Below are positions 1 through 64,000 of a stretch of DNA of 64,000 bases, piece after piece. The position numbers and the translations under genes were made by a program. Origin of the DNA: Acidimicrobiales bacterium. GTDB taxonomy: Bacteria > Actinomycetota > Acidimicrobiia > Acidimicrobiales > Aldehydirespiratoraceae. How positions within the stretch are numbered: the stretch's first letter is position 1; each line of letters starts with the position of its first letter. The DNA is taken from contig JAVJSI010000014.1 of assembly GCA_040219515.1 (NCBI GenBank), positions 62,001 to 126,000 on the forward strand. Direction: 5' to 3'. Below the pieces are notes generated by a model, which made no database searches, had not been told where the DNA came from, and was given only the letters and a program-made list of their open reading frames with translations.

Positions 1-749
1 TGCTCGGTATCCATCTGTTGAAGGAGGCCTACGACAACCGGGGTGCGGATGCGGGTAGCGGCGTGACCGTGCCGGCGATCGTCGACGTCGAATCGGTGCA
101 GGTCGTCACCAACGACTTCCACCAGATCACCCTCGACTTCGGGCAGGAATGGGTCGAGCATCACCGGCCGGGCGCCCATGACCTATTCCCGGAGGGCGAC
201 CGCGACGAGATCATGGAGGTCGCCCAGGGCAACTTCGAAGACGTGAACAATGCGGTCTACGAGGCCGGGTTCGCCACCGATGCCGGCGCCTACGCAGAGG
301 CCTACCAGCGGCTTTTCGATCGCCTCGATTGGCTCGAGGAGCGCCTGTCGACCCAGCGGTTCCTGGTCGGTGACACCATCACCGAGGCCGACCTCCGTCT
401 CTGGCCGACCCTCGTCCGCTTCGACGCGGTCTACCACAACCACTTCAAGTGCAACCGCAACAAGCTGATCGAGATGCCCGCGCTGAGGGGCTATGCCCTC
501 GACCTGTTCCAGACCGCCGGTTTCGGCGACACGATCCATTTCCCGCAGATCAAACAGCACTACTACGAGGTGCACCGGCAGGTGAACCCGTCGGGCATCG
601 TGCCACTCGGTCCGGACCTCGCCGTGTGGGGGGCCGCGCACGAACGAGAACATCTCGGTGGCCGCCCCTTCGGTGACGGCACCGCGCCGGACCCGGTTCG
701 CGACCACGAGCGGCCGCCGGCCGACGCCAATCCCGTCTGGGGCCGATGA
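1..749 (+). CDS. Glutathionyl-hydroquinone reductase-like protein (Xi-class GST), 5' end outside window
   Basis: The frame is open from the first bases, so the start lies upstream; about 249 residues are visible. The visible part has the end of a thioredoxin-like fold (VTVPAIVD, then VVTND) followed by a helical GST C-terminal domain. Its stretches TEADLRLWPTLVRFDAVYHN and KCNRNKL are typical of the YqjG/ECM4 family. That family reduces S-glutathionyl- or S-mycothiolyl-conjugated quinones using a catalytic Cys in the N-terminal part, which is not in the window. In actinobacteria the thiol would probably be mycothiol (inference). It converges on the acyl-CoA ligase gene 91 bp away. Family assignment is firm, substrate unknown. 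Confidence 0.85.
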   Translation, partial: LGIHLLKEAYDNRGADAGSGVTVPAIVDVESVQVVTNDFHQITLDFGQEWVEHHRPGAHDLFPEGDRDEIMEVAQGNFEDVNNAVYEAGFATDAGAYAEAYQRLFDRLDWLEERLSTQRFLVGDTITEADLRLWPTLVRFDAVYHNHFKCNRNKLIEMPALRGYALDLFQTAGFGDTIHFPQIKQHYYEVHRQVNPSGIVPLGPDLAVWGAAHEREHLGGRPFGDGTAPDPVRDHERPPADANPVWGR

Positions 750-840
750 CGTTTGGTCAGCCGGATGGCCCGGCCGGATCGAAGGATCCCCCCAGCGCCA
801 GATCCCGAGGTTGAGAACCGACGTCCGTGCCCTCGACCGC

Positions 841-2499
841 TCAGCGGTAGCGCGTCTCGACGTCGGCGGCGATCTCGCCCTTGGCGATCTTGCCGCCGCT
901 CGAGCGGGGGAGTTCATCGAGCACCACGAGCGCCTCGGGGCGGATCTCGATCGCGGTTTGACGCTCGTCGAGATGGGCCAGCAGGTCCTCGAGGGTGAGC
1001 GTGGCGCCCTCGATGAGTTCGACGTAGACGCAGACCCGTTCGCCGAAGATCTCGTCGGGGATGGCGACCGCCGCGCTCAGCCCCACAGCGGGATGGGTGT
1101 TGACCTCGTCCTCCACCTGCGACGCCGAGATGTTCTTGCCCCCGCGGATGATGAAGTCCGAGATGCGACCGGTGACGGTGAGGTAGCCCTCGTCGTCGAT
1201 CGTGCAGAGGTCGCCCATGAGCATCCAGCCGTCGGCGGTGAACAAGCCGGCGTTGGCCTCACGGTCCAGGTACCCGAGGCAGGTGGCCGGGCCGCGGCAG
1301 GCGGGCCGGCCCTCGCCGGGAATGTCGAGTTCGGTGACCCCGTCGGCGTCGAACAGGCGGACGTGCATCTCGGGCACGAGTCGTCCGGCGGTGCGTAGCC
1401 GGCGCTCGAGCGGTTCGGCCGGCATGGTGCCCGACAGCACTCCGGTCTCGTTGGATCCGTAGAACTGGAGCACGGTGCAGCCGCTGCGGGCCTCGAACTC
1501 GGCGGCCCGATGCTCGGGCACGGCCTCGCCGCCGGTGAACATTGCGTTGAGCGAGCTCAGGTCCCGTTCGTCGAACGTCGCTTCGTTGAGCATCATGAGG
1601 AACTGGGTGCTCACGCAGCCGAGCATGGTCACGCGGTGCTCCTCGATCAGCTCCAGTGTGCGTTGAGCCGAGAACCGGCGGCTGATCACGGTGGGTGCGC
1701 CGAGCACGATTGGCGTGTAGTGCGCCGTCCACAGCCCGAAGCCGAACGGGGCGGGCACGAGCGACATCACCACCTCGTCCGGGCTGAGTTCGCCGTGGCG
1801 CATGGCCACCTTGTGGAAGTACAGCCAGCGGTTCTGGAAGTGCAGCACGCACTTCGGGAGGCCGGTGGTGCCGGAGGTGGAGTTGATGAACGAGAGGTCG
1901 TCGGGACCGATGCGGCGCTCGTCGATGTCGGTGGCCGACGGTACGTCGTGCGGCGCCCCGTCGACGATGATGGCGCCACTCGGGTGGGCCTCGAAGACGG
2001 GCAGCTCGATGTGGGTGGTGATGGTCGCCCCGAGCGCCTGAACCGCGGTGCGGAGCTCGGCGGCGGTGCCCTTGGCATGGGTGGACAGCGTGACGAGCAC
2101 GGCGGCGCCGGTGCTCTCGAGCAGATGGGCGACCTCTCTGCTGTTGGCCCGGGCGCCGATGCCGACGGTGATGACGCCGGCCTTCTCGAGACCGAGGAAG
2201 GCGGCGTGCACGGTGGCGGTGTCGGGGATGAGCACCGCGACCCGGGCGCCGGGGTCGATGCCGAGATCGATGATCACATCGGCGATACGGTCGCTCACGG
2301 CGTCGAGCTGGGCCCAGGTGAGGGTGCCGTCGTCGGCGATGTAGCTGACGGCCTCGGGGCGCTCGGCCGCGTGGCGGCGGAGATGGTCGACGAGGGTGAC
2401 GTCCCCCCACCAGCCCTCGTCGCGATAGCGGCGGGCGGCGGCCGGGTCCACCGCGTTGCGGAACTCTCCCTTCCGGGCGTCCTCAAAAGATTCAATCAT
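841..2499 (-). CDS. AMP-dependent acyl-CoA synthetase/ligase
   Basis: A 552-residue ANL superfamily enzyme that would activate a carboxylic acid to acyl-AMP and then acyl-CoA. The order of motifs is complete: P-loop-like STSGTTGLPK at residues 207-216, YGSNETG at 347-353, GRISDFIIRGGKNIS hinge at 444-458, and the C-terminal catalytic lysine K537 in SSGGK. Length is normal for the family. It starts 43 bp after the MBL-fold gene on the same strand, so the two probably share a transcript. The substrate cannot be read from the sequence; the family covers benzoate-type, medium-chain and other acids. Confidence 0.9.
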   Translation of the reverse strand: MIESFEDARKGEFRNAVDPAAARRYRDEGWWGDVTLVDHLRRHAAERPEAVSYIADDGTLTWAQLDAVSDRIADVIIDLGIDPGARVAVLIPDTATVHAAFLGLEKAGVITVGIGARANSREVAHLLESTGAAVLVTLSTHAKGTAAELRTAVQALGATITTHIELPVFEAHPSGAIIVDGAPHDVPSATDIDERRIGPDDLSFINSTSGTTGLPKCVLHFQNRWLYFHKVAMRHGELSPDEVVMSLVPAPFGFGLWTAHYTPIVLGAPTVISRRFSAQRTLELIEEHRVTMLGCVSTQFLMMLNEATFDERDLSSLNAMFTGGEAVPEHRAAEFEARSGCTVLQFYGSNETGVLSGTMPAEPLERRLRTAGRLVPEMHVRLFDADGVTELDIPGEGRPACRGPATCLGYLDREANAGLFTADGWMLMGDLCTIDDEGYLTVTGRISDFIIRGGKNISASQVEDEVNTHPAVGLSAAVAIPDEIFGERVCVYVELIEGATLTLEDLLAHLDERQTAIEIRPEALVVLDELPRSSGGKIAKGEIAADVETRYR

Positions 2500-2542
2500 C
2501 TAGATGATTCTCGCACAGGCCATCGGTGAAAGGGAAAGTCGA

Positions 2543-3298
2543 TCAGTCGATCCGGCGGGGAAGGGCAGCCATGACGGCCTCGTCGTGACCGGGGATGAGG
2601 GACGCGCCCGACCGGCGCAGATCCTGGAGATGTCGGATGCTCGCCGCCTGTCGTTCGGCGTCGTGGCCGATCGGTGGGAGCGGTCCTCCGTCGAGGGTCT
2701 CGGCGAAGTAGGCGCAGTCGGCGCACAGCACGACCTCGCGGCCGTTGCCGACGCGGACCCGCAACGACTGATGACCCGGTGTGTGCCCCGGCGTCGGAAT
2801 GCACGTGACCCGGCCGTTGCCGAACACGTCGTGCTCGCCGTCGACCTGAACGATGTCGTGGCCCAGGTCGTAGTCGGTCGGGTTGAACGTGTTGGCCGCG
2901 GCGAGGTCGGCGTCGAAGCCGGCTGTCCACTCGTCGCGTTGCACGAGCACTCGGGCGTTCGGAATCTGGGCGAGGCCGCCGACGTGGTCGAAGTGCAGAT
3001 GGGACAGGATCACGACGTCGACCTCCCCCGGCTCGACATCGTGCGCGGCGAGCTGGGCGGCGATGAGATCATCGGTGCCGACGCCGAGATCGAAGAACAG
3101 TTCGACCACCTCTCGATCCGGTCCGTCATCCGTCAGGGCCGAATGCATACCGCAGTCAAAGAGCGCGAGATCGTCGCCGTGGCGGATGAGCCAGGCCGGC
3201 ACCGGTAGCTCGACCGGGTTGTCGCCGGCGCCGGCCTCGAACATCGATCGACCGGCGGTGAGGGTGCCGCACGAGAGCGGCTCGATGGTGACATCCAT
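2543..3298 (-). CDS. MBL-fold hydrolase, N-acyl-homoserine-lactonase-like
   Basis: A 251-residue metallo-beta-lactamase fold protein. Metal ligands are all visible: SHLHFDHVGG (H100, H102, D104, H105), H172 in TPGHTPGH, D194 in CADC, and H238 in PGHDE. This arrangement fits the AttM/AiiA-like lactonase subfamily with a dinuclear zinc site. The start chosen is the ATG at 3298, where the alignable domain begins; the frame stays open far upstream but that part is an antisense shadow of the CoA-transferase gene. It is the upstream gene of a pair with the acyl-CoA ligase. True substrate (lactone, other ester) is open; quorum quenching is only a family-based possibility. Confidence 0.85.
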   Translation of the reverse strand: MDVTIEPLSCGTLTAGRSMFEAGAGDNPVELPVPAWLIRHGDDLALFDCGMHSALTDDGPDREVVELFFDLGVGTDDLIAAQLAAHDVEPGEVDVVILSHLHFDHVGGLAQIPNARVLVQRDEWTAGFDADLAAANTFNPTDYDLGHDIVQVDGEHDVFGNGRVTCIPTPGHTPGHQSLRVRVGNGREVVLCADCAYFAETLDGGPLPPIGHDAERQAASIRHLQDLRRSGASLIPGHDEAVMAALPRRID

Positions 3299-3317
3299 GA
3301 CCACTACCGTCGCGCGG

Positions 3318-3620
3318 ATGGACGCCACGTTCTCGTTCTCCTCCGAACTGACCGAGTGGGACGCCCGTGACGACATCTCGATGGCGCTGGTCAGCGTGCC
3401 CATCGACATCTCCGAGGACATCCGGGACATGGAGCTGCCCCGCCGGGGCTTCGGCTCGGTGCCGGTGCGGGTGCGGCTCGGAACCAGCGAGTGGCGGACG
3501 TCGATCTTCCCGTCGAAGACCGGTGAGTACGTGCTGCCGGTCAAGCAGCCGGTGCGCAAGAAGGAGAAGATCGGACTCGGCGACGTCGGCAACTTCGAGA
3601 TCGACATTTCTCCTGAGTGA
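3318..3620 (+). CDS. DUF1905 domain protein
   Basis: A 100-residue protein matching the small DUF1905 beta-barrel family: F-x-F opening strand, then WDARDDISMALVSVP and a conserved VRVRLGTSEWRTSIFP core, ending in a KKEKIGLGDVGNFEI block. The biochemical role of the family is not established. Start ATG 3318 was chosen; ATG 3297 in the same frame would add seven residues but would overlap the start codon of the divergent MBL gene. It lies head-to-head with that gene and converges on the CoA-transferase gene. Confidence 0.75.
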   Translation: MDATFSFSSELTEWDARDDISMALVSVPIDISEDIRDMELPRRGFGSVPVRVRLGTSEWRTSIFPSKTGEYVLPVKQPVRKKEKIGLGDVGNFEIDISPE

Positions 3621-3636
3621 GGTGCCCCCCGAGTGA

Positions 3637-4935
3637 CTAGCCGGGCCAGTGCTCGGCCTGCTCCTCGAGTTCGGTCCGGAAGTCGGGGTGGGCGATGGCG
3701 GCAAGGGCGCGGGCCCGCTCGCGCACTGATCGTCCGGCCAGCTCGGCCGCACCGAACTCGGTGATCACCACGTCGACCTGGTGGCGCGGTGTGGTGACGA
3801 TCGCGCCAGCCGGGGTGGGACCTGCGATGCGGGAGCGGAGGGCGCCGTCGATCGTGGCGGTCGACGGCAGGCAGATCAGCGAACGGTCGGTGAGTTCGAG
3901 GCCGGCGCCGGCGATGAAATCCTCGTGGCCGCCGATGCCGGAGAACTGTCGGCCGCCGATGGTGTCGGCGATCACCTGGCCGGCAAGGTCGACGCTCATG
4001 GCGCCGTTGATGGTGATCATCTCGCGGTTGGCGCTGATCTTCTCGGGTGAGTTGACCACGTCGACCGGGAGGAAGCGCACGTGCTCGTTGCCGTCGAGCC
4101 ATTCGTAGAGCTCGGCGGTGCCGGCCGCGAACGTGGTGACCGAGTACCCGTCGAACTCGCCCTTGTGGTCGTTGGTGACCTTGCCGGCCTTGCACAGGTG
4201 CATGAGGCCGGTGGTGAACATCTCGGAGTGGATGCCGTAGCCGCCGCCCGATCGTTCGGCCAGGAGGGCGGCGACGGTGTTGGGGATGCCGCCGATGCCG
4301 GTCTGGAGCGTGGCGCCGTCCGGCACGTAGTCGGCCGCGAACACGGCGATCGTCTGCTCGGCCTCGGTGGGTTCCGCGTCGGCCAGCTCGAACGGGGTGC
4401 CGTCGCCCTCGACGATCACGTCGACCTCGTCGACATGCAGCGCGTGGCGATGGTCGGGCGGAAGCCCGAACGTGCGGGGGAAGGCCGGGCTGGTCTCGAC
4501 GAGGCAGATCCGATCGGGGTCGGCCGCGGCCCGACGCAGCTCGGCAACGGTTGCGCCGGCGTGCAGCGACAGGCTCATCCAGCCGTCGGCGTCGGGCGGG
4601 GTCGCCGCCGTGGCCATCACCCTCGGACGCAACTCCTCGAGCACCGGGGCGAACCGACGGAAGTCGGCGGGGACGAACTCGACTGCGGCACCGCTGGCGA
4701 TGAGGAACCGCTCGGCGGGACCGTAGAAGCCGCTGCGCAACGACACGCCGGGGCGGGTGAACAGCTCGTAGAGGTCGGGGAGCAGGGCACCCGAGACTCG
4801 CAGGTCGACCCAGTCGGTGCGGGCACCGAGGGCGTGAAGGAACTGCCCGGGCACACCGGGCCCGAGCGGTACGGCGAGCGAGTCGGTCGGCGCGATGAGA
4901 TCGACAGCGGCGGCGGGCGTCAGCGGATTCGGCAT
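3637..4935 (-). CDS. Acetyl-CoA hydrolase/transferase family (4-hydroxybutyrate CoA-transferase-like)
   Basis: A 432-residue family I CoA-transferase. The N-terminal half holds PLGPGVPGQFLHAL; the C-terminal half has the glycine-rich LQTGIGGIPN followed by HSEMFTTG, whose Glu is the expected acyl-enzyme nucleophile, and later FSGIGGHEDFIAGA. Such enzymes move CoA between acyl groups or hydrolyse acyl-CoA. Start ATG 4935 is used; an in-frame upstream start at 5004 would add 23 residues lacking family similarity. It ends just before tRNA-fMet. The acyl substrate is unknown. Confidence 0.85.
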   Translation of the reverse strand: MPNPLTPAAAVDLIAPTDSLAVPLGPGVPGQFLHALGARTDWVDLRVSGALLPDLYELFTRPGVSLRSGFYGPAERFLIASGAAVEFVPADFRRFAPVLEELRPRVMATAATPPDADGWMSLSLHAGATVAELRRAAADPDRICLVETSPAFPRTFGLPPDHRHALHVDEVDVIVEGDGTPFELADAEPTEAEQTIAVFAADYVPDGATLQTGIGGIPNTVAALLAERSGGGYGIHSEMFTTGLMHLCKAGKVTNDHKGEFDGYSVTTFAAGTAELYEWLDGNEHVRFLPVDVVNSPEKISANREMITINGAMSVDLAGQVIADTIGGRQFSGIGGHEDFIAGAGLELTDRSLICLPSTATIDGALRSRIAGPTPAGAIVTTPRHQVDVVITEFGAAELAGRSVRERARALAAIAHPDFRTELEEQAEHWPG

Positions 4936-5031
4936 GCACCAGCAGTATTCCGGATCGCAGCGGCGCGAAAGGGCCTTTGGTCGTTTCTGACGAGGTTGTT
5001 GCACCCGGAGACCGGCTGTAGCTTCGTCAGT

Positions 5032-5108
<77 letters not shown>

Positions 5109-5112
5109 ACGA

Positions 5113-5146
5113 AAAGGCCCGGAAACTCAACGGTTTCCGGGCCTTT
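5113..5146 (+). terminator. Rho-independent terminator after tRNA-fMet
   Basis: A perfect 14-bp stem AAAGGCCCGGAAAC/GTTTCCGGGCCTTT with a 6-nt loop starts five bases after the tRNA. The symmetrical A/T ends suggest bidirectional use. If the island model is right, this terminator came with the element. Confidence 0.9.
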
Positions 5147-5229
5147 GACGTTGTGCGCTGGGAGAGTCGTCTACCGGCGCGTCTTCCGACGGCGCTGGGT
5201 CAGTCGACCGAGATCAGCCGGCGCGCCCG

Positions 5230-5883
5230 TCACCGTTCGTCGTCAGACCAGGCCGAGGTGTCGATGGCACCAGTCGTGCCGGTGAGCCCGGCGAAGGTCA
5301 GGCGGGACTGCGCTCGCAGCATGTCCGGGTCCTCACCCAGCGCGACCTGAGTGAGCAGCGCAGTGAACTGGTTGTCGATGAAGGCGGCAGCGACGGTGGT
5401 TGGTATGTCTGCGGTGATGTCTCCTCGCGCTTTTGCCCGTTCGACCCAGTCTGCGTAGCGGGCTTGCGCCTCGACTCGGAGGTTGTTGGTCCGGGTTTGG
5501 GTGGCTGCGCCGAGCCGCGATGACAGCACGCGCATCTTCGCGAGGAGGCAGCCAGGCGGCATGTCGCGGTCGAGGTCGATCATGATGTCGATCATTGACG
5601 CCAGGACGTCTTCGAACGGATCGTCGTGGGTCGTGAGGTCCAGCATGGGTGCGAGCACCGTTTCGGCGTAGTGCTCGAGGGTGGCGTCCATCAAGCCGTC
5701 CTCGCCGCCGAACTCCCGATAGAGGGCGGGCTTTGACACGCCGGCGCGGCGACAGAGTTCGTTGAGCGATACGGCGTCGGTCCCTTCACGCCAGTAGTTG
5801 TCCATCGCGACGTCGATCACGCGGTCACGGTCGATCGTCTTTGGCCGACCTCTCGGGCGGTTCTCGCTCGATTCGACCTCCAT
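5230..5883 (-). CDS. TetR/AcrR family repressor
   Basis: A 217-residue regulator with an N-terminal helix-turn-helix (SLNELCRRAGVSKPALYREFG, about residues 34-54) preceded by a basic RGRPKTIDRDRV segment, and an all-helical ligand-binding C-terminus. Start ATG 5883 is preceded by GGAAAGG. It is divergent from the SnoaL-like/SDR/membrane/MBL cassette, and three identical-type palindromes lie between them, so it most likely represses both itself and the cassette until a small-molecule ligand binds. The ligand is unknown. Confidence 0.9.
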   Translation of the reverse strand: MEVESSENRPRGRPKTIDRDRVIDVAMDNYWREGTDAVSLNELCRRAGVSKPALYREFGGEDGLMDATLEHYAETVLAPMLDLTTHDDPFEDVLASMIDIMIDLDRDMPPGCLLAKMRVLSSRLGAATQTRTNNLRVEAQARYADWVERAKARGDITADIPTTVAAAFIDNQFTALLTQVALGEDPDMLRAQSRLTFAGLTGTTGAIDTSAWSDDER

Positions 5884-5928
5884 GTTCGACCTTTCCGGAA
5901 TCGCTTCTCTCGAGGGCAAGCATCCAAG

Positions 5929-6056
5929 TGTACCTGTCGGTACGCAATTCGAGCACGGCGCAAGTCGTGGCCGGAAACTATTTTCGTACCTTTCGGTACG
6001 CCCGGGTTGCCATCCAGGTCCTCGTTCCATATCTTCTTTGCGTACCAGACGGTACG
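5929..6056. promoter_or_regulatory. Three phased TetR operator palindromes
   Basis: Three 16-bp sites of the form (C/T)GTACC-N4-GGTACG: 5929-5944 (spacer TGTC), 5985-6000 (TTTC) and 6041-6056 (AGAC). Their centres are exactly 56 bp apart twice. The fourth spacer base is C in all three. They fill the divergent promoter region between the TetR gene and the 6096 cassette. Confidence 0.85.
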
Positions 6057-6095
6057 TAAACGAATCGCCCGTCGCACACGATCAGGGAGCACCAC

Positions 6096-6998
6096 ATGAA
6101 GATCCTCACGCCGGTGCTTGTCGCACTTTCGCTTGCGGGCGCCGCGTGCGGCAGTTCGACAACGGCTGCCGAACCGGCCACCAGCACCCAGCCAACCGAG
6201 ACAACCCTCCACGAACAGGAAGAAGCCACCATGACAACAACCGAACTGGCGACCGCCACCCTCGACGCACTCTTCACCGACTTCGACCCCGCAGCAGCCG
6301 CCGAACTGTTGGCCCCGGACTACATCCAGCACAACCCAGGCGTGCCGACCGGTGCGGCAGCTGTGCTCGAGTTCATCCCAGCGCTCGAAGAGAGCGGTAT
6401 CTCGGTCACCACGCACCGGATCATCACCGACGGCGACCTCGTGGCGATGCACAACACCTACGAGAATGCCGATCTGTTCGGCGCCCCGACACTGGTGGCG
6501 TTCGACGTGTTCCGCATCGAGAACGGCAAGGTTGTCGAGCACTGGGACAACCTCCAGCCACCGGCCGAACCGAACGTCTCGGGCCGAACACTGACCGACG
6601 GGCCGACCGAGGTCACCGACCTCGACCAGACCGAAGCCAACAAAGCGCTGGTCGCCGAGTTCACCCAGACCGTACTGATCGACGGCGACTTCAGCCGCAT
6701 CTCGGAGTTCTTCGCTCCCGACCTCATCCAGCACAATCCGTGGTGGGGAGACGGTCTCGAGGCCCTCGGCGCCGGCTTCGCCGCCCAGGCCGAGCAGGGC
6801 AATGCGCTCAGCTACACCAAGGTTCATCACATCATCGGTGAAGGCAACTTCGTTCTGTTCATCTCCGAAGGGACCCTCGGCGACGTCCCGACCGCCTACT
6901 ACGACCTCCTCCGGCTCGAAGACGGTCTCGTGGTCGAACACTGGGACGTGATCTCCGAGATCCCCGCCGAGATGGCCCACGACAACGGAAAGTTCTGA
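6096..6998 (+). CDS. Lipoprotein with two SnoaL-like domains
   Basis: A 300-residue predicted lipoprotein: a short signal peptide ends in LAGAAC with the lipidated Cys at residue 18, followed by a Ser/Thr/Glu-rich linker to about residue 45. Then come two copies of a SnoaL-like (NTF2-fold) domain, at about 50-160 and 185-300. Each contains a YIQHNPG or LIQHNPW motif and ends in VVEHWD. RBS AGGGAG precedes the ATG. Extracytoplasmic tandem SnoaL domains suggest binding or conversion of a small hydrophobic compound; function unproven. First gene of the TetR-controlled cassette, 7 bp before the SDR gene. Confidence 0.85.
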   Translation: MKILTPVLVALSLAGAACGSSTTAAEPATSTQPTETTLHEQEEATMTTTELATATLDALFTDFDPAAAAELLAPDYIQHNPGVPTGAAAVLEFIPALEESGISVTTHRIITDGDLVAMHNTYENADLFGAPTLVAFDVFRIENGKVVEHWDNLQPPAEPNVSGRTLTDGPTEVTDLDQTEANKALVAEFTQTVLIDGDFSRISEFFAPDLIQHNPWWGDGLEALGAGFAAQAEQGNALSYTKVHHIIGEGNFVLFISEGTLGDVPTAYYDLLRLEDGLVVEHWDVISEIPAEMAHDNGKF

Positions 6999-7005
6999 GG
7001 TCCCG

Positions 7006-7869
7006 ATGAAGAACATCATCATCACGGGAAGTAGCAACGGGTTCGGCCACCTGTCGGCCATGGCATTCGCCCAGGAGGGCTACCGGGTCTGGGCGACGAT
7101 GCGCAACGCAGACGGATCGAACCGGGAACCCAAGGAACTGCTCGAAGCCGCAGAGGGCGAGATCCGAGTGCTCGACATGGACGTGGCCGACGACGTATCG
7201 GTCGATGCTGCCATCGCGCAGGTGATCGACTCCGACGGCCACGTCGACGTGTTGATCAACAATGCCGGGATCATGTACATCGGCCACACCGAGGCCTACA
7301 GCCTCGAACAGGCCAACGAACAGATGAACGTCAACTACTTCGGCGTCATCCGCACGACTCAGGCCGTGCTGCCCACCATGCGCCGAGCCGGCAGCGGGCT
7401 CATCATCAACACCTCATCCACGGCCGGTCGTGTCGCCTACCCGTACTTCGGCACCTACGGCGCCACCAAGTTCGCCGTCGAGGCCTACTCCCAGAGCCTG
7501 CGCTATGAGATGGCACCCCACGGAGTCGACATTGCGCTCGTCGAACCTGGGCCGTTTCCGACCAATCTCATCAACTCGGTCCAACCAGAGGCCCGCCGAG
7601 AGGTCCTCGACGACTACGGACCGCTCAGCGACGTCCCGGCCGGCATGCTCGCCTACTTCGCCGAGTTCTTCACGACCGACGCAGCCCCCGACAACGGACT
7701 CGTCGTCGACGCCTACCTGGCGTTGGCCGCGGCCGAGCCGGGACAGCGCCCGATGCGGACCCACGTCGGCATCGAACACGGGGTCCCCGAACTCAACCGC
7801 CTCTCCCAACCAATCCAGGACAACGTCGTGAACGAACTCGGACTGACCGAAGTACTGACCCGGCCATGA
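7006..7869 (+). CDS. Short-chain dehydrogenase/reductase
   Basis: A 287-residue classical SDR. Visible motifs: nucleotide-binding TGSSNGFG at 7-14 or so, NNAG at 85-88, Ser138 and the Y151-x3-K155 catalytic pair in TYGATK. Length and the long C-terminal part fit cytosolic NAD(P)H-dependent ketone/alcohol oxidoreductases. It follows the SnoaL-like gene by 7 bp and shares its regulation. Substrate unknown. Confidence 0.9.
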   Translation: MKNIIITGSSNGFGHLSAMAFAQEGYRVWATMRNADGSNREPKELLEAAEGEIRVLDMDVADDVSVDAAIAQVIDSDGHVDVLINNAGIMYIGHTEAYSLEQANEQMNVNYFGVIRTTQAVLPTMRRAGSGLIINTSSTAGRVAYPYFGTYGATKFAVEAYSQSLRYEMAPHGVDIALVEPGPFPTNLINSVQPEARREVLDDYGPLSDVPAGMLAYFAEFFTTDAAPDNGLVVDAYLALAAAEPGQRPMRTHVGIEHGVPELNRLSQPIQDNVVNELGLTEVLTRP

Positions 7870-7932
7870 CGCTCCTTTCGAACGGTGCCGCAACCGATCC
7901 CGATCTCACTCACGTGATTGCCGAGGTTCCAC

Positions 7933-8472
7933 ATGGATGACACGACCGTTTCCACCATTGCCCTGCTGCTGTGTCTGGCGCCCGGAGTGCTCCACTCGGT
8001 CGAGGTGGCCTCTCCCATGCTGTCTCGCTGGATCGTGAACTACGTGCTCCCGTTCTTCGGGCCGGGACGACCGAGCAGCGCTGGGTCGCTGACAAACGTT
8101 GAGCAACTCGCGATGCTCGATGCCGGCGTCGACGCAGTTCCCGAAGAGAAGAAGGTGGCGGCATCGGACTACACCTTCTTGATGCTGTTCGAGCAACGCC
8201 AAGGCTCGCTGGCGTTCCTCTCGGTCGTCGCCGGGGTGATCTACGGGCTGACGTTGACCCTCACCGAACGCAACCCACTGCACCTCGTTCTCGGCGTGAT
8301 GGCGGCGCTGTTCATGCTCGTCAACGCCAATCACGCCGGCATCCGATTCCTCGGCAACCACCCCCGAGTGTCGCGACACGGACGCAACGTCGGGATCGTG
8401 TTCGCCCCGTTCTGGGCGGTGGCAACCGTGCTCAACGTGTTGGCCTTCTCATCCTCGCTCCCACCGTCATGA
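7933..8472 (+). CDS. Unrecognised integral membrane protein
   Basis: A 179-residue protein with about four hydrophobic segments (near residues 8-24, 88-110, 115-135 and 155-172) separated by a polar loop rich in acidic residues and Lys. I recognise no family. Start ATG 7933 was chosen because CCGAGG sits just upstream; a TTG at 7918 would add five residues. Its stop overlaps the next start (ATGA, 8469-8472), so it is translationally coupled to the MBL lipoprotein. Confidence 0.7.
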   Translation: MDDTTVSTIALLLCLAPGVLHSVEVASPMLSRWIVNYVLPFFGPGRPSSAGSLTNVEQLAMLDAGVDAVPEEKKVAASDYTFLMLFEQRQGSLAFLSVVAGVIYGLTLTLTERNPLHLVLGVMAALFMLVNANHAGIRFLGNHPRVSRHGRNVGIVFAPFWAVATVLNVLAFSSSLPPS

Positions 8473-9356
8473 CCGGACCACTCCCAAACACAAGTCGCCG
8501 TTGGCTCGGTCTCGCCACTGTCTGCATGGTGCTCGTCGGCGCTGCGTGTGGCAGCGATGGCAACACCCCAGCGCTCCCGACCACCGAACGCGATGCCGGC
8601 TCTCCCACGGCGGACATGACGGCCGAACCGATTGATGAGATCACCATTCATTCCTACCTCGGCCCAAGCCTGAACACCGGGAACTACGTCGTCGAATCGT
8701 CGACATCGGTCGTCGTTGTCGACACCGGCTATCGAGGTGGCGACCCGGAGGAATTCCGGGCCGCGGTCGATTCCCTCGGCAAGCCGATCGTCACGGTGTT
8801 GATCACCCACGATCACTCCGACCATGTCGGCGGCCTCAACACCGCCTTCGCCGACGTTCCTGTGGCCACCACAGCGGCCGTTGCCGAACTGATCGACGCC
8901 GGGAACCGAGACATCGAGATCCTCGACGGTGCGTTCACGATCGACGGGATCGACTACGTCGCCGAGGAATACCTCGACGTCGAAGCCCGGGCCCAGATGG
9001 TCATCACCCTTCCCGACCATGATGCGATCTTCACCGGCGATCTCGTCTTCAACGAGACACACCTGTTCCTGACCCCGAACCTCGATCGCTGGATCTCCAT
9101 CCTCGAAGAACTCCAGATCGACTCACCCGCCAGGGTGTATCCCGGCCACGGACCGCCGGCCGACCCCGCGGTGTATGGCGAAACGATCAACTACATCCGT
9201 ACCGCCCAGGCGAACCTGGCCGCAGCAACGAACGGCGAGGACTACAAAGCCGCCATGATCGACGCCTACCCCCACTGGCAAGAAGCCGGCCTCATCGACT
9301 ACTACCCGCGAGCGCTCCTGTCCCAACCCATCGCACCGACCACGGGGACCGATTGA
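8469..9356 (+). CDS. MBL-fold lipoprotein
   Basis: A 295-residue metallo-beta-lactamase fold protein with a lipoprotein signal (lipobox LVGAAC, Cys27). Metal motif THDHSDHVGG is intact; later a TGD and a YPGHG motif supply the remaining ligands. It would act outside the membrane, like the SnoaL-like lipoprotein that begins this cassette. Possible roles are hydrolysis of a lactone, thioester or beta-lactam; none can be chosen from sequence alone. Confidence 0.85.
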   Translation: MTGPLPNTSRRWLGLATVCMVLVGAACGSDGNTPALPTTERDAGSPTADMTAEPIDEITIHSYLGPSLNTGNYVVESSTSVVVVDTGYRGGDPEEFRAAVDSLGKPIVTVLITHDHSDHVGGLNTAFADVPVATTAAVAELIDAGNRDIEILDGAFTIDGIDYVAEEYLDVEARAQMVITLPDHDAIFTGDLVFNETHLFLTPNLDRWISILEELQIDSPARVYPGHGPPADPAVYGETINYIRTAQANLAAATNGEDYKAAMIDAYPHWQEAGLIDYYPRALLSQPIAPTTGTD

Positions 9357-9555
9357 GCGTTGTCGGAATCCGAAGCGATCGCGGCGGAGGGTACGTCAGG
9401 TAGGTGACAAGGTTCAACCCGCTCGACGTCTCCGAGCAGGTGGATCAACCCGCACACATCGCCGAGCACGCCGGCGGAGGGGAGTTGCGGGCGCGGGTCG
9501 TGTTCGAGGCCGAAGGGCGGCACAGCGCCGGGCAGGAACCCCGCCTCCCGATCCC

Positions 9556-9594
9556 AACATAACCTTGACAGCATAATACAGCCGACGTTATGTT
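9556..9594 (+). promoter_or_regulatory. Promoter of the toxin-antitoxin operon, with inverted repeat
   Basis: TTGACA (9565-9570), an 18-bp spacer and TATGTT (9589-9594) precede the GTG start at 9601 by six bases, so the mRNA is probably leaderless. An inverted repeat AACATAAC (9556-9563) / GTTATGTT (9587-9594) brackets the -35 and covers the -10, as expected for an autorepressing antitoxin. The remaining 9357-9555 holds no convincing gene. Confidence 0.7.
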
Positions 9595-9600
9595 TGTGGA

Positions 9601-10071
9601 GTGCCGTCTGTACGGGTCGAGTTCCACCCAATGTTCGCGAGTCAGTACGAACAGCTGGCTGGGCTCGCCTCGGGCTCCGATGCGCATCTCGAGTTGTTCG
9701 GCGACGTGACAGCGTTGCTCAATGCGCTCGAGGAGTTCGGTCACGACGTTGAGGAGGACAATCATCACCCCGACGCGATCAGCCATCCCATTGTCACTTC
9801 CCGATATCGCACCTTCGCCTTGCGGCGAACTCCGCCGACGACGGCAACGCCCTACGCCGACTCGCCGCCGGTCCTGCGGATCCCTTACGTCTGGTTCATC
9901 GACCAGGCCACAGGCGACGAGGTCGCGGTCGTGATGCTGGTGGGTGACAAGACGACCTCGGGCAACGACTGGTATCCCGCAGTTGTCAACAAGATCGACA
10001 ACGCAAGCATGGTCACCGACTGGGAACGGACCCACCCCGACCACAAGGCCACAATCAGGAGGACACGATGA
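9601..10071 (+). CDS. RelE/HigB-like toxin (putative)
   Basis: A 156-residue protein, longer than usual RelE/HigB toxins (about 90-120). The RelE-like features are an opening VRVEFHPMF strand, a central TSRYRTFALRR basic segment, and a late IPYVWFIDQATGDEVAVVMLVGDK strand pair, followed by an NDWYP tail. I infer the toxin role mainly from position: it is followed with a 4-bp overlap by a HigA-like HTH protein. GTG start is set by the promoter at 9565-9594. Catalytic residues cannot be assigned with certainty. Confidence 0.65.
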   Translation: MPSVRVEFHPMFASQYEQLAGLASGSDAHLELFGDVTALLNALEEFGHDVEEDNHHPDAISHPIVTSRYRTFALRRTPPTTATPYADSPPVLRIPYVWFIDQATGDEVAVVMLVGDKTTSGNDWYPAVVNKIDNASMVTDWERTHPDHKATIRRTR

Positions 10072-10469
10072 CCACCAGGAGACCGCCGATGGTTCCCGAC
10101 GCCGCCGACGACTTCACCGACGAAGACTTCGCAGCCGCAACCGAACGGGTCAATGCCACCCGGGACGCTGCTCTGGCGGACCCCGATGTTGCTCGGATGG
10201 TTGAGGCCAAGACGGCGGCTCTTGCCCGACGGGTCGAAACCCTGGCAGCACTCCGCAAGGCGCGTGGGCTGACTCAGGCACAACTGACCGAAGAGCTGGG
10301 TATGACCCAGGGCGAGGTGTCGCGTCTGGAACGGCGAGAGAATCTGCACCTTGCGACGCTGGCTAGGTTCATCGAAGCAACTGGCGGCAAGCTGAAGATC
10401 ACCGCGGTCTACAACGACGACGAAGTCGAGGTCGGAATCGGCGAAACCGTCGAGCCCGAACCGGCATGA
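10068..10469 (+). CDS. XRE-family antitoxin (HigA-like)
   Basis: A 133-residue protein with an acidic N-terminal half and an XRE helix-turn-helix near residues 58-110 (GLTQAQLTEELGMTQGEVSR). Overlaps of ATGA link it to both neighbours, 10068-10071 upstream and 10466-10469 downstream. The toxin-first, HTH-antitoxin-second order is that of HigBA modules. It probably neutralises the 9601 product and represses the operon through the inverted repeat at 9556-9594. Confidence 0.75.
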   Translation: MTTRRPPMVPDAADDFTDEDFAAATERVNATRDAALADPDVARMVEAKTAALARRVETLAALRKARGLTQAQLTEELGMTQGEVSRLERRENLHLATLARFIEATGGKLKITAVYNDDEVEVGIGETVEPEPA

Positions 10470-10798
10470 CCAGGGTCTCGTCGACCGGACACACTTCATG
10501 GGACGTTGTGCGGCGCGGCCGAGGCGACCAGCCAACGGAGCCAGCCGCGACACGGTTCGATCTCGATCTCGGTCAGCTCATCTATGACCTGCGAACCGAG
10601 GCTGGGTTGAGTCAGCGTCAGTTGGCTGAGCGGATGGGTACGACGCAGTCGGTGATCTCGCGTCTGGAAGAGGGCGGTGGCGCGAAGAACCGGATCGATA
10701 CCCTCGCCCGAGTGGCCACGGCGCTCGATCGGCATCTCGTGTTGTCGTTCCCGTCCGAGGTGCCCGACAAGCTCACCGACGCCGTCCAGGTGGCGTGA
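10466..10798 (+). CDS. Second XRE-family HTH protein
   Basis: A 110-residue protein with a C-terminal XRE helix-turn-helix (GLSQRQLAERMGTTQSVISR, about residues 49-68). It is translationally coupled to the antitoxin by an ATGA overlap. Its HTH resembles the antitoxin's but it lacks the acidic half. It may be a dedicated repressor of the operon or a second antitoxin; ordinary HigBA modules do not need it. Confidence 0.75.
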   Translation: MTRVSSTGHTSWDVVRRGRGDQPTEPAATRFDLDLGQLIYDLRTEAGLSQRQLAERMGTTQSVISRLEEGGGAKNRIDTLARVATALDRHLVLSFPSEVPDKLTDAVQVA

Positions 10799-10952
10799 GA
10801 AAAGCTCACAGAAAACTCACGGGACAGACGTAAACAGCAGGGAACGACGGGTTGCAGCGGGGAACACCGGCGCCGCTCGAAACGGCCGCTGAGCTGGGCA
10901 AACGCCCGTTCTCGCAGGTCAGGCGCCCGATACGAGAAACTGTCTCAACGTT
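10799..10952. other. Non-coding island end with imperfect GGGAAC-type direct repeats
   Basis: No gene is supported here. Three imperfect repeats with a 19-20 bp period start at 10821 (GGGACAGACG), 10840 (GGGAACGACGG) and 10860 (GGGAACACCGG). They lie beside the right-hand tRNA repeat and could be recombinase arm-type sites, but this is speculative. Confidence 0.35.
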
Positions 10953-10997
10953 CTCATAACCCGAAGGTCGCAGGTTCAAATCCTGCCCCCGCCACCA
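10953..10997 (+). repeat. 45-bp direct repeat, copy 2 (tRNA-fMet 3' half remnant)
   Basis: Identical to 5064-5108. Upstream sequence has no tRNA D arm or 5' acceptor strand, so this is a half-tRNA only. Read on the minus strand it gives the well-known spurious peptide GAGFEPATFGL, and should not be annotated as coding. Confidence 0.9.
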
Positions 10998-10999
10998 CA

Positions 11000-11036
11000 A
11001 AAGCCCTGGTCACAGCATCACTGAGGCCAGGGCTTT
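11000..11036 (+). terminator. Terminator after the tRNA half-copy
   Basis: Stem AAAGCCCTGG / CCAGGGCTTT with a 17-nt loop, ending in TTTG. It sits three bases after the CCA, as the terminator at 5113 does after the intact tRNA, and is probably the original chromosomal tRNA-fMet terminator displaced by the island. Confidence 0.75.
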
Positions 11037-11334
11037 GTCGTCCGCGAGGATCGAGGTGGAGTTCGTAGGCGTAGTCGAGTCCGTGTTCGAAGAGCGCGTT
11101 CGCGATGACCTTCTCACCGTGCGACTTGACGAAGTCACCTCGAAGAGTCTCGCGAACGAGGGCTCGGCGTCGGGAGATGAACTGCTCGATCTCTAAATGG
11201 AATCCGCCGGCGACAATCGCCTCCCAGTCGTCGCGGAAGTGCTCGAGCATGACTTGGCGGATCGAGCGCTCGTGCCGGGGATCGGCGAGGTGGTCGTCGA
11301 TCACATCTTGGATGATGCTGCTCAGAGCGAGTAA
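11037..11334 (-). pseudogene. UvrD/HelD-like helicase fragment
   Basis: The minus-strand frame reads as a coherent piece, with RDDWEAIVAGGF, then a TLRGDFVKSHGEKVIA segment and LFEHGLDYAYE. This pattern (VKS-GE-x2-IA-x2-LFEHGIDY-YE) is typical of the region ahead of the helicase core in UvrD/HelD-like proteins. The reading is lost at the tRNA terminator at 11036 and no helicase motifs follow, so only a remnant remains. There is no clear start; a TAG lies at 11335-11337. Confidence 0.45.
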
Positions 11335-11825
11335 CTAATAGCCTTAGGCAGGTCAAGGGTGGGTGCTGGCTCTCCGCGTGCCGCATCGAGTTGTTCGGCG
11401 AGGCGGCGCATCGCGGTGGTGTTGTTTCGTTTGATGTATGCCCGGGCCAGTGGTTTGGTGAGTCGGTCGAGCGTTGGGGTAACGAGCCATCGGTACTCGA
11501 AGGTGATGTGGGTGCCGCCGCCCGGGAGCGGGGTCAAGGTGTAGGTGCCCTGACCTGTGCGCTTGGCCTTGGCTGCGACGTTCACCTCGACGATCCTGAT
11601 CGGGGCCTCCGAGTCGACGACCTCGATGTCGACGATGTCGCTCACGCCGAGGGCACGGGTGTGGACCCGCGCCCTGGATCCGATGCCTCGCGTGGGCCCA
11701 GACAGTTCCCAGTCGCGCATGAGGTGGTCGTTGAAGGGCTCGTGGTTGGCCATGACGTCGAGGAAGTCGAAGACCTCTTCGACGTCATGGGGCACGTCGA
11801 TGGAAACGATGACAGGGTTGATCAT
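11322..11825 (-). CDS. SRPBCC family (polyketide cyclase/dehydrase-like) protein
   Basis: A 167-residue START-like fold protein: opening strand IVSIDVPHDVEEVFDFL, then VVDSEAPIRIVEVN, GQGTYTLTPLPGGGTHITFEY and a long C-terminal helix. Such proteins bind lipid-like ligands in a deep cavity; precise function is open. It is divergent from the TetR gene at 11873 and starts inside an operator palindrome, so it is the likely target of that repressor. A -10 like TACCAT lies seven bases before the ATG. Confidence 0.85.
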   Translation of the reverse strand: MINPVIVSIDVPHDVEEVFDFLDVMANHEPFNDHLMRDWELSGPTRGIGSRARVHTRALGVSDIVDIEVVDSEAPIRIVEVNVAAKAKRTGQGTYTLTPLPGGGTHITFEYRWLVTPTLDRLTKPLARAYIKRNNTTAMRRLAEQLDAARGEPAPTLDLPKAISYSL

Positions 11826-11865
11826 GTACCAGATGGTACATCAGTTGATGAACCAAGTGGTACAT
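11824..11865. promoter_or_regulatory. Two TetR operators in the SRPBCC/TetR divergent promoter
   Basis: Site 1 is the perfect palindrome ATGTACC-AGAT-GGTACAT at 11824-11841. It overlaps the SRPBCC start codon and its -10. Site 2, ATGAACC-AAGT-GGTACAT, is at 11848-11865, 24 bp on, and overlaps the TACATT -10 box of the TetR gene. The GTACC-N4-GGTAC core matches the island operators at 5929-6056. Confidence 0.85.
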
Positions 11866-11872
11866 TTTCCTG

Positions 11873-12466
11873 GTGGCCAAGCCCGACGTCCGCCAGGAAC
11901 TCCTCGACGCAGCGATCGACTACGTGGCCGAGCACGGCCTCGCCGACCTCTCGCTGCGCCGGCTGGCCACCGAGCTGGGAACCAGCCACCGGATGCTCAG
12001 CCACCACTTCGGATCGAAGGACGGCATGTGGACGGCGATCGTGAAAGAGGTGGAGCGCCGTCAACTGGCAGCCTTTGAAGACCTCGAACCCGATCCGTCG
12101 ATGTCACTGCAGGATGTGCAGCGCGCTTGGTGGCGGCATATCTCCGATCCCTCGCTTTGGCCGAACGAGCGCCTCTTCTTCGAGGTCTACGCACAAGCAC
12201 TCCACGACCGACCAGCCACCAATGAGTTCCTCGCCGACATCGTCGAGTCATGGATCTGCCCGGCGGCCGAACTCGTCGAGACGATGGGCGTGGCCCCTGA
12301 CGCCGCGGCCGCTTATGCCCGCCTCGGCCTCGCCGTGACTCGTGGGCTGCTCCTCGACCTGCTTGCCACCCACGACCGAGCCGCCGTCAACGCCGCCATG
12401 GAACACTGGATCGCACTGAGCACCGACTTCATCGCCCAGAGCGCACAGGACCATCACACCCCATGA
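11873..12466 (+). CDS. TetR/AcrR family repressor
   Basis: A 197-residue regulator. The N-terminal HTH is clear (LSLRRLATELGTSHRMLSHHFG, about residues 25-46); the rest is a helical ligand-binding domain. GTG start at 11873 follows TACATT by six bases, so translation is probably leaderless. Divergent to the SRPBCC gene and flanked by the two operators described, it should repress both. Confidence 0.88.
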   Translation: MAKPDVRQELLDAAIDYVAEHGLADLSLRRLATELGTSHRMLSHHFGSKDGMWTAIVKEVERRQLAAFEDLEPDPSMSLQDVQRAWWRHISDPSLWPNERLFFEVYAQALHDRPATNEFLADIVESWICPAAELVETMGVAPDAAAAYARLGLAVTRGLLLDLLATHDRAAVNAAMEHWIALSTDFIAQSAQDHHTP

Positions 12467-12798
12467 CGTCGGCCCGCTCCATGATCGCAGCCCAGGTCTG
12501 TTCGCTGCAGCAGCAGTGGAGGCATCGCGGGGGCTCGCCGGTCGGTCCCCGGCGGGTTCCTGATCGACCTGGGAGCAGCATCAGATCGACAAGGTGTTGG
12601 CGAGGTGAGCGAACCGATCTGTCACGCAACACGCCCGCCGCGCTCGGACGTGTCAGACCTGCCGCTACTGGAGGGGCGAGCTCTTGACGGGAACGTCCTT
12701 GCAGCCTGTTGCCTTCGACGGAGTGCCGAGGCCTGACGAGCGCGAAGCTCAGGTTCTCGATGGGCGTCCGGTCGAGAGCAGTACGGAGCCAGCTGGCT
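12467..12798. other. No supported gene
   Basis: This 332-bp stretch separates the TetR gene from the convergent ArsR-like regulator. Open frames exist on both strands but none has a plausible start, RBS or recognisable domain. No terminator stem was seen. Confidence 0.5.
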
Positions 12799-13338
12799 TC
12801 AGGCCTTCCTCGTGTGGCCGTCGGGCATGGCGATGGTGCTGAGGATTCGTCGGCGTCTTCCTGGCGTGGGGGCGTTGTCGGTATGCGCCTGCACTGCGGT
12901 CGCCACGGTGGCGGCCAGTGTATCGAACTCTTCGTCGGTGAGCCAGATGGCTACTTGGCGGTAGCCGACCCGATCGCGACCCAGCGCGGGCTTGCCTTGG
13001 TCCAGATAGGTCGCGAAGTCCGCGAGGAGGGTCCCGACGAATGTGGCGAAGTAGCGGAAGTGGTCATCGGCCGTTGCTGACTCCAGTTCGCTGTCACCGA
13101 GAGCCACTGACGTTGTGACGACTCGGTAGGTGCGTTCGACGGTTCCGCGGATGGATCGCTCCTCTGCCACCTCGAGGAGCCCACCATCGGCAAGTTGGTT
13201 GATGTGTCGGTACAGCGTCGCTTGTGCCACATCGCCCAGCCGCTCCTTCAATTCGAGTGGCGTCATGGGGGTGGCAACGAGGGCCTGCACGATTCGGAGC
13301 CGTACCGGGTGGAGGAGCAGGTCTCGGGTTTCGATCAT
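12799..13338 (-). CDS. ArsR-like winged-helix transcriptional regulator
   Basis: A 179-residue protein beginning MIETRDLLLHPVRLRIVQAL, a typical opening of winged-helix regulators. The HTH (ELKERLGDVAQATLYRHINQLADGGLLEV) spans about residues 28-56 and the C-terminal part is a helical domain of about 100 residues. Start ATG 13338 is chosen because GAGGAG lies about seven bases upstream; ATG 13344 is also possible. It is divergent from the alpha/beta hydrolase gene and likely regulates it. Confidence 0.8.
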   Translation of the reverse strand: MIETRDLLLHPVRLRIVQALVATPMTPLELKERLGDVAQATLYRHINQLADGGLLEVAEERSIRGTVERTYRVVTTSVALGDSELESATADDHFRYFATFVGTLLADFATYLDQGKPALGRDRVGYRQVAIWLTDEEFDTLAATVATAVQAHTDNAPTPGRRRRILSTIAMPDGHTRKA

Positions 13339-13383
13339 CGACATTCTCCTCGCCGGGTTGCGGATATTCTCAACACTGATAAC

Positions 13384-13401
13384 ATTCTCATGAGCGAGAA
13401 T
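13384..13401. promoter_or_regulatory. Inverted repeat ATTCTC-N6-GAGAAT (candidate operator)
   Basis: The repeat lies between the divergent regulator (12799-13338) and the hydrolase gene (13431). A further ATTCTCA half-site is at 13366-13372. A dimeric winged-helix regulator could bind here. Confidence 0.55.
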
Positions 13402-13430
13402 AGCCCGCCTAGTCGGGAAGGACAACAACG

Positions 13431-14369
13431 GTGACCGAATCAGAAATCTCCATTCCAGCGGGAACGCTCACACTTCAGGGAACGCTGACGGTAGGCGGCG
13501 CGAGCCCCGGCCCGGCCGCCCTCCTGATCAGTGGATCAGGGCCCGTCGACCGAGACTCCAACGCCAAACGTCTGCCAATCAACGTGATGGGCCAGATCGC
13601 GGCCCACCTCGAGGCCGAGGGCATCATGTCGCTCCGCTACGACAAACGCGGTGCGGGTCGCAGCGATGGGGACTTCCTGTCCGCCGGCTTTCACGACAAC
13701 GTCGAGGACGCGCGAGCCGCGCTCGACGCGCTGCGAGCCCGATCCGAGGTCGACCCGGACCGGGTCGTCATCATCGGCCACAGTGAGGGGGCGCTCATCG
13801 CGTCCACCCTCGCCTCGGACGAGGCACTCGCCGGCGTCGCCCTGCTCGCCGGCGCAGCCACCAACGGAAAGGACGTCCTCCGATGGCAGGCACGACAAGT
13901 CGCAGCAACACTTCCCCGGCCCGTGAAGTGGCTCATGAAGCTGCTCCGACAAGACCTCGTACGAACCCAGATGAAGCGACTCGTCCGAATCGAGTCCTCC
14001 GCCGAAGACGTGATCCGCATCCAGTTCGTCAAGCTCAACGCCAAGTGGTTCCGCGAGTTCATGGCCTTCGAACCGGTCGACGCGCTACGGCGAGCGGCCG
14101 TACCAGTGCTCGCGATCACCGGCACGAAAGACATCCAGGTCAACCCCGACGACGTAGCACTGATGGAACAGGCCGTCGCAACGCCCTTCGCCGGGCATCT
14201 GGTCGACGACGTCACCCATCTCCTGCGAGCCGAGCAGGGAATCGGCTCGGTGCGGACCTACAAGAAGCAGGCACGCGAGCCGCTCGATCAACGAGTCACC
14301 GACCTCGTCACCGCCTGGGTGACCACCCAAACCCAACCCAAGAACGGAGCCAGCAATGGCCACCTATGA
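13431..14369 (+). CDS. Alpha/beta hydrolase
   Basis: A 312-residue alpha/beta-hydrolase with LISGSGPVDRDSN near residue 33, RYDKRGAGRS, the nucleophile elbow GHSEG (Ser about 118), a TGTKD acid-residue loop and a VDDVTHLL histidine near residue 264. This set resembles esterases and acyl-peptidase-like hydrolases. GTG start follows AAGGA by eight bases. It overlaps the next gene by 14 bp. Substrate unknown. Confidence 0.88.
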   Translation: MTESEISIPAGTLTLQGTLTVGGASPGPAALLISGSGPVDRDSNAKRLPINVMGQIAAHLEAEGIMSLRYDKRGAGRSDGDFLSAGFHDNVEDARAALDALRARSEVDPDRVVIIGHSEGALIASTLASDEALAGVALLAGAATNGKDVLRWQARQVAATLPRPVKWLMKLLRQDLVRTQMKRLVRIESSAEDVIRIQFVKLNAKWFREFMAFEPVDALRRAAVPVLAITGTKDIQVNPDDVALMEQAVATPFAGHLVDDVTHLLRAEQGIGSVRTYKKQAREPLDQRVTDLVTAWVTTQTQPKNGASNGHL

Positions 14370-14691
14370 CGACGAAGTGGTGACCCTCGACGACATCGGG
14401 ATCACCGTGAAGAACTACTACCTACCCGGCCGGCCCCAGCGCATCAGATACGACGACGTCGTCGGTGTCGAGTCGATCGAACTTGGTTTCGGCACCGGCC
14501 GACACCAACTCGTGGGAATCGGCCCGCTCCGGCCGCGAACCTTCTTCCATTGGGACCGCAAGCGCTCCGCCAAGTCACGCGCTCTATCTCTCGACCTTGG
14601 CCGCTGGCTCCGAGTCGCCATCACCCCGGATGAACCCGACGAGGTGCTCGCGATTATTCGCACGTCTTCAGCCCGGCCCCCCGGAAGCTGA
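14356..14691 (+). CDS. Small hypothetical protein (PH-like)
   Basis: A 111-residue beta-rich protein with an IGITVKNYYLPGR opening and a central DVVGVESIELG strand; the layout recalls bacterial PH-like domains, but this is a guess. It has no signal peptide or membrane segment. It overlaps the hydrolase gene by 14 bp, so is likely co-expressed. Confidence 0.6.
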   Translation: MATYDDEVVTLDDIGITVKNYYLPGRPQRIRYDDVVGVESIELGFGTGRHQLVGIGPLRPRTFFHWDRKRSAKSRALSLDLGRWLRVAITPDEPDEVLAIIRTSSARPPGS

Positions 14692-14795
14692 TTCGGGTCG
14701 CCATCAGTCGAGGTGAAGCATCGCCGCCAAAGGGTCAATACGCTCCAGAAGGGTCGATACGACCCAGCCTTCCCTCTGGCGCGTCTTCTCCACCC

Positions 14796-15282
14796 CTGGA
14801 GTCGGCCGGGCTGTTGTTCTTCGCGTTCGCGGGGTACGCCCGACTCGCCACCCTCGGGGAAGAGGTCGTCGACCCACAACGCACGATCCCGCGTGCAATC
14901 CCGCTCGCGCTGGGCATCACCCTCGTCGTCTACACGCTCGTCGCCGTCTCGGCTCTCTTGGCCGCCGGACCCGAAGCGCTGGCAGCATCGACCGCGCCGC
15001 TCGACACCGCCGTTCGCGCCGGTGACCTCGTGGCCCTCTCCCCGGTCGTCCGTGTCGGGGGCGCCATCGCCGCCCTCGGTGTTCTCTTGTCGTTGATCGT
15101 CGGGGTCAGTCGGACGACCTTCGCCATGGCGGCCAACGGCGAGATGCCTCGCCGGGCTCGGAATCGTCGGTTGCGTGGTGCTGGCGTTCACGCTGCCATC
15201 AGCGAGCGTCATCGGCGGCGTGGCCGTCCTCGGATGCGGCGCTCTCGTGTGGGCCGTGCGGCAACGCCGAGTTCGGGCCTGA
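14796..15282 (+). pseudogene. Decayed APC-family amino acid permease
   Basis: Frame 1 reads FFAFAGYARLATLGEEV, then about three membrane segments up to AMAANGEMPRR at 15156; this is the centre of an APC superfamily permease. The last membrane segment continues in another frame from 15148 (LAGLGIVGCVVLAFTLP) to a TGA at 15280-15282. So the N-terminal half is absent, and an internal deletion has fused the middle to the C-terminus out of frame. Confidence 0.8.
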
Positions 15283-15444
15283 TCGGCGGTGTCGTAGCGC
15301 GGCTTGGGTTGTTTCAGACCGTGTTCGCCGATCTTGTAGGGCCGTGTCGCCCACGGCAGTAACGGGCCCTCCACCAGGTGGTGGATGCGACAACCCGACC
15401 GTGGGTAGATGTGCCCTGCGGCGCGGTTCGTGATGATGGAGTTC

Positions 15445-16410
15445 ATGAACGAGACCGCGATCGAGGCCTCGAGCCTCAAGAAGTCCTATGACGATCGAAC
15501 CGTCGTCGACATCGACCATCTGAGCATTCGCCGCGGTGAGGTGTTCGGACTGCTGGGACCGAACGGCGCCGGAAAGACGACGTTCGTCGAGATGTGCGAG
15601 GGCTACCGCCGACCGACGGCCGGTCACCTCTCGGTCCTGGGAGTCGACCCGATGAACGGCGGGTCGACCTGGCGGTCCCACCTCGGCATCGTCACCCAGG
15701 AGACCGGCGCCTTCGACCGGCTCACCGTGGCCGAGGCCGTCGGCCATCTCGCCGGCTTCTACCCGAACCCCCGTTCCACGGCGGAGACCCTCGCGATGAC
15801 CGGCCTCGACGAGCTCACCGACCGCTTCGTCGACCATCTGTCGGGTGGCCAGCGCCGACGACTGGACCTGGCCTGCGGCATCGTCGGCCGGCCACAACTG
15901 CTGTTTCTCGACGAACCGACGACCGGGCTGGACCCGGAAGTCCGGCGGCGACTGTGGTCGATGATCGAGGGGTTGCGTGACGACGGCACGACGATCGTGC
16001 TCACCACGCACTATCTCGACGAGGCCGAACAGCTGGCCGACCGCGTCGGCGTGCTCGCCGACGGAACCCTCATCGCGCTCGACACACCCGACCGCCTGGG
16101 TGGGCACGATGCGAACGAGACCATCGTGTCGTTTCGCCCGTCGCCGTCGAACGAGACGCTGCTCACAACCGAAGAATGGGAACGCGTCGATCACGACCGC
16201 GTCGGCATTCGGACATCGGAACCAACCGCGCTCGTGGTCGAACTCCATCGACTCGACGGCGAAGTCGACGGTCTCGAGATCACCCGCCCCTCGCTCGAAG
16301 ACACCTACCTCCGGCTCATCGACGACCACACCTCCGCGTTGGGTCGACACCACGATGGGCGACGGCCGGCGCCGCACGTTCACAAGGGACCCCAGGAGGT
16401 CGCGTCATGA
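15445..16410 (+). CDS. ABC transporter ATP-binding protein
   Basis: A 321-residue ATPase. Walker A GPNGAGKTT at 38-46, Q-loop TQE, signature LSGGQ at 132-136, Walker B LLFLDEP with D156-E157, and H-loop TTHYLDEAE are intact. A 90-residue C-terminal extension is typical of DrrA/NatA-type exporters. Start ATG 15445 was preferred; ATGs at 15433 and 15436 are in frame. It overlaps the permease gene by ATGA and forms the first gene of a four-gene exporter/two-component operon. Confidence 0.92.
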   Translation: MNETAIEASSLKKSYDDRTVVDIDHLSIRRGEVFGLLGPNGAGKTTFVEMCEGYRRPTAGHLSVLGVDPMNGGSTWRSHLGIVTQETGAFDRLTVAEAVGHLAGFYPNPRSTAETLAMTGLDELTDRFVDHLSGGQRRRLDLACGIVGRPQLLFLDEPTTGLDPEVRRRLWSMIEGLRDDGTTIVLTTHYLDEAEQLADRVGVLADGTLIALDTPDRLGGHDANETIVSFRPSPSNETLLTTEEWERVDHDRVGIRTSEPTALVVELHRLDGEVDGLEITRPSLEDTYLRLIDDHTSALGRHHDGRRPAPHVHKGPQEVAS

Positions 16411-17192
16411 CCCTCGCCATCGCATCCGTTCGGCGCACCCGTATCGAGTTGCTCCGCTTCCGGCGCACGCACGAGCAGGTGCTCTTCTCCTTTGCCCTTC
16501 CCATCGTGCTGATGACGATGCTCGCCGCGATCCTCGGCGGTGAGATCGGGAACACCGGCGTCGACTTCAGCCAGTACATCGTGGCGGGGATGGTCGCCAG
16601 CGTTGCGCTCAACGTCGGGGTGAACGACCTCGCCCCGCAGCTCGCACTCGACCGATCCGACGGCACGATCAAGCGCCTGGGAGGCACTCCGATGCCGCCG
16701 GCTGCCTACGTGTTCGGCAAGCTCGGTTCGGTCGTCGTGACCGCGGTGTTGCAGACGGCACTGCTCCTGGCGATCGGTGTCGCCCTGTTCGACGTCGAGC
16801 TGCCCTCGGCAATCGGCTGGTTCACGTTCTCGTGGGTGTTCCTCCTCGGTCTCACGTCGGCCGTGCTGCTCGGAATGGCGATCTCCACGATCGTCACCGA
16901 TCCTCGCTCCGCGTCCGCCGTGGTGACGCTGCCGTTCGTGGCCCTGCAGTTCATCTCCGGCATCTGGTTCCAGTTCGGCGACCTGCCGAGTGGACTCCGG
17001 CAGGTCGCGTCGCTCTTCCCGCTTCGGTGGATGGCGCTCGGGATGCGATCGGTCTTCCTCCCGGACTCGTTCGCCGTCAACGAACCGGGCGGCTCCTGGC
17101 AGCCCGGTATGGTTGCGCTCGTGCTCGCCATCTGGACCGTCGCCGGTCTCGCGCTGGTGCTCGGCCGCTTCCGCCTCCGGACCGAACGATGA
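16407..17192 (+). CDS. ABC-2 type transporter permease
   Basis: A 261-residue membrane protein with six hydrophobic segments and the ABC-2 hallmark between segments 2 and 3 (SDGTIKRLGGTPMPP). It should pair with the preceding ATPase to export a drug, lipid or peptide. ATGA overlaps link it to both neighbours (16407-16410 and 17189-17192). Confidence 0.9.
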   Translation: MTLAIASVRRTRIELLRFRRTHEQVLFSFALPIVLMTMLAAILGGEIGNTGVDFSQYIVAGMVASVALNVGVNDLAPQLALDRSDGTIKRLGGTPMPPAAYVFGKLGSVVVTAVLQTALLLAIGVALFDVELPSAIGWFTFSWVFLLGLTSAVLLGMAISTIVTDPRSASAVVTLPFVALQFISGIWFQFGDLPSGLRQVASLFPLRWMALGMRSVFLPDSFAVNEPGGSWQPGMVALVLAIWTVAGLALVLGRFRLRTER

Positions 17193-18370
17193 CGGAGATG
17201 CGGGCGCTCCGAATTCCGCCGAACCGACTCGACGATGAGCTCGCGGTGCGCGGATTTCTCCTCTCCCACGCCGGCATGATCGCCGTGCTGGTGGTCATAC
17301 AGGTCGGCATGGAGGGCCTGGCCCCGGTGCCGGCCACGATCCCGATGCTCGTCACCATCGGAGTCGTTCTCGGAACCTTTCGCAGCGAGCGAGCGGGCGC
17401 CGAACCGTCGGAGTGGATCTGGTTGGCGCTCGTCGTCCCGTGGATCGCGCTGGTGCTGATCGATGCGTCGTTCCTGCAGGCCATGTTCACGATGCTGCCG
17501 GCGACGTTCGCGCTGGTGAGCTGGCCGAGATCGGCCGTGGCCGCGGCGGTGATGCCCATCGTCTGGGGCGCGGTCGAGTTCGCCGCCGATGAACCGTTCT
17601 GGGAGTGGGCGCTGCTACCGCTGGGGACCTGGGCGCTCAGCTGTCTGATGGGGTGGTGGGTCTACCGGGTCATCGAGCAGAGCGAAGAGCGGGCCGTGCT
17701 GCTCGCGACGCTCGAAGCGACCCGGGCGGAGCTCGCCGAGGCGCAACGGGCCGAAGGGGCCCGAATGGAGCGCGACCGCATCGCCCGTGACATCCACGAC
17801 ACGCTTGCCCAGGGGTTCAGCTCGATCCTGCTGCACTCGCGTGGCGCACTCGCCCGGGGCGATGCCGACAGTGCGCGCCAGACGCTCGGGCTCGTGGAGC
17901 AGGTTGCGTCGGAGCATCTCGGTGAAGCTCGCCGTCTCGTCGCCGACCGGGCCGACGAATCGCTCGGTGGCCGGACACTGACCGAGGCGCTCCAGCGAGT
18001 GGCCACGACCGACGAGCCGGTGGCACACCTCCATGTCGACGGGTCTGCGCAGCAACTGAGCGGAGCGATCGAGGTCGCCGTGCTCCGCATCGCCCAGGAG
18101 GCTGTCGCCAACGCCCGCAAGCATGCCGATGCGGGGCGGATCGACATCACGCTCGCCTACACCGACAGGGAGGTGCTGCTCGACATCGTCGACAACGGGT
18201 CGGGGTTCGACGTCCACGCGCCACCGCGCACCGTCGGCAGCCAGGTCGGAGGACTGGGACTCACCGGCATCCGAGCCCGCACGGCAGAACTCGGCGGCAC
18301 TGTCGTCGTGGAGTCGGCTGACCAGGCCGGCACGTCCATCTCGGTCGCATTGCCAACGGGGACGAAATGA
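17189..18370 (+). CDS. Sensor histidine kinase (HisKA_3/LiaS-DesK type)
   Basis: A 393-residue kinase with four to six N-terminal membrane segments (about 25-155), a coiled linker and the phospho-acceptor H203 in RDRIARDIHDTLAQG. HATPase motifs: N309 (N-box), DNGSG at 335-339 and GGLGLTG at 354-360. Its gene is sandwiched between the ABC permease and the response regulator with 4-bp overlaps, so it probably senses the exporter's substrate or envelope stress. Confidence 0.92.
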   Translation: MTEMRALRIPPNRLDDELAVRGFLLSHAGMIAVLVVIQVGMEGLAPVPATIPMLVTIGVVLGTFRSERAGAEPSEWIWLALVVPWIALVLIDASFLQAMFTMLPATFALVSWPRSAVAAAVMPIVWGAVEFAADEPFWEWALLPLGTWALSCLMGWWVYRVIEQSEERAVLLATLEATRAELAEAQRAEGARMERDRIARDIHDTLAQGFSSILLHSRGALARGDADSARQTLGLVEQVASEHLGEARRLVADRADESLGGRTLTEALQRVATTDEPVAHLHVDGSAQQLSGAIEVAVLRIAQEAVANARKHADAGRIDITLAYTDREVLLDIVDNGSGFDVHAPPRTVGSQVGGLGLTGIRARTAELGGTVVVESADQAGTSISVALPTGTK

Positions 18371-18996
18371 TCCGCGTCGTCCTGGCCGACGACCACCCGG
18401 TGGTCCGGGCGGGCATCGCCCAGATCATCACCGCCGAGGGGGACATCGACGTGATCGCCGAGGCCGCCGACGGACGGGAGGCCGTCACCATCGCCGTCCG
18501 TGAGCAACCCGACGTCGTGCTGATGGACCTGCGGATGCCCGAGCTCGACGGTGTCGGAGCGATAGCCGAACTGGCCACCTCGGCGCCGAAGGTTCGCGTG
18601 CTCGTGCTCACGACCTACGACACCGACGACCTCATCGTCGGAGCTGTCGAAGCGGGGGCGATCGGGTACCTGCTCAAAGACACCCAGCCGAGCGAGCTTC
18701 GCGATGCCGTGCGCGAGGCGGCCGCCGGCCATACGGTGCTCAGCGCACCAGTTGCGTCCCGGATCGTGCAGCAGATGCGACAGACCAAGTCGGTGTCGCT
18801 CACGCCACGAGAGCGCGAGATCCTGGCGCTCGTCGCCGAGGGGATGAACAACGCCGAGATCGCCGCTCTCCTCCACGTCGGGCGGGCAACGGTCAAGACG
18901 CATCTGCTGCACGCGTTCGACAAGCTGGGCGTCAGCGATCGGACCGCCGCGGTCGTCACCGCGCTCAGGCAGGGAATCATCAGCCCGCCGCGCTGA
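18367..18996 (+). CDS. NarL/LuxR-type response regulator
   Basis: A 209-residue regulator: receiver domain with phospho-acceptor D54 in LMDLRMPELDG and a conserved Lys in YLLKD, then a LuxR HTH (LTPREREILALVAEGMNNAEIA, about residues 146-200). It is coupled by ATGA to its kinase and very likely controls this ABC operon. Confidence 0.93.
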   Translation: MIRVVLADDHPVVRAGIAQIITAEGDIDVIAEAADGREAVTIAVREQPDVVLMDLRMPELDGVGAIAELATSAPKVRVLVLTTYDTDDLIVGAVEAGAIGYLLKDTQPSELRDAVREAAAGHTVLSAPVASRIVQQMRQTKSVSLTPREREILALVAEGMNNAEIAALLHVGRATVKTHLLHAFDKLGVSDRTAAVVTALRQGIISPPR

Positions 18997-19079
18997 CGAG
19001 CGGGGTTTCGTCGAACTGTGATCTCGCCCGAGCCCCGGTGCGCGTGGCCGGCCATCGGCCCGGGTTACGATCCAGCAAC

Positions 19080-20681
19080 GTGGAGCCTGCTTTTCTCATT
19101 GCGGCATTCGGGGCGGGATTCGTGGCCCACCGGGTCCGGCTCCCGCCTCTGGTCGGCTACCTGGTGGCCGGTTTCGTTCTCCATGGCCTGGGCTACGAGA
19201 CCTCCGCGGCGATCGAGGAGATCAGCGACCTCGGTGTGCTGCTCCTGTTGTTCGCGATCGGTCTCAAGCTGAAGCTCTCCACCCTCGGACAGCCCGTGGT
19301 CTGGGCGGGGGCGAGCCTGCACATGGCGGTGACAACCGGGTTGATCGGCGGACTGTTCCTCGCGCTGGGCTCGGTCGGCCTACCCCTGGCCTCCGGCATC
19401 GGCGTCGCCGAAGCCGCGTTGGTCGGCTTCGCGTTCTCGTTCTCGAGCACGGTGTTCGCGGTCAAGGCCTTGGATGAACGCAACGAGTCGACCTCGCTCC
19501 AAGGGCGGATCGCCATCGGCGTCCTCGTCGTCCAGGACATCTTCGCCGTCGTCTTCCTCACGTTCGCAGTCGACGAGCCGCCGTCGTGGTGGGCGATCCC
19601 GGTGGTTGCCGGCGTCGTCGCGGCGAAGCCGGTCTACGACTGGGTGCTGGACCGCAGCGGTCGCGGGGAGCTCCAGGTCCTGTTCGGACTGACGTTGGCC
19701 CTTGCCGTGGGCGCCGAAGCATTCGAGCAGGTCGGCCTCAAGCCCGATCTCGGTGCCCTCGTCGTCGGTATTCGTCTTGCCTCCCATCCCCGCGCCGGGG
19801 AGCTGGCCGACAAGTTGTTGGGTTTCAAGGACATCTTGTTGGTCGGGTTCTTCTTGTCGATCGGTCTCGGTGGCGCGCCCGACGCAGGAGCGATCGGCGT
19901 GGCCGCGTTGGTTCTTCTGGTCGTTCCCTTGAAGGCATTCGGCTTCCTGTGGCTCGTGAGCCGCTTCCGTTTCCGGGTGCGAACCGCGTGGCACACGTCG
20001 TCAACGCTTGCGACCTTCAGTGAGTTCGGACTGATCGTGGCTGTGGTCGGCGTCGATCGAGAGCTGCTCGAGCCTCGCTGGACATCGGCCATCGCAGTGG
20101 CGGTCTCGGCGTCGTTCGCGATGGCGGCTCCGCTCAACTCGCTCCGATTCAGGCTCTACCGCCGGGTTGCGGGCCGACTCGAACGGCTCCAACGTTCTCC
20201 TACGCAGCCCGATGACGAATTGATCGAACCCGTCGACGCTCGTGTCCTGGTGTTCGGGATGGGTCGGGTTGGTGCCGGTGCCTACGATGGACTCGTCACC
20301 GCACGGGGACCGGTGGTGCTCGGCGTCGATCGGCGCGATGTCACGGTCGAACAGAACGTCGGACTCGGACGGGATGTGATTCGCGGCGACGTACTCGACT
20401 CGGAGTTCTGGGCAAGGCTCCAGCTCCACGCTGAAATCGACGTGGTGATCCTCGCGATGAGCGACCACGAGGCGAACCTGGAGGCGGTGCATCAGGTCCG
20501 TTCGTACCTGCCCGACGTCGCCGTTCTGGCCACCGCGCTGTTCGCCGACGAAGCGGTTGAGCTCGCCGACGCCGGGGCCGACGAGGTCCGCAACCTCTAC
20601 GACGAGGTCGGACAGGGTCTCACCGATGACGCCGTGGCTCTACTCGGTCGCTTCGACGATCGACCCGATGACGAACACTGA
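19080..20681 (+). CDS. Kef-type cation:proton antiporter with TrkA-N domain
   Basis: A 533-residue protein: 11-12 hydrophobic segments of the CPA2 Na+/H+ exchanger fold (about 1-370, including FSFSSTVFAVKAL and GRIAIGVLVVQD), then a Rossmann RCK/TrkA-N domain from about residue 400 with GMGRVGAG. Family role is K+ or Na+ exchange for protons under nucleotide or thiol-ligand control. GTG start 19080 lies eight bases after TACGAT (19066-19071), suggesting a leaderless mRNA. Confidence 0.9.
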   Translation: MEPAFLIAAFGAGFVAHRVRLPPLVGYLVAGFVLHGLGYETSAAIEEISDLGVLLLLFAIGLKLKLSTLGQPVVWAGASLHMAVTTGLIGGLFLALGSVGLPLASGIGVAEAALVGFAFSFSSTVFAVKALDERNESTSLQGRIAIGVLVVQDIFAVVFLTFAVDEPPSWWAIPVVAGVVAAKPVYDWVLDRSGRGELQVLFGLTLALAVGAEAFEQVGLKPDLGALVVGIRLASHPRAGELADKLLGFKDILLVGFFLSIGLGGAPDAGAIGVAALVLLVVPLKAFGFLWLVSRFRFRVRTAWHTSSTLATFSEFGLIVAVVGVDRELLEPRWTSAIAVAVSASFAMAAPLNSLRFRLYRRVAGRLERLQRSPTQPDDELIEPVDARVLVFGMGRVGAGAYDGLVTARGPVVLGVDRRDVTVEQNVGLGRDVIRGDVLDSEFWARLQLHAEIDVVILAMSDHEANLEAVHQVRSYLPDVAVLATALFADEAVELADAGADEVRNLYDEVGQGLTDDAVALLGRFDDRPDDEH

Positions 20682-20797
20682 AGTCGGTCCCACTCGGATC
20701 GATGGAGGCGTCGCCCGTCCCGACCAGCGGGCCAGATGAATCCAAGGGCACCTGATCTCTCGACAAAGAGAGTGGACGATGATCTGAGGTTCGGCCA

Positions 20798-20926
20798 TCA
20801 GTCGTGGTGTGGTTCCTGGTGGTTGGGTTGGGTGGTGATGTCCTGGATGTCATCGGGGTCGGCGACCTCGACGAAGGCGTGAACGGGTTGATCGTTCGCG
20901 GCGGCGGCAAGAAAGTGCGACCTCGA
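20798..20926 (-). pseudogene. Possible gene tail remnant
   Basis: In the otherwise empty stretch 20682-20952 one minus-strand frame reads as an acidic, protein-like tail (AAANDQPVHAFVEVADPDD, then a polar end) and stops at 20798. It has no start and no recognised family; an in-frame TGA lies just upstream. It may be the end of a deleted gene or chance. Confidence 0.25.
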
Positions 20927-20952
20927 TCATCCCCGCCGCTCCCGGTGATCAT

Positions 20953-21002
20953 CACTTGTGAAGTGCAAGGGCAACTACCTGGATCGCTCTGGAATCACAA
21001 GT
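20953..21002. promoter_or_regulatory. HxlR-type operator region
   Basis: CACTTGTG-AAG-TGCAAGGG begins at 20953 and an inverted half-site CACAAGT lies at 20996-21002, joined to a TAAGAT -10 (21002-21007) six bases before the ATG at 21014. The same CACTTGTG-N3-TGCAAG pattern recurs at 33898-33916. Confidence 0.6.
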
Positions 21003-21013
21003 AAGATGTTCGT

Positions 21014-21433
21014 ATGTCGATGTCGCCTGCTTCCGAGCTGCGTTCGTCGTGTCCTGTTGCTGCGTCGCTCGATGTGCTCGGTGATCGATGGACCCTCGTC
21101 GTGCTGCGCGATCTCCTGATCGGCGGAATCACGCACTTCGCCGACTTCGCAGTCGACGAGTCGATCGCCACGAACACGCTCGCCGAGCGTCTGCAGCGCC
21201 TCCGGGATGCCGGCATCATCGCCCGGGTGCGAGATCCGGAGGATGGTCGTCGCTGGATCTACGTTCCGCGGCAGCCGGCGATCGAGTTGATCCCCGTCCT
21301 CGTCGACCTGTTGATCTGGGGCATCGCCAACACCGCGGCCGAGGTTCCGCCCGAGCAGGCCGGCGCGGCCCGACATCGCGACGCGCTGATCGCCCAGATC
21401 ACCGAACAGGTCACCCCCCTACTCGTCGACTGA
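21014..21433 (+). CDS. HxlR-family transcriptional regulator
   Basis: A 139-residue winged-helix protein with the family opening CPVAASLDVLGDRWTLVVLRDL (Cys14) and the TNTLAERLQRLRDAGII recognition segment. HxlR proteins often sense reactive electrophiles or redox state. -10 TAAGAT is six bases before the ATG, so it is likely leaderless. It converges with a 15-bp overlap on the small membrane gene at 21419. Confidence 0.9.
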   Translation: MSMSPASELRSSCPVAASLDVLGDRWTLVVLRDLLIGGITHFADFAVDESIATNTLAERLQRLRDAGIIARVRDPEDGRRWIYVPRQPAIELIPVLVDLLIWGIANTAAEVPPEQAGAARHRDALIAQITEQVTPLLVD

Positions 21434-21655
21434 AGGGCTATCCGCTACCGCCGTGTCAACGGCACGCCTGGTGGACCGTCGGTGCAGCGACATCGGGGCG
21501 AGCGCGGTGGCCATCCACATGGCGAGGGGCCACACGACGTCGCCGCGGTCGATGATGACCGCGGCCCAGATGATCGATGCCGTGACGAAGCCGATCTCGG
21601 GGAGGTGGCGCCGGAGTGGACCGGCTGTCGCGACGGTGCCGGCGCCGGGCGTCAT
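21419..21655 (-). CDS. Small two-segment membrane protein
   Basis: A 78-residue protein with two hydrophobic segments (about 20-36 and 40-57). Its ATG overlaps the TGA of the upstream oxidoreductase gene (21652-21655), so it is translationally coupled. No family recognised. Confidence 0.6.
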   Translation of the reverse strand: MTPGAGTVATAGPLRRHLPEIGFVTASIIWAAVIIDRGDVVWPLAMWMATALAPMSLHRRSTRRAVDTAVADSPSVDE

Positions 21656-22689
21656 GGTCTGACCTTGATGGCGGTCTTGGCCGTGAGGGTGCCGGCTTCC
21701 ATCGCCGCGATCGCCGAAGGGACGCCATCGAGGTCGAACTGTTGGCCGATGGCGGCGGTGACATTGCCGTTGGCGAGATGCTCGGCGAGCGGCTCGATGA
21801 ACTCGAGCGATTCGCTGCTCACGAAGAAGGTGAGTCGTTGCGTGACGAACGGTGACAGCAGCGCGGCGCGAAGTTGGCGTCCGATGCCGCCGGTGAGCCG
21901 GTCGCCGTCCTCGCCGCCGACGATGACGAGGGTGCCCGTCGGTCTGAGTGCCCGTCGGAGTCGGGAGAGCTTGTTGCGACCGCCGGTGTCGATGACGAGG
22001 TCGTATTGGTGCTCGCCTTCGTCGATCTGCTGTCGGCTGTAGTCGACGACGTGATCGGCGCCGAGCGCGCGGACGGCGTCGAGCTTGGCGGGGCTCGCCA
22101 CACCCGTGACCGTGGCGCCGAGCGCCTTGGCCAACTGCACGGCGAACGAGCCGACCCCGCCCGACGCGCCGATGACCAGGACGTGTTGACCCGGCTCGAG
22201 TCGGCCGACGGTGGTCAGGGCCTGGAGCGCGGCGATGCCCGAGATCGTCGACACCGCGGCTTGTTCGAACGTGACGCCGTCGGGCTTGTGGGTCAGCTTC
22301 GTCTCCTTGGCGGTGGCGTACTCGGCGAAGGTGCCGGCGCCGATGCCGAAAACATCGTCGCCCACGGAGAAACGGGTGACGTCACGGCCGATCTCGACGA
22401 CGCGGCCGGCGACGTCCATGCCCGGCACCGGGTTCTTGGGCTTGGTGAGGCCGTAGCCCATGATCCGGATCAGGTAGGGCATGCCCGTCATCAGGTGCCA
22501 GACGCCACGGTCGAGGCCGGCCGCCTCCACCTCGATCAGGACCTCGTCGTGGGCGATGTTCGGCCGGTCGATCGTGGTGACATCGAGGACGTCGCTCGAG
22601 CCGTAGGTGCCTTGGGTGACGGCTCGCATCGTGGTGCGGTTCCCGCGTGGTTCGGTTGATGTCTCGTTCATGGTCTGCATGGTCGTCAT
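21652..22689 (-). CDS. NAD(P)-dependent quinone oxidoreductase-like (MDR family)
   Basis: A 345-residue medium-chain dehydrogenase/reductase. N-terminal GroES-like domain (VLIEVEAAGLDRGVW, then VPGMDVAGRVVEIG), a Rossmann domain with GASGGVGSFAVQLAKALGA, and YSRQ near residue 218. The zinc-binding cysteines of alcohol dehydrogenases are absent, as in QOR enzymes. GGAAGA lies five bases before the ATG. It is divergent from a TetR gene, with shared operators between them. Confidence 0.9.
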   Translation of the reverse strand: MTTMQTMNETSTEPRGNRTTMRAVTQGTYGSSDVLDVTTIDRPNIAHDEVLIEVEAAGLDRGVWHLMTGMPYLIRIMGYGLTKPKNPVPGMDVAGRVVEIGRDVTRFSVGDDVFGIGAGTFAEYATAKETKLTHKPDGVTFEQAAVSTISGIAALQALTTVGRLEPGQHVLVIGASGGVGSFAVQLAKALGATVTGVASPAKLDAVRALGADHVVDYSRQQIDEGEHQYDLVIDTGGRNKLSRLRRALRPTGTLVIVGGEDGDRLTGGIGRQLRAALLSPFVTQRLTFFVSSESLEFIEPLAEHLANGNVTAAIGQQFDLDGVPSAIAAMEAGTLTAKTAIKVRP

Positions 22690-22710
22690 CTGGGTCTTCC
22701 ATCTTCGTTG

Positions 22711-22756
22711 TCGTACTTTGTACTACTGCTTGCACACCGTAATCGTACTAAGTACT
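22711..22756. promoter_or_regulatory. Two TetR operators between oxidoreductase and regulator
   Basis: TCGTAC-TTT-GTACT at 22711-22724 and TCGTAC-TAA-GTACT at 22743-22756 are near-identical palindromic sites 32 bp apart (three turns), filling the divergent promoter. Confidence 0.75.
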
Positions 22757-22786
22757 GTTGGCAACCGATTCTTCCGAGGAGACGCG

Positions 22787-23455
22787 ATGGCATCGCCGGA
22801 TGCGACGAAGACCGACACGAAGCGACAACGGCTCAGCGCCGATCGGATCCTCGACGGCGCGGTCGCGCTCGCGGACCTGATCGGCGCGGACGCATTGACG
22901 ATCCGCAAGCTCGCCGACGCACTCGAGACCAAGCCGATGACGATCTACCACCACGTTCCGAACAAGGACGCGATCCTCGACGGCATGGTCGATCGGGTGT
23001 TCGCCGAGATCGACCGACCACCCGTCGATCTCGAATGGAAGCCGGCCATCCGTCATCGTTGTCTGTCGGCCCGCGAGATCCTGAGCCACCACCCGTGGGC
23101 CGTGCCCCTCATGGAGTCCCGGACCAACCCCGGACCGGAGACACTCCGTCATCACGACGCGGTACTCGGCTGCCTGCGGCGCGGCGGCCTCTCGCTGGAG
23201 ATGACGGCGCACGCCTACGCTCTCGTCGACAGCTATGTCTACGGGTTCGCCCTCCAGGAGGCGAGTCTCCCGGCAACCGGCGGCGACGAGCTGGCCGACC
23301 TCGCCGGCACCCTCATCGAGCCGCTACCCGAGGGCGCCTTCCCGCACCTGACCGAGTTCACGACCGAGTTCGTGCTCCAACCCGGCTATGACTTCCGGGC
23401 GGAGTTCGAGTTCGGTCTCGACCTCGTCCTCGACGCACTCGAGCGTCTGGTCTGA
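22787..23455 (+). CDS. TetR-family repressor with tetracycline-repressor-type C-terminus
   Basis: A 222-residue protein. HTH at about 38-57 (LTIRKLADALETKPMTIYHHV) and a C-terminal ligand domain with PWAVPLMESRTNPGPETLRHHD and the YALVDSYVYGFALQE helix typical of TetR_C. GAGGAG precedes ATG 22787 by six bases. It should control the divergent quinone oxidoreductase. Confidence 0.92.
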   Translation: MASPDATKTDTKRQRLSADRILDGAVALADLIGADALTIRKLADALETKPMTIYHHVPNKDAILDGMVDRVFAEIDRPPVDLEWKPAIRHRCLSAREILSHHPWAVPLMESRTNPGPETLRHHDAVLGCLRRGGLSLEMTAHAYALVDSYVYGFALQEASLPATGGDELADLAGTLIEPLPEGAFPHLTEFTTEFVLQPGYDFRAEFEFGLDLVLDALERLV

Positions 23456-23565
23456 CGACTCGCCGTCGACTCCCGACATTGCGCATGACTTCCCCTGGCC
23501 TTTCGCCTCGCACGTCCACTGCGGGAGCTGGGAAGGCGATGCGTGGCTTCGTCGGACCTGTCAGT

Positions 23566-23586
23566 TGAGGACAGATACTGTCCGCA
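23566..23586. promoter_or_regulatory. 9-3-9 palindrome, WYL-type operator copy
   Basis: TGAGGACAG-ATA-CTGTCCGCA: one mismatch from perfect symmetry. It matches the operator TGCGGACAG-AAT-CTGTCCGCA at 40457-40477, next to the WYL regulator, and lies 52 bp before the epoxide hydrolase start. Confidence 0.75.
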
Positions 23587-23637
23587 TTGATTCGTAGGGT
23601 GCTTTCACATCACCGAGCATCAACGAAGGAGAACGCC

Positions 23638-24588
23638 ATGTTCGACCCAACCGATTTTCCCGAGCCCACGATCATCTCTGTCAACGGGGTGGAACTCGAA
23701 GTGTTCGAAGCCGGTCGCGAGAACGCCGAACCCATCGTGTTGTGCCACGGTTGGCCGGAGCACGCCTTCTCGTGGCGTCACCAAATGCCCGCGCTCGCAG
23801 CAGCGGGCTACCACGTCATCGTTCCCAACCAGCGGGGCTACGGCAACTCATCGCGACCGACCGCGGTGACTGACTACGACATCGCACATCTGACGGGCGA
23901 TCTTGTCGCTCTTCTCGATCACTTCGGATACGACACGGCAACGTTCGTCGGTCACGACTGGGGAGCGAACGTCGTGTGGAACATGGCACTACTGCACCCC
24001 GACCGGCTCGACGGTGTCATCAACCTGGCGCTGCCGTACCAAGAGCGCGGGGAGCAACCCTGGATCGAGATGATGGAACAGGTATTCGGCAGCGACTTCT
24101 ACTTCGTCCACTTCAACCGGCAGCCGGGCGTTGCCGACGCGGTGCTGGACGAGAACACCTTCCAGTTCCTTCGCAACATGTACCGGAAGAACCAGCCGCT
24201 CGTCGCTCCGGATCCGGGAATGATGATGATCAACATCGCACAGGCCGAGGCCCCGGCGGGAGAGCCGGTCATGAGCGAGAACGAACTGGCTGTGTTCGTC
24301 TCCGCATTCGAAACGGCAGGGTTCTCCGGCAGCATCAATTGGTACCGGAACATGGACCGCAACTGGCACCTGTTGGCAGATGTCGACCCGATCGTACGAA
24401 CGCCGGCACTCATGATCTATGGCGAGCAGGACCCGATCCCGAGGTCCGAACGTCTGTCCGAGTTCGTCCCCGCCGTGGACGAGATCAGCCTGGACTGCGG
24501 CCACTGGATCCAGCAAGAACTGCCGGACGAGACAACCCGAGCGATCCTGGACTGGCTGGAGCGAGGTTCTGACACCTCTCTTGTGTGA
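23638..24588 (+). CDS. Epoxide hydrolase-like alpha/beta hydrolase
   Basis: A 316-residue enzyme of the soluble epoxide hydrolase/haloalkane dehalogenase group. HGWPE at 37-41 forms the oxyanion hole; D107 in GHDWG is the nucleophile, D265 in GEQDP and H289 in CGHW complete the triad. The lid contains INWYRN, whose Tyr would favour epoxide hydrolysis over dehalogenation. AAGGAG lies seven bases before ATG 23638. The promoter carries the 23566 palindrome, implying control by the WYL regulator at 40498. Confidence 0.88.
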   Translation: MFDPTDFPEPTIISVNGVELEVFEAGRENAEPIVLCHGWPEHAFSWRHQMPALAAAGYHVIVPNQRGYGNSSRPTAVTDYDIAHLTGDLVALLDHFGYDTATFVGHDWGANVVWNMALLHPDRLDGVINLALPYQERGEQPWIEMMEQVFGSDFYFVHFNRQPGVADAVLDENTFQFLRNMYRKNQPLVAPDPGMMMINIAQAEAPAGEPVMSENELAVFVSAFETAGFSGSINWYRNMDRNWHLLADVDPIVRTPALMIYGEQDPIPRSERLSEFVPAVDEISLDCGHWIQQELPDETTRAILDWLERGSDTSLV

Positions 24589-24599
24589 GCGGCCGCGCA

Positions 24600-24721
24600 G
24601 GGGCCGATGATGATCTGTGTCGGCACATCCGGCCAGCGGTCGAGCGACCACGGAGCCTCCTCGGGCCGGGGCCCCATGGGCGGGTTGGCGCTAGCCTTCA
24701 GGTCGATCGTCGTGAACACCG
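24600..24721 (-). pseudogene. Possible alpha/beta hydrolase remnant
   Basis: The gap 24589-24808 holds a minus-strand frame reading EEAPWSLDRWPDVPTQIIIG. The WPLDxWPDVPTRVLxG pattern is common near the acid residue of many alpha/beta hydrolases. It has no start, no catalytic residues and runs out after about 40 codons, so at best it is a fragment. Confidence 0.3.
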
Positions 24722-24808
24722 CACCGGATCCCCCGAGTACGACGCGAGCATCCCGTAGGCGGGTCCTCGCCCTTCCCGCGGGCCGGTTCGAAAGATGGCA
24801 GGGTGGCG

Positions 24809-26116
24809 ATGTCTGACGTGTGGATCCAACTCGGGCTCGTGGGCGTGCTCGTGATCGTCAACGCGGCCTTCGCCGGCACCGAGCTGGCGTTGGTGTCGCT
24901 GCGCGAGGGGCAGCTGCAACGGCTGGAGAAGCAGTCCGGCACGGGGGCGGTGCTGGCGAAGCTGGCCCGCCAGCCGAACCAGTTCCTCGCAACCATCCAG
25001 ATCGGCATCACTCTCGCGGGGTTCCTCGCGTCCGCCGCGGCCGCGGTCTCGCTCGCCGAGCCGTTGGAGGAGCCGCTCGGGTTCCTCGGCGGCGGCGCCG
25101 GCCCCGCGTCGGTGGTGGTCGTCACACTCGTGCTGGCGTATTTCACGCTGGTGTTCGGGGAGTTGGCACCGAAGCGGGTCGCCATGCAGAAGGCGGAGCG
25201 CTGGGGTCTGCTGATGGCCCGGCCGCTCGCGGTCCTGTCGAAGCTGACCCGCCCGGCGGTGTGGCTGCTGTCGCATTCGACCGACATCGCGGTGCGGTTG
25301 ATGGGGGCCGATCCGACCGTGCAGCGCGAGGAGGTCTCGGAGGAGGAGCTGCGCGACATGGTCGCGGTGCAGCCGACGTTCACGACGGAGCAGCGACAGA
25401 TCATCGATGGCGCGTTCGAGATCGCCGAACGCACCCTCGACGAGATCCTCGTCCCTCGAAGGGACGTGTTCGTCGTCGACGACGCTTGGCCGTGCCGCGA
25501 CGCGCTCGTGAGACTCGCCGCGTCAGGTCACAGCCGGGCCCCAGTGGGGGCGGGTGGCGGACTCGACCACGTGACCGGGATGGTGCATCTGAGGCAACTG
25601 CTCGATGCCGGCGACGAACCGGTGTCGGCGGTGGTGATGGAGATCCCGATGTTCCCCGACTCGGCCAAGGCGCTCCGTGTGCTGCGGCAGATGCAGACAC
25701 GTCGCGTCCAGATGGCGTTGGTGGTCGATGAACATGGGGGTGCTGCCGGAATCGTGACCGTCGAGGACCTGGTGGAGGAGCTCGTCGGCGAGATCTACGA
25801 CGAAACGGACCCCGATCTCGCCACCGTCGTCCACGAAGCCGACGGCACGATCGTCCTGCCCGGCCGTTTCCCGATCCACGATCTGCCCGACATCGATGTC
25901 GACGTGCCCGGCGGGGAGTACACGACGATCGCCGGCCTCGTGCTGGACCGACTCGGCTCGATCCCCGCACCGGGGGACGAGACCACCGTCGACGGTTGGC
26001 GCCTCACCGTGCGAGCCATGCGCGGCCACGCCATCACCGAGGTCGCGCTGTTGTCGACCGCGGAACCGTCCACCGAAGCGGAGCCGCTCATCGAGCCACC
26101 CGAGGACGATCGGTAG
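24809..26116 (+). CDS. CNNM/CorC-family membrane protein with CBS pair
   Basis: A 435-residue protein: DUF21/CNNM membrane domain with four hydrophobic segments (about 5-150, including FAGTELALVSLREGQLQRL and FGELAPKR), two CBS domains (about 215-335, with LVPRRDVFVV and EHGGAAGIVTVEDLVEE), and a C-terminal CorC_HlyC domain. Members export or regulate Mg2+ and sometimes Co2+. ATG 24809 is preferred, six bases after GCAGGG; a GTG at 24803 is also possible. Confidence 0.9.
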   Translation: MSDVWIQLGLVGVLVIVNAAFAGTELALVSLREGQLQRLEKQSGTGAVLAKLARQPNQFLATIQIGITLAGFLASAAAAVSLAEPLEEPLGFLGGGAGPASVVVVTLVLAYFTLVFGELAPKRVAMQKAERWGLLMARPLAVLSKLTRPAVWLLSHSTDIAVRLMGADPTVQREEVSEEELRDMVAVQPTFTTEQRQIIDGAFEIAERTLDEILVPRRDVFVVDDAWPCRDALVRLAASGHSRAPVGAGGGLDHVTGMVHLRQLLDAGDEPVSAVVMEIPMFPDSAKALRVLRQMQTRRVQMALVVDEHGGAAGIVTVEDLVEELVGEIYDETDPDLATVVHEADGTIVLPGRFPIHDLPDIDVDVPGGEYTTIAGLVLDRLGSIPAPGDETTVDGWRLTVRAMRGHAITEVALLSTAEPSTEAEPLIEPPEDDR

Positions 26117-26184
26117 TGAACGTCCGGCTCTGACCATGCGCAGGTGCGCTCCGCGTCCGGTTCCGGTCCGGTCGGTTCGAACCG

Positions 26185-28371
26185 CTACAGCAGGTCGACG
26201 TCTCTGGCGGCCTGGACGGCGGCCTTGCGGTCGCCGACGCCGAGCTTGCGGTAGATCGCCTTGCAGTGGGTCTTCACGGTGTTGAGCGACACATAGAGCT
26301 CGTTGGCGATCTCGCGTTGCGACATGGGTGAGGGCAGATAGCGGAGCACGGCGACCTCACGCTCGGTCAGGTCCGCGACCAGGCCATCGGCCTTCGGTGC
26401 GGGGCCACCGAGCTGGTGTCGGGCCTCCACCCGGGCCAGGTACCGACCGACGATGCCGGGGTCCGCGCACTGGTCGACGAGCGACCGGGCTTCGCGGGCG
26501 AGCGCTGGTCCGTCGGCTTCGTCGAGCGCGCAGAGGACATCGGCCGCTCCGGCCAGAGCGTACGCGGCGGTCAGGCGGCCGGCGGCACCGCGCGCCAGTT
26601 CGACACCGCGCCGGGCCTGCGTCCGTGCGTCATCGGGATCAGCGGAGGTGCGGGCCAGCACGCTGCGGGCCACCGCGCTATGCCCGCCCTCGGGGGCGCC
26701 GTGGTGGGCTGTGGCCGCAATGGTCTTCCGTGCCGATCGGCGCGCGGCCTCGGTCTCGCCTGATTCCAGCGCAGCGACGGCGGCCATGCTCGGTGTGCCC
26801 GCCAATGCGAACTGGTCGCTGTGCTCGGCCGCAAGCCTGCCGGCCCGGGTCAGGATCGGCTCGGCGTCGTCGAAACGGCCTCCCCACACGAACGCCTGAC
26901 CCAAAACGAGCGTCTGGGTGGCGTCGGTGACTTCCGGAGCCACCGCAGCGTCGGCGATGGCGCTGTCGACGTCGCCACGGTTCACGTGGATCAGCACTGC
27001 GAGGCCGGCGATCAACCCCGATGCGAACGCATCGGCCGGGCTGGTGGCTTCGAGCCTGCGCAGGTGCTGGAGCGAACGATCTGCTTCGTCCACGTTCCCC
27101 TGGACTGCGTGGATCCAGCCGAGCAGCACGGCACACCGCAAGTGGGTACTGACGGTGGTCCCCAAGCGCTCCAGATAGCCGCTCACGGTCTCCACCTGGC
27201 CCAGGTTCAGCAGATCCATGCTGTGCGCGGCGATGACGTCGGCGGCTGCGTCCAGGTCACCGGCCTCCAACAGGTGCTCGGCGGCGCGATCCAGGTCGCC
27301 GTGGTCTCGGTGCCACGCGCCGGCTCGACGATGCAGGTCGTCCAACTGCGTCGATGCCGATGCCTTCATGCGGAGCACGTCGTGCAGCAGGTGGTGATAG
27401 CGGTACCACTCGCTGGACCGGCCGAGCCCGACCACCAGCTGGTTGCGCGTTGCAAGCTCCTCGAGCCAGCCGGTGCCGTCGGTGGTTTCACACACCGCGT
27501 CGATCAGGGGTCCGCACATTCGATCCAGGACCGACGTTTGCAGGAGGCGGAGGCGGTCGTCGTCGGTGACGCCGGAGAGGAACTCGTCGGTGAGGTACTC
27601 GACGACGAGGCGGTCGTCGCCTTGGAATGATGCAACGAAGGCATCGCCGTCGGCGGCGGCTGCGAGTGACATGCCGGCGAGTACGAGTCCGGCGGCCCAG
27701 CCCTCGGTGCGTTCGCACAGAGCGTCGACCTGTTGGCTCGAGGGTGCGCCACCCCGCTGGGCGAGCAGCACGGAGGCGTCGCCCGGGGCGAACCGCAGGT
27801 CGGCAGCGCGAATCTCGGCCAGTTGACCTCTCACCCGCAGCCTCCCGAGTCGCACCGAAGGATCGAGCCGGGTGCACAGCACCAACGTGAACGTCGACGG
27901 GGACAACTCGATCAGATACTCGACGGCCTCGTCGATCACCGGGTTGGCGATGAGGTGGTAGTCGTCGATGACCAACAACGCCGGCGAGGTGTTCGCCAGT
28001 TCGTTCGTGAGCCGCTCGATGAGTGCAGTGGCGTCGGCCCCCGATCCGGGAATCGCCGCACCAGCGGCGTCCTCGAGGCCGGGAACGACCGCCTCGAGCG
28101 CGGCCACCACATGGCCCCAGAAGCGGGCCGGATCACCATCGGCCTTGTCAGCCTGGAGCCATGCGCAATCGCTCCGGTGCTGCTGCCACGCGGCGACCAA
28201 CGTCGACTTGCCCGACCCCGCAGGTGCGCTCACCAATACGACACGGACCCCGTCATCGGAGGCCGCCTGATCGAGCCTCGCCTCGAGCTCGGGCCGAGCG
28301 GCGAACCGCGACGGTGGCGTCGGCGCAGTCATCTTCGTCGCCACCAACGTGAACGCCTCACCCGCCTCCAT
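26185..28371 (-). CDS. MalT-like LuxR-family ATP-dependent regulator (LAL type)
   Basis: A 728-residue regulator: STAND/AAA ATPase with Walker A APAGSGKST at 49-57 and Walker B LLVIDDYH near 133-140, a winged-helix part, a long TPR-like helical array (about 340-650) and a C-terminal LuxR HTH (LTEREVAVLRYLPSPMSQREIA, about 665-725). LAL regulators bind an inducer through the TPR region and ATP through the STAND domain. It is divergent from the 28490-29469 pair, its probable target. Confidence 0.92.
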   Translation of the reverse strand: MEAGEAFTLVATKMTAPTPPSRFAARPELEARLDQAASDDGVRVVLVSAPAGSGKSTLVAAWQQHRSDCAWLQADKADGDPARFWGHVVAALEAVVPGLEDAAGAAIPGSGADATALIERLTNELANTSPALLVIDDYHLIANPVIDEAVEYLIELSPSTFTLVLCTRLDPSVRLGRLRVRGQLAEIRAADLRFAPGDASVLLAQRGGAPSSQQVDALCERTEGWAAGLVLAGMSLAAAADGDAFVASFQGDDRLVVEYLTDEFLSGVTDDDRLRLLQTSVLDRMCGPLIDAVCETTDGTGWLEELATRNQLVVGLGRSSEWYRYHHLLHDVLRMKASASTQLDDLHRRAGAWHRDHGDLDRAAEHLLEAGDLDAAADVIAAHSMDLLNLGQVETVSGYLERLGTTVSTHLRCAVLLGWIHAVQGNVDEADRSLQHLRRLEATSPADAFASGLIAGLAVLIHVNRGDVDSAIADAAVAPEVTDATQTLVLGQAFVWGGRFDDAEPILTRAGRLAAEHSDQFALAGTPSMAAVAALESGETEAARRSARKTIAATAHHGAPEGGHSAVARSVLARTSADPDDARTQARRGVELARGAAGRLTAAYALAGAADVLCALDEADGPALAREARSLVDQCADPGIVGRYLARVEARHQLGGPAPKADGLVADLTEREVAVLRYLPSPMSQREIANELYVSLNTVKTHCKAIYRKLGVGDRKAAVQAARDVDLL

Positions 28372-28489
28372 GACCCGATCCTACGACGGCGGCCGCACGG
28401 AATCCGATCCGACCCGCGGTGGATCTCACCCGGGTGAGATCGGCTGACGAGCGACGACGGCTCACCCTCCTCGAAGCAACGATGAGCCC

Positions 28490-28753
28490 ATGAACGAGCC
28501 GACCACCTACGAGATCGTCATCCGTGGCCACGCCACCGACCGAATCCTCGGCTTCCTCAGCGACGACTTCACCATCGACCACCCGCAATCCGGGACAACG
28601 CAGCTCATCGGCGCGATCCGAGACCCGGCCCACCTCCACGGGGTCCTCGCCCACCTGACATCGGTCGCCATCGAGATCGTCAGCATCGCACCCGTCGATC
28701 CCGCCCAGCCCACACCCCTCCACCATCCAGCAAACCGAAAGGAACAGCAATGA
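28490..28753 (+). CDS. Small conserved hypothetical protein
   Basis: An 87-residue protein with a ferredoxin-like strand/helix pattern (YEIVIRGHATDRILGFL, then GAIRDPAHLHGVLAHL and VAIEIVSI). Very similar small proteins are common in actinobacteria beside LuxR regulators and DUF4386-like membrane proteins; no function is known to me. It overlaps the next gene by ATGA. Confidence 0.65.
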   Translation: MNEPTTYEIVIRGHATDRILGFLSDDFTIDHPQSGTTQLIGAIRDPAHLHGVLAHLTSVAIEIVSIAPVDPAQPTPLHHPANRKEQQ

Positions 28754-29469
28754 CCACGATCCACACCCCGCCGACACCCACGAGGCCCGGGCGGTATTCG
28801 GCCAAAGCCGGTGGTTTCGGCGCTCTCGTCGCCGCGACGACATTCATCTTCGGCATCGCACTCCTCGTCAGCAGTCTGAGCGACTACACCGAGGGCGACC
28901 CGACGCCGGCCGAGTCGGTCGAATTCCTCGTCGGGCACCAGGGCACGTTGTTCGCCTGGTATCTGGTGATCTTCCTGGTGTTCGGCGCAGCCATCATCCC
29001 GCTGGCCCGTGCGCTGCACGCCCGCCTCGCCGACGTCAGCCCGCTTCTTGCCGACGCCAGCGCCGTGTTCGCCTACATCTGGGCCGGCCTGATGTTCGCC
29101 ACCGGCATGATCTCCAACATCGGCATCACCGCCGTCGCCGACCTCGACGAGACAGACCCCGCAGCTGCCGAGACGCTGTGGTCGAGCATCGACGCCGTCA
29201 CCGAGGGGCTCGGCGGCGGCAACGAACTCGTCGGCGGCATGTGGATCCTGCTGGTCAGCCTCGCCGCTTGGGGCAGCCGCCGCCTCCCCACCGGGATGAA
29301 TGTCATCGGCGTCGCCAGCGGCGCCGCGGGCCTCATCACCCTCGTGCCCGGCTTGTCCGACGTCGGCATAGTCTTCGGGCTCGGCTCGATCGTCTGGTTC
29401 GCCTGGGCCGGCATCGTCCTGCTCCGGGCCAGCTCCGACCGCGCGACGCGGATGGACGCGGCCCGATGA
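28750..29469 (+). CDS. DUF4386-like membrane protein
   Basis: A 239-residue protein with six hydrophobic segments (roughly 23-42, 64-84, 104-128, 160-176, 184-200, 205-225). The arrangement resembles DUF4386-type proteins. Start overlaps the preceding stop (28750-28753), so both small genes form one unit opposite the LAL regulator. Confidence 0.7.
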   Translation: MTTIHTPPTPTRPGRYSAKAGGFGALVAATTFIFGIALLVSSLSDYTEGDPTPAESVEFLVGHQGTLFAWYLVIFLVFGAAIIPLARALHARLADVSPLLADASAVFAYIWAGLMFATGMISNIGITAVADLDETDPAAAETLWSSIDAVTEGLGGGNELVGGMWILLVSLAAWGSRRLPTGMNVIGVASGAAGLITLVPGLSDVGIVFGLGSIVWFAWAGIVLLRASSDRATRMDAAR

Positions 29470-29555
29470 TCACCGTCGATGGTCGACCTCCGCAGGAGAA
29501 GCGGGTGGGTGTTGGGGGTGCCGATCGGCTCGGTCTCGATCTCGCCCCATCAGGC

Positions 29556-30737
29556 TCAGGTCGGCATCAGCGCCCGTCTGCGTGGCCTGCGCAGCGGCTG
29601 CCATGATCGGTAGGTACCGCATCGCCACGCCCATTCGAACGGGCCGTAGCGGAAGCGTTCGAGCCACCAGGTCGACCACCAGAGCTGGAGGGCCCAGACG
29701 GCGAGGATCCAGACCGCGATCATGGTGCGGGTGAGGTCGACCCCGCCGAGCAGCCAACCGAGCGTGGCGAGACCGACGAAGGTCTGGGTCAGGTAGTTGG
29801 TGAGCGCCATGCGGCCCGCGTTGCGGAAGCGTTCGAGGTGGCGGCTGCCGCTGCGGTTCCACAGGATGATGGCGGCCATGTAGCCGAGCGCCATGGGGAT
29901 GGTGCCGAGCCCGGTGGGGATGGTGCCCGTGAGGGCGTGGTCGGCGGACCAGTCGGTGGCGATGTGGATCGTCGAGCCGACAGCGGTGACCGCGGCGCCG
30001 GCGCCGATGCCCCACCGCGCGAGGTGTCGGTAGTAGGCGTTGTCGCGTTCGCCCTGAACGATGCAGAGCCGGTAGAGGGCGACGCCGATGAGCATGAGAC
30101 CGAGTGCTCGGCCGCCGGCATTGAGCAGGAACCAGTCCTGCACGTCGGTGGACTTCGCTCCGGCACCGGCGAACCAATAGTCGCCGAGTTCGGTGCCATC
30201 TGCGCCGATCGTCGCCTGGACGAACGGCGCCAGAGCGGCGCCCGCGAGGGCGAGTACGACTCCGGCGCCCGCGAGGAGGCGGGCGGGGAGTTTGCGCACG
30301 AGGAGCACGATCGGAGCACACATCGCGTAGAGCACGAGGATGTCGCCGAACCACAGCGCCGCGTGGGCCACCCCGACCCCGAGGAGCAGGGCGAAGCGCC
30401 ACAGGCTGAGCCACACCACGCGCCGGTTCTTGGCTGCAGCTCGCTCGGCGAAGATGACGACGCCGACACCGAACAGCAGTGAGAACAGCGCCATCATCTT
30501 CTGGTCCACGAAGACCATCGTGAGGATGCCGATGATCCAATCGAGCGGTTGTTCGACTCCATCGGCGGACACGTTGAAGTAGGCGGTGTCGGCGAGGCCG
30601 AAGACCAATGCGTTCATCGGCAGGATTCCCAGGATGGCGACACCACGGATCAGGTCGAGCGACGTGATCCGCTCCGCGTTGGTGGTCGGTCCCGACGCGG
30701 GGCGAGCGACGGCGTGTGCGTGCCGGGATCGCCTCAA
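29556..30737 (-). CDS. DUF418-family membrane protein
   Basis: A 393-residue protein with about nine to ten membrane segments. It shows the DUF418 opening SLDLIRGVAILGILPMNALVF, the central FGDILVLYAMCAPIVLLVRKL and the C-terminal RMALTNYLTQT signature. Physiological role is unknown. The start is set at a TTG (30737) whose TTGA overlaps the stop of the small gene upstream; no ATG or GTG exists between there and the conserved domain. Confidence 0.8.
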   Translation of the reverse strand: MRRSRHAHAVARPASGPTTNAERITSLDLIRGVAILGILPMNALVFGLADTAYFNVSADGVEQPLDWIIGILTMVFVDQKMMALFSLLFGVGVVIFAERAAAKNRRVVWLSLWRFALLLGVGVAHAALWFGDILVLYAMCAPIVLLVRKLPARLLAGAGVVLALAGAALAPFVQATIGADGTELGDYWFAGAGAKSTDVQDWFLLNAGGRALGLMLIGVALYRLCIVQGERDNAYYRHLARWGIGAGAAVTAVGSTIHIATDWSADHALTGTIPTGLGTIPMALGYMAAIILWNRSGSRHLERFRNAGRMALTNYLTQTFVGLATLGWLLGGVDLTRTMIAVWILAVWALQLWWSTWWLERFRYGPFEWAWRCGTYRSWQPLRRPRRRALMPT

Positions 30738-30910
30738 CGTTTCGCCTGCCGAGCGATGCCGATGGCAGGGAAGGTCCCGCCGAGCACGCCCATCATCCAC
30801 CACATGCCGGTTCCGGCGCCGATGGCGACGCCCACTACGACCCCGAGGAGGCCGAACAGGAACGGTGTCTGCCAGGCGGGTTGGTGCGTCTGCTCGCTCT
30901 GGTTGGTCAT
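30734..30910 (-). CDS. Small two-segment membrane protein
   Basis: A 58-residue protein, polar for the first 15 residues, then two hydrophobic segments with a GAGTGMWWMMG turn. ATG 30910 follows GAGAGGA; an in-frame ATG at 30937 would lengthen it. It overlaps the DUF418 start by four bases and so leads a two-gene unit. Family unknown. Confidence 0.6.
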   Translation of the reverse strand: MTNQSEQTHQPAWQTPFLFGLLGVVVGVAIGAGTGMWWMMGVLGGTFPAIGIARQAKR

Positions 30911-31086
30911 GGTGGAGGTCCTCTCGGTGTTCGCCATGGACGGGTTCCGCGGCGAGATGTGACCAGTGTCGGGCGAGCGCGCGGCGTAGTCGTCTGCCTG
31001 GGAACTGATCGGAGTCATCTTCCGAGCCAGCTCGGATCATCCCGGCGACCGATGCGGCGTCGTGCTGTGTCTGGGAGGATTCGACG

Positions 31087-32085
31087 ATGGCTTCCGACCG
31101 GGCGATCGACGAAATGCCCGCTGATCGGCGGCGGCGTCGGTGGACGCGCGGGCTGGTGGTCGTCGGGCTCGTCATCTGGTCATCCGGCATCGCAATGTGG
31201 GAGCTGTCGTGGATCGGAGGCCTGGCCGCGAGCCTCATCGGCGGTGGAATGCTGAGCTACGGACTGAGCGCGCTGGCGCAGGGCCCCCGCGATGCCACTT
31301 CGCCGGTGTGGACAGTGACAGTCCCGGTGGCGATCTCCTTGGTGCTGATCAGCCAGGGCGTCGGCCGGTCCGACTTCGAGGCGCGGGTGATGCTCGTCGG
31401 GCTCGGCACGCTCGGCATGATCCTCGTCTTCCTGCGGATTCTCGATGATCGGCTGGCGATCGAACGTGAGCTCGCCGAGCACACGCTGGCCGACGAGCGT
31501 CGCCGACTCGCCGGGGAGGTCCACGACGTCGTCGGGCACACGCTGTCGGCGTCGATGTTGCACACGGCGGCGGCTCGGCTGTCGGTGCGCTCGGATCCCG
31601 ACGCCGCGATCGCGTCGTTGGAACGCGCCGAGCAACAGGGGCGCCGGTCGATGGACGACATCCGCAGTGTCGTGCGGCTCCTGCGCGACGACCCCGGCAC
31701 CGCACCGCCGACACCGTTGGCCGGTGAGCTGCCGGAGCTGGTGGAGAGCTTTCGCACCGCCGGGGCCGACATCGCCTACACCGCCAGCGGGGGCCTCGAC
31801 GACGTGCCCGCCCCGACCGCGCTGACCGTCTACCGGGTGGTGCAGGAGGGGCTGACCAACGCCGTACGCCATGGCACGGGAACGGTCGGTGTCACCGTCG
31901 AGGTGGCCGGAACCGACGTCGGCGTCGAGATCGTCAACGATTGCTACGTTCGCCGCCCGGCCACGACGCCGGGGAGTGGACTCGTCGGCATGCGCGAGCG
32001 GGTCAACGCCATCGGCGGAACGCTGGAGGCCAGCGGTTCCGGCGGCGATGGACGGTGGGTACTGCGGGCCAGGATCCCGACATGA
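31087..32085 (+). CDS. Sensor histidine kinase (HisKA_3 type)
   Basis: A 332-residue kinase with three or four N-terminal membrane segments (about 22-118) and phospho-acceptor H146 in RRRLAGEVHDVVGHT. N258 lies in the N-box (EGLTNAVRHG). The G1 box, usually DNG-type, reads IVNDC at about 282-286, while the G2 box GSGLVGMRER is intact. ATGA overlap couples it to its response regulator. Signal unknown. Confidence 0.9.
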   Translation: MASDRAIDEMPADRRRRRWTRGLVVVGLVIWSSGIAMWELSWIGGLAASLIGGGMLSYGLSALAQGPRDATSPVWTVTVPVAISLVLISQGVGRSDFEARVMLVGLGTLGMILVFLRILDDRLAIERELAEHTLADERRRLAGEVHDVVGHTLSASMLHTAAARLSVRSDPDAAIASLERAEQQGRRSMDDIRSVVRLLRDDPGTAPPTPLAGELPELVESFRTAGADIAYTASGGLDDVPAPTALTVYRVVQEGLTNAVRHGTGTVGVTVEVAGTDVGVEIVNDCYVRRPATTPGSGLVGMRERVNAIGGTLEASGSGGDGRWVLRARIPT

Positions 32086-32714
32086 TTCGCGTGTTGCTGG
32101 TCGACGACCAGGAGGTCATTCGCGAAGGCTTGCGGAGTCTGATCGCCACCGACCCTGAGCTCACGGTCGTGGGCGAGTGCGCCGACGGTGACGAAGTGGT
32201 CGAGCTGATCGAGCGGTGCTCCCCCGATGTCGTCGTGATGGACATCCGCATGAAACGCGTCGACGGTGCCACCGCAACCGCGAACGTGCGCGCCACCGGC
32301 GGCCCGCCGGTCCTGGTGCTGTCCACGTTCGACGACGACGACACGCTGGCCGCCGCACTTCGGGCCGGCGCCGCCGGGTTCGTGCTGAAGTCCGCCCCGG
32401 GTGAGGACATCCTGCGTGCCCTCGCCGCCGTCGCCGCGGGCGATGCCTGGATCGACCCGCATGTGGCGGGCCGGGTGCTCGATGCCTATCGGGACCAGAC
32501 GCCCCGAGAGCCGATCGACCTCTCGGTGCTCACCGACAGGGAACTCGACGTGCTCAAGGTGGTCGGGCGCGGGTTCAACAACCGCGAAGCGGCCGCCGAG
32601 TTGTTCGTCAGCGAAGCGACCATCAAGACCCATCTCAGCCGCGCGCTCACCAAGCTGGGCCTACGCGACCGCAGCGCCGCCATCGTGTTCGCCCACGACC
32701 ATCACATCCGGTAG
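32082..32714 (+). CDS. NarL/LuxR-type response regulator
   Basis: A 210-residue regulator. Receiver: D9/D10 acid pocket, D54 in VVMDIRMKRVDG (K replaces the usual Pro after Met) and LSTF then FVLKSA. A LuxR HTH follows (LTDRELDVLKVVGRGFNNREAA, about residues 146-200). It is coupled to the kinase by ATGA. Confidence 0.92.
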   Translation: MIRVLLVDDQEVIREGLRSLIATDPELTVVGECADGDEVVELIERCSPDVVVMDIRMKRVDGATATANVRATGGPPVLVLSTFDDDDTLAAALRAGAAGFVLKSAPGEDILRALAAVAAGDAWIDPHVAGRVLDAYRDQTPREPIDLSVLTDRELDVLKVVGRGFNNREAAAELFVSEATIKTHLSRALTKLGLRDRSAAIVFAHDHHIR

Positions 32715-32762
32715 ATCTCGGCGTACAAGGTCTCGAGGAAGGCGGCGGCGGGGTCGGCTCGG

Positions 32763-33327
32763 CTACTTCTCCGGGGCGACGAAGGGGGCTGTTTCGTAGA
32801 ACGACTCGTCCTGGACGGCGGCGAGGTTGAAGGCTCCGAGGTCGGTGAAGGTGATCGACGCGAAGCTCGGTTTCGGGCTGGCGACGAGCGTCGAGCGTGA
32901 GTCCTTCTCGGCGATTCTTCCCGGGCGGGTGACGGGGAGCCGTTGCTCGCAGGAGCGGCGGGATCGTGCCGTCCAGGTCGCGGGCGAAGATGACGGACTG
33001 GAACAGGAAGGCGGTGAGTGACGGTTCCGCGTCGAGGATCGGCCAGAGTCGCTGGACGAATCGGGTCATCATCCCTTTGTCGTATCCCTTGCCGTAGGTA
33101 CCGCCTCCGCAGCAGATGACGTGCGTCGTCTCCTCCACGGTCGTCTGCAGCGCGGCGATGTTCTCGAAGTCTCCCTCGACGACGGTCAGGTCGGGGTGTT
33201 CGATGCCGATCCTGGTCAGGTTGCGGGCCATGCCCCGGACCGTATGGCCCTCATCGAGGGCGTGGCCGACCACTCGTCGTCCCGTGAGTCCGGTCGCCCC
33301 GAAGACGCCGATGGTCACACCGCTCAT
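32763..33327 (-). pseudogene. NAD(P)-binding (NmrA-like) protein, frameshifted
   Basis: From ATG 33327 (RBS GGAG) the frame encodes VTIGVFGATGLTGRRVVGHAL, a Rossmann NAD(P)H-binding opening, through VIFARDLDGTIPPLL. Near 32944-32950 the frame is lost. The rest continues in another frame, as VTRPGRIAEKD and later DLGAFNLAAVQDES, to a TAG at 32763. A two-base loss (CGCG to CG) would explain it. It is coupled by ATGA to the preceding membrane gene. It may be a true mutation or a sequence error. Confidence 0.8.
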
Positions 33328-33854
33328 CTTGATGCTCCGCCGGTCAGGCCGGACGTGGCGGTGGGCTCTCGTTCGTGAGCGGCCGGAGACGGCAGCGCCT
33401 GCGCGGATTCGAGCGCGGTCCACAGCGCGGCGACGGCGCCGACGAGGCCCGCGAGCGTCCGCGGTACGTGCATGATCAGCCACCAGCGGAGCTCGGAAGT
33501 GACCTCGGCGTCGGTCTGGTCCAGGCCCCACAGACGGAAGTTGGCCGGGAGGTGGTAGACGGCGGTGATCGCTGATGCGATACCCAAGCCGGCGAACGCG
33601 ATCAGCCAGCCTCTGCGCAGTCGAGGCACGTCCCAGTCCCGCTTCAGCAACCAGCCCACACCGATGAACGCGGGAACCAGTGTGACCACGACACAGGGCA
33701 GCAGCAGGATGAAGTTCGCTTCGAACCACACCGCGAATTCCTGCGGCTCGAGATCGAGCCAGTAGCGGCCGAGCGCGAGCCCGATCGTGAGCATGACCCC
33801 CGTGAACATCGCCGAGCCGACGACGGCAAGGCTCTGGTGGACGAATCGCTTCAT
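33324..33854 (-). CDS. DUF1772-like (anthrone oxygenase-type) membrane protein
   Basis: A 176-residue protein with four hydrophobic segments (about 9-28, 42-65, 82-100, 122-143). It has a conserved YHLPANFRLWG stretch before the last segment, characteristic of DUF1772-like proteins. It leads a two-gene unit with the frameshifted NAD(P)-binding gene. A CACTTGTG-type operator lies upstream at 33898-33916. Confidence 0.75.
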   Translation of the reverse strand: MKRFVHQSLAVVGSAMFTGVMLTIGLALGRYWLDLEPQEFAVWFEANFILLLPCVVVTLVPAFIGVGWLLKRDWDVPRLRRGWLIAFAGLGIASAITAVYHLPANFRLWGLDQTDAEVTSELRWWLIMHVPRTLAGLVGAVAALWTALESAQALPSPAAHEREPTATSGLTGGASR

Positions 33855-33897
33855 GGTGCCTTCCGGGCGACAGACGATCGACCACCCGCCGCACTAT

Positions 33898-33916
33898 CAC
33901 TTGTGGATTGCAAGTG
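33898..33916. promoter_or_regulatory. HxlR-type operator, second locus
   Basis: CACTTG-TGGATTG-CAAGTG is a 6-7-6 inverted repeat, with another GCAAGTG half-site at 33942-33948. It matches the site at 20953 in 16 of 19 positions and lies upstream of the minus-strand gene starting at 33854. Confidence 0.65.
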
Positions 33917-34060
33917 AGAGTACGGAGGTAGATGCTGGTTTGCAAGTGAAATCGAGCCGACGGCCGTGCCGCTCAAAACGGCGAACGTCCCAACGGGCGC
34001 GCCCTACCACGATTGAAGGCTCGCCGGGAACGAAACCCCCGAGCGGTCGGACCGGCAGGT

Positions 34061-35272
34061 TCAGCCGGCGTTGACCAGCAGCGCCCGGTTGGCGCCGTCG
34101 GGCAGCTCGGTGAGGGGCTCCTCGAGTTCGGCGACGGTCGGGCCGTACTCGGCCACCAGCGGTGCGAGTGCGTCGACGTCGAGGCCGTAGAGGTCGGCGG
34201 CGTTGAGGCCGAGAAGCCGACGCTTCTCCTCGACGGGGACATCGATCATCACCTGGCGGAGGTGCTCGCGGCTGAACGGCCCGGATCCCTCGTCGTGGGG
34301 GTAGTCGCTGCCCCACATGAACCGGCCCTCGGCCACGACGTCGCGCTTGGCCACGTCGGCCTTCGAGGGGAACGACGCGCCGAGCCACACGTTCTGCTTG
34401 AAGTACTCGCTGGCGAGCTTGGGCAGGCCGGCGCCCTCTTCGTACTTGAGTTCGCCGATCGAACCCTGACGCATGCTCCGGATGATGCCGTCGAGCTTGC
34501 GATTCGTGGTCTCGAACTGGCCGGAACCGGCTTCGGTGATCACGAACTTCATTGTCGGGAACTTCTCGAACACGCCGGCCAGCAGCATGTGTTCGTAGTT
34601 GCGTAGACCGTAGAAGCCCACCTCGGAGATCATGATCGCCTGGGTGGCCGGGTACTTGCCGTAGTTCGGCGAACCGGTGCCGCCGTGGAGGTGGACGGGC
34701 ATGTCGAGATCGACCAGCGCCGCCCACAGGCGGTCGTACTCCGGGTCGTAGAGCGGCTTGACCCACTTCACGTCGGGGGCCACCGTCGGTAGGAGGACCC
34801 CGCCGCGCAGGTCGTTCTCCTTGATCCACTTCGCGTCCTCGATGGCATCGTCGATGTCGTTGAGGAAGATCTGGCCGATGCCGGCGCGCCGGTTGGGACG
34901 GCTCGCGCAGAAGTCGGCCATCCAACGGTTGTGGGCGTGGATGCCGGCCCGGCGGCGCTCGTACTCGTCGCCTTCCTTGGGTGGCCCGGCGAAGAGCACG
35001 AAGCCCGGGTAGAAGGGCGGCACCGTGTTCGGGAAGATGACCTCGCCGACGACGCCGTCGGCCAGCTGGTCGCGGTCGCGGCGCTCGTCGTCCCAGTTGC
35101 GAACCCGCAGGTCGTCGTCGCGCAGGTCCTTCCACGGGTTCTTGTACTTTCCGCGCCACGCGTCGAACTCGTCGCGCCATGCTTCGTCGAGGTACTCGCG
35201 GTACTGCTCGTGGCTGCCGCCGGCGTGGGAATCGGCAGTGATGACCGTGTAATTGGGCTCGGTGGTCGACAT
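34061..35272 (-). CDS. Amidohydrolase (decarboxylase-like, TIM barrel)
   Basis: A 403-residue amidohydrolase-2 family protein. It has the opening ITADSHAGG, a central MPVHLHGG metal-binding pair, FVITEAGSGQFE, and the C-terminal MWGSDYPHDEG that carries the catalytic Asp. The family includes ACMSD- and LigY-like decarboxylases and hydrolases. It stands alone between the operator region at 33898 and the MFS gene. Substrate unknown. Confidence 0.88.
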   Translation of the reverse strand: MSTTEPNYTVITADSHAGGSHEQYREYLDEAWRDEFDAWRGKYKNPWKDLRDDDLRVRNWDDERRDRDQLADGVVGEVIFPNTVPPFYPGFVLFAGPPKEGDEYERRRAGIHAHNRWMADFCASRPNRRAGIGQIFLNDIDDAIEDAKWIKENDLRGGVLLPTVAPDVKWVKPLYDPEYDRLWAALVDLDMPVHLHGGTGSPNYGKYPATQAIMISEVGFYGLRNYEHMLLAGVFEKFPTMKFVITEAGSGQFETTNRKLDGIIRSMRQGSIGELKYEEGAGLPKLASEYFKQNVWLGASFPSKADVAKRDVVAEGRFMWGSDYPHDEGSGPFSREHLRQVMIDVPVEEKRRLLGLNAADLYGLDVDALAPLVAEYGPTVAELEEPLTELPDGANRALLVNAG

Positions 35273-35423
35273 CGATCGTCCTTCGGTGCGCTCGCGTTGG
35301 TGCGGGGGTCGCTACCTCCATCGTCGCGCTCTGACGCCGCAGCGACAACACGAGGAGGACGAAAGACCCTGCTCGATGGTTGTCAAGACACGACGAATGG
35401 CAGCTGCCTCGTCGCCGTTTCGG

Positions 35424-36752
35424 TCACCGCCGCCGTTCACTGCGCCGATCGTGACGCACGCTGCCGAGGCGTCGATGTTGTCGGAGCCCGGCGATGGACA
35501 GGATCAGGCCGACGGCAGGGATGACGGTGGAGATCCAGAGCGCGGTGCGATAGCCGCCGGCGATCGAGTGGACCAGAGCGAAGAACGCCGGTCCGATAGC
35601 GCTGCCGATCACCATCGTGCTCATCTGAGCACCGGCGACCGCACCGAGATGTCGCCGCCCGAAGACCTTCGGGATCGCGGCGGATGTCAGTGCGGAGAAG
35701 CACCCCTGTGAGACACCCCAGGTCGTCACGGCGGCCACGGCGCCCCAGCCGGTATCGAGCAGACCGACCGTGGGATACATCACCAGCTGGGCGGCAGCCA
35801 TCACTATTGCGACCGCGAACGGGGTCACGCGGTCGATCAACCAGCCGGTGAAGAGTGTGACCGGCACGCTGACGAACGCGATGGGAACGAAGATGCGAAC
35901 GACCTCGGCGTCGGTCAGGCCGAGCTCCGACCCGAGGTCGACGATGTGGAACGTGATGGCCGTACTGGTCGACGCGAGGGCGGCAACCGGGATGGTCAAG
36001 GCCCAGAAGCGGACATCGCGGAGCGCCTCGAAACGGGTGGCGTCCTGCTCGGTCCCGATGACCGGCGCCGGGATGTGCTCGTCGAGTGGGGTCGCGCGGC
36101 CGCCGTCGATCGGGATGCCGGCCGCCTCGGGGCTCACCCGGTAGAGGACGACGATGATCGGGCCGACCACGGCCACCAGCACCACGGCCATGATTCGCCA
36201 CGCGGTGCGGAATCCGTCGAGGTCGATCAGGGCGAGCAACAGCGCAGGGGTGGCGGCGAACGAGAAGCTGATGAACGCGCTCGAGAGCGAGGTCACGAGT
36301 CCACGCCGACGCTCGAACCACTGGGCGACCATGGTCCGCGAGGCCAGCGTGAGCAGACCCTGTCCGCTGAACCGGAGACATCCGAAGCCGATCGACATGA
36401 CGACGACACCGACCCAGGTGCTCATCGGCCCGACCACACTCAGCCCGACCGTGGTCGTCGCCAGGCCGACCGTCGCCCCGAGTGCGACCACTCGAGACCC
36501 GTAGCGGTCGATCGCTCGGCCGCCCGCGCCGATGAGCAGGCCGCTCGACCCGGTTCCGACGAGATAGGCGATTGCGAGCTGGAGACGGGTCAGCCCGGTC
36601 GTCGTGATCAGATCATCGGTGAAGACGCTGACGCCGACGGTCTGCCCGGGCACCGACGCCATCGCACCGATCGTTCCGGCGATGACGACGACCCAGCCGT
36701 AGTAGAAGGGCACCCGTCGCGGGTCGAACGGTCGCGTTCCCGCGGCAGTCAC
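35424..36752 (-). CDS. MFS transporter
   Basis: A 442-residue major facilitator with twelve predicted segments, starting [17 protein letters not shown], a form common in oxalate:formate-antiporter-like MFS members. [10 protein letters not shown] loop lies between segments 2 and 3. GTG start. Monocarboxylate transport is a reasonable guess from that subgroup. It has no close operon partner. Confidence 0.85.
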
Positions 36753-36901
36753 GTCGACGCGGCCTCGGCCACCGAGGCGCGCTCGGCATCGAGTCGTTCC
36801 CTGCCCATCGAGACCGAGGCTACGGCGACGATCGTGCTCGGAACCCGCCCTCGGCTTCGTTGTGGTCGTAGCCCACGCTGACGGCCGGCCATCCTTCGGT
36901 G

Positions 36902-38469
36902 CTACTCAGCCCTGGTCGGGTCGGCGAACATGTGGACGCGGCCCTCTCGGGTACCGACGATGATGCGCCCGTCCCAGACGGCCGGGGTCGATTCGATGCA
37001 GCCACCGAGCTCGAGTTTCCACAGTTCGGGTGGGTCGACGGTCGGATCGCTGACGTCGTAGGCGTGGACCAATCCGGCGCAGTCGCCCTGGATGAGGACG
37101 TCGTCGACCACGACCTGTGAGCTCCAGATTGGCTGGCCGAACCGTTTCTCCCAGACGATGTCGCCGCTCCGTCGGTCGACGCCGAGGAGTCGGCCGGTGT
37201 TGGTCGAGGCGTAGACCATCGTGTCCGTGACTGCTGGGGTGGCCCACAGCCCGCCGGGCACGCCGTCCCGATCGGCGACGGACCAGACGATCGGGTCGTC
37301 GGGCGCAGTGGGGTCGATCTTGACGAGTTGGCCGACTTCCTTCGAGCGCTGGTTCTCCTTCTCGTACTCGACGGCGGCGTAGAGAAAGCCCTCGTCGTCG
37401 GCGACGATCGAGGCATCGGTGTCGTCGCCGAGCCAGAACCGGAACACCCGTTGGGGCTCGACACCGGTCGCCAGTCCCGTGATGTCCCAACCCTGCAACA
37501 AGCCGCCGGAATTCGCGAAGTAGACGGTGTTGCCGGTGACGGCGACCGAGTTCTCGATGGAGACGTTCGGGCCGTGGACCTCGAGGAGCTCCTCGTCCCA
37601 CCGGGCGCGGCGAAGACCAGCTCCGGGTCGACCGTCGCGCGACCGTCGGCGTCGGTACCGCGATTGAGCTTGACGATGTGGAACCACGAGTTCTCGCCCC
37701 CCGCGAAGAGATGGTCGTCGATGACGAGCGGGGAACCGTCCCAGTCGTTGTTCCACCGGGGCTCCGCGACGGCGTTGGCGTTCAACGACCAGAGCTCGAC
37801 CGGTTCGTCCCCCTCGAAGGAGATCACTCGTAGCAGGTTGTCGCGGGAGCCGACGTAGACGAACGGGTAGCCGTCCGGGTCGACGGTGACAGACCCCTTG
37901 ATCAGGTCGCCGGTGAAGAACGGCGGCAGTAGTTCGTCGCCGGTGTCGGCATCGACGAAGTGCACGCCGAAGTCATAGGCGCCGAACACGCTCCACGTGA
38001 CGCCGTCGCGTTCGAAGATCGTGGGCTGACCCGTCCAGCCTGTGCCACACCATTGGCGGGGACCGGTGCCGGGGTCGCTGATGCCACACATCGGCTCCGA
38101 TGGGTAGGACCACGCGATCTCCGGCGCACGGGGCACGGGTCCCGACCCGTAGTAGGAGCGGGTCGGGTTGCCGCGGAAGGTCAACAACCCCTCGACCGCG
38201 TCGCCCCACGGCCGGCCGCTGCTTCGCGGATCGACCCACCCGTCGTACGGGGGCAGCGGCGCCAGGGTGGTGCTCGGTCGGCTCACCGCCGTCGATGTCG
38301 TCGGCGCCGTTGGATCGTCCGGATCGGCCGGCAGGTCATCGTCGTCGTCACGCCCGTCGACTTCCGCGATCTCGGAGTCCGAACGAGATTCCTGACGAGC
38401 CACGATCACGCCAATCGCCACGACGATGACGAAGAGCCCGCCGAACAGTTTGAGGGCTGCCGGATGCAC
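36902..38469 (-). pseudogene. PQQ-type beta-propeller protein, frameshifted
   Basis: GTG 38469 starts a protein with one N-terminal membrane segment (about 7-24), a Thr/Pro linker, and propeller repeats (WSVFGAYDFGVHFVDADTG and similar). At about 37597-37606 the frame shifts. The other frame carries on with WDEELLEVHGPN, then ASTNTGRLLGVDRRSGDIVW and GTREGRVHMFADP, to TAG 36902. The full length of 1568 nt is one base short of 523 codons, so a single lost base explains it. Probably periplasmic-facing; an enzyme role is not shown. Confidence 0.8.
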
Positions 38470-38568
38470 TCAGCTCTCCCCGAATCGGAGCGATGCACGA
38501 TGCATCGCCGCGGAAACGACACCGAGCCCGAAGCCTACGGCCGCCGACGCGAGGTGTCGCCTGCCCAT
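38470..38568 (-). CDS. Possible 32-residue membrane peptide
   Basis: A short frame with one hydrophobic stretch (HLASAAVGFGLGVVSAAM) lies between the ABC permease stop (38574) and the propeller start. Its TGA directly abuts the GTG of the propeller gene. Position in the operon argues for reality; length and lack of a clear RBS argue against. Confidence 0.4.
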   Translation of the reverse strand: MGRRHLASAAVGFGLGVVSAAMHRASLRFGES

Positions 38569-38573
38569 CGGCC

Positions 38574-39386
38574 TCAGTTCTGGTCGACTCGGCCCCGCAG
38601 CGCCGCGAAGCACATGCTCATGCTGAGGACGGCGACGAGGCCGATGGCGAGCATGGTCTGACCCAGTTCGCTCCAGTCCCAGCCGTTGAAGGTGAGTGAG
38701 CGCAGCCCGTCGAGGATGTAGGTCACCGGGTTCAGGCCGGCGACGGTGTCGAGCCAGCCGGTGAGCTGATCGCGTGGGACGTAGGACGAGGTCAGGAACA
38801 GGAACGGGAAGAACAGCATGAAGCTGGAGTTCACCGCCGCCGGATTGCCCGTCTTGAGGGCGATGGCGTAGCCGAAGCCGGCGAAGGCCAGGCTCCAGAA
38901 CGCCGCGATCGCGATGAACGCCAGGATGCCCAACGGGCCGGCCTCGAATCGCACGCCAAGAATGAACCCGAGCGCGAGGATCGGCAGGGTGAGCGCAGCG
39001 GCCACCGCGACGTCGGCCAGCATGTGGCCGACGAGGATCGACGTTCGCCGCACCGGGGTGAGCAGCATCCGGTCCACGTAGCGGTTCTGCACATCGAGCA
39101 CCACCGCAGGTGCGCGGGAGACGCCGGTGACACCGAGCAGGATCGCCGTCGGCATCTGGAACGCGGTGTAGTCGAACCCGGCAGCCGCGCCCTCGGTGAG
39201 TCGTTCGAGCGTGGCGATGTTCACGACGAAGAAGAAGATGGCGATGAGCACGGGCGGGACGACCCCTTCGAGGTCGCGGGGCACGGCCCGCAGGGCGCGA
39301 CCCGCCACGGTCATCGTGTCGCGGACGATGCCGCTCGGGCGGGCGAGCGTGTTGCTCGACGGTTGGCGGATGGTCGTGGTGGTCAT
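38574..39386 (-). CDS. ABC-2 permease (DrrB-like)
   Basis: A 270-residue permease with six hydrophobic segments; the ABC-2 signature lies in NRYVDRMLLTPVRRTSILVG and the late FLFLTSSYVPRDQLTGWL loop is typical of DrrB-type exporters. It overlaps the ATPase gene by ATGA (39383-39386). Confidence 0.9.
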   Translation of the reverse strand: MTTTTIRQPSSNTLARPSGIVRDTMTVAGRALRAVPRDLEGVVPPVLIAIFFFVVNIATLERLTEGAAAGFDYTAFQMPTAILLGVTGVSRAPAVVLDVQNRYVDRMLLTPVRRTSILVGHMLADVAVAAALTLPILALGFILGVRFEAGPLGILAFIAIAAFWSLAFAGFGYAIALKTGNPAAVNSSFMLFFPFLFLTSSYVPRDQLTGWLDTVAGLNPVTYILDGLRSLTFNGWDWSELGQTMLAIGLVAVLSMSMCFAALRGRVDQN

Positions 39387-40414
39387 CGGGCTTCCTCGTT
39401 GGTTTCGGTGGCGGTCTCGGTCTGGATACGGGTGCCGGTGAGCTCGAGGAACACGTCGTCGAGCGTGGTGGAGCGAAGGCTGAGTCCGGCGAAGTCGATG
39501 CCGGCGGCATCGAGGGCGATGGCCATCGGACCCACGGTCTTCGCGCCGTCGGCCGTGGCGATGCGCAACACCTGTTTGTCGGTGTCGATCGCATCGATCC
39601 CGGGAATGGCCAACAGGGCCTCGCGGGCGATCGTCAGATCACCGGGGATCTCGGCGAGCACGATGTCGCGCCCGACCTGTCGTTTCAATTCGGCGGGTGT
39701 GCCTTCGGCGACCAGGCCGCCGGCATTGATGATGCCGATGCGATGGGCGAGGGCATCGGCCTCTTCGAGGTACTGGGTCGTCAACATGATGGTCATGCCG
39801 AGCTGTTCGTTGAGGTTGCGAACCTCTTCCCAGACCCGGGCCCGGCTGGCCGGGTCGAGCCCGGTCGTCGGTTCGTCGAGGAACAGCACCTCGGGCTGAT
39901 GGACCAGCGCAGCGGCGAGGTCGAGACGGCGGCGCATACCGCCCGAGTAGGTGTCGATGCGACGATCGAGTGCCTCGCCGATGTCGACCAGGCTCGTGAG
40001 CTCGCGCATACGCTTGTCGATCACCGTGTTCGTCAGGCCGTAGAAACGCCCTTGCAGCCGCAGGAGTTCGCGACCGGTCTGGCGGGGATCGAGGGAGATG
40101 TCCTGCAGCGCGGCACCGATGCGCAGGCGGACCTGCTGGGGGTCGTCGACGATGTCGTGGCCGGCGATCTCGGCGGTGCCGGAGGTCGGCGCGAGGAGGG
40201 TGCAGAGCATTCGTACCGTGGTGGACTTGCCGGCCCCGTTCGGACCGAGGAAGCCGTAGATCTCGCCGGGTGCGATGGCGAGATCGAGCCCGGACACGGC
40301 GTCGCCGGCATCGAAGGCGCGGGTCAGTCCGCGGGCGGCGATCGCCGGTCGATTCGGTGCTGCCGTCGGGGGTGGTGATTCGATCGGCGGACTCTGGGTG
40401 GCGGAGTGGGGCAT
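39383..40414 (-). CDS. ABC transporter ATP-binding protein (DrrA-like)
   Basis: A 343-residue ATPase. GPNGAGKST Walker A (about 57-65), YSGGMRRRLDLA signature, LFLDEPTTGLD Walker B and TTQYLEEAD with Gln in the H-loop position, a DrrA trait. The C-terminal 90 residues form the DrrA-type regulatory domain. ATG 40414 follows AAGGAA. Divergent from the WYL regulator with a 21-bp palindrome between. Confidence 0.92.
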   Translation of the reverse strand: MPHSATQSPPIESPPPTAAPNRPAIAARGLTRAFDAGDAVSGLDLAIAPGEIYGFLGPNGAGKSTTVRMLCTLLAPTSGTAEIAGHDIVDDPQQVRLRIGAALQDISLDPRQTGRELLRLQGRFYGLTNTVIDKRMRELTSLVDIGEALDRRIDTYSGGMRRRLDLAAALVHQPEVLFLDEPTTGLDPASRARVWEEVRNLNEQLGMTIMLTTQYLEEADALAHRIGIINAGGLVAEGTPAELKRQVGRDIVLAEIPGDLTIAREALLAIPGIDAIDTDKQVLRIATADGAKTVGPMAIALDAAGIDFAGLSLRSTTLDDVFLELTGTRIQTETATETNEEAR

Positions 40415-40456
40415 CGATGTTCCTTTCAGGAGGTCGAGCACGAACATACGAAACGC

Positions 40457-40477
40457 TGCGGACAGAATCTGTCCGCA
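40457..40477. promoter_or_regulatory. Perfect 9-3-9 palindrome, WYL regulator operator
   Basis: TGCGGACAG-AAT-CTGTCCGCA lies between the divergent ABC exporter (start 40414) and the regulator (start 40498). A near copy is at 23566-23586. Confidence 0.85.
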
Positions 40478-40497
40478 AGTTCTGACAAGCTGGGAAA

Positions 40498-41481
40498 ATG
40501 CGGAAAGACCCCACCGGACGAGCACTGGAACTGCTCTCGCTGCTGCAGACCCACCGGTTGTGGCGGGGAGCCGAACTGGCCGAACGCCTCGAGGTCACCG
40601 AACGCACGGTGCGCCGCGACGTCGATCGGCTGCGCGAGCTCGGCTACCCGGTCGACGCCACGACCGGCGCCGACGGGGGCTACCGCCTCGCGGTGGGTGC
40701 CCATGTGCCGCCGCTCGTGCTCGACGACGACGAGGCAGTGGCTGTCGCGGTCGGGCTCCGCTATGCGGCCGGCGCGGCCATCGGCGGCATGGAGGAGACG
40801 TCGTTGCGGGCGTTGACCAAGATCGAGCAGTTGCTGCCCGACCGGCTGCGACGCCGCGTGTCGGCCCTGCACTCGAGCGTCACTTCGATGAGGTGGAGCG
40901 GTCGCGACGACGACATGGTCGACTCCGATGCGCTCAGCGTGCTCGCCGCCGCGTGCCGAGACCGGGAGGAAGTGCGATTCGACTACCGGCGTCGCGACGG
41001 GGAGGACAGTCGCCGTCTCGTCGAACCGCACCAGCTCGTCACGGCCGGTCGTCGATGGTACCTCGTGGCATGGGATCAGCGCCGTGCGGACTGGCGAACA
41101 TTTCGGTTGGATCGGATGCTCGAGCCCCGACTGGCGGGTCGCCGATTCACGCCCCGCGAGATCCCCGGCGGCGACGCGGCGAGTTTCGTCGCGACGTCGC
41201 TCGGTTCGATACCCCGCAACATCGAGGTCCTCGTCGCCGTCGACGTCCCCTATGCGGAGATCGAGGATGTTCTCCGCTGGGTCGACCACACTCCCACCGA
41301 GACCGATGCGGATTCATGCGTCATCCGAGTGCGAGGCGACGACCCCGATTGGCTCACCATGTCGATCGCCCGCATCGCGCTGACCGGCCCGGTCGCCGTC
41401 CTCGAGCCGGGGTCCGTCGCGGATGCCGTGCGTCGCGTGGCCACCCACCTCGCCCCTGCGCGCTCACCGACACGAGAGTGA
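40498..41481 (+). CDS. YafY/DeoR-type HTH regulator with WYL domain
   Basis: A 327-residue regulator: N-terminal HTH_11 (LWRGAELAERLEVTERTVRRD, about 21-41) with GGYRL wing, then a WYL domain (about 135-215, AGRRWYLVAWDQRR) and a C-terminal WCX region. WYL proteins bind ligands or nucleic acid and can repress or activate. It probably autoregulates and controls the divergent exporter through 40457, and the 23638 hydrolase through 23566. Confidence 0.9.
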   Translation: MRKDPTGRALELLSLLQTHRLWRGAELAERLEVTERTVRRDVDRLRELGYPVDATTGADGGYRLAVGAHVPPLVLDDDEAVAVAVGLRYAAGAAIGGMEETSLRALTKIEQLLPDRLRRRVSALHSSVTSMRWSGRDDDMVDSDALSVLAAACRDREEVRFDYRRRDGEDSRRLVEPHQLVTAGRRWYLVAWDQRRADWRTFRLDRMLEPRLAGRRFTPREIPGGDAASFVATSLGSIPRNIEVLVAVDVPYAEIEDVLRWVDHTPTETDADSCVIRVRGDDPDWLTMSIARIALTGPVAVLEPGSVADAVRRVATHLAPARSPTRE

Positions 41482-41535
41482 CCTCGTGAATGAACCCCCA
41501 GTGGTCCGGCCGCCGGAGGGAATACGGTCGTGGCC

Positions 41536-41985
41536 ATGAGCGAGAACGCAGCTCCCCGAGTTCGTCAACTGCGCGTCGTGGTCGAGGCCGATGACTACCT
41601 TGCCGCCGTTGCCTTCTACCGCGATGTGCTCGGCCTGGAGCAGAGTGCCGCATTCTCGGGCGACGGTGATGCGCAGGTGACGATTCTCGAGGCAGGGCGG
41701 GCGACGCTCGAGATCGCGAACCGCGCCCAGGTCGACCTGATCGACGACGTCGAGGTCGGTCGGAGGGTGTCGCCTCACATCCGGCTGGCCTTCGAGGTCG
41801 ACGACGCCCGCTCCGCCACCACCGCACTCACCACCGCCGGCGCGGAGCTCGGCGCCGACCCGGTCGAGACGCCCTGGCGATCGTTAAACGCCAGGCTCTC
41901 CGCTCCGGCCGGGCTCCAACTGACGATCTTCGAAGAACTCGCATCAGCGTCCGAGCGCGAGGCCACCGACGGCTTCGGATCGTGA
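41536..41985 (+). CDS. VOC-family (glyoxalase-like) protein
   Basis: A 149-residue vicinal-oxygen-chelate protein with two beta-alpha-beta-beta-beta units: RVVVEADDYLAAVAFYRDVLGL and IRLAFEVDDARSATTALTTAGAEL. Metal ligands and substrate are uncertain; many such proteins give antibiotic resistance or act in aromatic metabolism. ATG 41536 is used; GTG 41530 is an in-frame alternative. Confidence 0.8.
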   Translation: MSENAAPRVRQLRVVVEADDYLAAVAFYRDVLGLEQSAAFSGDGDAQVTILEAGRATLEIANRAQVDLIDDVEVGRRVSPHIRLAFEVDDARSATTALTTAGAELGADPVETPWRSLNARLSAPAGLQLTIFEELASASEREATDGFGS

Positions 41986-42088
41986 ACCCCGTCGCCGCAG
42001 CCCGAGTAGTTCGTGTCGGTCAGATTCCGGACGCAACTCCTCAACGTCCAGTCGCGACGACGCGCGACAGTGTCTTGTGGGAGAAGCG

Positions 42089-43729
42089 ATGACCGACGAG
42101 CACTGGTGGCGACGGGCCACGATCTATCAGGTGTACCCGCGGTCGTTCGTCGACTCCGACGGCGACGGGATCGGCGACCTGCCCGGCATCATCGACCGGC
42201 TCGCGCACCTCGTCGACCTCGGCGTGGACACCGTGTGGGTGTCGCCCTTCTTCGCCAGTCCGCAGCGCGACGTCGGCTACGACGTGAGCGACTATCGCGC
42301 CGTGGCGCCCGAATACGGCACGATCGACGACGCCCAACGGCTCATCGACCGTGCCCACGAACTCGGCCTGCGCGTGCTCTTCGATCTGGTGCTCAACCAC
42401 ACGTCGGATCAACACCCGTGGTTCCTCGAGTCGCGGTCGTCGCGCGACAACCCGAAGGCCGATTGGTACGTGTGGCACGACGGCCGTCGCGGTCTGCGTG
42501 GTCGCCGCCGACCGCCGAACAACTGGCGTTCCGAGCTGCAGATCCCCCGCGCGTGGCAGTGGTGCGAGGAGCGCGAGCAGTGGTATCTGGCGACGTTCCT
42601 CGACTTCCAACCCGACCTGAATTGGCACAACCCGGACGTGCGACGCGAGATGTTCGACATGATCCGGAGCTGGCTCGAACGCGGCGTCGACGGCTTCCGT
42701 CTCGACATCTTCGGATCGATCATGCACGACATCGAGCTGCGCGACAACGGTCGCCGTCCGCTGTTGGTGGCGGGGATCCCCCGGCTGCAGACCCCTGACC
42801 GCACCCTGAACACCGAGGAGAACTTCGTGCTCGCGACGGAGCTGCGGGAGGTCACCGACGAGTTCGACGGCGAGCGAGCGCTCCTCGGCGAGGTGTTCGG
42901 GTCGAGCGAGGTGCTCTCGCGGTACCTGGCGTATCGCGGTCGCCCCGGCCTGCATCTCGTCTTCGCCTTCGATTTCCTCGCTGCGCCGTATCGTGCCTCG
43001 ACGCTGCGCCGACTCATCGCCGGCTACGAGCGTGACTTCCCGGCCCCGCAGTTGCCGACGCTCGTGCTCGAGAACCACGACCGGGCCCGCAGTCTCTCCC
43101 GGCTCGGCGGCGACCTCGACAAGGCGAAGGTGATGGCCACGCTGTTGCTCACCCTTCGCGGCGTGCCGGTGATGTACCAGGGGCAGGAGATCGGGATGAC
43201 CAACCGCTACATCCCCCTGGCCGAGGCGATCGATCCGGTCCCTCGGGCCGTGGCCCGATTCCTGCCCGAGTTCCTCAACCGTCGGCTCCCCGAGAGGTTG
43301 AACCGTGACGAGGTGCGCACGCCGATGCAGTGGGATGCCCGCCCCGGCGCAGGGTTCACCACGGCCGACGCCACGCCGTGGCTTCTGGTCAATGACAACC
43401 ATGTCGACGTGAACGTGGCCGCGCAGGTCGGTCGCGCCGACTCGCTCTTGGAGTGGTATCGGCTGCTGCTGTCCCTGCGGCGGGAGCACGCGGCGCTCCA
43501 TTCCGGCGCGCTCGAGCTGCGGCCCTCCTCCGATGACGCCGACGTCGTCGACTTCGAACGCACGGACGGGCACGAGCACGTTCGTGTCGTCGCGAACATG
43601 GGCGACGATCGCGAGGTGGTCGAAGTCGGGAGCGAGTCCCTCGTGCTCGCGTCGAGCAACGAGCAGACCACGCGGGTCGACGGCACGGTGTATCTCGCAC
43701 CACACTCGGCGGTCGTCGTCAGGAGGTGA
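42089..43729 (+). CDS. GH13 alpha-glucosidase/oligo-1,6-glucosidase-like
   Basis: A 546-residue glycoside hydrolase 13 enzyme. Conserved regions: DLVLNHTSDQHPW (H104), DGFRLDIFG with nucleophile D206, LLGEVFG with acid/base E268, and LENHDRAR with H330-D331. QPDLNW at about 174-179 marks the alpha-glucosidase (GH13 subfamilies 17/23/30) branch. GGGAG precedes ATG 42089. Likely cytoplasmic cleavage of alpha-glucosides such as trehalose or maltose derivatives. Confidence 0.9.
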   Translation: MTDEHWWRRATIYQVYPRSFVDSDGDGIGDLPGIIDRLAHLVDLGVDTVWVSPFFASPQRDVGYDVSDYRAVAPEYGTIDDAQRLIDRAHELGLRVLFDLVLNHTSDQHPWFLESRSSRDNPKADWYVWHDGRRGLRGRRRPPNNWRSELQIPRAWQWCEEREQWYLATFLDFQPDLNWHNPDVRREMFDMIRSWLERGVDGFRLDIFGSIMHDIELRDNGRRPLLVAGIPRLQTPDRTLNTEENFVLATELREVTDEFDGERALLGEVFGSSEVLSRYLAYRGRPGLHLVFAFDFLAAPYRASTLRRLIAGYERDFPAPQLPTLVLENHDRARSLSRLGGDLDKAKVMATLLLTLRGVPVMYQGQEIGMTNRYIPLAEAIDPVPRAVARFLPEFLNRRLPERLNRDEVRTPMQWDARPGAGFTTADATPWLLVNDNHVDVNVAAQVGRADSLLEWYRLLLSLRREHAALHSGALELRPSSDDADVVDFERTDGHEHVRVVANMGDDREVVEVGSESLVLASSNEQTTRVDGTVYLAPHSAVVVRR

Positions 43730-43833
43730 GCCGTTTTGTTCGTCTCTGGTTCGGGTAGAGCGACGTCAGCGTCGATGACGATGCTGTCGCAGACGCTGTC
43801 CTGCGGCCGATCCCCCCGGAACAGAGCCTGACG

Positions 43834-45210
43834 ATGAGTACGAGCACCACCATCAACCCGACGACCGGCGAGGAGATCGCCACCTACGACGACCACACCG
43901 ACGCCGATGTCGAGGCGATCGTCGATGCTGCCCAGGCGGCGTTCGGCGAATGGCGACGCCGGCCTCTGGAGGATCGAACCGACATCGCCCGAAGGATCGC
44001 GGTGTTGCTCCGCAAACGGTCGGGCCCGCTGGCCCAGATCATGACCGACGAGATGGGCAAGGTCCTCGCCCACGGTGAGCGCGAGGTGTCGCTGTGCGCC
44101 CAGATCTGCGAGTGGACCGCCGACAATGCGGCCGACGAACTGGCCGACGAGGACCGACCGCTCGACGGTGGCCGCGCCATCATCAGCTATCGACCCGTCG
44201 GCATCATCCTCGGCATCCAACCGTTCAACTTCCCGACGTATCAGGTGATTCGCTACAGCATCCCGCAGCTGGTCGCCGGCAATGCCGTCCTGCTGAAGCA
44301 CTCCCACGGCGTGTGGGGTTCGGCGCTGTTCCTCGAGCAGCTCTACCACGACGCCGGTGTCCCCGAGGACCTGTTCCGGGTGTTGAAGATCTCGAGTGAA
44401 CAGAGCAGCCGACTGATCGCAAACCCGCTGGTTCGCGGCGTGACCCTCACCGGTAGCGGCAAGGCCGGCAGCATCGTGGCCGCCGCTGCGGGCGAGCACC
44501 TGAAGAAGACGGTCATGGAGCTCGGCAGCAACGATGCCTACCTGGTGCTCGGCGACGCCGACATCCCCACTGCCGTCGAGGTGTGCGCCACGGCTCGTAT
44601 CTACAACAACGGCGAGACGTGCGTGGCCGCGAAGCGATTCGTCGTCGTCGACTCCGTCTACGACGAGTTCGTCGCCGCCTTCATCGAGCAGCTCGACACG
44701 ATCGAGATGGGCGATCCCAACGAGGAGGCAACCGGCCTCGGGCCGATGGCCCGCGAGGATCTGCGCGATGAACTGCACGAACAGGTTCGGGCGTCGATCG
44801 AGGCCGGAGCGACGCTGACCATGGGCGGCACGGTTCCCGACCGCCCCGGATTCTTCTACCCCGTCACCGTGCTCGAGGATGTCGTGCCCGGCATGCCCGC
44901 TTACGACGAAGAGTTGTTCGGACCCGTGGCGTCGATCATCCGGGTGGCCGATGACGCCGAAGCCATGAAGGTCGCCAACGACTCGCGGTTCGGGCTCGGT
45001 GGAGGGATCATCTCGAAGGACGTCGAGAAGGCGATCGCGATGGCGATCGACGAGTTCGACACCGGCATGGTCAACATCAACGGCTACAACCTGGCCAACC
45101 CGCATCTCCCGTTCGGCGGCGTGAAGGATTCCGGCTACGGGCGAGAACACGGCGGCTTCGGCCTGAAGGAGTTCGTCAACGTGAAGTCCGTGCAGGTGAC
45201 CGACTCATGA
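43834..45210 (+). CDS. Aldehyde dehydrogenase (succinate-semialdehyde type)
   Basis: A 458-residue ALDH close to the short GabD1/Sad group. Catalytic N132 in PFNFP, general base E229 in VMELGSND, nucleophile C263 in [11 protein letters not shown], and ELFGPVA. It oxidises an aldehyde, probably succinate semialdehyde, with NAD(P)+. Its stop overlaps the next start by ATGA (45207-45210). Confidence 0.9.
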
Positions 45211-45854
45211 TCGTCTCCATCGTCGGCGGGCACGGCTCGATCGCCCGACTCCTCACGCCATTGCTCTCGACCCGGGGTTGCACCGTACGGGGCCTCGTGC
45301 GGGACGAAACCCAGTTCGGCGACCTCCGTGACGACGGTGCCGAACCTGTCCTGTGTGATCTCGAGAGCGCGAGCGATGATGACATCGACGACGCCCTGGA
45401 CGGGAGCGACGTGGTGGTGTTCGCCGCCGGCGCCGGTCCCGACAGTGGTCCGGAGCGAAAGAAGTCGCTCGACCGCGACGGAGCGATTGCGTCAGTACGG
45501 TCCGCGGTTCGGGTGGGCGCCGATCGATTCCTGATCATCAGTTCGATGGGCGCCGACGATCCCCCTCAGGACGACGAGAACTTCAGCGTCTACCTCCGGG
45601 CCAAGGCCGAGGCCGACGACGCGGTTCGTGAGGCCACCATCGACGGAACGATCATCCGTCCCGGCGCACTCACCGACGACGAACCGACCGGGCGGGTGCG
45701 CATCGGCGGGTCGGTCGGCCGGGGAGAGATCCCCCGGGCCGACGTCGCCGCCGTGCTGGCCGCCGTGATCGACACCGGTCGGGGCCGAAACGTCACGTTC
45801 GAGGTCATCGGCGGCGAAACATCTGTCGCCGAGGCGGTTTCGACGCTCGAGTGA
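45207..45854 (+). CDS. NAD(P)H-binding atypical SDR
   Basis: A 215-residue protein with the Rossmann motif VGGHGSIAR (about 6-14), a VVFAAGAG stretch and IIRPGALTDD; it fits the NmrA/SDR_a5-like atypical group that may act as a redox sensor or reductase. Coupled to the aldehyde dehydrogenase gene. Confidence 0.85.
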   Translation: MIVSIVGGHGSIARLLTPLLSTRGCTVRGLVRDETQFGDLRDDGAEPVLCDLESASDDDIDDALDGSDVVVFAAGAGPDSGPERKKSLDRDGAIASVRSAVRVGADRFLIISSMGADDPPQDDENFSVYLRAKAEADDAVREATIDGTIIRPGALTDDEPTGRVRIGGSVGRGEIPRADVAAVLAAVIDTGRGRNVTFEVIGGETSVAEAVSTLE

Positions 45855-45893
45855 GCGGATCGCAGGGGTGGTCCTGCGGCGTCAGGTGCGGTC

Positions 45894-46037
45894 TCAGGTG
45901 AAGATGCTCACGCCGCCGGGCCCCACGAGGAGTCCGACCACGATGAGCACGATGCCGTAGACCATTTGCTTGCGAAAGATCGCAGCGATGCCGGAGATCA
46001 CGAGAACAACGGCAATGAGCCAGAGAATGAACGCCAT
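45894..46037 (-). CDS. 47-residue GPGG membrane protein
   Basis: Two hydrophobic segments (about 2-20 and 25-39) separated by RKQM and ending in the VGPGGVSIF motif typical of a family of very small actinobacterial membrane proteins of unknown function. The ATG at 46037 follows GTACCAAG; there is no strong RBS. Confidence 0.7.
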   Translation of the reverse strand: MAFILWLIAVVLVISGIAAIFRKQMVYGIVLIVVGLLVGPGGVSIFT

Positions 46038-46133
46038 CTTGGTACTCGATTCAGTAGAGGTTCGAGGGCCCTACCCGCCCCCGCCATGGCCAAACATCGA
46101 CCGACGGCGAACCACCGCCGTTGCCGGCGCCGG

Positions 46134-46169
46134 TTGACAATCTACGGTAATAACGTAGATTTACCGTAG
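46134..46169 (+). promoter_or_regulatory. Promoter and Rrf2-type operator of the TauE/SafE gene
   Basis: TTGACA (46134-46139), 16-bp spacer, TAGATT (46156-46161), nine bases to ATG. A 9-bp inverted repeat CTACGGTAA (46142-46150) / TTACCGTAG (46161-46169) spans the spacer and the start region. A repressor bound here would block RNA polymerase; the nearby Rrf2 protein is the obvious candidate. Confidence 0.75.
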
Positions 46170-46170
46170 T

Positions 46171-47094
46171 ATGAACGAACTGTGGATCGCCGGTCTTGCG
46201 GGGTTCGCCGCGTCGCTCGTCGACGGGGCGCTGGGGATGGGCTTCGGGCCGACCTCGTCGAGCCTCCTCCTCGCGAGCGGTATGAGCCCGATCACCACGT
46301 CTGCGTCGGTCAACCTGGCCAAGATCGCAACCGGCCTGGCCGGGGCGGTCTCGCACTGGCGCTTCGGCAATCTGGATCGCCGGTTGGTGCTCCAGCTCGC
46401 GATCCCGGGAGCGTCGGGCGCGGTCGTCGGTGCGCTGGTCCTGTCGTTCGTCGACGAGGACGGCCTGCGGCCGATCCTCGCATCGATGCTCGTCCTGATC
46501 GGCCTGCGGATCATGGTTCGTTTCAGCCGGGCGCTTCCCGTCGCATCTTCTGCTGATCCGAAGGCGGACTGCGCCAACGACACGCCGAACAGTCGTGGCG
46601 TCCGGTTGGCGGGCCTCACCGGAGGAGTGACGAATGGTCTCGTCGGTGCATGGGGGCCGGTCGTCACACCGGTCATGCTGGAACGCGGCATCGTCCCGAG
46701 GATCGCCGTCGGGTCGGTGAACACGGCCGAGGTCGCGGTCGCTGTCGTGTCCGTCGGCTCGATCATCGGCTCGGTCGGCGGTGACGGATTCGAACTCGGC
46801 GTGGTCGCGGCGATGGTTGCCGGTGGTGTGATCGCCGCGCCGCTCGGCGCCTACGCGGTGCGGTTCTTTCCGGCCCGGCTACTGGGACTCGGCGTGGCGG
46901 CGGTCCTGCTCGTCACCCAGGTCCGCGAGCTCGACCGGGTGATCGACCACCCTCGCTTCGGGCTCGTCGCCTATGTCGCCGCGATTGTGGGCATCGCCCT
47001 GGCGGGGCTGCGACCACGCCTGACTCGTACCGCTCAGCGGGGTAGCCAGGCGTCGCTGTCGTCCACCAGCGAGCGCACGTCGGGCGGGAGGTGA
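46171..47094 (+). CDS. TauE/SafE-family sulfite/organosulfonate exporter
   Basis: A 307-residue membrane protein with eight to nine segments. It has the paired TauE motifs DGALGMGFGPTSSSLLLASGMSP and LTGGVTNGLVGAWGPVVTPVML. Likely substrate is sulfite or an organic sulfonate/carboxylate anion. Its end overlaps the convergent Rrf2 gene by 61 bp. Confidence 0.88.
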   Translation: MNELWIAGLAGFAASLVDGALGMGFGPTSSSLLLASGMSPITTSASVNLAKIATGLAGAVSHWRFGNLDRRLVLQLAIPGASGAVVGALVLSFVDEDGLRPILASMLVLIGLRIMVRFSRALPVASSADPKADCANDTPNSRGVRLAGLTGGVTNGLVGAWGPVVTPVMLERGIVPRIAVGSVNTAEVAVAVVSVGSIIGSVGGDGFELGVVAAMVAGGVIAAPLGAYAVRFFPARLLGLGVAAVLLVTQVRELDRVIDHPRFGLVAYVAAIVGIALAGLRPRLTRTAQRGSQASLSSTSERTSGGR

Positions 47095-47489
47095 CCCACG
47101 GCCAGATCGGCCAGCGTCACCCCTTCGAGCACCGCCCGGACCGCGGCCCGGAGTCCGATCCAGAGCTCGTGCAGATGCTGGGACGAACCGGTGTAGGTCA
47201 CCTCTTCGGGCCGGCGACCCTGCACGAGGGCCAACGGCCCGTCGACCACTCGGGCGATGTCGGCGATCGTGATCGTCTCGGCCGGGCGGCCGAGTGAGTA
47301 GCCCCCGGCAGCCCCGCGATGACCGAAGAGCAGGCCCGCCTGGCGGAGGTCGGTCAGCACGACCTCGAGGTAGCGAGGAGGGATCCCCTGGGCCTCTGCG
47401 AGTTCGTCGCGGGTGACTCGACTCGACTCGCTCGTCGCGATCTCGAGAAGCGCCCGAACCGCGTAGTCCACCTTGGCGCTGACCTGCAT
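47034..47489 (-). CDS. Rrf2-family regulator without Fe-S cysteines
   Basis: A 151-residue regulator beginning MQVSAKVDYAVRALLEIA; winged helix through GIPPRYLEVVLTDLRQAGLLFGHRGAAGGYSLGRP. The region where IscR/NsrR have three Cys (about 92-106) has none, so it should act without an Fe-S cluster, as CymR does in sulfur control. It is convergent to the TauE/SafE gene, whose promoter has a suitable inverted repeat. Confidence 0.88.
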   Translation of the reverse strand: MQVSAKVDYAVRALLEIATSESSRVTRDELAEAQGIPPRYLEVVLTDLRQAGLLFGHRGAAGGYSLGRPAETITIADIARVVDGPLALVQGRRPEEVTYTGSSQHLHELWIGLRAAVRAVLEGVTLADLAVGHLPPDVRSLVDDSDAWLPR

Positions 47490-47694
47490 GGGCCCATCAT
47501 GGCAGCGGGAGCACGGGCGGGAAGGAACTGACCAGGTTCGCTCCGTGCCCCGGCCGATCTTCGTCCACGAGACCATCGACGTGACCGGCGGCGACACCCT
47601 GGAATACCACCTCAGGGCAGGCGGTTGAAATAGCCGTACATTTGGACCTCGCGGTGGAGAGTGGCGCAAGATCCTCCCAATGAAGGAGCACGAA

Positions 47695-48174
47695 ATGACC
47701 AACGTTCCCACCATCAACATCGGCATGGACGAAGCTGATCGGCAGGCCGTCGCCGAGGGACTCTCGCATTTGCTGGCCGACTCCTACACGCTCTACCTGA
47801 AGACCCACAACTACCACTGGAACGTGGTGGGCCCGATGTTCAACACGCTGCATCTCATGTTCGAAGCGCAGTACAACGAGCTGGCGCTGGCCGTCGACTT
47901 GATCGCCGAACGGATCCGCGCACTCGGCGAACCTGCGCCCGGCAGCTATCGCGAGTTCGGCGCCCTGTCCTCGGTACCCGAGGACGACGATGCTCCCGAC
48001 GCCACCGAGATGATCCGTCGTCTGGTCCAGGGGCAGGAGGCGGTCGCGCGCACGGCACGGGCGACCTTTGTCATCGCCGAGAAGGCGAACGATCAGCCCA
48101 CCGCCGATCTTCTGACCCAACGCATGCAGGTACACGAGAAGACGGCATGGATGCTGCGCAGCATGCTCGCCTGA
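47695..48174 (+). CDS. dps: Dps-family DNA-binding ferritin
   Basis: A 159-residue Dps protein. The inter-subunit ferroxidase ligands are visible: H41 (HNYHWNV), H53, E57 and E61 (TLHLMFEAQYNE), with W42 nearby. Forms dodecamers that oxidise Fe2+ with peroxide and protect DNA. AAGGAG lies nine bases before ATG 47695; an upstream ATG at 47680 contains that RBS and is rejected. Confidence 0.93.
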   Translation: MTNVPTINIGMDEADRQAVAEGLSHLLADSYTLYLKTHNYHWNVVGPMFNTLHLMFEAQYNELALAVDLIAERIRALGEPAPGSYREFGALSSVPEDDDAPDATEMIRRLVQGQEAVARTARATFVIAEKANDQPTADLLTQRMQVHEKTAWMLRSMLA

Positions 48175-48273
48175 GGCCGCCGCCTTTGCGTTCGAGTTGT
48201 GACAACTGGTCGTAGGATCTCGCACTGAGGGACGTCGGTCGCCGACTCCCACGCTGTCGGGAGGCAGTCCGTC

Positions 48274-49212
48274 GTGCTGTATGCAATTGCGGCGATCGTC
48301 GTCGGTGTCGGCGTACTCGCATGGGCCGCCGATCAGTTCGTTCTCGGTGCGTCGCGCGTCGCGCTCATCCGAAACGTCTCGCCGTTGGTGGTGGGCGTCG
48401 TCATCATCGGGTTCGGCACGAGTGCGCCGGAGCTCATCGTCTCCGCCATCGCCAGCGCGGGAGACGAGCCAGAGGTGGCGATCGGCAACATCGTCGGATC
48501 GAACATCGCCAACCTCTCGCTTCTGCTCGGCGTCGGTGCGTTGATCGTTCCCCTCGTGGTCGTGTCGCGAACCGTGAAACGCGAAGCCCCACTCGTGGTT
48601 GGGGCGGTCATCCTCTTCGCGGTAGTGGTGCAGGGTGGAGGGATCAGCCGCGTCGAGGGTGTCCTCCTGCTGCTCGCGATGGCGGTCTCGCTCTTCGTCG
48701 TTTCGCGGCAGTCGTCGGCCGATCCGCTCGACGGGGATGTCGTGGAGTTGGCAGACCCGGCCGGGCACCGCTTCGGACGAGAGGTCGGTCGAACACTCGT
48801 CGGGCTGCTCGGCACGATCGGCGCCGCACAGTTGTTGCTCTGGGGCGCGCTGGATCTCGCAGAGCGGGCCGAGCTGTCCGAGGGGTTCGTCGGCGCGACC
48901 ATGGTCGCGGTGGGAACGTCACTTCCCGAACTCGTGACGGTGGTTCAGTCCGCTCGACGCCGTGAGACCGATCTGATCGTGGGCAACCTGCTCGGGTCGA
49001 ACCTGTTCAACGCACTCGGCGTCGGGGGCGTGGTCGGACTCATCGGCGCGCCCAGTATCGACAACGCGGCACTCACGACCGTCGCGGCCCTTGCTGCAGT
49101 GGTGGTTGCCGCGGGTGCATTGCTGGTCATGATGACCTCACACACCGTCACCCGACGGGAGGGGTTCGTACTGATCGCCGCGTACGCCATCATCGTCCCG
49201 TTCCTCGCCTGA
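48274..49212 (+). CDS. CaCA-family calcium/sodium:proton antiporter (YrbG-like)
   Basis: A 312-residue exchanger with ten segments in two inverted halves. Both alpha repeats are present: GFGTSAPELIVSAIA with GNIVGSNIANL (about 47-90) and AVGTSLPELVTVVQS with GNLLGSNLFNAL (about 213-252). GTG start. Confidence 0.92.
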   Translation: MLYAIAAIVVGVGVLAWAADQFVLGASRVALIRNVSPLVVGVVIIGFGTSAPELIVSAIASAGDEPEVAIGNIVGSNIANLSLLLGVGALIVPLVVVSRTVKREAPLVVGAVILFAVVVQGGGISRVEGVLLLLAMAVSLFVVSRQSSADPLDGDVVELADPAGHRFGREVGRTLVGLLGTIGAAQLLLWGALDLAERAELSEGFVGATMVAVGTSLPELVTVVQSARRRETDLIVGNLLGSNLFNALGVGGVVGLIGAPSIDNAALTTVAALAAVVVAAGALLVMMTSHTVTRREGFVLIAAYAIIVPFLA

Positions 49213-49244
49213 TCCGGCGAGGGAGCCAGGTAGCTTCGGATGCC

Positions 49245-49793
49245 ATGTCACCACTGACGAAGACGCCGGCCGGACTCATCGTGACGCCCGGGGCCAGCGC
49301 CGACCGGGAGCACGCCACGCTGGTCGCGATCGACGAAGCGCTTCCCGAGCTCGCCGTCGAACGGCTGACACTGGCGACCACCAGCGTGAACAGCGCGGTG
49401 AAGAAGATCGTGGCCGCCGGAGAAGCCCTGGCCGAGCGTCTCGGTGTGGATCCCGACGAGATTGCGTACGGCGGGCGGAGCTTCGGTGGCCGGGCGTGTT
49501 CGGTGGCGGTGGCCGAGGGACTGCCGGCTGCGGCGCTCCTGCTCCTCAGCTATCCGCTGCACCCCCCCGGCAAGCCGGAGAATCTGCGGGTCGACCACTT
49601 CGGCCGGATCGCCGTGCCCACGCTGTTCGTGTCGGGTGAGCGGGATCCGTTCGGGACCCCCGAGGAGTTCGCCGACCACCTTCCGTCGATCGCCGGGCCC
49701 GTCGAGGTCGAGTGGGTGCCGGGCAACCACTCGCCCAAGGGCCAGGACCCTGCGATCTGTGCGCTGATCCGCCGCTTTCTCGGTCTCGCCTGA
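49245..49793 (+). CDS. Alpha/beta hydrolase of KANL3/Tex30-like type
   Basis: A 182-residue compact alpha/beta hydrolase: LIVTPGASADREH opening, GGRSFGGR nucleophile elbow (Ser about 79), SGERDPFG acid loop and PGNHSPKG histidine. Short length and GGRS elbow match the dienelactone-hydrolase/KANL3-like group. Role unknown. Confidence 0.85.
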   Translation: MSPLTKTPAGLIVTPGASADREHATLVAIDEALPELAVERLTLATTSVNSAVKKIVAAGEALAERLGVDPDEIAYGGRSFGGRACSVAVAEGLPAAALLLLSYPLHPPGKPENLRVDHFGRIAVPTLFVSGERDPFGTPEEFADHLPSIAGPVEVEWVPGNHSPKGQDPAICALIRRFLGLA

Positions 49794-49818
49794 CGACGAC
49801 CGGGCCGAGGCCGCCGCA

Positions 49819-50139
49819 ATGGCGACCGGGCGCGTCGCTCGGGTCGAGCTACGTGAGGGTCACGGTTTCGCCGACGAAGCGGCGACGCGACACATGCACG
49901 CCGGGTTCGAGGCACATCCCTGGGCCTGTCTCTTCGCGCCGAGCGCTCTGCTGACGGCCCATCACGACGGAGGCGGCGACCTGCATCCCGAGGCGCTGGG
50001 AAAGGCGGAACGGCTTCAGGTCAGCCCCGGCGAGGTGATCAACGCGTTGAACAAGCACGAGCATCTCGCGATGGACAGCGACGACGTGTGGCATGCGCTC
50101 ACCCGAAAGCACGGCGACCACGACGTGCCGCTGTCGTAG
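49819..50139 (+). CDS. Hypothetical protein
   Basis: A 106-residue soluble protein rich in His (ten or more) and Ala. It opens RVARVELREGHGFADEAATRHMHAGFEAHPW and ends in ALTRKHGDHDVPL. No family recognised. It starts 26 bp after the hydrolase stop and probably shares its transcript. Confidence 0.55.
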   Translation: MATGRVARVELREGHGFADEAATRHMHAGFEAHPWACLFAPSALLTAHHDGGGDLHPEALGKAERLQVSPGEVINALNKHEHLAMDSDDVWHALTRKHGDHDVPLS

Positions 50140-50172
50140 CAGGTCGCCGTTTGCGTGAGCCGCGGCATCGGT

Positions 50173-51234
50173 TCAGCGGCGGCGCAGAGGTGACGTGATC
50201 ACGGGCAGGTCGGCGTAGGTCACGATGCCGGATACGGCGTCGCACACGGCGGGAATGGCATTGACCACGGGAACCGCGGTGATGCGCATGCCGATGCTGT
50301 GCATGGTGTCCTTGTCGAGATGGGCCATGTCCTCGGCGGTCGGCCAGATGTCCATCTTGATGCGGACGTTGGGGTCGCCGGCCACCTCGACGATGTAGCC
50401 GTGTTCGACCTTCCACGGTGGGTCGATGCGCTCGCTGGCCAACCATCGCTGCCGGATCTCGACCACGTCCTCGCCACCGACGACACCGATCCAGTGCACG
50501 TCCATACCGGCGACATGGCCGGCCGGAATTCGCAGTCCGGGAACCTCGACATCGTCGATGGCATGGGCGAAGGCGACGTCACAGCGGATCTCGTCGAAGA
50601 CCACCCCGAGCAGGCGGCCGAGCGTCTCCACTCCTTCCGCGAACACCTGGGTGCCGTTGCGGACGTCGTCGGCGTGGCCCGGGTCGTCGGCCGGCCGTGC
50701 CCAGCCGGCGGACTCGAAGTTCGCGTCGGTGACGTAGTCGCTGACATCGACCGACTCGGAGACGACGACCCGCTCCACACCGCTCGTGATCCCGGCGCCG
50801 ATCGCGGCGAACAGTTGGGCATAGCCCGGGTTCATGCCGCTGCCGAAGAGGGTGGCGTCGCCCGCCGAACAGGCCGACTCGAGGCGGTCGCGCTGCCCCG
50901 GGTCGAGGGTGGCACCGGTCATGAACTCGGCGCTGGCCACGACGTTCACCCCGGCGCCGAGAATCCTCTCCAGCTCGTCGACATCGAGGTGAAGGGGCGC
51001 GTAGACGATGGCGTCGAGGCCGAGGTCGAGAAGCTCACCGACGTCGGCCGTGGCCACCACGGCGAGTTCGTGGTCGAGCCCACACAACGTGCCGACATCG
51101 ACGCCGGCCTTCTCGGCCGAGTACGCGTAGGCGCCGACGAGCTCGAGGTCGGGGCGGGCGAGGATCGCCCGCACGGCCTGGCGGACGACGTTCCCGGTCG
51201 TCCACACCGCCACCCGTCGCACGCCTTCGGCCAT
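50173..51234 (-). CDS. DapB-like NAD(P)-dependent dehydrogenase (2,4-diaminopentanoate dehydrogenase-like)
   Basis: A 353-residue protein: Rossmann start RRVAVWTTGNVVRQAVRAIL, a DAIVYAPLHLDVDELERILGAG segment and a central GSGMNPGYAQLF. This architecture is shared by dihydrodipicolinate-reductase-like proteins including 2,4-diaminopentanoate dehydrogenase. In actinobacteria many copies occur with lipid or steroid genes; substrate unknown. ATG 51234 is preferred over an upstream in-frame start at 51291. Confidence 0.8.
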   Translation of the reverse strand: MAEGVRRVAVWTTGNVVRQAVRAILARPDLELVGAYAYSAEKAGVDVGTLCGLDHELAVVATADVGELLDLGLDAIVYAPLHLDVDELERILGAGVNVVASAEFMTGATLDPGQRDRLESACSAGDATLFGSGMNPGYAQLFAAIGAGITSGVERVVVSESVDVSDYVTDANFESAGWARPADDPGHADDVRNGTQVFAEGVETLGRLLGVVFDEIRCDVAFAHAIDDVEVPGLRIPAGHVAGMDVHWIGVVGGEDVVEIRQRWLASERIDPPWKVEHGYIVEVAGDPNVRIKMDIWPTAEDMAHLDKDTMHSIGMRITAVPVVNAIPAVCDAVSGIVTYADLPVITSPLRRR

Positions 51235-51271
51235 GGCCGCGGACCGTAGCAGGGTGGGTCTCGAACCTGCG

Positions 51272-51317
51272 TTGACAGACAGGGAAAGCATCTATACCTT
51301 CACAGTTATGCAGGTAT
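51272..51317 (+). promoter_or_regulatory. Promoter of the ArsR/metal ATPase operon
   Basis: TTGACA (51272-51277) and TATACC (51293-51298, 15-bp spacer) lie nine bases before ATG 51308. An inverted repeat ATACCT (51294-51299) / AGGTAT (51312-51317) spans the -10 and the start codon and could be the ArsR operator. Confidence 0.6.
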
Positions 51318-51697
51318 CAGCACCGACGGACTCGGAGAGTTGCGCCGAACGCCATATCGACGCAGGAGAGGTCGACGCAGGAAAGGTCGGCGCGGTCGGC
51401 GAGACGCTGATCGACCTCGAGGAGGCGGTGGACCTGGCCGAGATGTTTCGGCTGCTGGGTGACCCGACCCGGGTGAGAATTCTCTTCGCCCTGCTCGAGG
51501 CCGGCGAACTGTGTGTCTGCGACATCGCCTCGGTCGTCGACACGACCGAGACCAAGGTGTCGCAGGCGATGCGCCTGCTGCGGGGGGCGGGGGTCGTTCG
51601 CAACCGCCGAGATGGTCGCAACGTCCACTACCGACTCGACGACGCGCACGTACGGATGTTGCTGGACCTCTCACGAGAGCACCTGGCCCATGGCTGA
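51308..51697 (+). CDS. ArsR/SmtB-family metal-sensing repressor
   Basis: A 129-residue winged-helix repressor. ELCVCD (alpha3) provides a Cys-x-Cys metal site of the ArsR/CadC/CmtR type; the recognition region is TETKVSQAMRLLRGAGVV and the wing NRRDGRNVHYRL. An extra Cys lies in the N-terminal region (SCAERH). It overlaps the P-type ATPase start by 8 bp, so it most likely derepresses that pump when metal binds. Confidence 0.92.
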   Translation: MQVSAPTDSESCAERHIDAGEVDAGKVGAVGETLIDLEEAVDLAEMFRLLGDPTRVRILFALLEAGELCVCDIASVVDTTETKVSQAMRLLRGAGVVRNRRDGRNVHYRLDDAHVRMLLDLSREHLAHG

Positions 51698-53687
51698 GCC
51701 GACGGCCCACCCGCCGGGCCGGATCGAACTGGCCGCGGCGCTGGTCTCGCTCGTCATCTATGTCGTGGCCCGCTCGCTGGACTGGTTCACCGACATCGGG
51801 GCGACGGTCACCTGCCTGTACGTGTCGGCGGCCCTGCTGACCGGTCTGTTCGTCGCCCGTGACGCATGGTCGTCCGTACGAGCTCGAATGTTCGACATCG
51901 ACCAGTTGATGCTCATCGCCGCGGTCGGCGCCGGGTTCATCGGCCACTGGTCCGATTCTGCGCTGCTGCTGGTCCTGTTCTCCCTTGGTCACGCGTTGGA
52001 GGGCTACGCGATGAACCGGGCCCGCCACGCCATCGAGGCGCTCGGTGATCTGGCCCCGGCTACCGCCCGTCGCGCGGACGACCCAGGGCTCGACGTGCCG
52101 ATCGACGAACTCGTGGTCGGCGATGTCGTCGTCGTGCGGCCCAACGAGCGTCTTCCCGTCGACGGCGTGATCGTGGCCGGCGCGACGGCGATCGACGAGT
52201 CCGCGGTCACCGGCGAGAGCGTGCCCGTCGACAAGTCACCTGTCGACCATCCGTCGGCTGCCTTCGACGACCTCGTTCTCGACGACCTCGTTCTCGACGA
52301 CATCGTTCTCGACGACATCGCCCTCGACAAGATCGCTGCTGAGAGCCGGGTCTTCGCCGGCACTCTCAACGGCGCCGGCGCGATCGAGATCATGGTGCTC
52401 CGTGTCGCTGCGGAATCGACGCTGGCGCGGGTGGTGCAGCTCGTGGCCGATGCGGAAGCGCAGATGTCGCCGACTCAGCGCCTCACACAACGGATCGTGC
52501 GGGTCTTCGTGCCATCCGTCCTCGCCCTCGTGGTGTTCCTCCTGGTCGTTCCCCCGCTGGCCGGTGAGCCGTTCGCCGAGTCGTTCGCGAGGTCCATGGC
52601 CGTGCTGGTGGCAGCGAGCCCGTGTGCGCTGGCGATCGCCACACCGAGCGCCGTTCTCGCAGCAATCGCCCGGGCGGCCCGCGCCGGAATCCTGGTGAAG
52701 GGCGGTGGGCCGCTCGAGGCGCTCGGACGAGTCGACACCGTCGCCTTCGACAAGACCGGCACGCTCACCGAGGGCAGACCGGTGCTCACCGACATCGTGG
52801 CGGCGCCAGGGGTCGACGAGGGCGAGCTGCTTCGCGTGGCGCAGGCGGTCGAGCGGTCCAGTGATCATCCCATCGCCCGGGCGATCGCGGTGGGGGCCGG
52901 CCAACACGTCGGGGAAGAAGTGCCCGTTGCCGTCGTGGTCACGGCGGTCACCGGCATGGGTGTCACCGGTGTGATCGCCGGGCATGACGTGATGATCGGC
53001 AACACCGCACTCTTCGACGGGATCGACATCCCCTCTACCGTCGGGGACGCGGCGCGACTGCTCGAAGCCGACGGCCGCACGACGATGATCGTGCGTCACG
53101 GCAACCGCTTCCTCGGGGTGCTGGGCGTGATGGACACACCACGGGCGGACGCGAAGAACGCGCTCTTCGCGCTACGGGCCCTCGGGATCGACAACGTCGT
53201 CATGTTGTCGGGTGACAACCAGCGGGTGGCCGCTGCGGTCGGCACCGGCCTCGGCATCACCGATACCCGCGGCGGCCTTCTGCCGGCCGACAAGTTGGCT
53301 GCCGTCGAATCGATGGTCGCGGCGGGTGGTGTCGCGATGATCGGGGACGGCGTCAACGACGCTCCTGCGCTCGCCGCAGCAGATGTCGGCATCGCCATGG
53401 GCGCGGCAGGAAGCGACGTGGCGCTCGAGACCGCCGACATCGCCTTGCTGGCCGACCGGCTCGGACAACTCCCGGTCGCCGTCGAGCTCGCCCGTCGGGC
53501 CAGCCGCACGATCAAGCAGAACCTCTTCTTCAGCCTGGCCGTCGTGGCGGTCCTGATCCCGATGACGATCCTCGGCGTCGGCATCAGCGTGGCTGTCATC
53601 GCCCACGAGGGGAGCACCCTGGTGGTCGTTGCCAACGCGCTGCGCCTGCTGAACCACGGCGCCGCGCCGGCCGAGGGCGAGGCCTGA
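51690..53687 (+). CDS. P1B-4-type metal-transporting ATPase
   Basis: A 665-residue heavy-metal P-type ATPase. TGES at 174-177 (A domain), SPC at 310-312 in membrane segment 4, phosphorylated D354 in DKTGT, HP at 393-394, GDGVNDAP, and HEGST at 639-643 in the last segment pair. SPC plus HEG-x-T defines subgroup P1B-4 (CoaT/CtpD), which exports Co2+, Fe2+ or Zn2+. It lacks an N-terminal metal-binding domain, as is usual for the subgroup. Oddity: an acidic repeat is inserted at 193-214. Confidence 0.92.
   Translation: MAEPTAHPPGRIELAAALVSLVIYVVARSLDWFTDIGATVTCLYVSAALLTGLFVARDAWSSVRARMFDIDQLMLIAAVGAGFIGHWSDSALLLVLFSLGHALEGYAMNRARHAIEALGDLAPATARRADDPGLDVPIDELVVGDVVVVRPNERLPVDGVIVAGATAIDESAVTGESVPVDKSPVDHPSAAFDDLVLDDLVLDDIVLDDIALDKIAAESRVFAGTLNGAGAIEIMVLRVAAESTLARVVQLVADAEAQMSPTQRLTQRIVRVFVPSVLALVVFLLVVPPLAGEPFAESFARSMAVLVAASPCALAIATPSAVLAAIARAARAGILVKGGGPLEALGRVDTVAFDKTGTLTEGRPVLTDIVAAPGVDEGELLRVAQAVERSSDHPIARAIAVGAGQHVGEEVPVAVVVTAVTGMGVTGVIAGHDVMIGNTALFDGIDIPSTVGDAARLLEADGRTTMIVRHGNRFLGVLGVMDTPRADAKNALFALRALGIDNVVMLSGDNQRVAAAVGTGLGITDTRGGLLPADKLAAVESMVAAGGVAMIGDGVNDAPALAAADVGIAMGAAGSDVALETADIALLADRLGQLPVAVELARRASRTIKQNLFFSLAVVAVLIPMTILGVGISVAVIAHEGSTLVVVANALRLLNHGAAPAEGEA
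52266..52325 (+). repeat. Four 15-bp tandem repeats inside the ATPase gene
   Basis: GACGACCTCGTTCTC occurs twice, then GACGACATCGTTCTC and GACGACATCGCCCTC. They encode four copies of Asp-Asp-(Leu/Ile)-(Val/Ala)-Leu between the TGES motif and the conserved VFAGTLNG of the A domain, keeping the frame. Confidence 0.95.
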
Positions 53688-53691
53688 CGCC

Positions 53692-54612
53692 ATGGCCGCC
53701 GCGGCGTTGACGATCTATCTGGTGTGGGCGTTCCTCGCGTTCATCGTTGCGGTTTCGGTGGGCCTGGCCGCGCCGGTCGCATCGTTGGCCGGTCTGGATG
53801 ACCTGCGCCCGCTGCATTCGCCGGCCGTGCAGGGCGTCGGCGTGGTGTTGGCGTTGGTCGGCGCGTTGGGCACGTTCTGGGTACAGGAGGCGATGGGGTC
53901 ATCGTGGCGCGTCGGTGTCGACCCGACCGAGCGGACCGATCTCGTGGTCGAGGGACCGTTCAGGGTCAGCAGAAATCCGATCTTCGTTGCGATGGGGATC
54001 ACCGCACTCGGACTGGCGCTGATGGTGCCGAACGTCGTGAGTGTGCTCGCGTTCGTCTCGCTGGTCGTGGCGGTGGAGCTGCAGGTCCGCATGGTCGAGG
54101 AGCCGTACCTTCTCGAACGCCACGGCGAGCGCTATGCCGACTATCGACGTCGGGTCGCGCGGTTCGTCCCGCTCTCGGCGATCTCGGCGCCGACGTTTTG
54201 TGACCGATGCTCCGGGGTAGCGCCCGCCCATGGAGTCTTCGGAAAAGAAGATGTATCTGCGGTTCGTGGCGATGATCCTCACGTCGATCCTGGTCATGTT
54301 CTTGCTGACCTATGCGAACACCTACGAGTGGAGCCATGTGCGATGGAGCGAGACCCGCTTCTACATGGTCTTCTACATGGGCGCGGCGATGGCGCTCGTC
54401 ATGCTGGGCTTCATGCTCAGCATGATGAAGAACACGAGACTGAACGCGGTCATTGTCGTCGTGAGCGTGATCGTCTTCGGGGTTTCGCTGGGTCTCGTTC
54501 GTTCGCAGACCACGGTGCAGGACCGCTCCTGGATGTCGGCGATGATCCCGCACCATTCCATCGCGATCCTCACCAGCGAGAACGCCGAGATCGACGACGT
54601 CCGGGCCTGTGA
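53692..54612 (+). CDS. Isoprenylcysteine methyltransferase-like membrane protein with overlong tail
   Basis: Residues 1-165 look like an ICMT/phospholipid-methyltransferase-fold protein: four hydrophobic segments, VVEGPFRVSRNPIFVAMGI and the EEPYLLERHGERYADYRRRVARFVP ending. The family normally stops there. Here no stop follows and the frame stays open for about 140 low-complexity His/Arg/Asp codons that overlap 54230-54612 in another frame. The true end is probably near 54200, with the stop lost by mutation or a frameshift. It follows the ATPase gene by 4 bp. Confidence 0.7.
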   Translation: MAAAALTIYLVWAFLAFIVAVSVGLAAPVASLAGLDDLRPLHSPAVQGVGVVLALVGALGTFWVQEAMGSSWRVGVDPTERTDLVVEGPFRVSRNPIFVAMGITALGLALMVPNVVSVLAFVSLVVAVELQVRMVEEPYLLERHGERYADYRRRVARFVPLSAISAPTFCDRCSGVAPAHGVFGKEDVSAVRGDDPHVDPGHVLADLCEHLRVEPCAMERDPLLHGLLHGRGDGARHAGLHAQHDEEHETERGHCRRERDRLRGFAGSRSFADHGAGPLLDVGDDPAPFHRDPHQRERRDRRRPGL

Positions 54613-54772
54613 ACTCTCCGTGTCGATCATCGAAGCCCAGAAGCGGGAGATCGCCGAGATGGAGTGGCTGCTCGACGACATCGCCGACAACGGACCCGCG
54701 ATCACCGCAGAGGACGCCACCGCTCGCCCCGTTCCGGAGTTTCCGGCCACGAGCATCCGCAGCTGCCCATGA
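54230..54772 (+). CDS. DUF305-like membrane protein
   Basis: A 180-residue protein: three hydrophobic segments (about 10-26, 45-62, 70-88), then an extracytoplasmic helical domain with MIPHHSIAILTSENAEIDD and IIEAQKREIAEMEWLL. The MI-x-HH motif is the DUF305 signature, found often near copper or other metal genes. ATGA overlap joins it to the next gene. Confidence 0.8.
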   Translation: MESSEKKMYLRFVAMILTSILVMFLLTYANTYEWSHVRWSETRFYMVFYMGAAMALVMLGFMLSMMKNTRLNAVIVVVSVIVFGVSLGLVRSQTTVQDRSWMSAMIPHHSIAILTSENAEIDDVRACELSVSIIEAQKREIAEMEWLLDDIADNGPAITAEDATARPVPEFPATSIRSCP

Positions 54773-55527
54773 CGTCGCCGGAGAACGGAGCAAAGCACGC
54801 CACGATCTACCGGTTGGTGACGCCTGAACACACCTGCCCCTACGGTCTGAAGTCGCTCGACCTGCTCCAACGGCAGGGCTACGAGGTGGACGACCGGCAT
54901 CTCACCACCGAGGCCCAGGCGACCGAGGTGCGCGAGCGCCTCGACGTGGAGACGACACCCCAGACATTCGTCAACGGTGAACTCGTCGGCACGCTCGATG
55001 AACTTCGGGTCTTCTTCGGAAAGGATGTGAAAGAACCCGACGAGAAGTCCTACTGGCCCGTGATGTCACTCTTCGCGATCACCCTCCTCATGGCGGCGGG
55101 GGCGGCATGGAAGGTGGAGGGCGACTGGGTCTCGGCGCGAACCTTCGAGTGGTTCGTGGCGTTCTCGATGTGCGTCCTCGGCTACCAGAAGGTTCGCGAC
55201 ATCGAGAGCTTCTCGACGATGTTTCTCAACTACGACCTGCTGGCCAGGCGCTGGGTGCCCTACAGCTACGTCTACCCCTTCGCCGAGGCCGGCGCCGGAC
55301 TGCTGATGATTCCCGCCGTGGCCACCTGGATATCGGCCCCGGTCGCGCTCTTCATCGGGTCAGTGGGGGCGTTCTCGGTGTTCAAGGCGGTCTATGTCGA
55401 CAAGCGCGAACTCGAGTGCGCATGTGTCGGCGGCGGAAGCGGCGTACCGCTCGGTCCGGTCTCGCTCACCGAGAACGTCGCCATGATCGCAATGGCCGTC
55501 TGGATGGGCGTCCGGTACCTCACCTGA
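54769..55527 (+). CDS. Glutaredoxin-MauE/DoxX fusion membrane protein
   Basis: A 252-residue fusion. Residues 10-85 are a glutaredoxin-like domain with TCPYGLKS (monothiol CPYG) and TTPQTFVNGELVG. Residues 95-250 form a MauE/DoxX-like four-helix membrane domain with YPFAEAGAGLLMIPA and a late CAC motif (ELECACVGG). Such fusions are thought to move reducing power across the membrane. It ends the ArsR-ATPase operon and overlaps the convergent otsA by 8 bp. Confidence 0.85.
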   Translation: MTSPENGAKHATIYRLVTPEHTCPYGLKSLDLLQRQGYEVDDRHLTTEAQATEVRERLDVETTPQTFVNGELVGTLDELRVFFGKDVKEPDEKSYWPVMSLFAITLLMAAGAAWKVEGDWVSARTFEWFVAFSMCVLGYQKVRDIESFSTMFLNYDLLARRWVPYSYVYPFAEAGAGLLMIPAVATWISAPVALFIGSVGAFSVFKAVYVDKRELECACVGGGSGVPLGPVSLTENVAMIAMAVWMGVRYLT

Positions 55528-56899
55528 CGGGAACGGAGAACTGGCGACGGCACCGCTCGAACCAACTCCTGCTGTCGAGGGCGAGTGCGGCCACTCCCCG
55601 CTGTTGCGCCCGCTCGTGGCGGTCGGTCGGGCCGGCGATCGCGGCCCGAAGCCCGGCCGCGACGGAGATCACGTCGGCTCCGTCGACCGTCAGGCAGGCA
55701 TGACCGATGGTCTCGCAGGCGCCCGCCCCGACACTGAGTACCAACTCGCAGTCTCTGTCTGCGTTGATGACGGAGAACTCGACCGCGACGAGATTCAGTC
55801 CGTCGCAGACCGGGGTCACGAGCGCGACATCGGCGGCGCGGTAGAGCGCCGCGACCTCCCGGGGGGCACGCTGTTCACAGATGACGTGCACCACCGGCAC
55901 ACCGTCGGTGCGGGGGTGACCGTTGTTGATTCGCCTCTCGATCTCGAGCACCTGATCGCGTACGAATCCGTAGATCGGTACGCCGGTGCGAGTGGGAACG
56001 GCGATCTGGATGAAGCGGAAGTCATCGGGGTCGACGAGGCGGTTGTCGAGCAGCGTTTCGATGGCGAGGAGCTTGTGGGCGATCCCCTTCGTGTAGTCGA
56101 GTCGGTCCACGCCGACGACGAGGCTGCCCGGCACGGCGAGATGGCGCTCGGTCAGCGACTCGACGAGGGGATCCGATCTCAGCTGTTGCCAATGGGCGGT
56201 GTCGATCCCCACGGGGTCCACGTGGATCGTTGGCAGCGATTCGGCGCTCGGCGACAGGAATCGCCGCATCGCTTCACCGTCGTAGCTCGTCTGGACCCCG
56301 ATGAAGTCCGCCGACGCGAGACTCCGGGCGAGCGCGGCGGCATCCCGCAACTGCTCGAGAGTGTCGGCGGCGACCGGTGTGTGGCAGAACAGACCGATGC
56401 GGAGGTCGGTGCGCAGCCGTTTCAGCGCCTCCGGCACTCCGTAGAAGTGGTAGTCCTGCAACCACACGGTGCCACCGATCGGTGTCGCCCTGGCCACGCG
56501 TCGGGCGGTACGTTCGGCGAGGTTCCGGTATGCCCGCCACCAGTCATCGAGCTCCTCGACCTTTCCGGACAGGCCGTGCAATGCGGGCCAGAGGGTGCGG
56601 TTGCAGAAGCCGTCGAGCGCGTTCCGTTCGAGATGCGGACTCACGGGCAACCCGACGAGGCGATGCCCGGTCCCGGAGGGAGGAGCGGGCGTCCCCCTCG
56701 CCACATGGCCGAACCATCGCGCCCTCGTGTCCCGGAGGGCCGGAGCGACGGCCGAGACGAGACCACCAGGGCTGCGCTGCCACCCGTGATCCGGTGTGTA
56801 GGTCATCGGCAAGCGGTGGGAGACCACGCTCAGCTTGTCGTGCGCATCCGTCGGAAGGTCGGCGTCGGTGTGAGGGTCGGATGGTGGGTGCGATGACAT
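55520..56899 (-). CDS. otsA: Trehalose-6-phosphate synthase (GT20), divergent
   Basis: A 459-residue GT20 enzyme: SHRLP opening, GGLVSA, WLQDYHFYGVPEAL, VDRLDYTKGI (sugar/phosphate-binding RLDYxKG) and the donor loop TPVCDGLNLVAVEF. It would make trehalose-6-phosphate from a nucleotide-glucose and glucose-6-phosphate. The usual donor-loop sequence TPxRDGMNLV has Cys in place of Arg and Leu for Met. No otsB phosphatase is adjacent. The 20-residue acidic N-terminal extension is unconserved. Confidence 0.85.
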   Translation of the reverse strand: MSSHPPSDPHTDADLPTDAHDKLSVVSHRLPMTYTPDHGWQRSPGGLVSAVAPALRDTRARWFGHVARGTPAPPSGTGHRLVGLPVSPHLERNALDGFCNRTLWPALHGLSGKVEELDDWWRAYRNLAERTARRVARATPIGGTVWLQDYHFYGVPEALKRLRTDLRIGLFCHTPVAADTLEQLRDAAALARSLASADFIGVQTSYDGEAMRRFLSPSAESLPTIHVDPVGIDTAHWQQLRSDPLVESLTERHLAVPGSLVVGVDRLDYTKGIAHKLLAIETLLDNRLVDPDDFRFIQIAVPTRTGVPIYGFVRDQVLEIERRINNGHPRTDGVPVVHVICEQRAPREVAALYRAADVALVTPVCDGLNLVAVEFSVINADRDCELVLSVGAGACETIGHACLTVDGADVISVAAGLRAAIAGPTDRHERAQQRGVAALALDSRSWFERCRRQFSVPVR

Positions 56900-56986
56900 C
56901 GGATTCGTAGCTCCCGGGCCTGAGTCATACCCCCCGATCTGCGGATCAAACTCCTGCTCCCTGCAGGCGAGAAGGAGTCAGCCCTT

Positions 56987-57565
56987 CTAGGCGAGCGCCT
57001 CGGCCAGGAGGACGGCGGCGAAGACGAAGAAGGCGATCGAGGCGCCGATCCTCACCGTGCGCTCGGGGAGCCTCGCACCGAGTTGGCGACCGACCACGAT
57101 GGCGAGGGCATCGGCCGCGACCATCCCGACGGTGGAGCCGAGCCAGGTGCCGAAGAGTCCCTCCTGGGTGGCAAGGGTGATCGTGGCGAGCATCGTCTTG
57201 TCGCCGAGTTCGGCCAGGAAGAACACGGTCGCCACCGCGATGACGGCATGACGCGCCGGCCGCGCCGCTCGGCGCTCGTCCTCGTCGGTGAGTTCGTCGC
57301 CGCGCAGGGTCCAGATGCCGAACCCGACGAACGCGATCGCTGCGATGACGGAGATCGGCCGGGTCGGGATGGCGGCGCCGAGAGCCGCACCCACGAGCAC
57401 CGACACGGCATGGACGACCGCAGTGGCGACCGTGATGCCGATGATGGTCGGCCACAGCTTGAAGCGAGTGGCGAAGGTCAACGCCATCAGCTGGCTCTTG
57501 TCGCCGAGTTCGGCGACGAAGATCACCACGGTGCTGAGGAGGAAGGAATCCACTCTCGGTGTCAC
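56987..57565 (-). CDS. GDT1/TMEM165-family Mn2+/Ca2+ exporter
   Basis: A 192-residue protein with six membrane segments and the two family motifs VAELGDKSQL (about 17-26) and LAELGDKTML (about 117-126). Bacterial members export Mn2+. GTG 57565 was chosen. It follows the acyl-CoA ligase gene by 26 bp on the same strand and may be read from that operon. No Mn riboswitch fits in the short gap. Confidence 0.9.
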   Translation of the reverse strand: MTPRVDSFLLSTVVIFVAELGDKSQLMALTFATRFKLWPTIIGITVATAVVHAVSVLVGAALGAAIPTRPISVIAAIAFVGFGIWTLRGDELTDEDERRAARPARHAVIAVATVFFLAELGDKTMLATITLATQEGLFGTWLGSTVGMVAADALAIVVGRQLGARLPERTVRIGASIAFFVFAAVLLAEALA

Positions 57566-57591
57566 TCCCGACCGGGTGATCCGGCCCGTGG

Positions 57592-59133
57592 TCAGCCGCT
57601 CAGGCGCTCCTGGAGCTCGCGCTTGAGCACCTTGCCGGCCGGGTTGCGCGGCAACGCCGGCACGATATCCACGCGGGAGGGAATCGCCTGGCGACGAAGT
57701 CCCGCCGCGATCAGCCGGGACGAGACGAGTTCGAGCGTCACGTCGTGGCCGTCGGCCGGCACGACCACGGCGCAGACCGCTTCGCCGGTGCGCTCGTCGG
57801 GCAGTCCGAGCACCGCGGCGTCGGCGATCTCGGCGATCTCGAACAACAGGTCCTCGACCTCCTTCGCCGAGATGTTCTCGCCGTTGCGGATGATGATGTC
57901 CTTCAGCCGCCCGGTGATGGTGACGTATCCGTCGGCGTCGATCACGCCGAGATCACCGGTGCGGTAGTAGCCGTCGGTGTCGAACGCGTCGCCATCGAGC
58001 GACTCGTCGACATAGCCGAGCATGACCTGGGGCCCCTTGGCCCGCAGCTCTCCCTCGTCGCCGGGAGCGCATCGCTCGCCCTCGATGCTGACGGCGATCA
58101 GGTCGACTCCGGGCAGCGGACGTCCTTCAGTCGTGGCCAGCTTCTCGTCGGGATCGTCGACCGCGCCGTTGGTGAGCACCGGCGCTTCGGTGAGACCCCA
58201 ACCCGACGCCACGCCCGCGCCTCCGAGCTCGGCCACGATCCGGGCATGCATCGCCGGCGGTATCGGCGCGCCACCGCCGGGACAGACTTTGAGATCGGGG
58301 AACAGTGGACGATCGAGCGCGGCCTGGGCGCCCAGATACATCCGGTAGAACGGCGTGCCGGTGCCCGCGTGGGTGCAACCCTCGTCGGAGAGGAACGCGA
58401 TCGTGGTCGCGGGGTCGACCGACTCGTCGAGCAGGTGGGTGCAACCCCGCTGGAGCGCCATGAACAGCAGCCCGATGCCGCCGATGTGGGGGAAGGGGAA
58501 GACGAGGGCGTAGCGGTCGCCGGGTTGCACGTCGAGGCGTTCGCCCATCGGCCCGGGGAAGGCACCGACCGTCTGGTCGGCGTGCTTCGCGCCCTTCGGG
58601 TCGGCCGTGGTGCCCGAGGTGTAGCAGATCCAGCGCACGTCCTCGGCGGTCGGGAGCGAGACGGAGGGCAGGGTGGACGGATCGCCGGACGGGAATCCGC
58701 CGGGCGCGACCGTGAGGGTTCGCAGTCCCGGCACGCGCGTCGCGACATCCTCTGCCATCGCACCGAAGTCGAACGAGCTGAACACGCCCGGCGAGATCAG
58801 CAGGCTCGCGCCGGCCTGTCGGGCACAGAACTCCACCTCGCGATGGCGGTAGATCCCGATGATCGGGTTCTGGATGGCACCGAGGCGGGCGAGCGCGCCG
58901 GCCAGCACGACGGTGTCGACCCACGTCGGCAGGATCCACGTGACCACATCACCCTCGCCGACACCGAGATCGGCGAGCCCGGCCGCCACCTCGAGTGTGC
59001 GGGTGCGGTACTCGGCGAAGGTGGCGCGGTCGCCCTGGCGCGACACGAGCATCGGCTCGTCGGGCCAGCGTTCGGCGGCCACGTCGATCGATGTCCAGAG
59101 CGCCGTGGGTTCCTGGGGTGGTGGGGTCGGCAT
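57592..59133 (-). CDS. Acyl-CoA synthetase (ANL family)
   Basis: A 513-residue ligase: YTSGTTADPKG core, GWGLTEAP, YRTGDLGVIDADGY, GRLKDIIIRNGENISAKEVED hinge and catalytic Lys in NPAGKVLKREL. Start ATG 59133 lies 3 bp after the stop of the 59137-59886 gene. It is the second ligase in the operon; substrate unknown. Confidence 0.92.
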   Translation of the reverse strand: MPTPPPQEPTALWTSIDVAAERWPDEPMLVSRQGDRATFAEYRTRTLEVAAGLADLGVGEGDVVTWILPTWVDTVVLAGALARLGAIQNPIIGIYRHREVEFCARQAGASLLISPGVFSSFDFGAMAEDVATRVPGLRTLTVAPGGFPSGDPSTLPSVSLPTAEDVRWICYTSGTTADPKGAKHADQTVGAFPGPMGERLDVQPGDRYALVFPFPHIGGIGLLFMALQRGCTHLLDESVDPATTIAFLSDEGCTHAGTGTPFYRMYLGAQAALDRPLFPDLKVCPGGGAPIPPAMHARIVAELGGAGVASGWGLTEAPVLTNGAVDDPDEKLATTEGRPLPGVDLIAVSIEGERCAPGDEGELRAKGPQVMLGYVDESLDGDAFDTDGYYRTGDLGVIDADGYVTITGRLKDIIIRNGENISAKEVEDLLFEIAEIADAAVLGLPDERTGEAVCAVVVPADGHDVTLELVSSRLIAAGLRRQAIPSRVDIVPALPRNPAGKVLKRELQERLSG

Positions 59134-59136
59134 GGG

Positions 59137-59886
59137 TCAGTCCTCCCAATCGATCTGGTCGTCGCGGTTCGGTTGGCGGCCCGTGCGGAACGGGTTGAGG
59201 GGCGCAGCGGCGAGGAGAATGCGATGCCAGTCGGTGGTGGTCTCGCGGGCCTGGCGCCGCCACTCGAGCAGGCCGGCGTCGCGACGCTGCGCGGCCTCGG
59301 CGGTGGCCCACGCGTCCCAGTCGGGAAGGGCCCAGAGCAGGATGGCTTCGTCGTCGTCCCGCATCGCCGTGGTCCAGGCGCCCACCAGCTGCCAACCGAA
59401 CGGTGCGTAGGCGTCCGTAGCGTGCTCTCGGGCCACCTCCAGCAGGTCGGGCGAGGTCCCCGGCGCACACTTCAGGATCTCGTGCGCGAACACGGTTGCC
59501 CGGGTGCCCGCAGCGAGTGACTGTTCGACGGTCGCCATCCATGGCGCCGGCAGCAGGATCCGGTCGAACCCGCCGGAGCGGAACTCGGCCGCCTTCTTCC
59601 ACCAGCGTTCGAGTTTGGGGTCCTGAAGGCCGGCGCCCGTCGCCTCGCCGGCGAAGGATCGAGCGAGTCCGTCGAGGCCCGGCTCCTCCCAGATGTTGCA
59701 GACCTGCGGCCACGGGCCGGTGCTGCCGAGCACGGCCCACATGCCGAACAGGAGTTGTTGGCGATCCTCCTGCGCACTCGGGCTCCAGTTGGCCGCCATG
59801 TGTTGCATGTAGTTGGCCCGGTGGGCGCCGCGGATGTCGATGAACTCGTGGATGTAGGCGCGGTCGTTCTCGGTCGGTGGGTTCAT
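59137..59886 (-). CDS. Unrecognised 249-residue protein in acyl-CoA operon
   Basis: A soluble protein rich in Trp (more than ten). It shows two related parts: YIHEFIDIRGAHRANYMQHM with WAVLGSTGPWPQVCNIWEE in the first half, and YAPFGWQLVGAWTTAMRDDDEAILLWALPDWDAW in the second. The pattern recalls NIPSNAP-like dimeric alpha-beta barrel repeats, but I am not sure. ATGA links it to the ligase before it and 3 bp separate it from the ligase after it, so it belongs to the pathway. Confidence 0.7.
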   Translation of the reverse strand: MNPPTENDRAYIHEFIDIRGAHRANYMQHMAANWSPSAQEDRQQLLFGMWAVLGSTGPWPQVCNIWEEPGLDGLARSFAGEATGAGLQDPKLERWWKKAAEFRSGGFDRILLPAPWMATVEQSLAAGTRATVFAHEILKCAPGTSPDLLEVAREHATDAYAPFGWQLVGAWTTAMRDDDEAILLWALPDWDAWATAEAAQRRDAGLLEWRRQARETTTDWHRILLAAAPLNPFRTGRQPNRDDQIDWED

Positions 59887-61301
59887 GTTTCCTCGCCTGA
59901 ATGATTGATGGCTTCGGACGCGGCGACGAGCTCCTTGCGGAGCACCTTCCCGGCCTCGTTGCGGGGGAGTGCGTCGCACCACTCGAAGCGGGCCGGCACC
60001 TTGTAGGCGACGAGATGATCCCGGCAGGCGGACTCGAGGTCGGCCGCCGCAGCGGTACCGACGATGAACGCGACCGGAACCTCGCCGAGGCGACTGTCGG
60101 GTGCGGCGACCACCGCCGCCTCGCGGACCCCGGGCACCGTGAGGAGCACCTCTTCGACCTCGTCGGGGAAGACCTTGTTGCCCCCACGGTTGATGAGGTC
60201 GCTCTGCCGGCCCTCGATCCAGACGAAGCCGTCGTCGTCGATGCGGGCGAGATCGCCGGTGCGCACGAATCCATCGGGGGTGAGGCGGTCGGCGAGATCG
60301 ACATTGCCGTCGTCCTTGTCGGCATACCCGGTGGCCCGGTTGGGTGGTCGCACCAGCAGTTCACCGACGCCGAGTTCGTCGGGCTCGTCGAGGCGGATGT
60401 CGACACCCGCGTGGGGACGCCCGATGGCGCCGATCTTGTCGGGATGGGCCTTGGCGTCAGCCGCAGTCCAGCCGATCACCTCGCCGATCTCGGCCTGGCC
60501 GTAGCCGTTGAGCACCGTGACGCCGAACCGCCCGGTGAAGCGACGGGCCTGGAAAGGGGAGAGCGGCGCGGTGATCGAGCGGACGTAGCGCAGCGGCGCC
60601 AACGAATCGATCGCGGCGTCGTCGCTGAGCATCGCCATCGCCGCCGGAGGCAGGACGGTCGACCGGATCTGGTGCCGATCGACGAGGGTGGCGAACGCCC
60701 GCGTCTCGAAGCGCTCCATGAGCACGAGGGGAGCACCGGCCCGCAACCCGAAGAGCGCGTTGTAGAGACCGGCGTTGAGCGCCATCGACACGGGGATCAG
60801 ATTGGGCGATGGACGCTTGTCGGGGTCACGCGGAGCCGCTCGCAGCGGACCGAGCACCCGGTCGATGATCTCGAGGTAGGCGTCGTGTTCGTGGAGCACG
60901 GCCTTTGGTCGGCCGGTCGTTCCCGATGTCCACAACACGAAGGCGGTACCGGTGTCGTGCACGGTGGTCGAGGGTCGGGAGCGAATGCCGTCCTCGTCGA
61001 TGACCACGGCGGCGTCGGTGCGTTCGATCACGTCGCCGATCGATGGCGGCGGCTGGCGTGGGTTCACCGGCACGAGGACCAGGCCGTTGCGCCACACCGC
61101 GAACATGCCGACCAGCATCTCGATGCCGGCGGCCACCACCGCGGCCGGCGCCCCGGCGATGGGCGACAGATCGGCGATCGCCGAGGCCTGCACCTCGACG
61201 CGGGCCACGAGTTCGGCCCTGGTGAACGAGCGGTCGAGATCGGACACGATCACGGTGTCGTCGTCGGCCGGATGGTCGGTCAGCAGCGACGAGAGGTTCA
61301 C
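59883..61301 (-). CDS. Acyl-CoA synthetase (ANL family)
   Basis: A 472-residue ligase, on the short side, with WTSGTTGRPKAV, NGYGQAEIGE, RTGDLARIDDDGFVWIEGR, SDLINRGGNKVFPDEVEE and catalytic Lys in NEAGKVLRKEL. GTG 61301 overlaps the stop of the enoyl-CoA hydratase gene (GTGA). Frames extending further upstream are shadows of that gene. Confidence 0.9.
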   Translation of the reverse strand: MNLSSLLTDHPADDDTVIVSDLDRSFTRAELVARVEVQASAIADLSPIAGAPAAVVAAGIEMLVGMFAVWRNGLVLVPVNPRQPPPSIGDVIERTDAAVVIDEDGIRSRPSTTVHDTGTAFVLWTSGTTGRPKAVLHEHDAYLEIIDRVLGPLRAAPRDPDKRPSPNLIPVSMALNAGLYNALFGLRAGAPLVLMERFETRAFATLVDRHQIRSTVLPPAAMAMLSDDAAIDSLAPLRYVRSITAPLSPFQARRFTGRFGVTVLNGYGQAEIGEVIGWTAADAKAHPDKIGAIGRPHAGVDIRLDEPDELGVGELLVRPPNRATGYADKDDGNVDLADRLTPDGFVRTGDLARIDDDGFVWIEGRQSDLINRGGNKVFPDEVEEVLLTVPGVREAAVVAAPDSRLGEVPVAFIVGTAAAADLESACRDHLVAYKVPARFEWCDALPRNEAGKVLRKELVAASEAINHSGEET

Positions 61302-62101
61302 GAGCGGTCGAGGGGAGCCCAGTCGGGCTCGCGCTTTTCGGCGAACGCCGCCGGGCCCTCGGTCTGATCGGGGTGACCCCACATGCTCACGAGGTGCTGG
61401 GCACCCGCCTTGCAGGCATCGGTGAGGCCCAGTTCGAGTGCCCCCCACAGCGCCTTCTTGGTGGCGGCCATCGCGGCCGGCGAGTTCTTCGCGATCGTCT
61501 CGCCGATCTCCTGGGCCCGCTCGCGCAGCTGGTCGGGGGGATCGACGATCTCGGAGATCATCCCCAGCTCGTAGGCCCGTTCGGGGGCCATCCGCTCGTA
61601 CTTGCCCATGAAGGCCATCCGCATGACGGCTTCGACCGGCATCTTCTTCATGAGGCCGATGGCCTCGATGGCGACGACCTGGCCGACCGACACATGGGGG
61701 TCGAAGAACTGGGCGTCGCTCGCGGCGATCACGATGTCGGCATCGGCCACCCAGTGGAACCCGCCGCCGCAGCAGATGCCGTTGACCGCGGTGATGACCG
61801 GCTTCCACACCTCCTGATGCCACGACGTGAAGTGCACGTCGAACTCCTCCATCGACTGGCGGTAGCGCTCCATGCCGACGCCGTCGCCCGCGAGTTCGCT
61901 GACGTCGACACCGGTCTGGAAGTCGCGTCCGTTGCCGGTGTGCACGATCACCCGAACCGCAGGATCGTCGTCGAGTTCCTTCCACGCGTCGGCGAACTCG
62001 TCGCGCATGGCGTTGTTCATCGCGTTGCGGATGTCGGGGCGGTCGTTGATGAGCCAGCCGACCGGGCCATGCCGCTCGACGATCAGATGTTCGTAGCTCA
62101 C
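61298..62101 (-). CDS. Enoyl-CoA hydratase/isomerase
   Basis: A 267-residue crotonase-fold enzyme: GNGRDFQTGVDVSEL (first oxyanion strand), ITAVNGICCGGGFHWVADADIVIA (second), and DPHVSVGQVVAIEAIGLMKK in the active-site region. The classical second-Glu position is not clear, so isomerase or another crotonase activity is possible. GTG 62101 overlaps the dehydrogenase stop as GTGA. Confidence 0.9.
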   Translation of the reverse strand: MSYEHLIVERHGPVGWLINDRPDIRNAMNNAMRDEFADAWKELDDDPAVRVIVHTGNGRDFQTGVDVSELAGDGVGMERYRQSMEEFDVHFTSWHQEVWKPVITAVNGICCGGGFHWVADADIVIAASDAQFFDPHVSVGQVVAIEAIGLMKKMPVEAVMRMAFMGKYERMAPERAYELGMISEIVDPPDQLRERAQEIGETIAKNSPAAMAATKKALWGALELGLTDACKAGAQHLVSMWGHPDQTEGPAAFAEKREPDWAPLDRS

Positions 62102-63405
62102 CTCGGGGTGTCCTCCCAGTTCGCACCGTGCCACGGGTCGGGCTCGCGCGGCAGCCCCAGCACCTTCTCACCGATGACGTTCTTGTTCACTTCCGTGGTG
62201 CCGCCTTCGATCGTGTTGGCCCGGCTGCGAATCATGCCCGACACCTCGTAGGGCAGCGACGCCGCCCAGCTGTCGGCGGCCGGGTGGGCAGTGTCGGTTG
62301 GAAAGGCGATGGCCTGCGGGCCGTGCAGGTCGGTGGCCGCCAGCTGGATCGCCTGGTTGAGCGTGCCCTGGTGGACCTTGCCCACCGAAGCGGCGGGCCC
62401 TGGGGTGCCGCCGGCCTTGACGGTGGCGCGGACGCGGTCGTTGGTCCAGCCCCGCACCTTCTCCTCGCAATGCAGCGACATCAGCCGGTCACGCATCACC
62501 GGATCGACGCCAATGGTGCGGGCGTGCTCGATGAGGCGCGACACACCGCTCCCGCCGATGCGATCGACACCACCGGACCCGGACCCGGCGACCATCTGCC
62601 GCTCACCGGCCAACGTCGACGCAGCGACCCGCCAACCATCGCCGGCCGCACCGACGCGATGGGGGTCGGGTACCCGTACCTCGTCGAGCCAGACCTCGTT
62701 GAAGTCGACGGTCCCGCCCATGTGACGAAGCTCGCGCACCTCGACCCCCGCGCTGCGGAGGTCGACGAGGAAGTAGGTGATGCCCTTGCGCTTGGGGGCC
62801 GACGGATCGGTGCGGGCGAGACAGATCGCAAACTCCGAGTGGTGGGCCCAGGTGCTCCAGACCTTCTGGCCGGTGAGGATCCACTCGTCGCCGTCGCGGG
62901 TGGCGCGCATCGACAGCGATGCGAGGTCGGACCCGGCCCCGGGCTCGCTGAACATCTGGCACCAGCGCTCGCGGTTCTCGACCATCGGCGGCAGAAAGCG
63001 CAGGCGCTGTTCCTCGGTGCCGTGGGCGAACAGGGCGGGGGCCATGTTGTGCAGGCCCAGCGGGTTGAGTCGGCCGAGGTTGAACGGCGCGAGGCGCGAC
63101 TCGACCGCACGGGCCTGCTCGACCGAGAGATCGAGGCCGCCGTAGGCGACGGGCCAGGTCGAGACGGCCAGGCCCGAGGCTGCGAAGCGCGGGTACCACG
63201 CCTCGTAGTCGGCCCGCGGTCGCACCGCCCGGATGGCCTGGCGCCCCTCGGCCGACGCGGCCCGCCAAGCGGCGGGGATCTCGGCCTCGATCCAGGCGTC
63301 GACGGCGGCGAGGATCTCCGGCGGATCGGTCGCCGGGCCGATGTCCAGTCGCTGTGCGTCGTCCAACTGATTCGTCCCCGTCGAGTGTTCGGATACTGTA
63401 TACAT
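62098..63405 (-). CDS. Acyl-CoA dehydrogenase
   Basis: A 435-residue flavoprotein: FSEPGAGSDLASLSMRA and GQKVWSTWAHHSEFAICLART (FAD/substrate loop), GGTVDFNEVWLDEVRVP, and the C-terminal SRANTIEGGTTEVNKNVIGEKVLGLPR. The last block, with IEGGT-x-E-x2-KN, is typical of FadE-like enzymes acting on bulky acyl-CoAs in actinobacteria. First gene of the minus-strand operon; ATG 63405. Confidence 0.92.
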   Translation of the reverse strand: MYTVSEHSTGTNQLDDAQRLDIGPATDPPEILAAVDAWIEAEIPAAWRAASAEGRQAIRAVRPRADYEAWYPRFAASGLAVSTWPVAYGGLDLSVEQARAVESRLAPFNLGRLNPLGLHNMAPALFAHGTEEQRLRFLPPMVENRERWCQMFSEPGAGSDLASLSMRATRDGDEWILTGQKVWSTWAHHSEFAICLARTDPSAPKRKGITYFLVDLRSAGVEVRELRHMGGTVDFNEVWLDEVRVPDPHRVGAAGDGWRVAASTLAGERQMVAGSGSGGVDRIGGSGVSRLIEHARTIGVDPVMRDRLMSLHCEEKVRGWTNDRVRATVKAGGTPGPAASVGKVHQGTLNQAIQLAATDLHGPQAIAFPTDTAHPAADSWAASLPYEVSGMIRSRANTIEGGTTEVNKNVIGEKVLGLPREPDPWHGANWEDTPR

Positions 63406-63411
63406 TCGTTG
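63399..63411 (+). promoter_or_regulatory. -10 box inside a 6-bp divergent intergenic region
   Basis: TATACA (63399-63404) ends seven bases before ATG 63412 and lies within the first codons of the divergent dehydrogenase. Transcription would start at or next to the ATG (leaderless). Confidence 0.5.
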
Positions 63412-64000
63412 ATGAGCGAGACGAACGACGAGGCCGCCATCAGCGACGAGCGCATCGCGCGGCTGCGGGCCCGGATCGGTGTCGCCCAGCCCCACCCGCA
63501 ACCGCCCTGGTACCGCCACCCCGGCCCCGACGCCTTCCGACACGTGTCCGAGGCGTGCGGCGACGACAACCCGCTGTGGTGCGACGCCGACTACGCCACG
63601 GCGTCGGTGTGGGGCGGACCGATCGGCTCACCGAACATCAACGGCGGCGACACGCTCATCGGCGAGAACGAGATCGGCCGCCTCGATCCCGACACCAGGG
63701 CGCTGCTCAAGGGCGACCCGCTCAAGGGAGCGCACGCCTACTACTCGGGCAGTCACCGCGAATGGTGGGCGCCGGTGCGTCCCGGCCAGTCGATCACCCG
63801 GCGCAACGCGCTGGTCGGGGTGCACGACAAGTCGAGCGAGTTCGCCGAGCGCACCGTGCACGAATGGACGGGCGAAGTGTTCGCGGCCGCCGACCACGTG
63901 TTGTCGGCCCAGTACCGCCTGATGATCCGCACCGATCGCAGGGCGGTGGAGGAGAAGGCCGGGGCGACCACGCCGAGCGGGCCGGCCCCCTACACCGACG
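63412..64000 (+). CDS. MaoC-like hydratase/dehydratase (FAS1-like domain), 3' end outside window
   Basis: At least 196 residues are visible and the frame is open to the window end. It starts MSETNDEAAISDERIARLRA and carries a hot-dog N-terminal MaoC-type domain: FRHVSEACGDDNPLWCD, VWGGPIGSPNINGG, AHAYYSGSHREWWAPVRPGQ and VFAAADHVLSAQYRLMIR. This matches the FAS1-like dehydratase half of two-domain MaoC hydratases in fatty-acid or steroid side-chain oxidation. Its position opposite the dehydrogenase suggests the same pathway. Confidence 0.85.
   Translation, partial: MSETNDEAAISDERIARLRARIGVAQPHPQPPWYRHPGPDAFRHVSEACGDDNPLWCDADYATASVWGGPIGSPNINGGDTLIGENEIGRLDPDTRALLKGDPLKGAHAYYSGSHREWWAPVRPGQSITRRNALVGVHDKSSEFAERTVHEWTGEVFAAADHVLSAQYRLMIRTDRRAVEEKAGATTPSGPAPYTD

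Follow-up and report, generated by a model that had tools for sequence, protein, structure and literature searches.

The hxlR gene and the DUF1772-like operon

The window (the whole stretch of 64,000 nucleotides from an Acidimicrobiales bacterium that we analysed) contains a gene for a winged-helix regulator of the HxlR/DUF24 family (P0001; 21014-21433, plus strand; 139 aa; PF01638, 4.4e-10), which scores 39.7 bits against the PF01638 profile, above the curated cut-off of 20.8. Its sole cysteine, Cys13, lies before the first helix and is invariant in all 57 aligned relatives, which span two operator classes, and in both HxlR paralogs of the same genome. A second cysteine for an intersubunit disulfide is absent from the protein. 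The closest solved chains by sequence are PA1607 (PDB 2f2e; residues 7-104) and 4gcv (residues 11-109), which we liken to the window HxlR as HxlR-type proteins by sequence alone.

The predicted remote target is an operon on the minus strand. Its first gene (33324-33854) encodes a small membrane protein of 176 aa that resembles the DUF1772/anthrone-oxygenase family (PF08592, 2.6e-05); the match, over positions 12-105, reaches 24.8 bits and so falls just below the curated cut-off of 27.3, as for a distant relative. This gene overlaps the start of the second, an NAD(P)H-binding (NmrA/SDR-like) gene at 32763-33327 (PF13460, 8.2e-14). The sequence-only reading had taken the latter interval for an NAD(P)-binding product. 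The NAD(P)-binding likeness was borne out by the profile match (52.3 bits), but the interval of 565 bases is not a single open frame: only positions 1-74 of the 184 in the profile match before the frame changes near the middle, leaving the domain not intact, and the C-terminal part (...RIAEKDSRSTLVASPKPSFASITFTDLGAFNLAAVQDESFYETAPFVAPEK, with its stop at 32763) lies in a different frame from the N-terminal half. Either a mutation or a sequencing error may account for this frameshift, because of which the operon may be partly decayed. The NAD(P)-binding homolog in L052/G161 is likewise just a short fragment, with a frame of 109 aa.

Similar palindromes at two promoters

Upstream of hxlR, at 20953-20971 (plus strand), lies the predicted operator palindrome CACTTGTGAAGTGCAAGGG; a second one, CACTTGCAATCCACAAGTG on the minus strand, also written CACTTGTGGATTGCAAGTG, precedes the DUF1772-like gene at 33898-33916. 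As had been claimed from the letters alone, the two differ at only three of 19 positions (9, 11 and 18), and their coordinates proved accurate. Both are intergenic and carry the inverted repeat CACTTG-N7-CAAGTG, with arms matching 6/6 at 33898 and 5/6 at 20953. The site on the hxlR side is the weaker of the two, one arm reading CAAGGG. The distance to the start codon is almost the same, the palindrome centre lying 52 bp before the ATG of hxlR (21014, plus strand) and 53 bp before that of the DUF1772-like gene (33854, minus strand). Each palindrome is accompanied by a half-conserved second site. At hxlR this site, CGCTCTGGAATCACAAGTA (20985-21003, plus strand), lies exactly 32 bp downstream of the palindrome, and its good half (20997-21002) adjoins a possible -10 element, TAAGAT. 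Its counterpart at the operon (33930-33948, minus strand), also 32 bp from the palindrome, has its good half at 33942-33948, overlapping a possible -35 element, TTGCAA.

The window HxlR was aligned with its closest order-level relative and used to retrieve 80 HxlR loci, which come from many phyla. In 860 kb around these relatives there were 45 CTTGYN5RCAAG palindromes, nearly all just upstream of hxlR, versus 3, 0, 1 and 8 occurrences of control patterns. A matrix was then built from 37 operator sites upstream of other HxlR genes, with the window and L053 excluded. The loci that could supply sites were L055-L132 minus L055 and L123, which left out L053 and L054, and L058, although within that range, contributed none because the pattern is not matched exactly there; no DUF1772-linked locus is thus represented in the matrix. 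When all positions of the window were scanned with it, the site at 33898 ranked first (24.7 bits) and that at 20953 second (17.4 bits), with the next position at 7.1 bits. By a matrix from other loci, the window HxlR thus has a palindromic operator upstream of its own gene. Moreover, many relatives carry tandem palindromes 31-43 bp apart, an arrangement that the palindrome and half-site at 32 bp in the window resemble.

Linkage of hxlR and DUF1772-like genes in relatives

In three other actinobacterial lineages, homologs of the DUF1772-like gene adjoin an orthologous hxlR, with an operator at the DUF1772 promoter. In Microcella pacifica (L053) the two genes stand tail to tail, each with an operator in its own promoter (5899 and 6880); a Cellulomonadaceae metagenome-assembled genome (MAG; L058) has the same tail-to-tail arrangement with weaker sites (2767 and 3747). 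The third lineage is represented by two actinobacterial MAGs, L054 and G161, which carry the same stretch and were counted as one. Here the order is DUF1772, NAD(P)-binding fragment, epimerase and hxlR. DUF1772 is preceded by an operator, as is a SnoaL-like gene that lies just upstream of the operon; hxlR, as its last gene, is without an operator of its own. These loci share with the window an orthologous regulator, a homologous target and the operator class, but their regulator and target are adjacent, whereas 13 kb separates them in the window. The four HxlR proteins form one clade (support 95/88, 96% of bootstrap trees). Additionally, close homologs of the HxlR and of the DUF1772-like protein turned up in two genomes, the same for both, among 396 of the phylum, at cut-offs set after the order-level search.

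The sequence-only reading had suggested that the HxlR protein at 21014 remotely controls the operon, and these linked orthologs support that suggestion well. Because the relatives have the switch and the operon as neighbours with the same site, we consider it very likely that HxlR controls both its own gene and the distant operon. Regulator and target would thus have become separated in the window while the shared operator was kept. The comparative evidence supports well an autoregulated HxlR with a single remote operon as its target, a form of gene control that is ordinary in bacteria. This case connects a bacterial DUF1772-like protein, so far uncharacterised, with a stress regulator of a named type. 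It also illustrates that a regulator-target link can be read after the genes have separated: here the operator in common pointed to the partner, which is confirmed by relatives in which the two genes adjoin.

Promoter layout and the sign of control

On the minus strand at 33898, inspection by eye gives a -35-like TTGCAA formed by the half-site, a 17-bp spacer, a possible -10 element TACTCT (33917-33922), and then the palindrome. TACTCT fits the actinobacterial TANNNT and abuts the operator directly, as it also does before DUF1772 in L053. On the hxlR side the half-site touches TAAGAT six bases before the ATG, a layout that would suit leaderless, autoregulated transcription. No hit came from consensus scans for promoters and terminators at either site.

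From these observations we propose that an HxlR dimer would plausibly bind the 19-bp palindrome, ACTTGY-N5-RCAAGT, at its own promoter and at the operon, with a second dimer probably occupying the half-site 32 bp, or three helical turns, away at both. At 33898 the operator would follow directly on the likely -10 and overlap the likely start of transcription, while the half-site spans the likely -35. A dimer bound there would sit on the start point, which makes repression the simplest mode; it would be relieved upon modification of Cys13. We hold control of the two promoters by this HxlR to be highly probable as judged from the sequence comparisons, with repression and relief through Cys13 as plausible parts of the model.

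The same two-promoter control could be exerted by an activator, or with different signs at the two promoters, instead of by a plain repressor. At hxlR the palindrome is centred upstream of the likely leaderless promoter, so that autoregulation could be of either sign, and B. subtilis HxlR, which acts on hxlAB, is called a positive regulator in the title of a work cited by PMC6943732. The palindrome at 33898, in contrast, occupies the stretch from the likely -10 to the start, as a repressor's site would, and we regard activation or mixed control as unlikely, though the strongest competitor to plain repression.

HxlR of Bacillus subtilis is a formaldehyde-responsive activator of hxlAB; it belongs to the same family as the window HxlR but is a positive regulator that adjoins its target. 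DUF24 regulators are known to sense quinones, diamide, HOCl or aldehydes, several of them via an N-terminal cysteine (PMC6943732). Among them, the MarR/DUF24 proteins YodB, CatR and HypR of B. subtilis control oxidoreductases under quinone, diamide and HOCl stress (PMC6943732). The HxlR winged-helix domain is common to all of these and the window protein, whose Cys13 occupies a place equivalent to that of Cys14 in HypR and Cys7 in CatR (PMC6943732). The YodB-type pair of switch cysteines is absent from the window HxlR with its single cysteine, its predicted targets are a membrane protein of DUF1772-like type and an NmrA-like protein, and the operon lies 13 kb away. Thiol-based or electrophile sensing by the window HxlR is plausible; this electrophile and reductase part of the sequence-only reading has indirect support from Cys13 and from the partners of similarly regulated HxlRs. 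Their divergent partners are often NmrA-like and short-chain dehydrogenases or a glutathione transferase, and include an epimerase-like protein, which supports, without proving, a detoxification role; by this analogy the operon is a probable detoxification operon.

HxlR paralogs and operator specificity

The genome holds two further HxlR genes, the C11 and C7 paralogs. Another regulator, either one of these or an unrelated factor, might bind both sites, the HxlR at 21014 being merely one of its targets. The C11 paralog gives this idea some footing: its own upstream palindrome, TGGTTGCGAATCGCAACCC (L001, about 1387-1405), shares the TTGC-N5-GCAA core. The flanking bases differ, however (GG versus AC), and so do the recognition-helix residues 49/53/54. 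These are E/T/N in the window HxlR and nearly invariant among HxlRs of the ACTTGC type, most of which share them, whereas the paralogs have L/K/N and P/R/A. The best sites upstream of the paralogs reach only 5.6 and -3.6 bits, and no ACTTGC-type operator was found upstream of either. The C11 protein is likely a separate autoregulated HxlR, judging from its upstream site. Furthermore, in three lineages it is the ortholog of the 21014 protein itself that is linked to operator and target. A second HxlR gene accounting for the site at 33898, which the sequence-only reading had named as a possible refutation, therefore did not emerge, given that the paralogs' recognition helices and upstream sites differ, and control of both promoters by another regulator appears very improbable. 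Control by the HxlR at 21014 remains our preferred reading.

In the Nocardia HxlR loci (L076-L101) operators with G(G/A/C)TTG flanks come in pairs, spaced 41-43 bp, some 60-110 bp ahead of the gene for a conserved HxlR; by their sequence pattern these form a second operator class of the HxlR family. We tentatively propose, with somewhat less than even confidence, that the DUF1772-like protein is a core target of a conserved Actinomycetota HxlR stress regulon and that a cross-phylum HxlR operator code can be read, in which the core is TTGY-N5-RCAA and the flank, AC or G(G/A/C), tracks recognition-helix residue 53; the recognition-helix reading is a correlation over 57 sequences, many of them closely related. 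If true, such a code would allow many unknown HxlR regulons to be predicted, and this family-wide pattern, a by-product of our analysis, may prove more useful than the locus itself. Literature searches of open-licence papers found no published ACTTGC-type HxlR operator and no paper naming DUF1772 together with HxlR.

Uniqueness of the operator pair

The similarity of two 19-mers taken alone was rejected as evidence, as about 4,200 pairs matching at 16 or more of 19 positions are expected in the 64-kb window; among near-palindromes in the window, 21 pairs match at this level. Across the 4.02-Mb genome, exact matches to CACTTGN6GCAAG occur only at 20953 and 33898. The motif search for further sites that had been suggested, run genome-wide, returned four CTTGYN5RCAAG palindromes, with no intergenic one besides these two. 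The palindromes at C1:96045 and C13:112876 were discarded as operators since both lie inside coding frames, and the third candidate site in the genome, C12:10740, falls within a permease gene. Within the window, moreover, RCAAG to RCAAGT pairs spaced 32 bp apart occur only twice, both times at these operator sites. Genome-wide uniqueness, rank in an independent matrix and the sole 32-bp half-site pairs in the window together raise the pair above chance. Accidental likeness of two palindromic stretches, for which the abundance of 16/19 matches would speak, is thus scarcely credible in the face of these results and the identical half-site spacing; operator conservation in L053, L054 and L058 already contradicts it.

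Other features of the window

A tRNA-Met gene lies at 5032-5108, and 5.9 kb downstream, at 10944-10997, its 3' part recurs as a 54-bp copy with 93% identity, an arrangement as at the ends of an integrated element. Between them, TetR-like, short-chain-dehydrogenase-like and metallo-hydrolase-like genes were recognised by eye. Pairs of histidine kinase and LuxR-type response regulator genes at 16832-18996 and 31087-32714 flank most of the interval between hxlR and the DUF1772-like gene.
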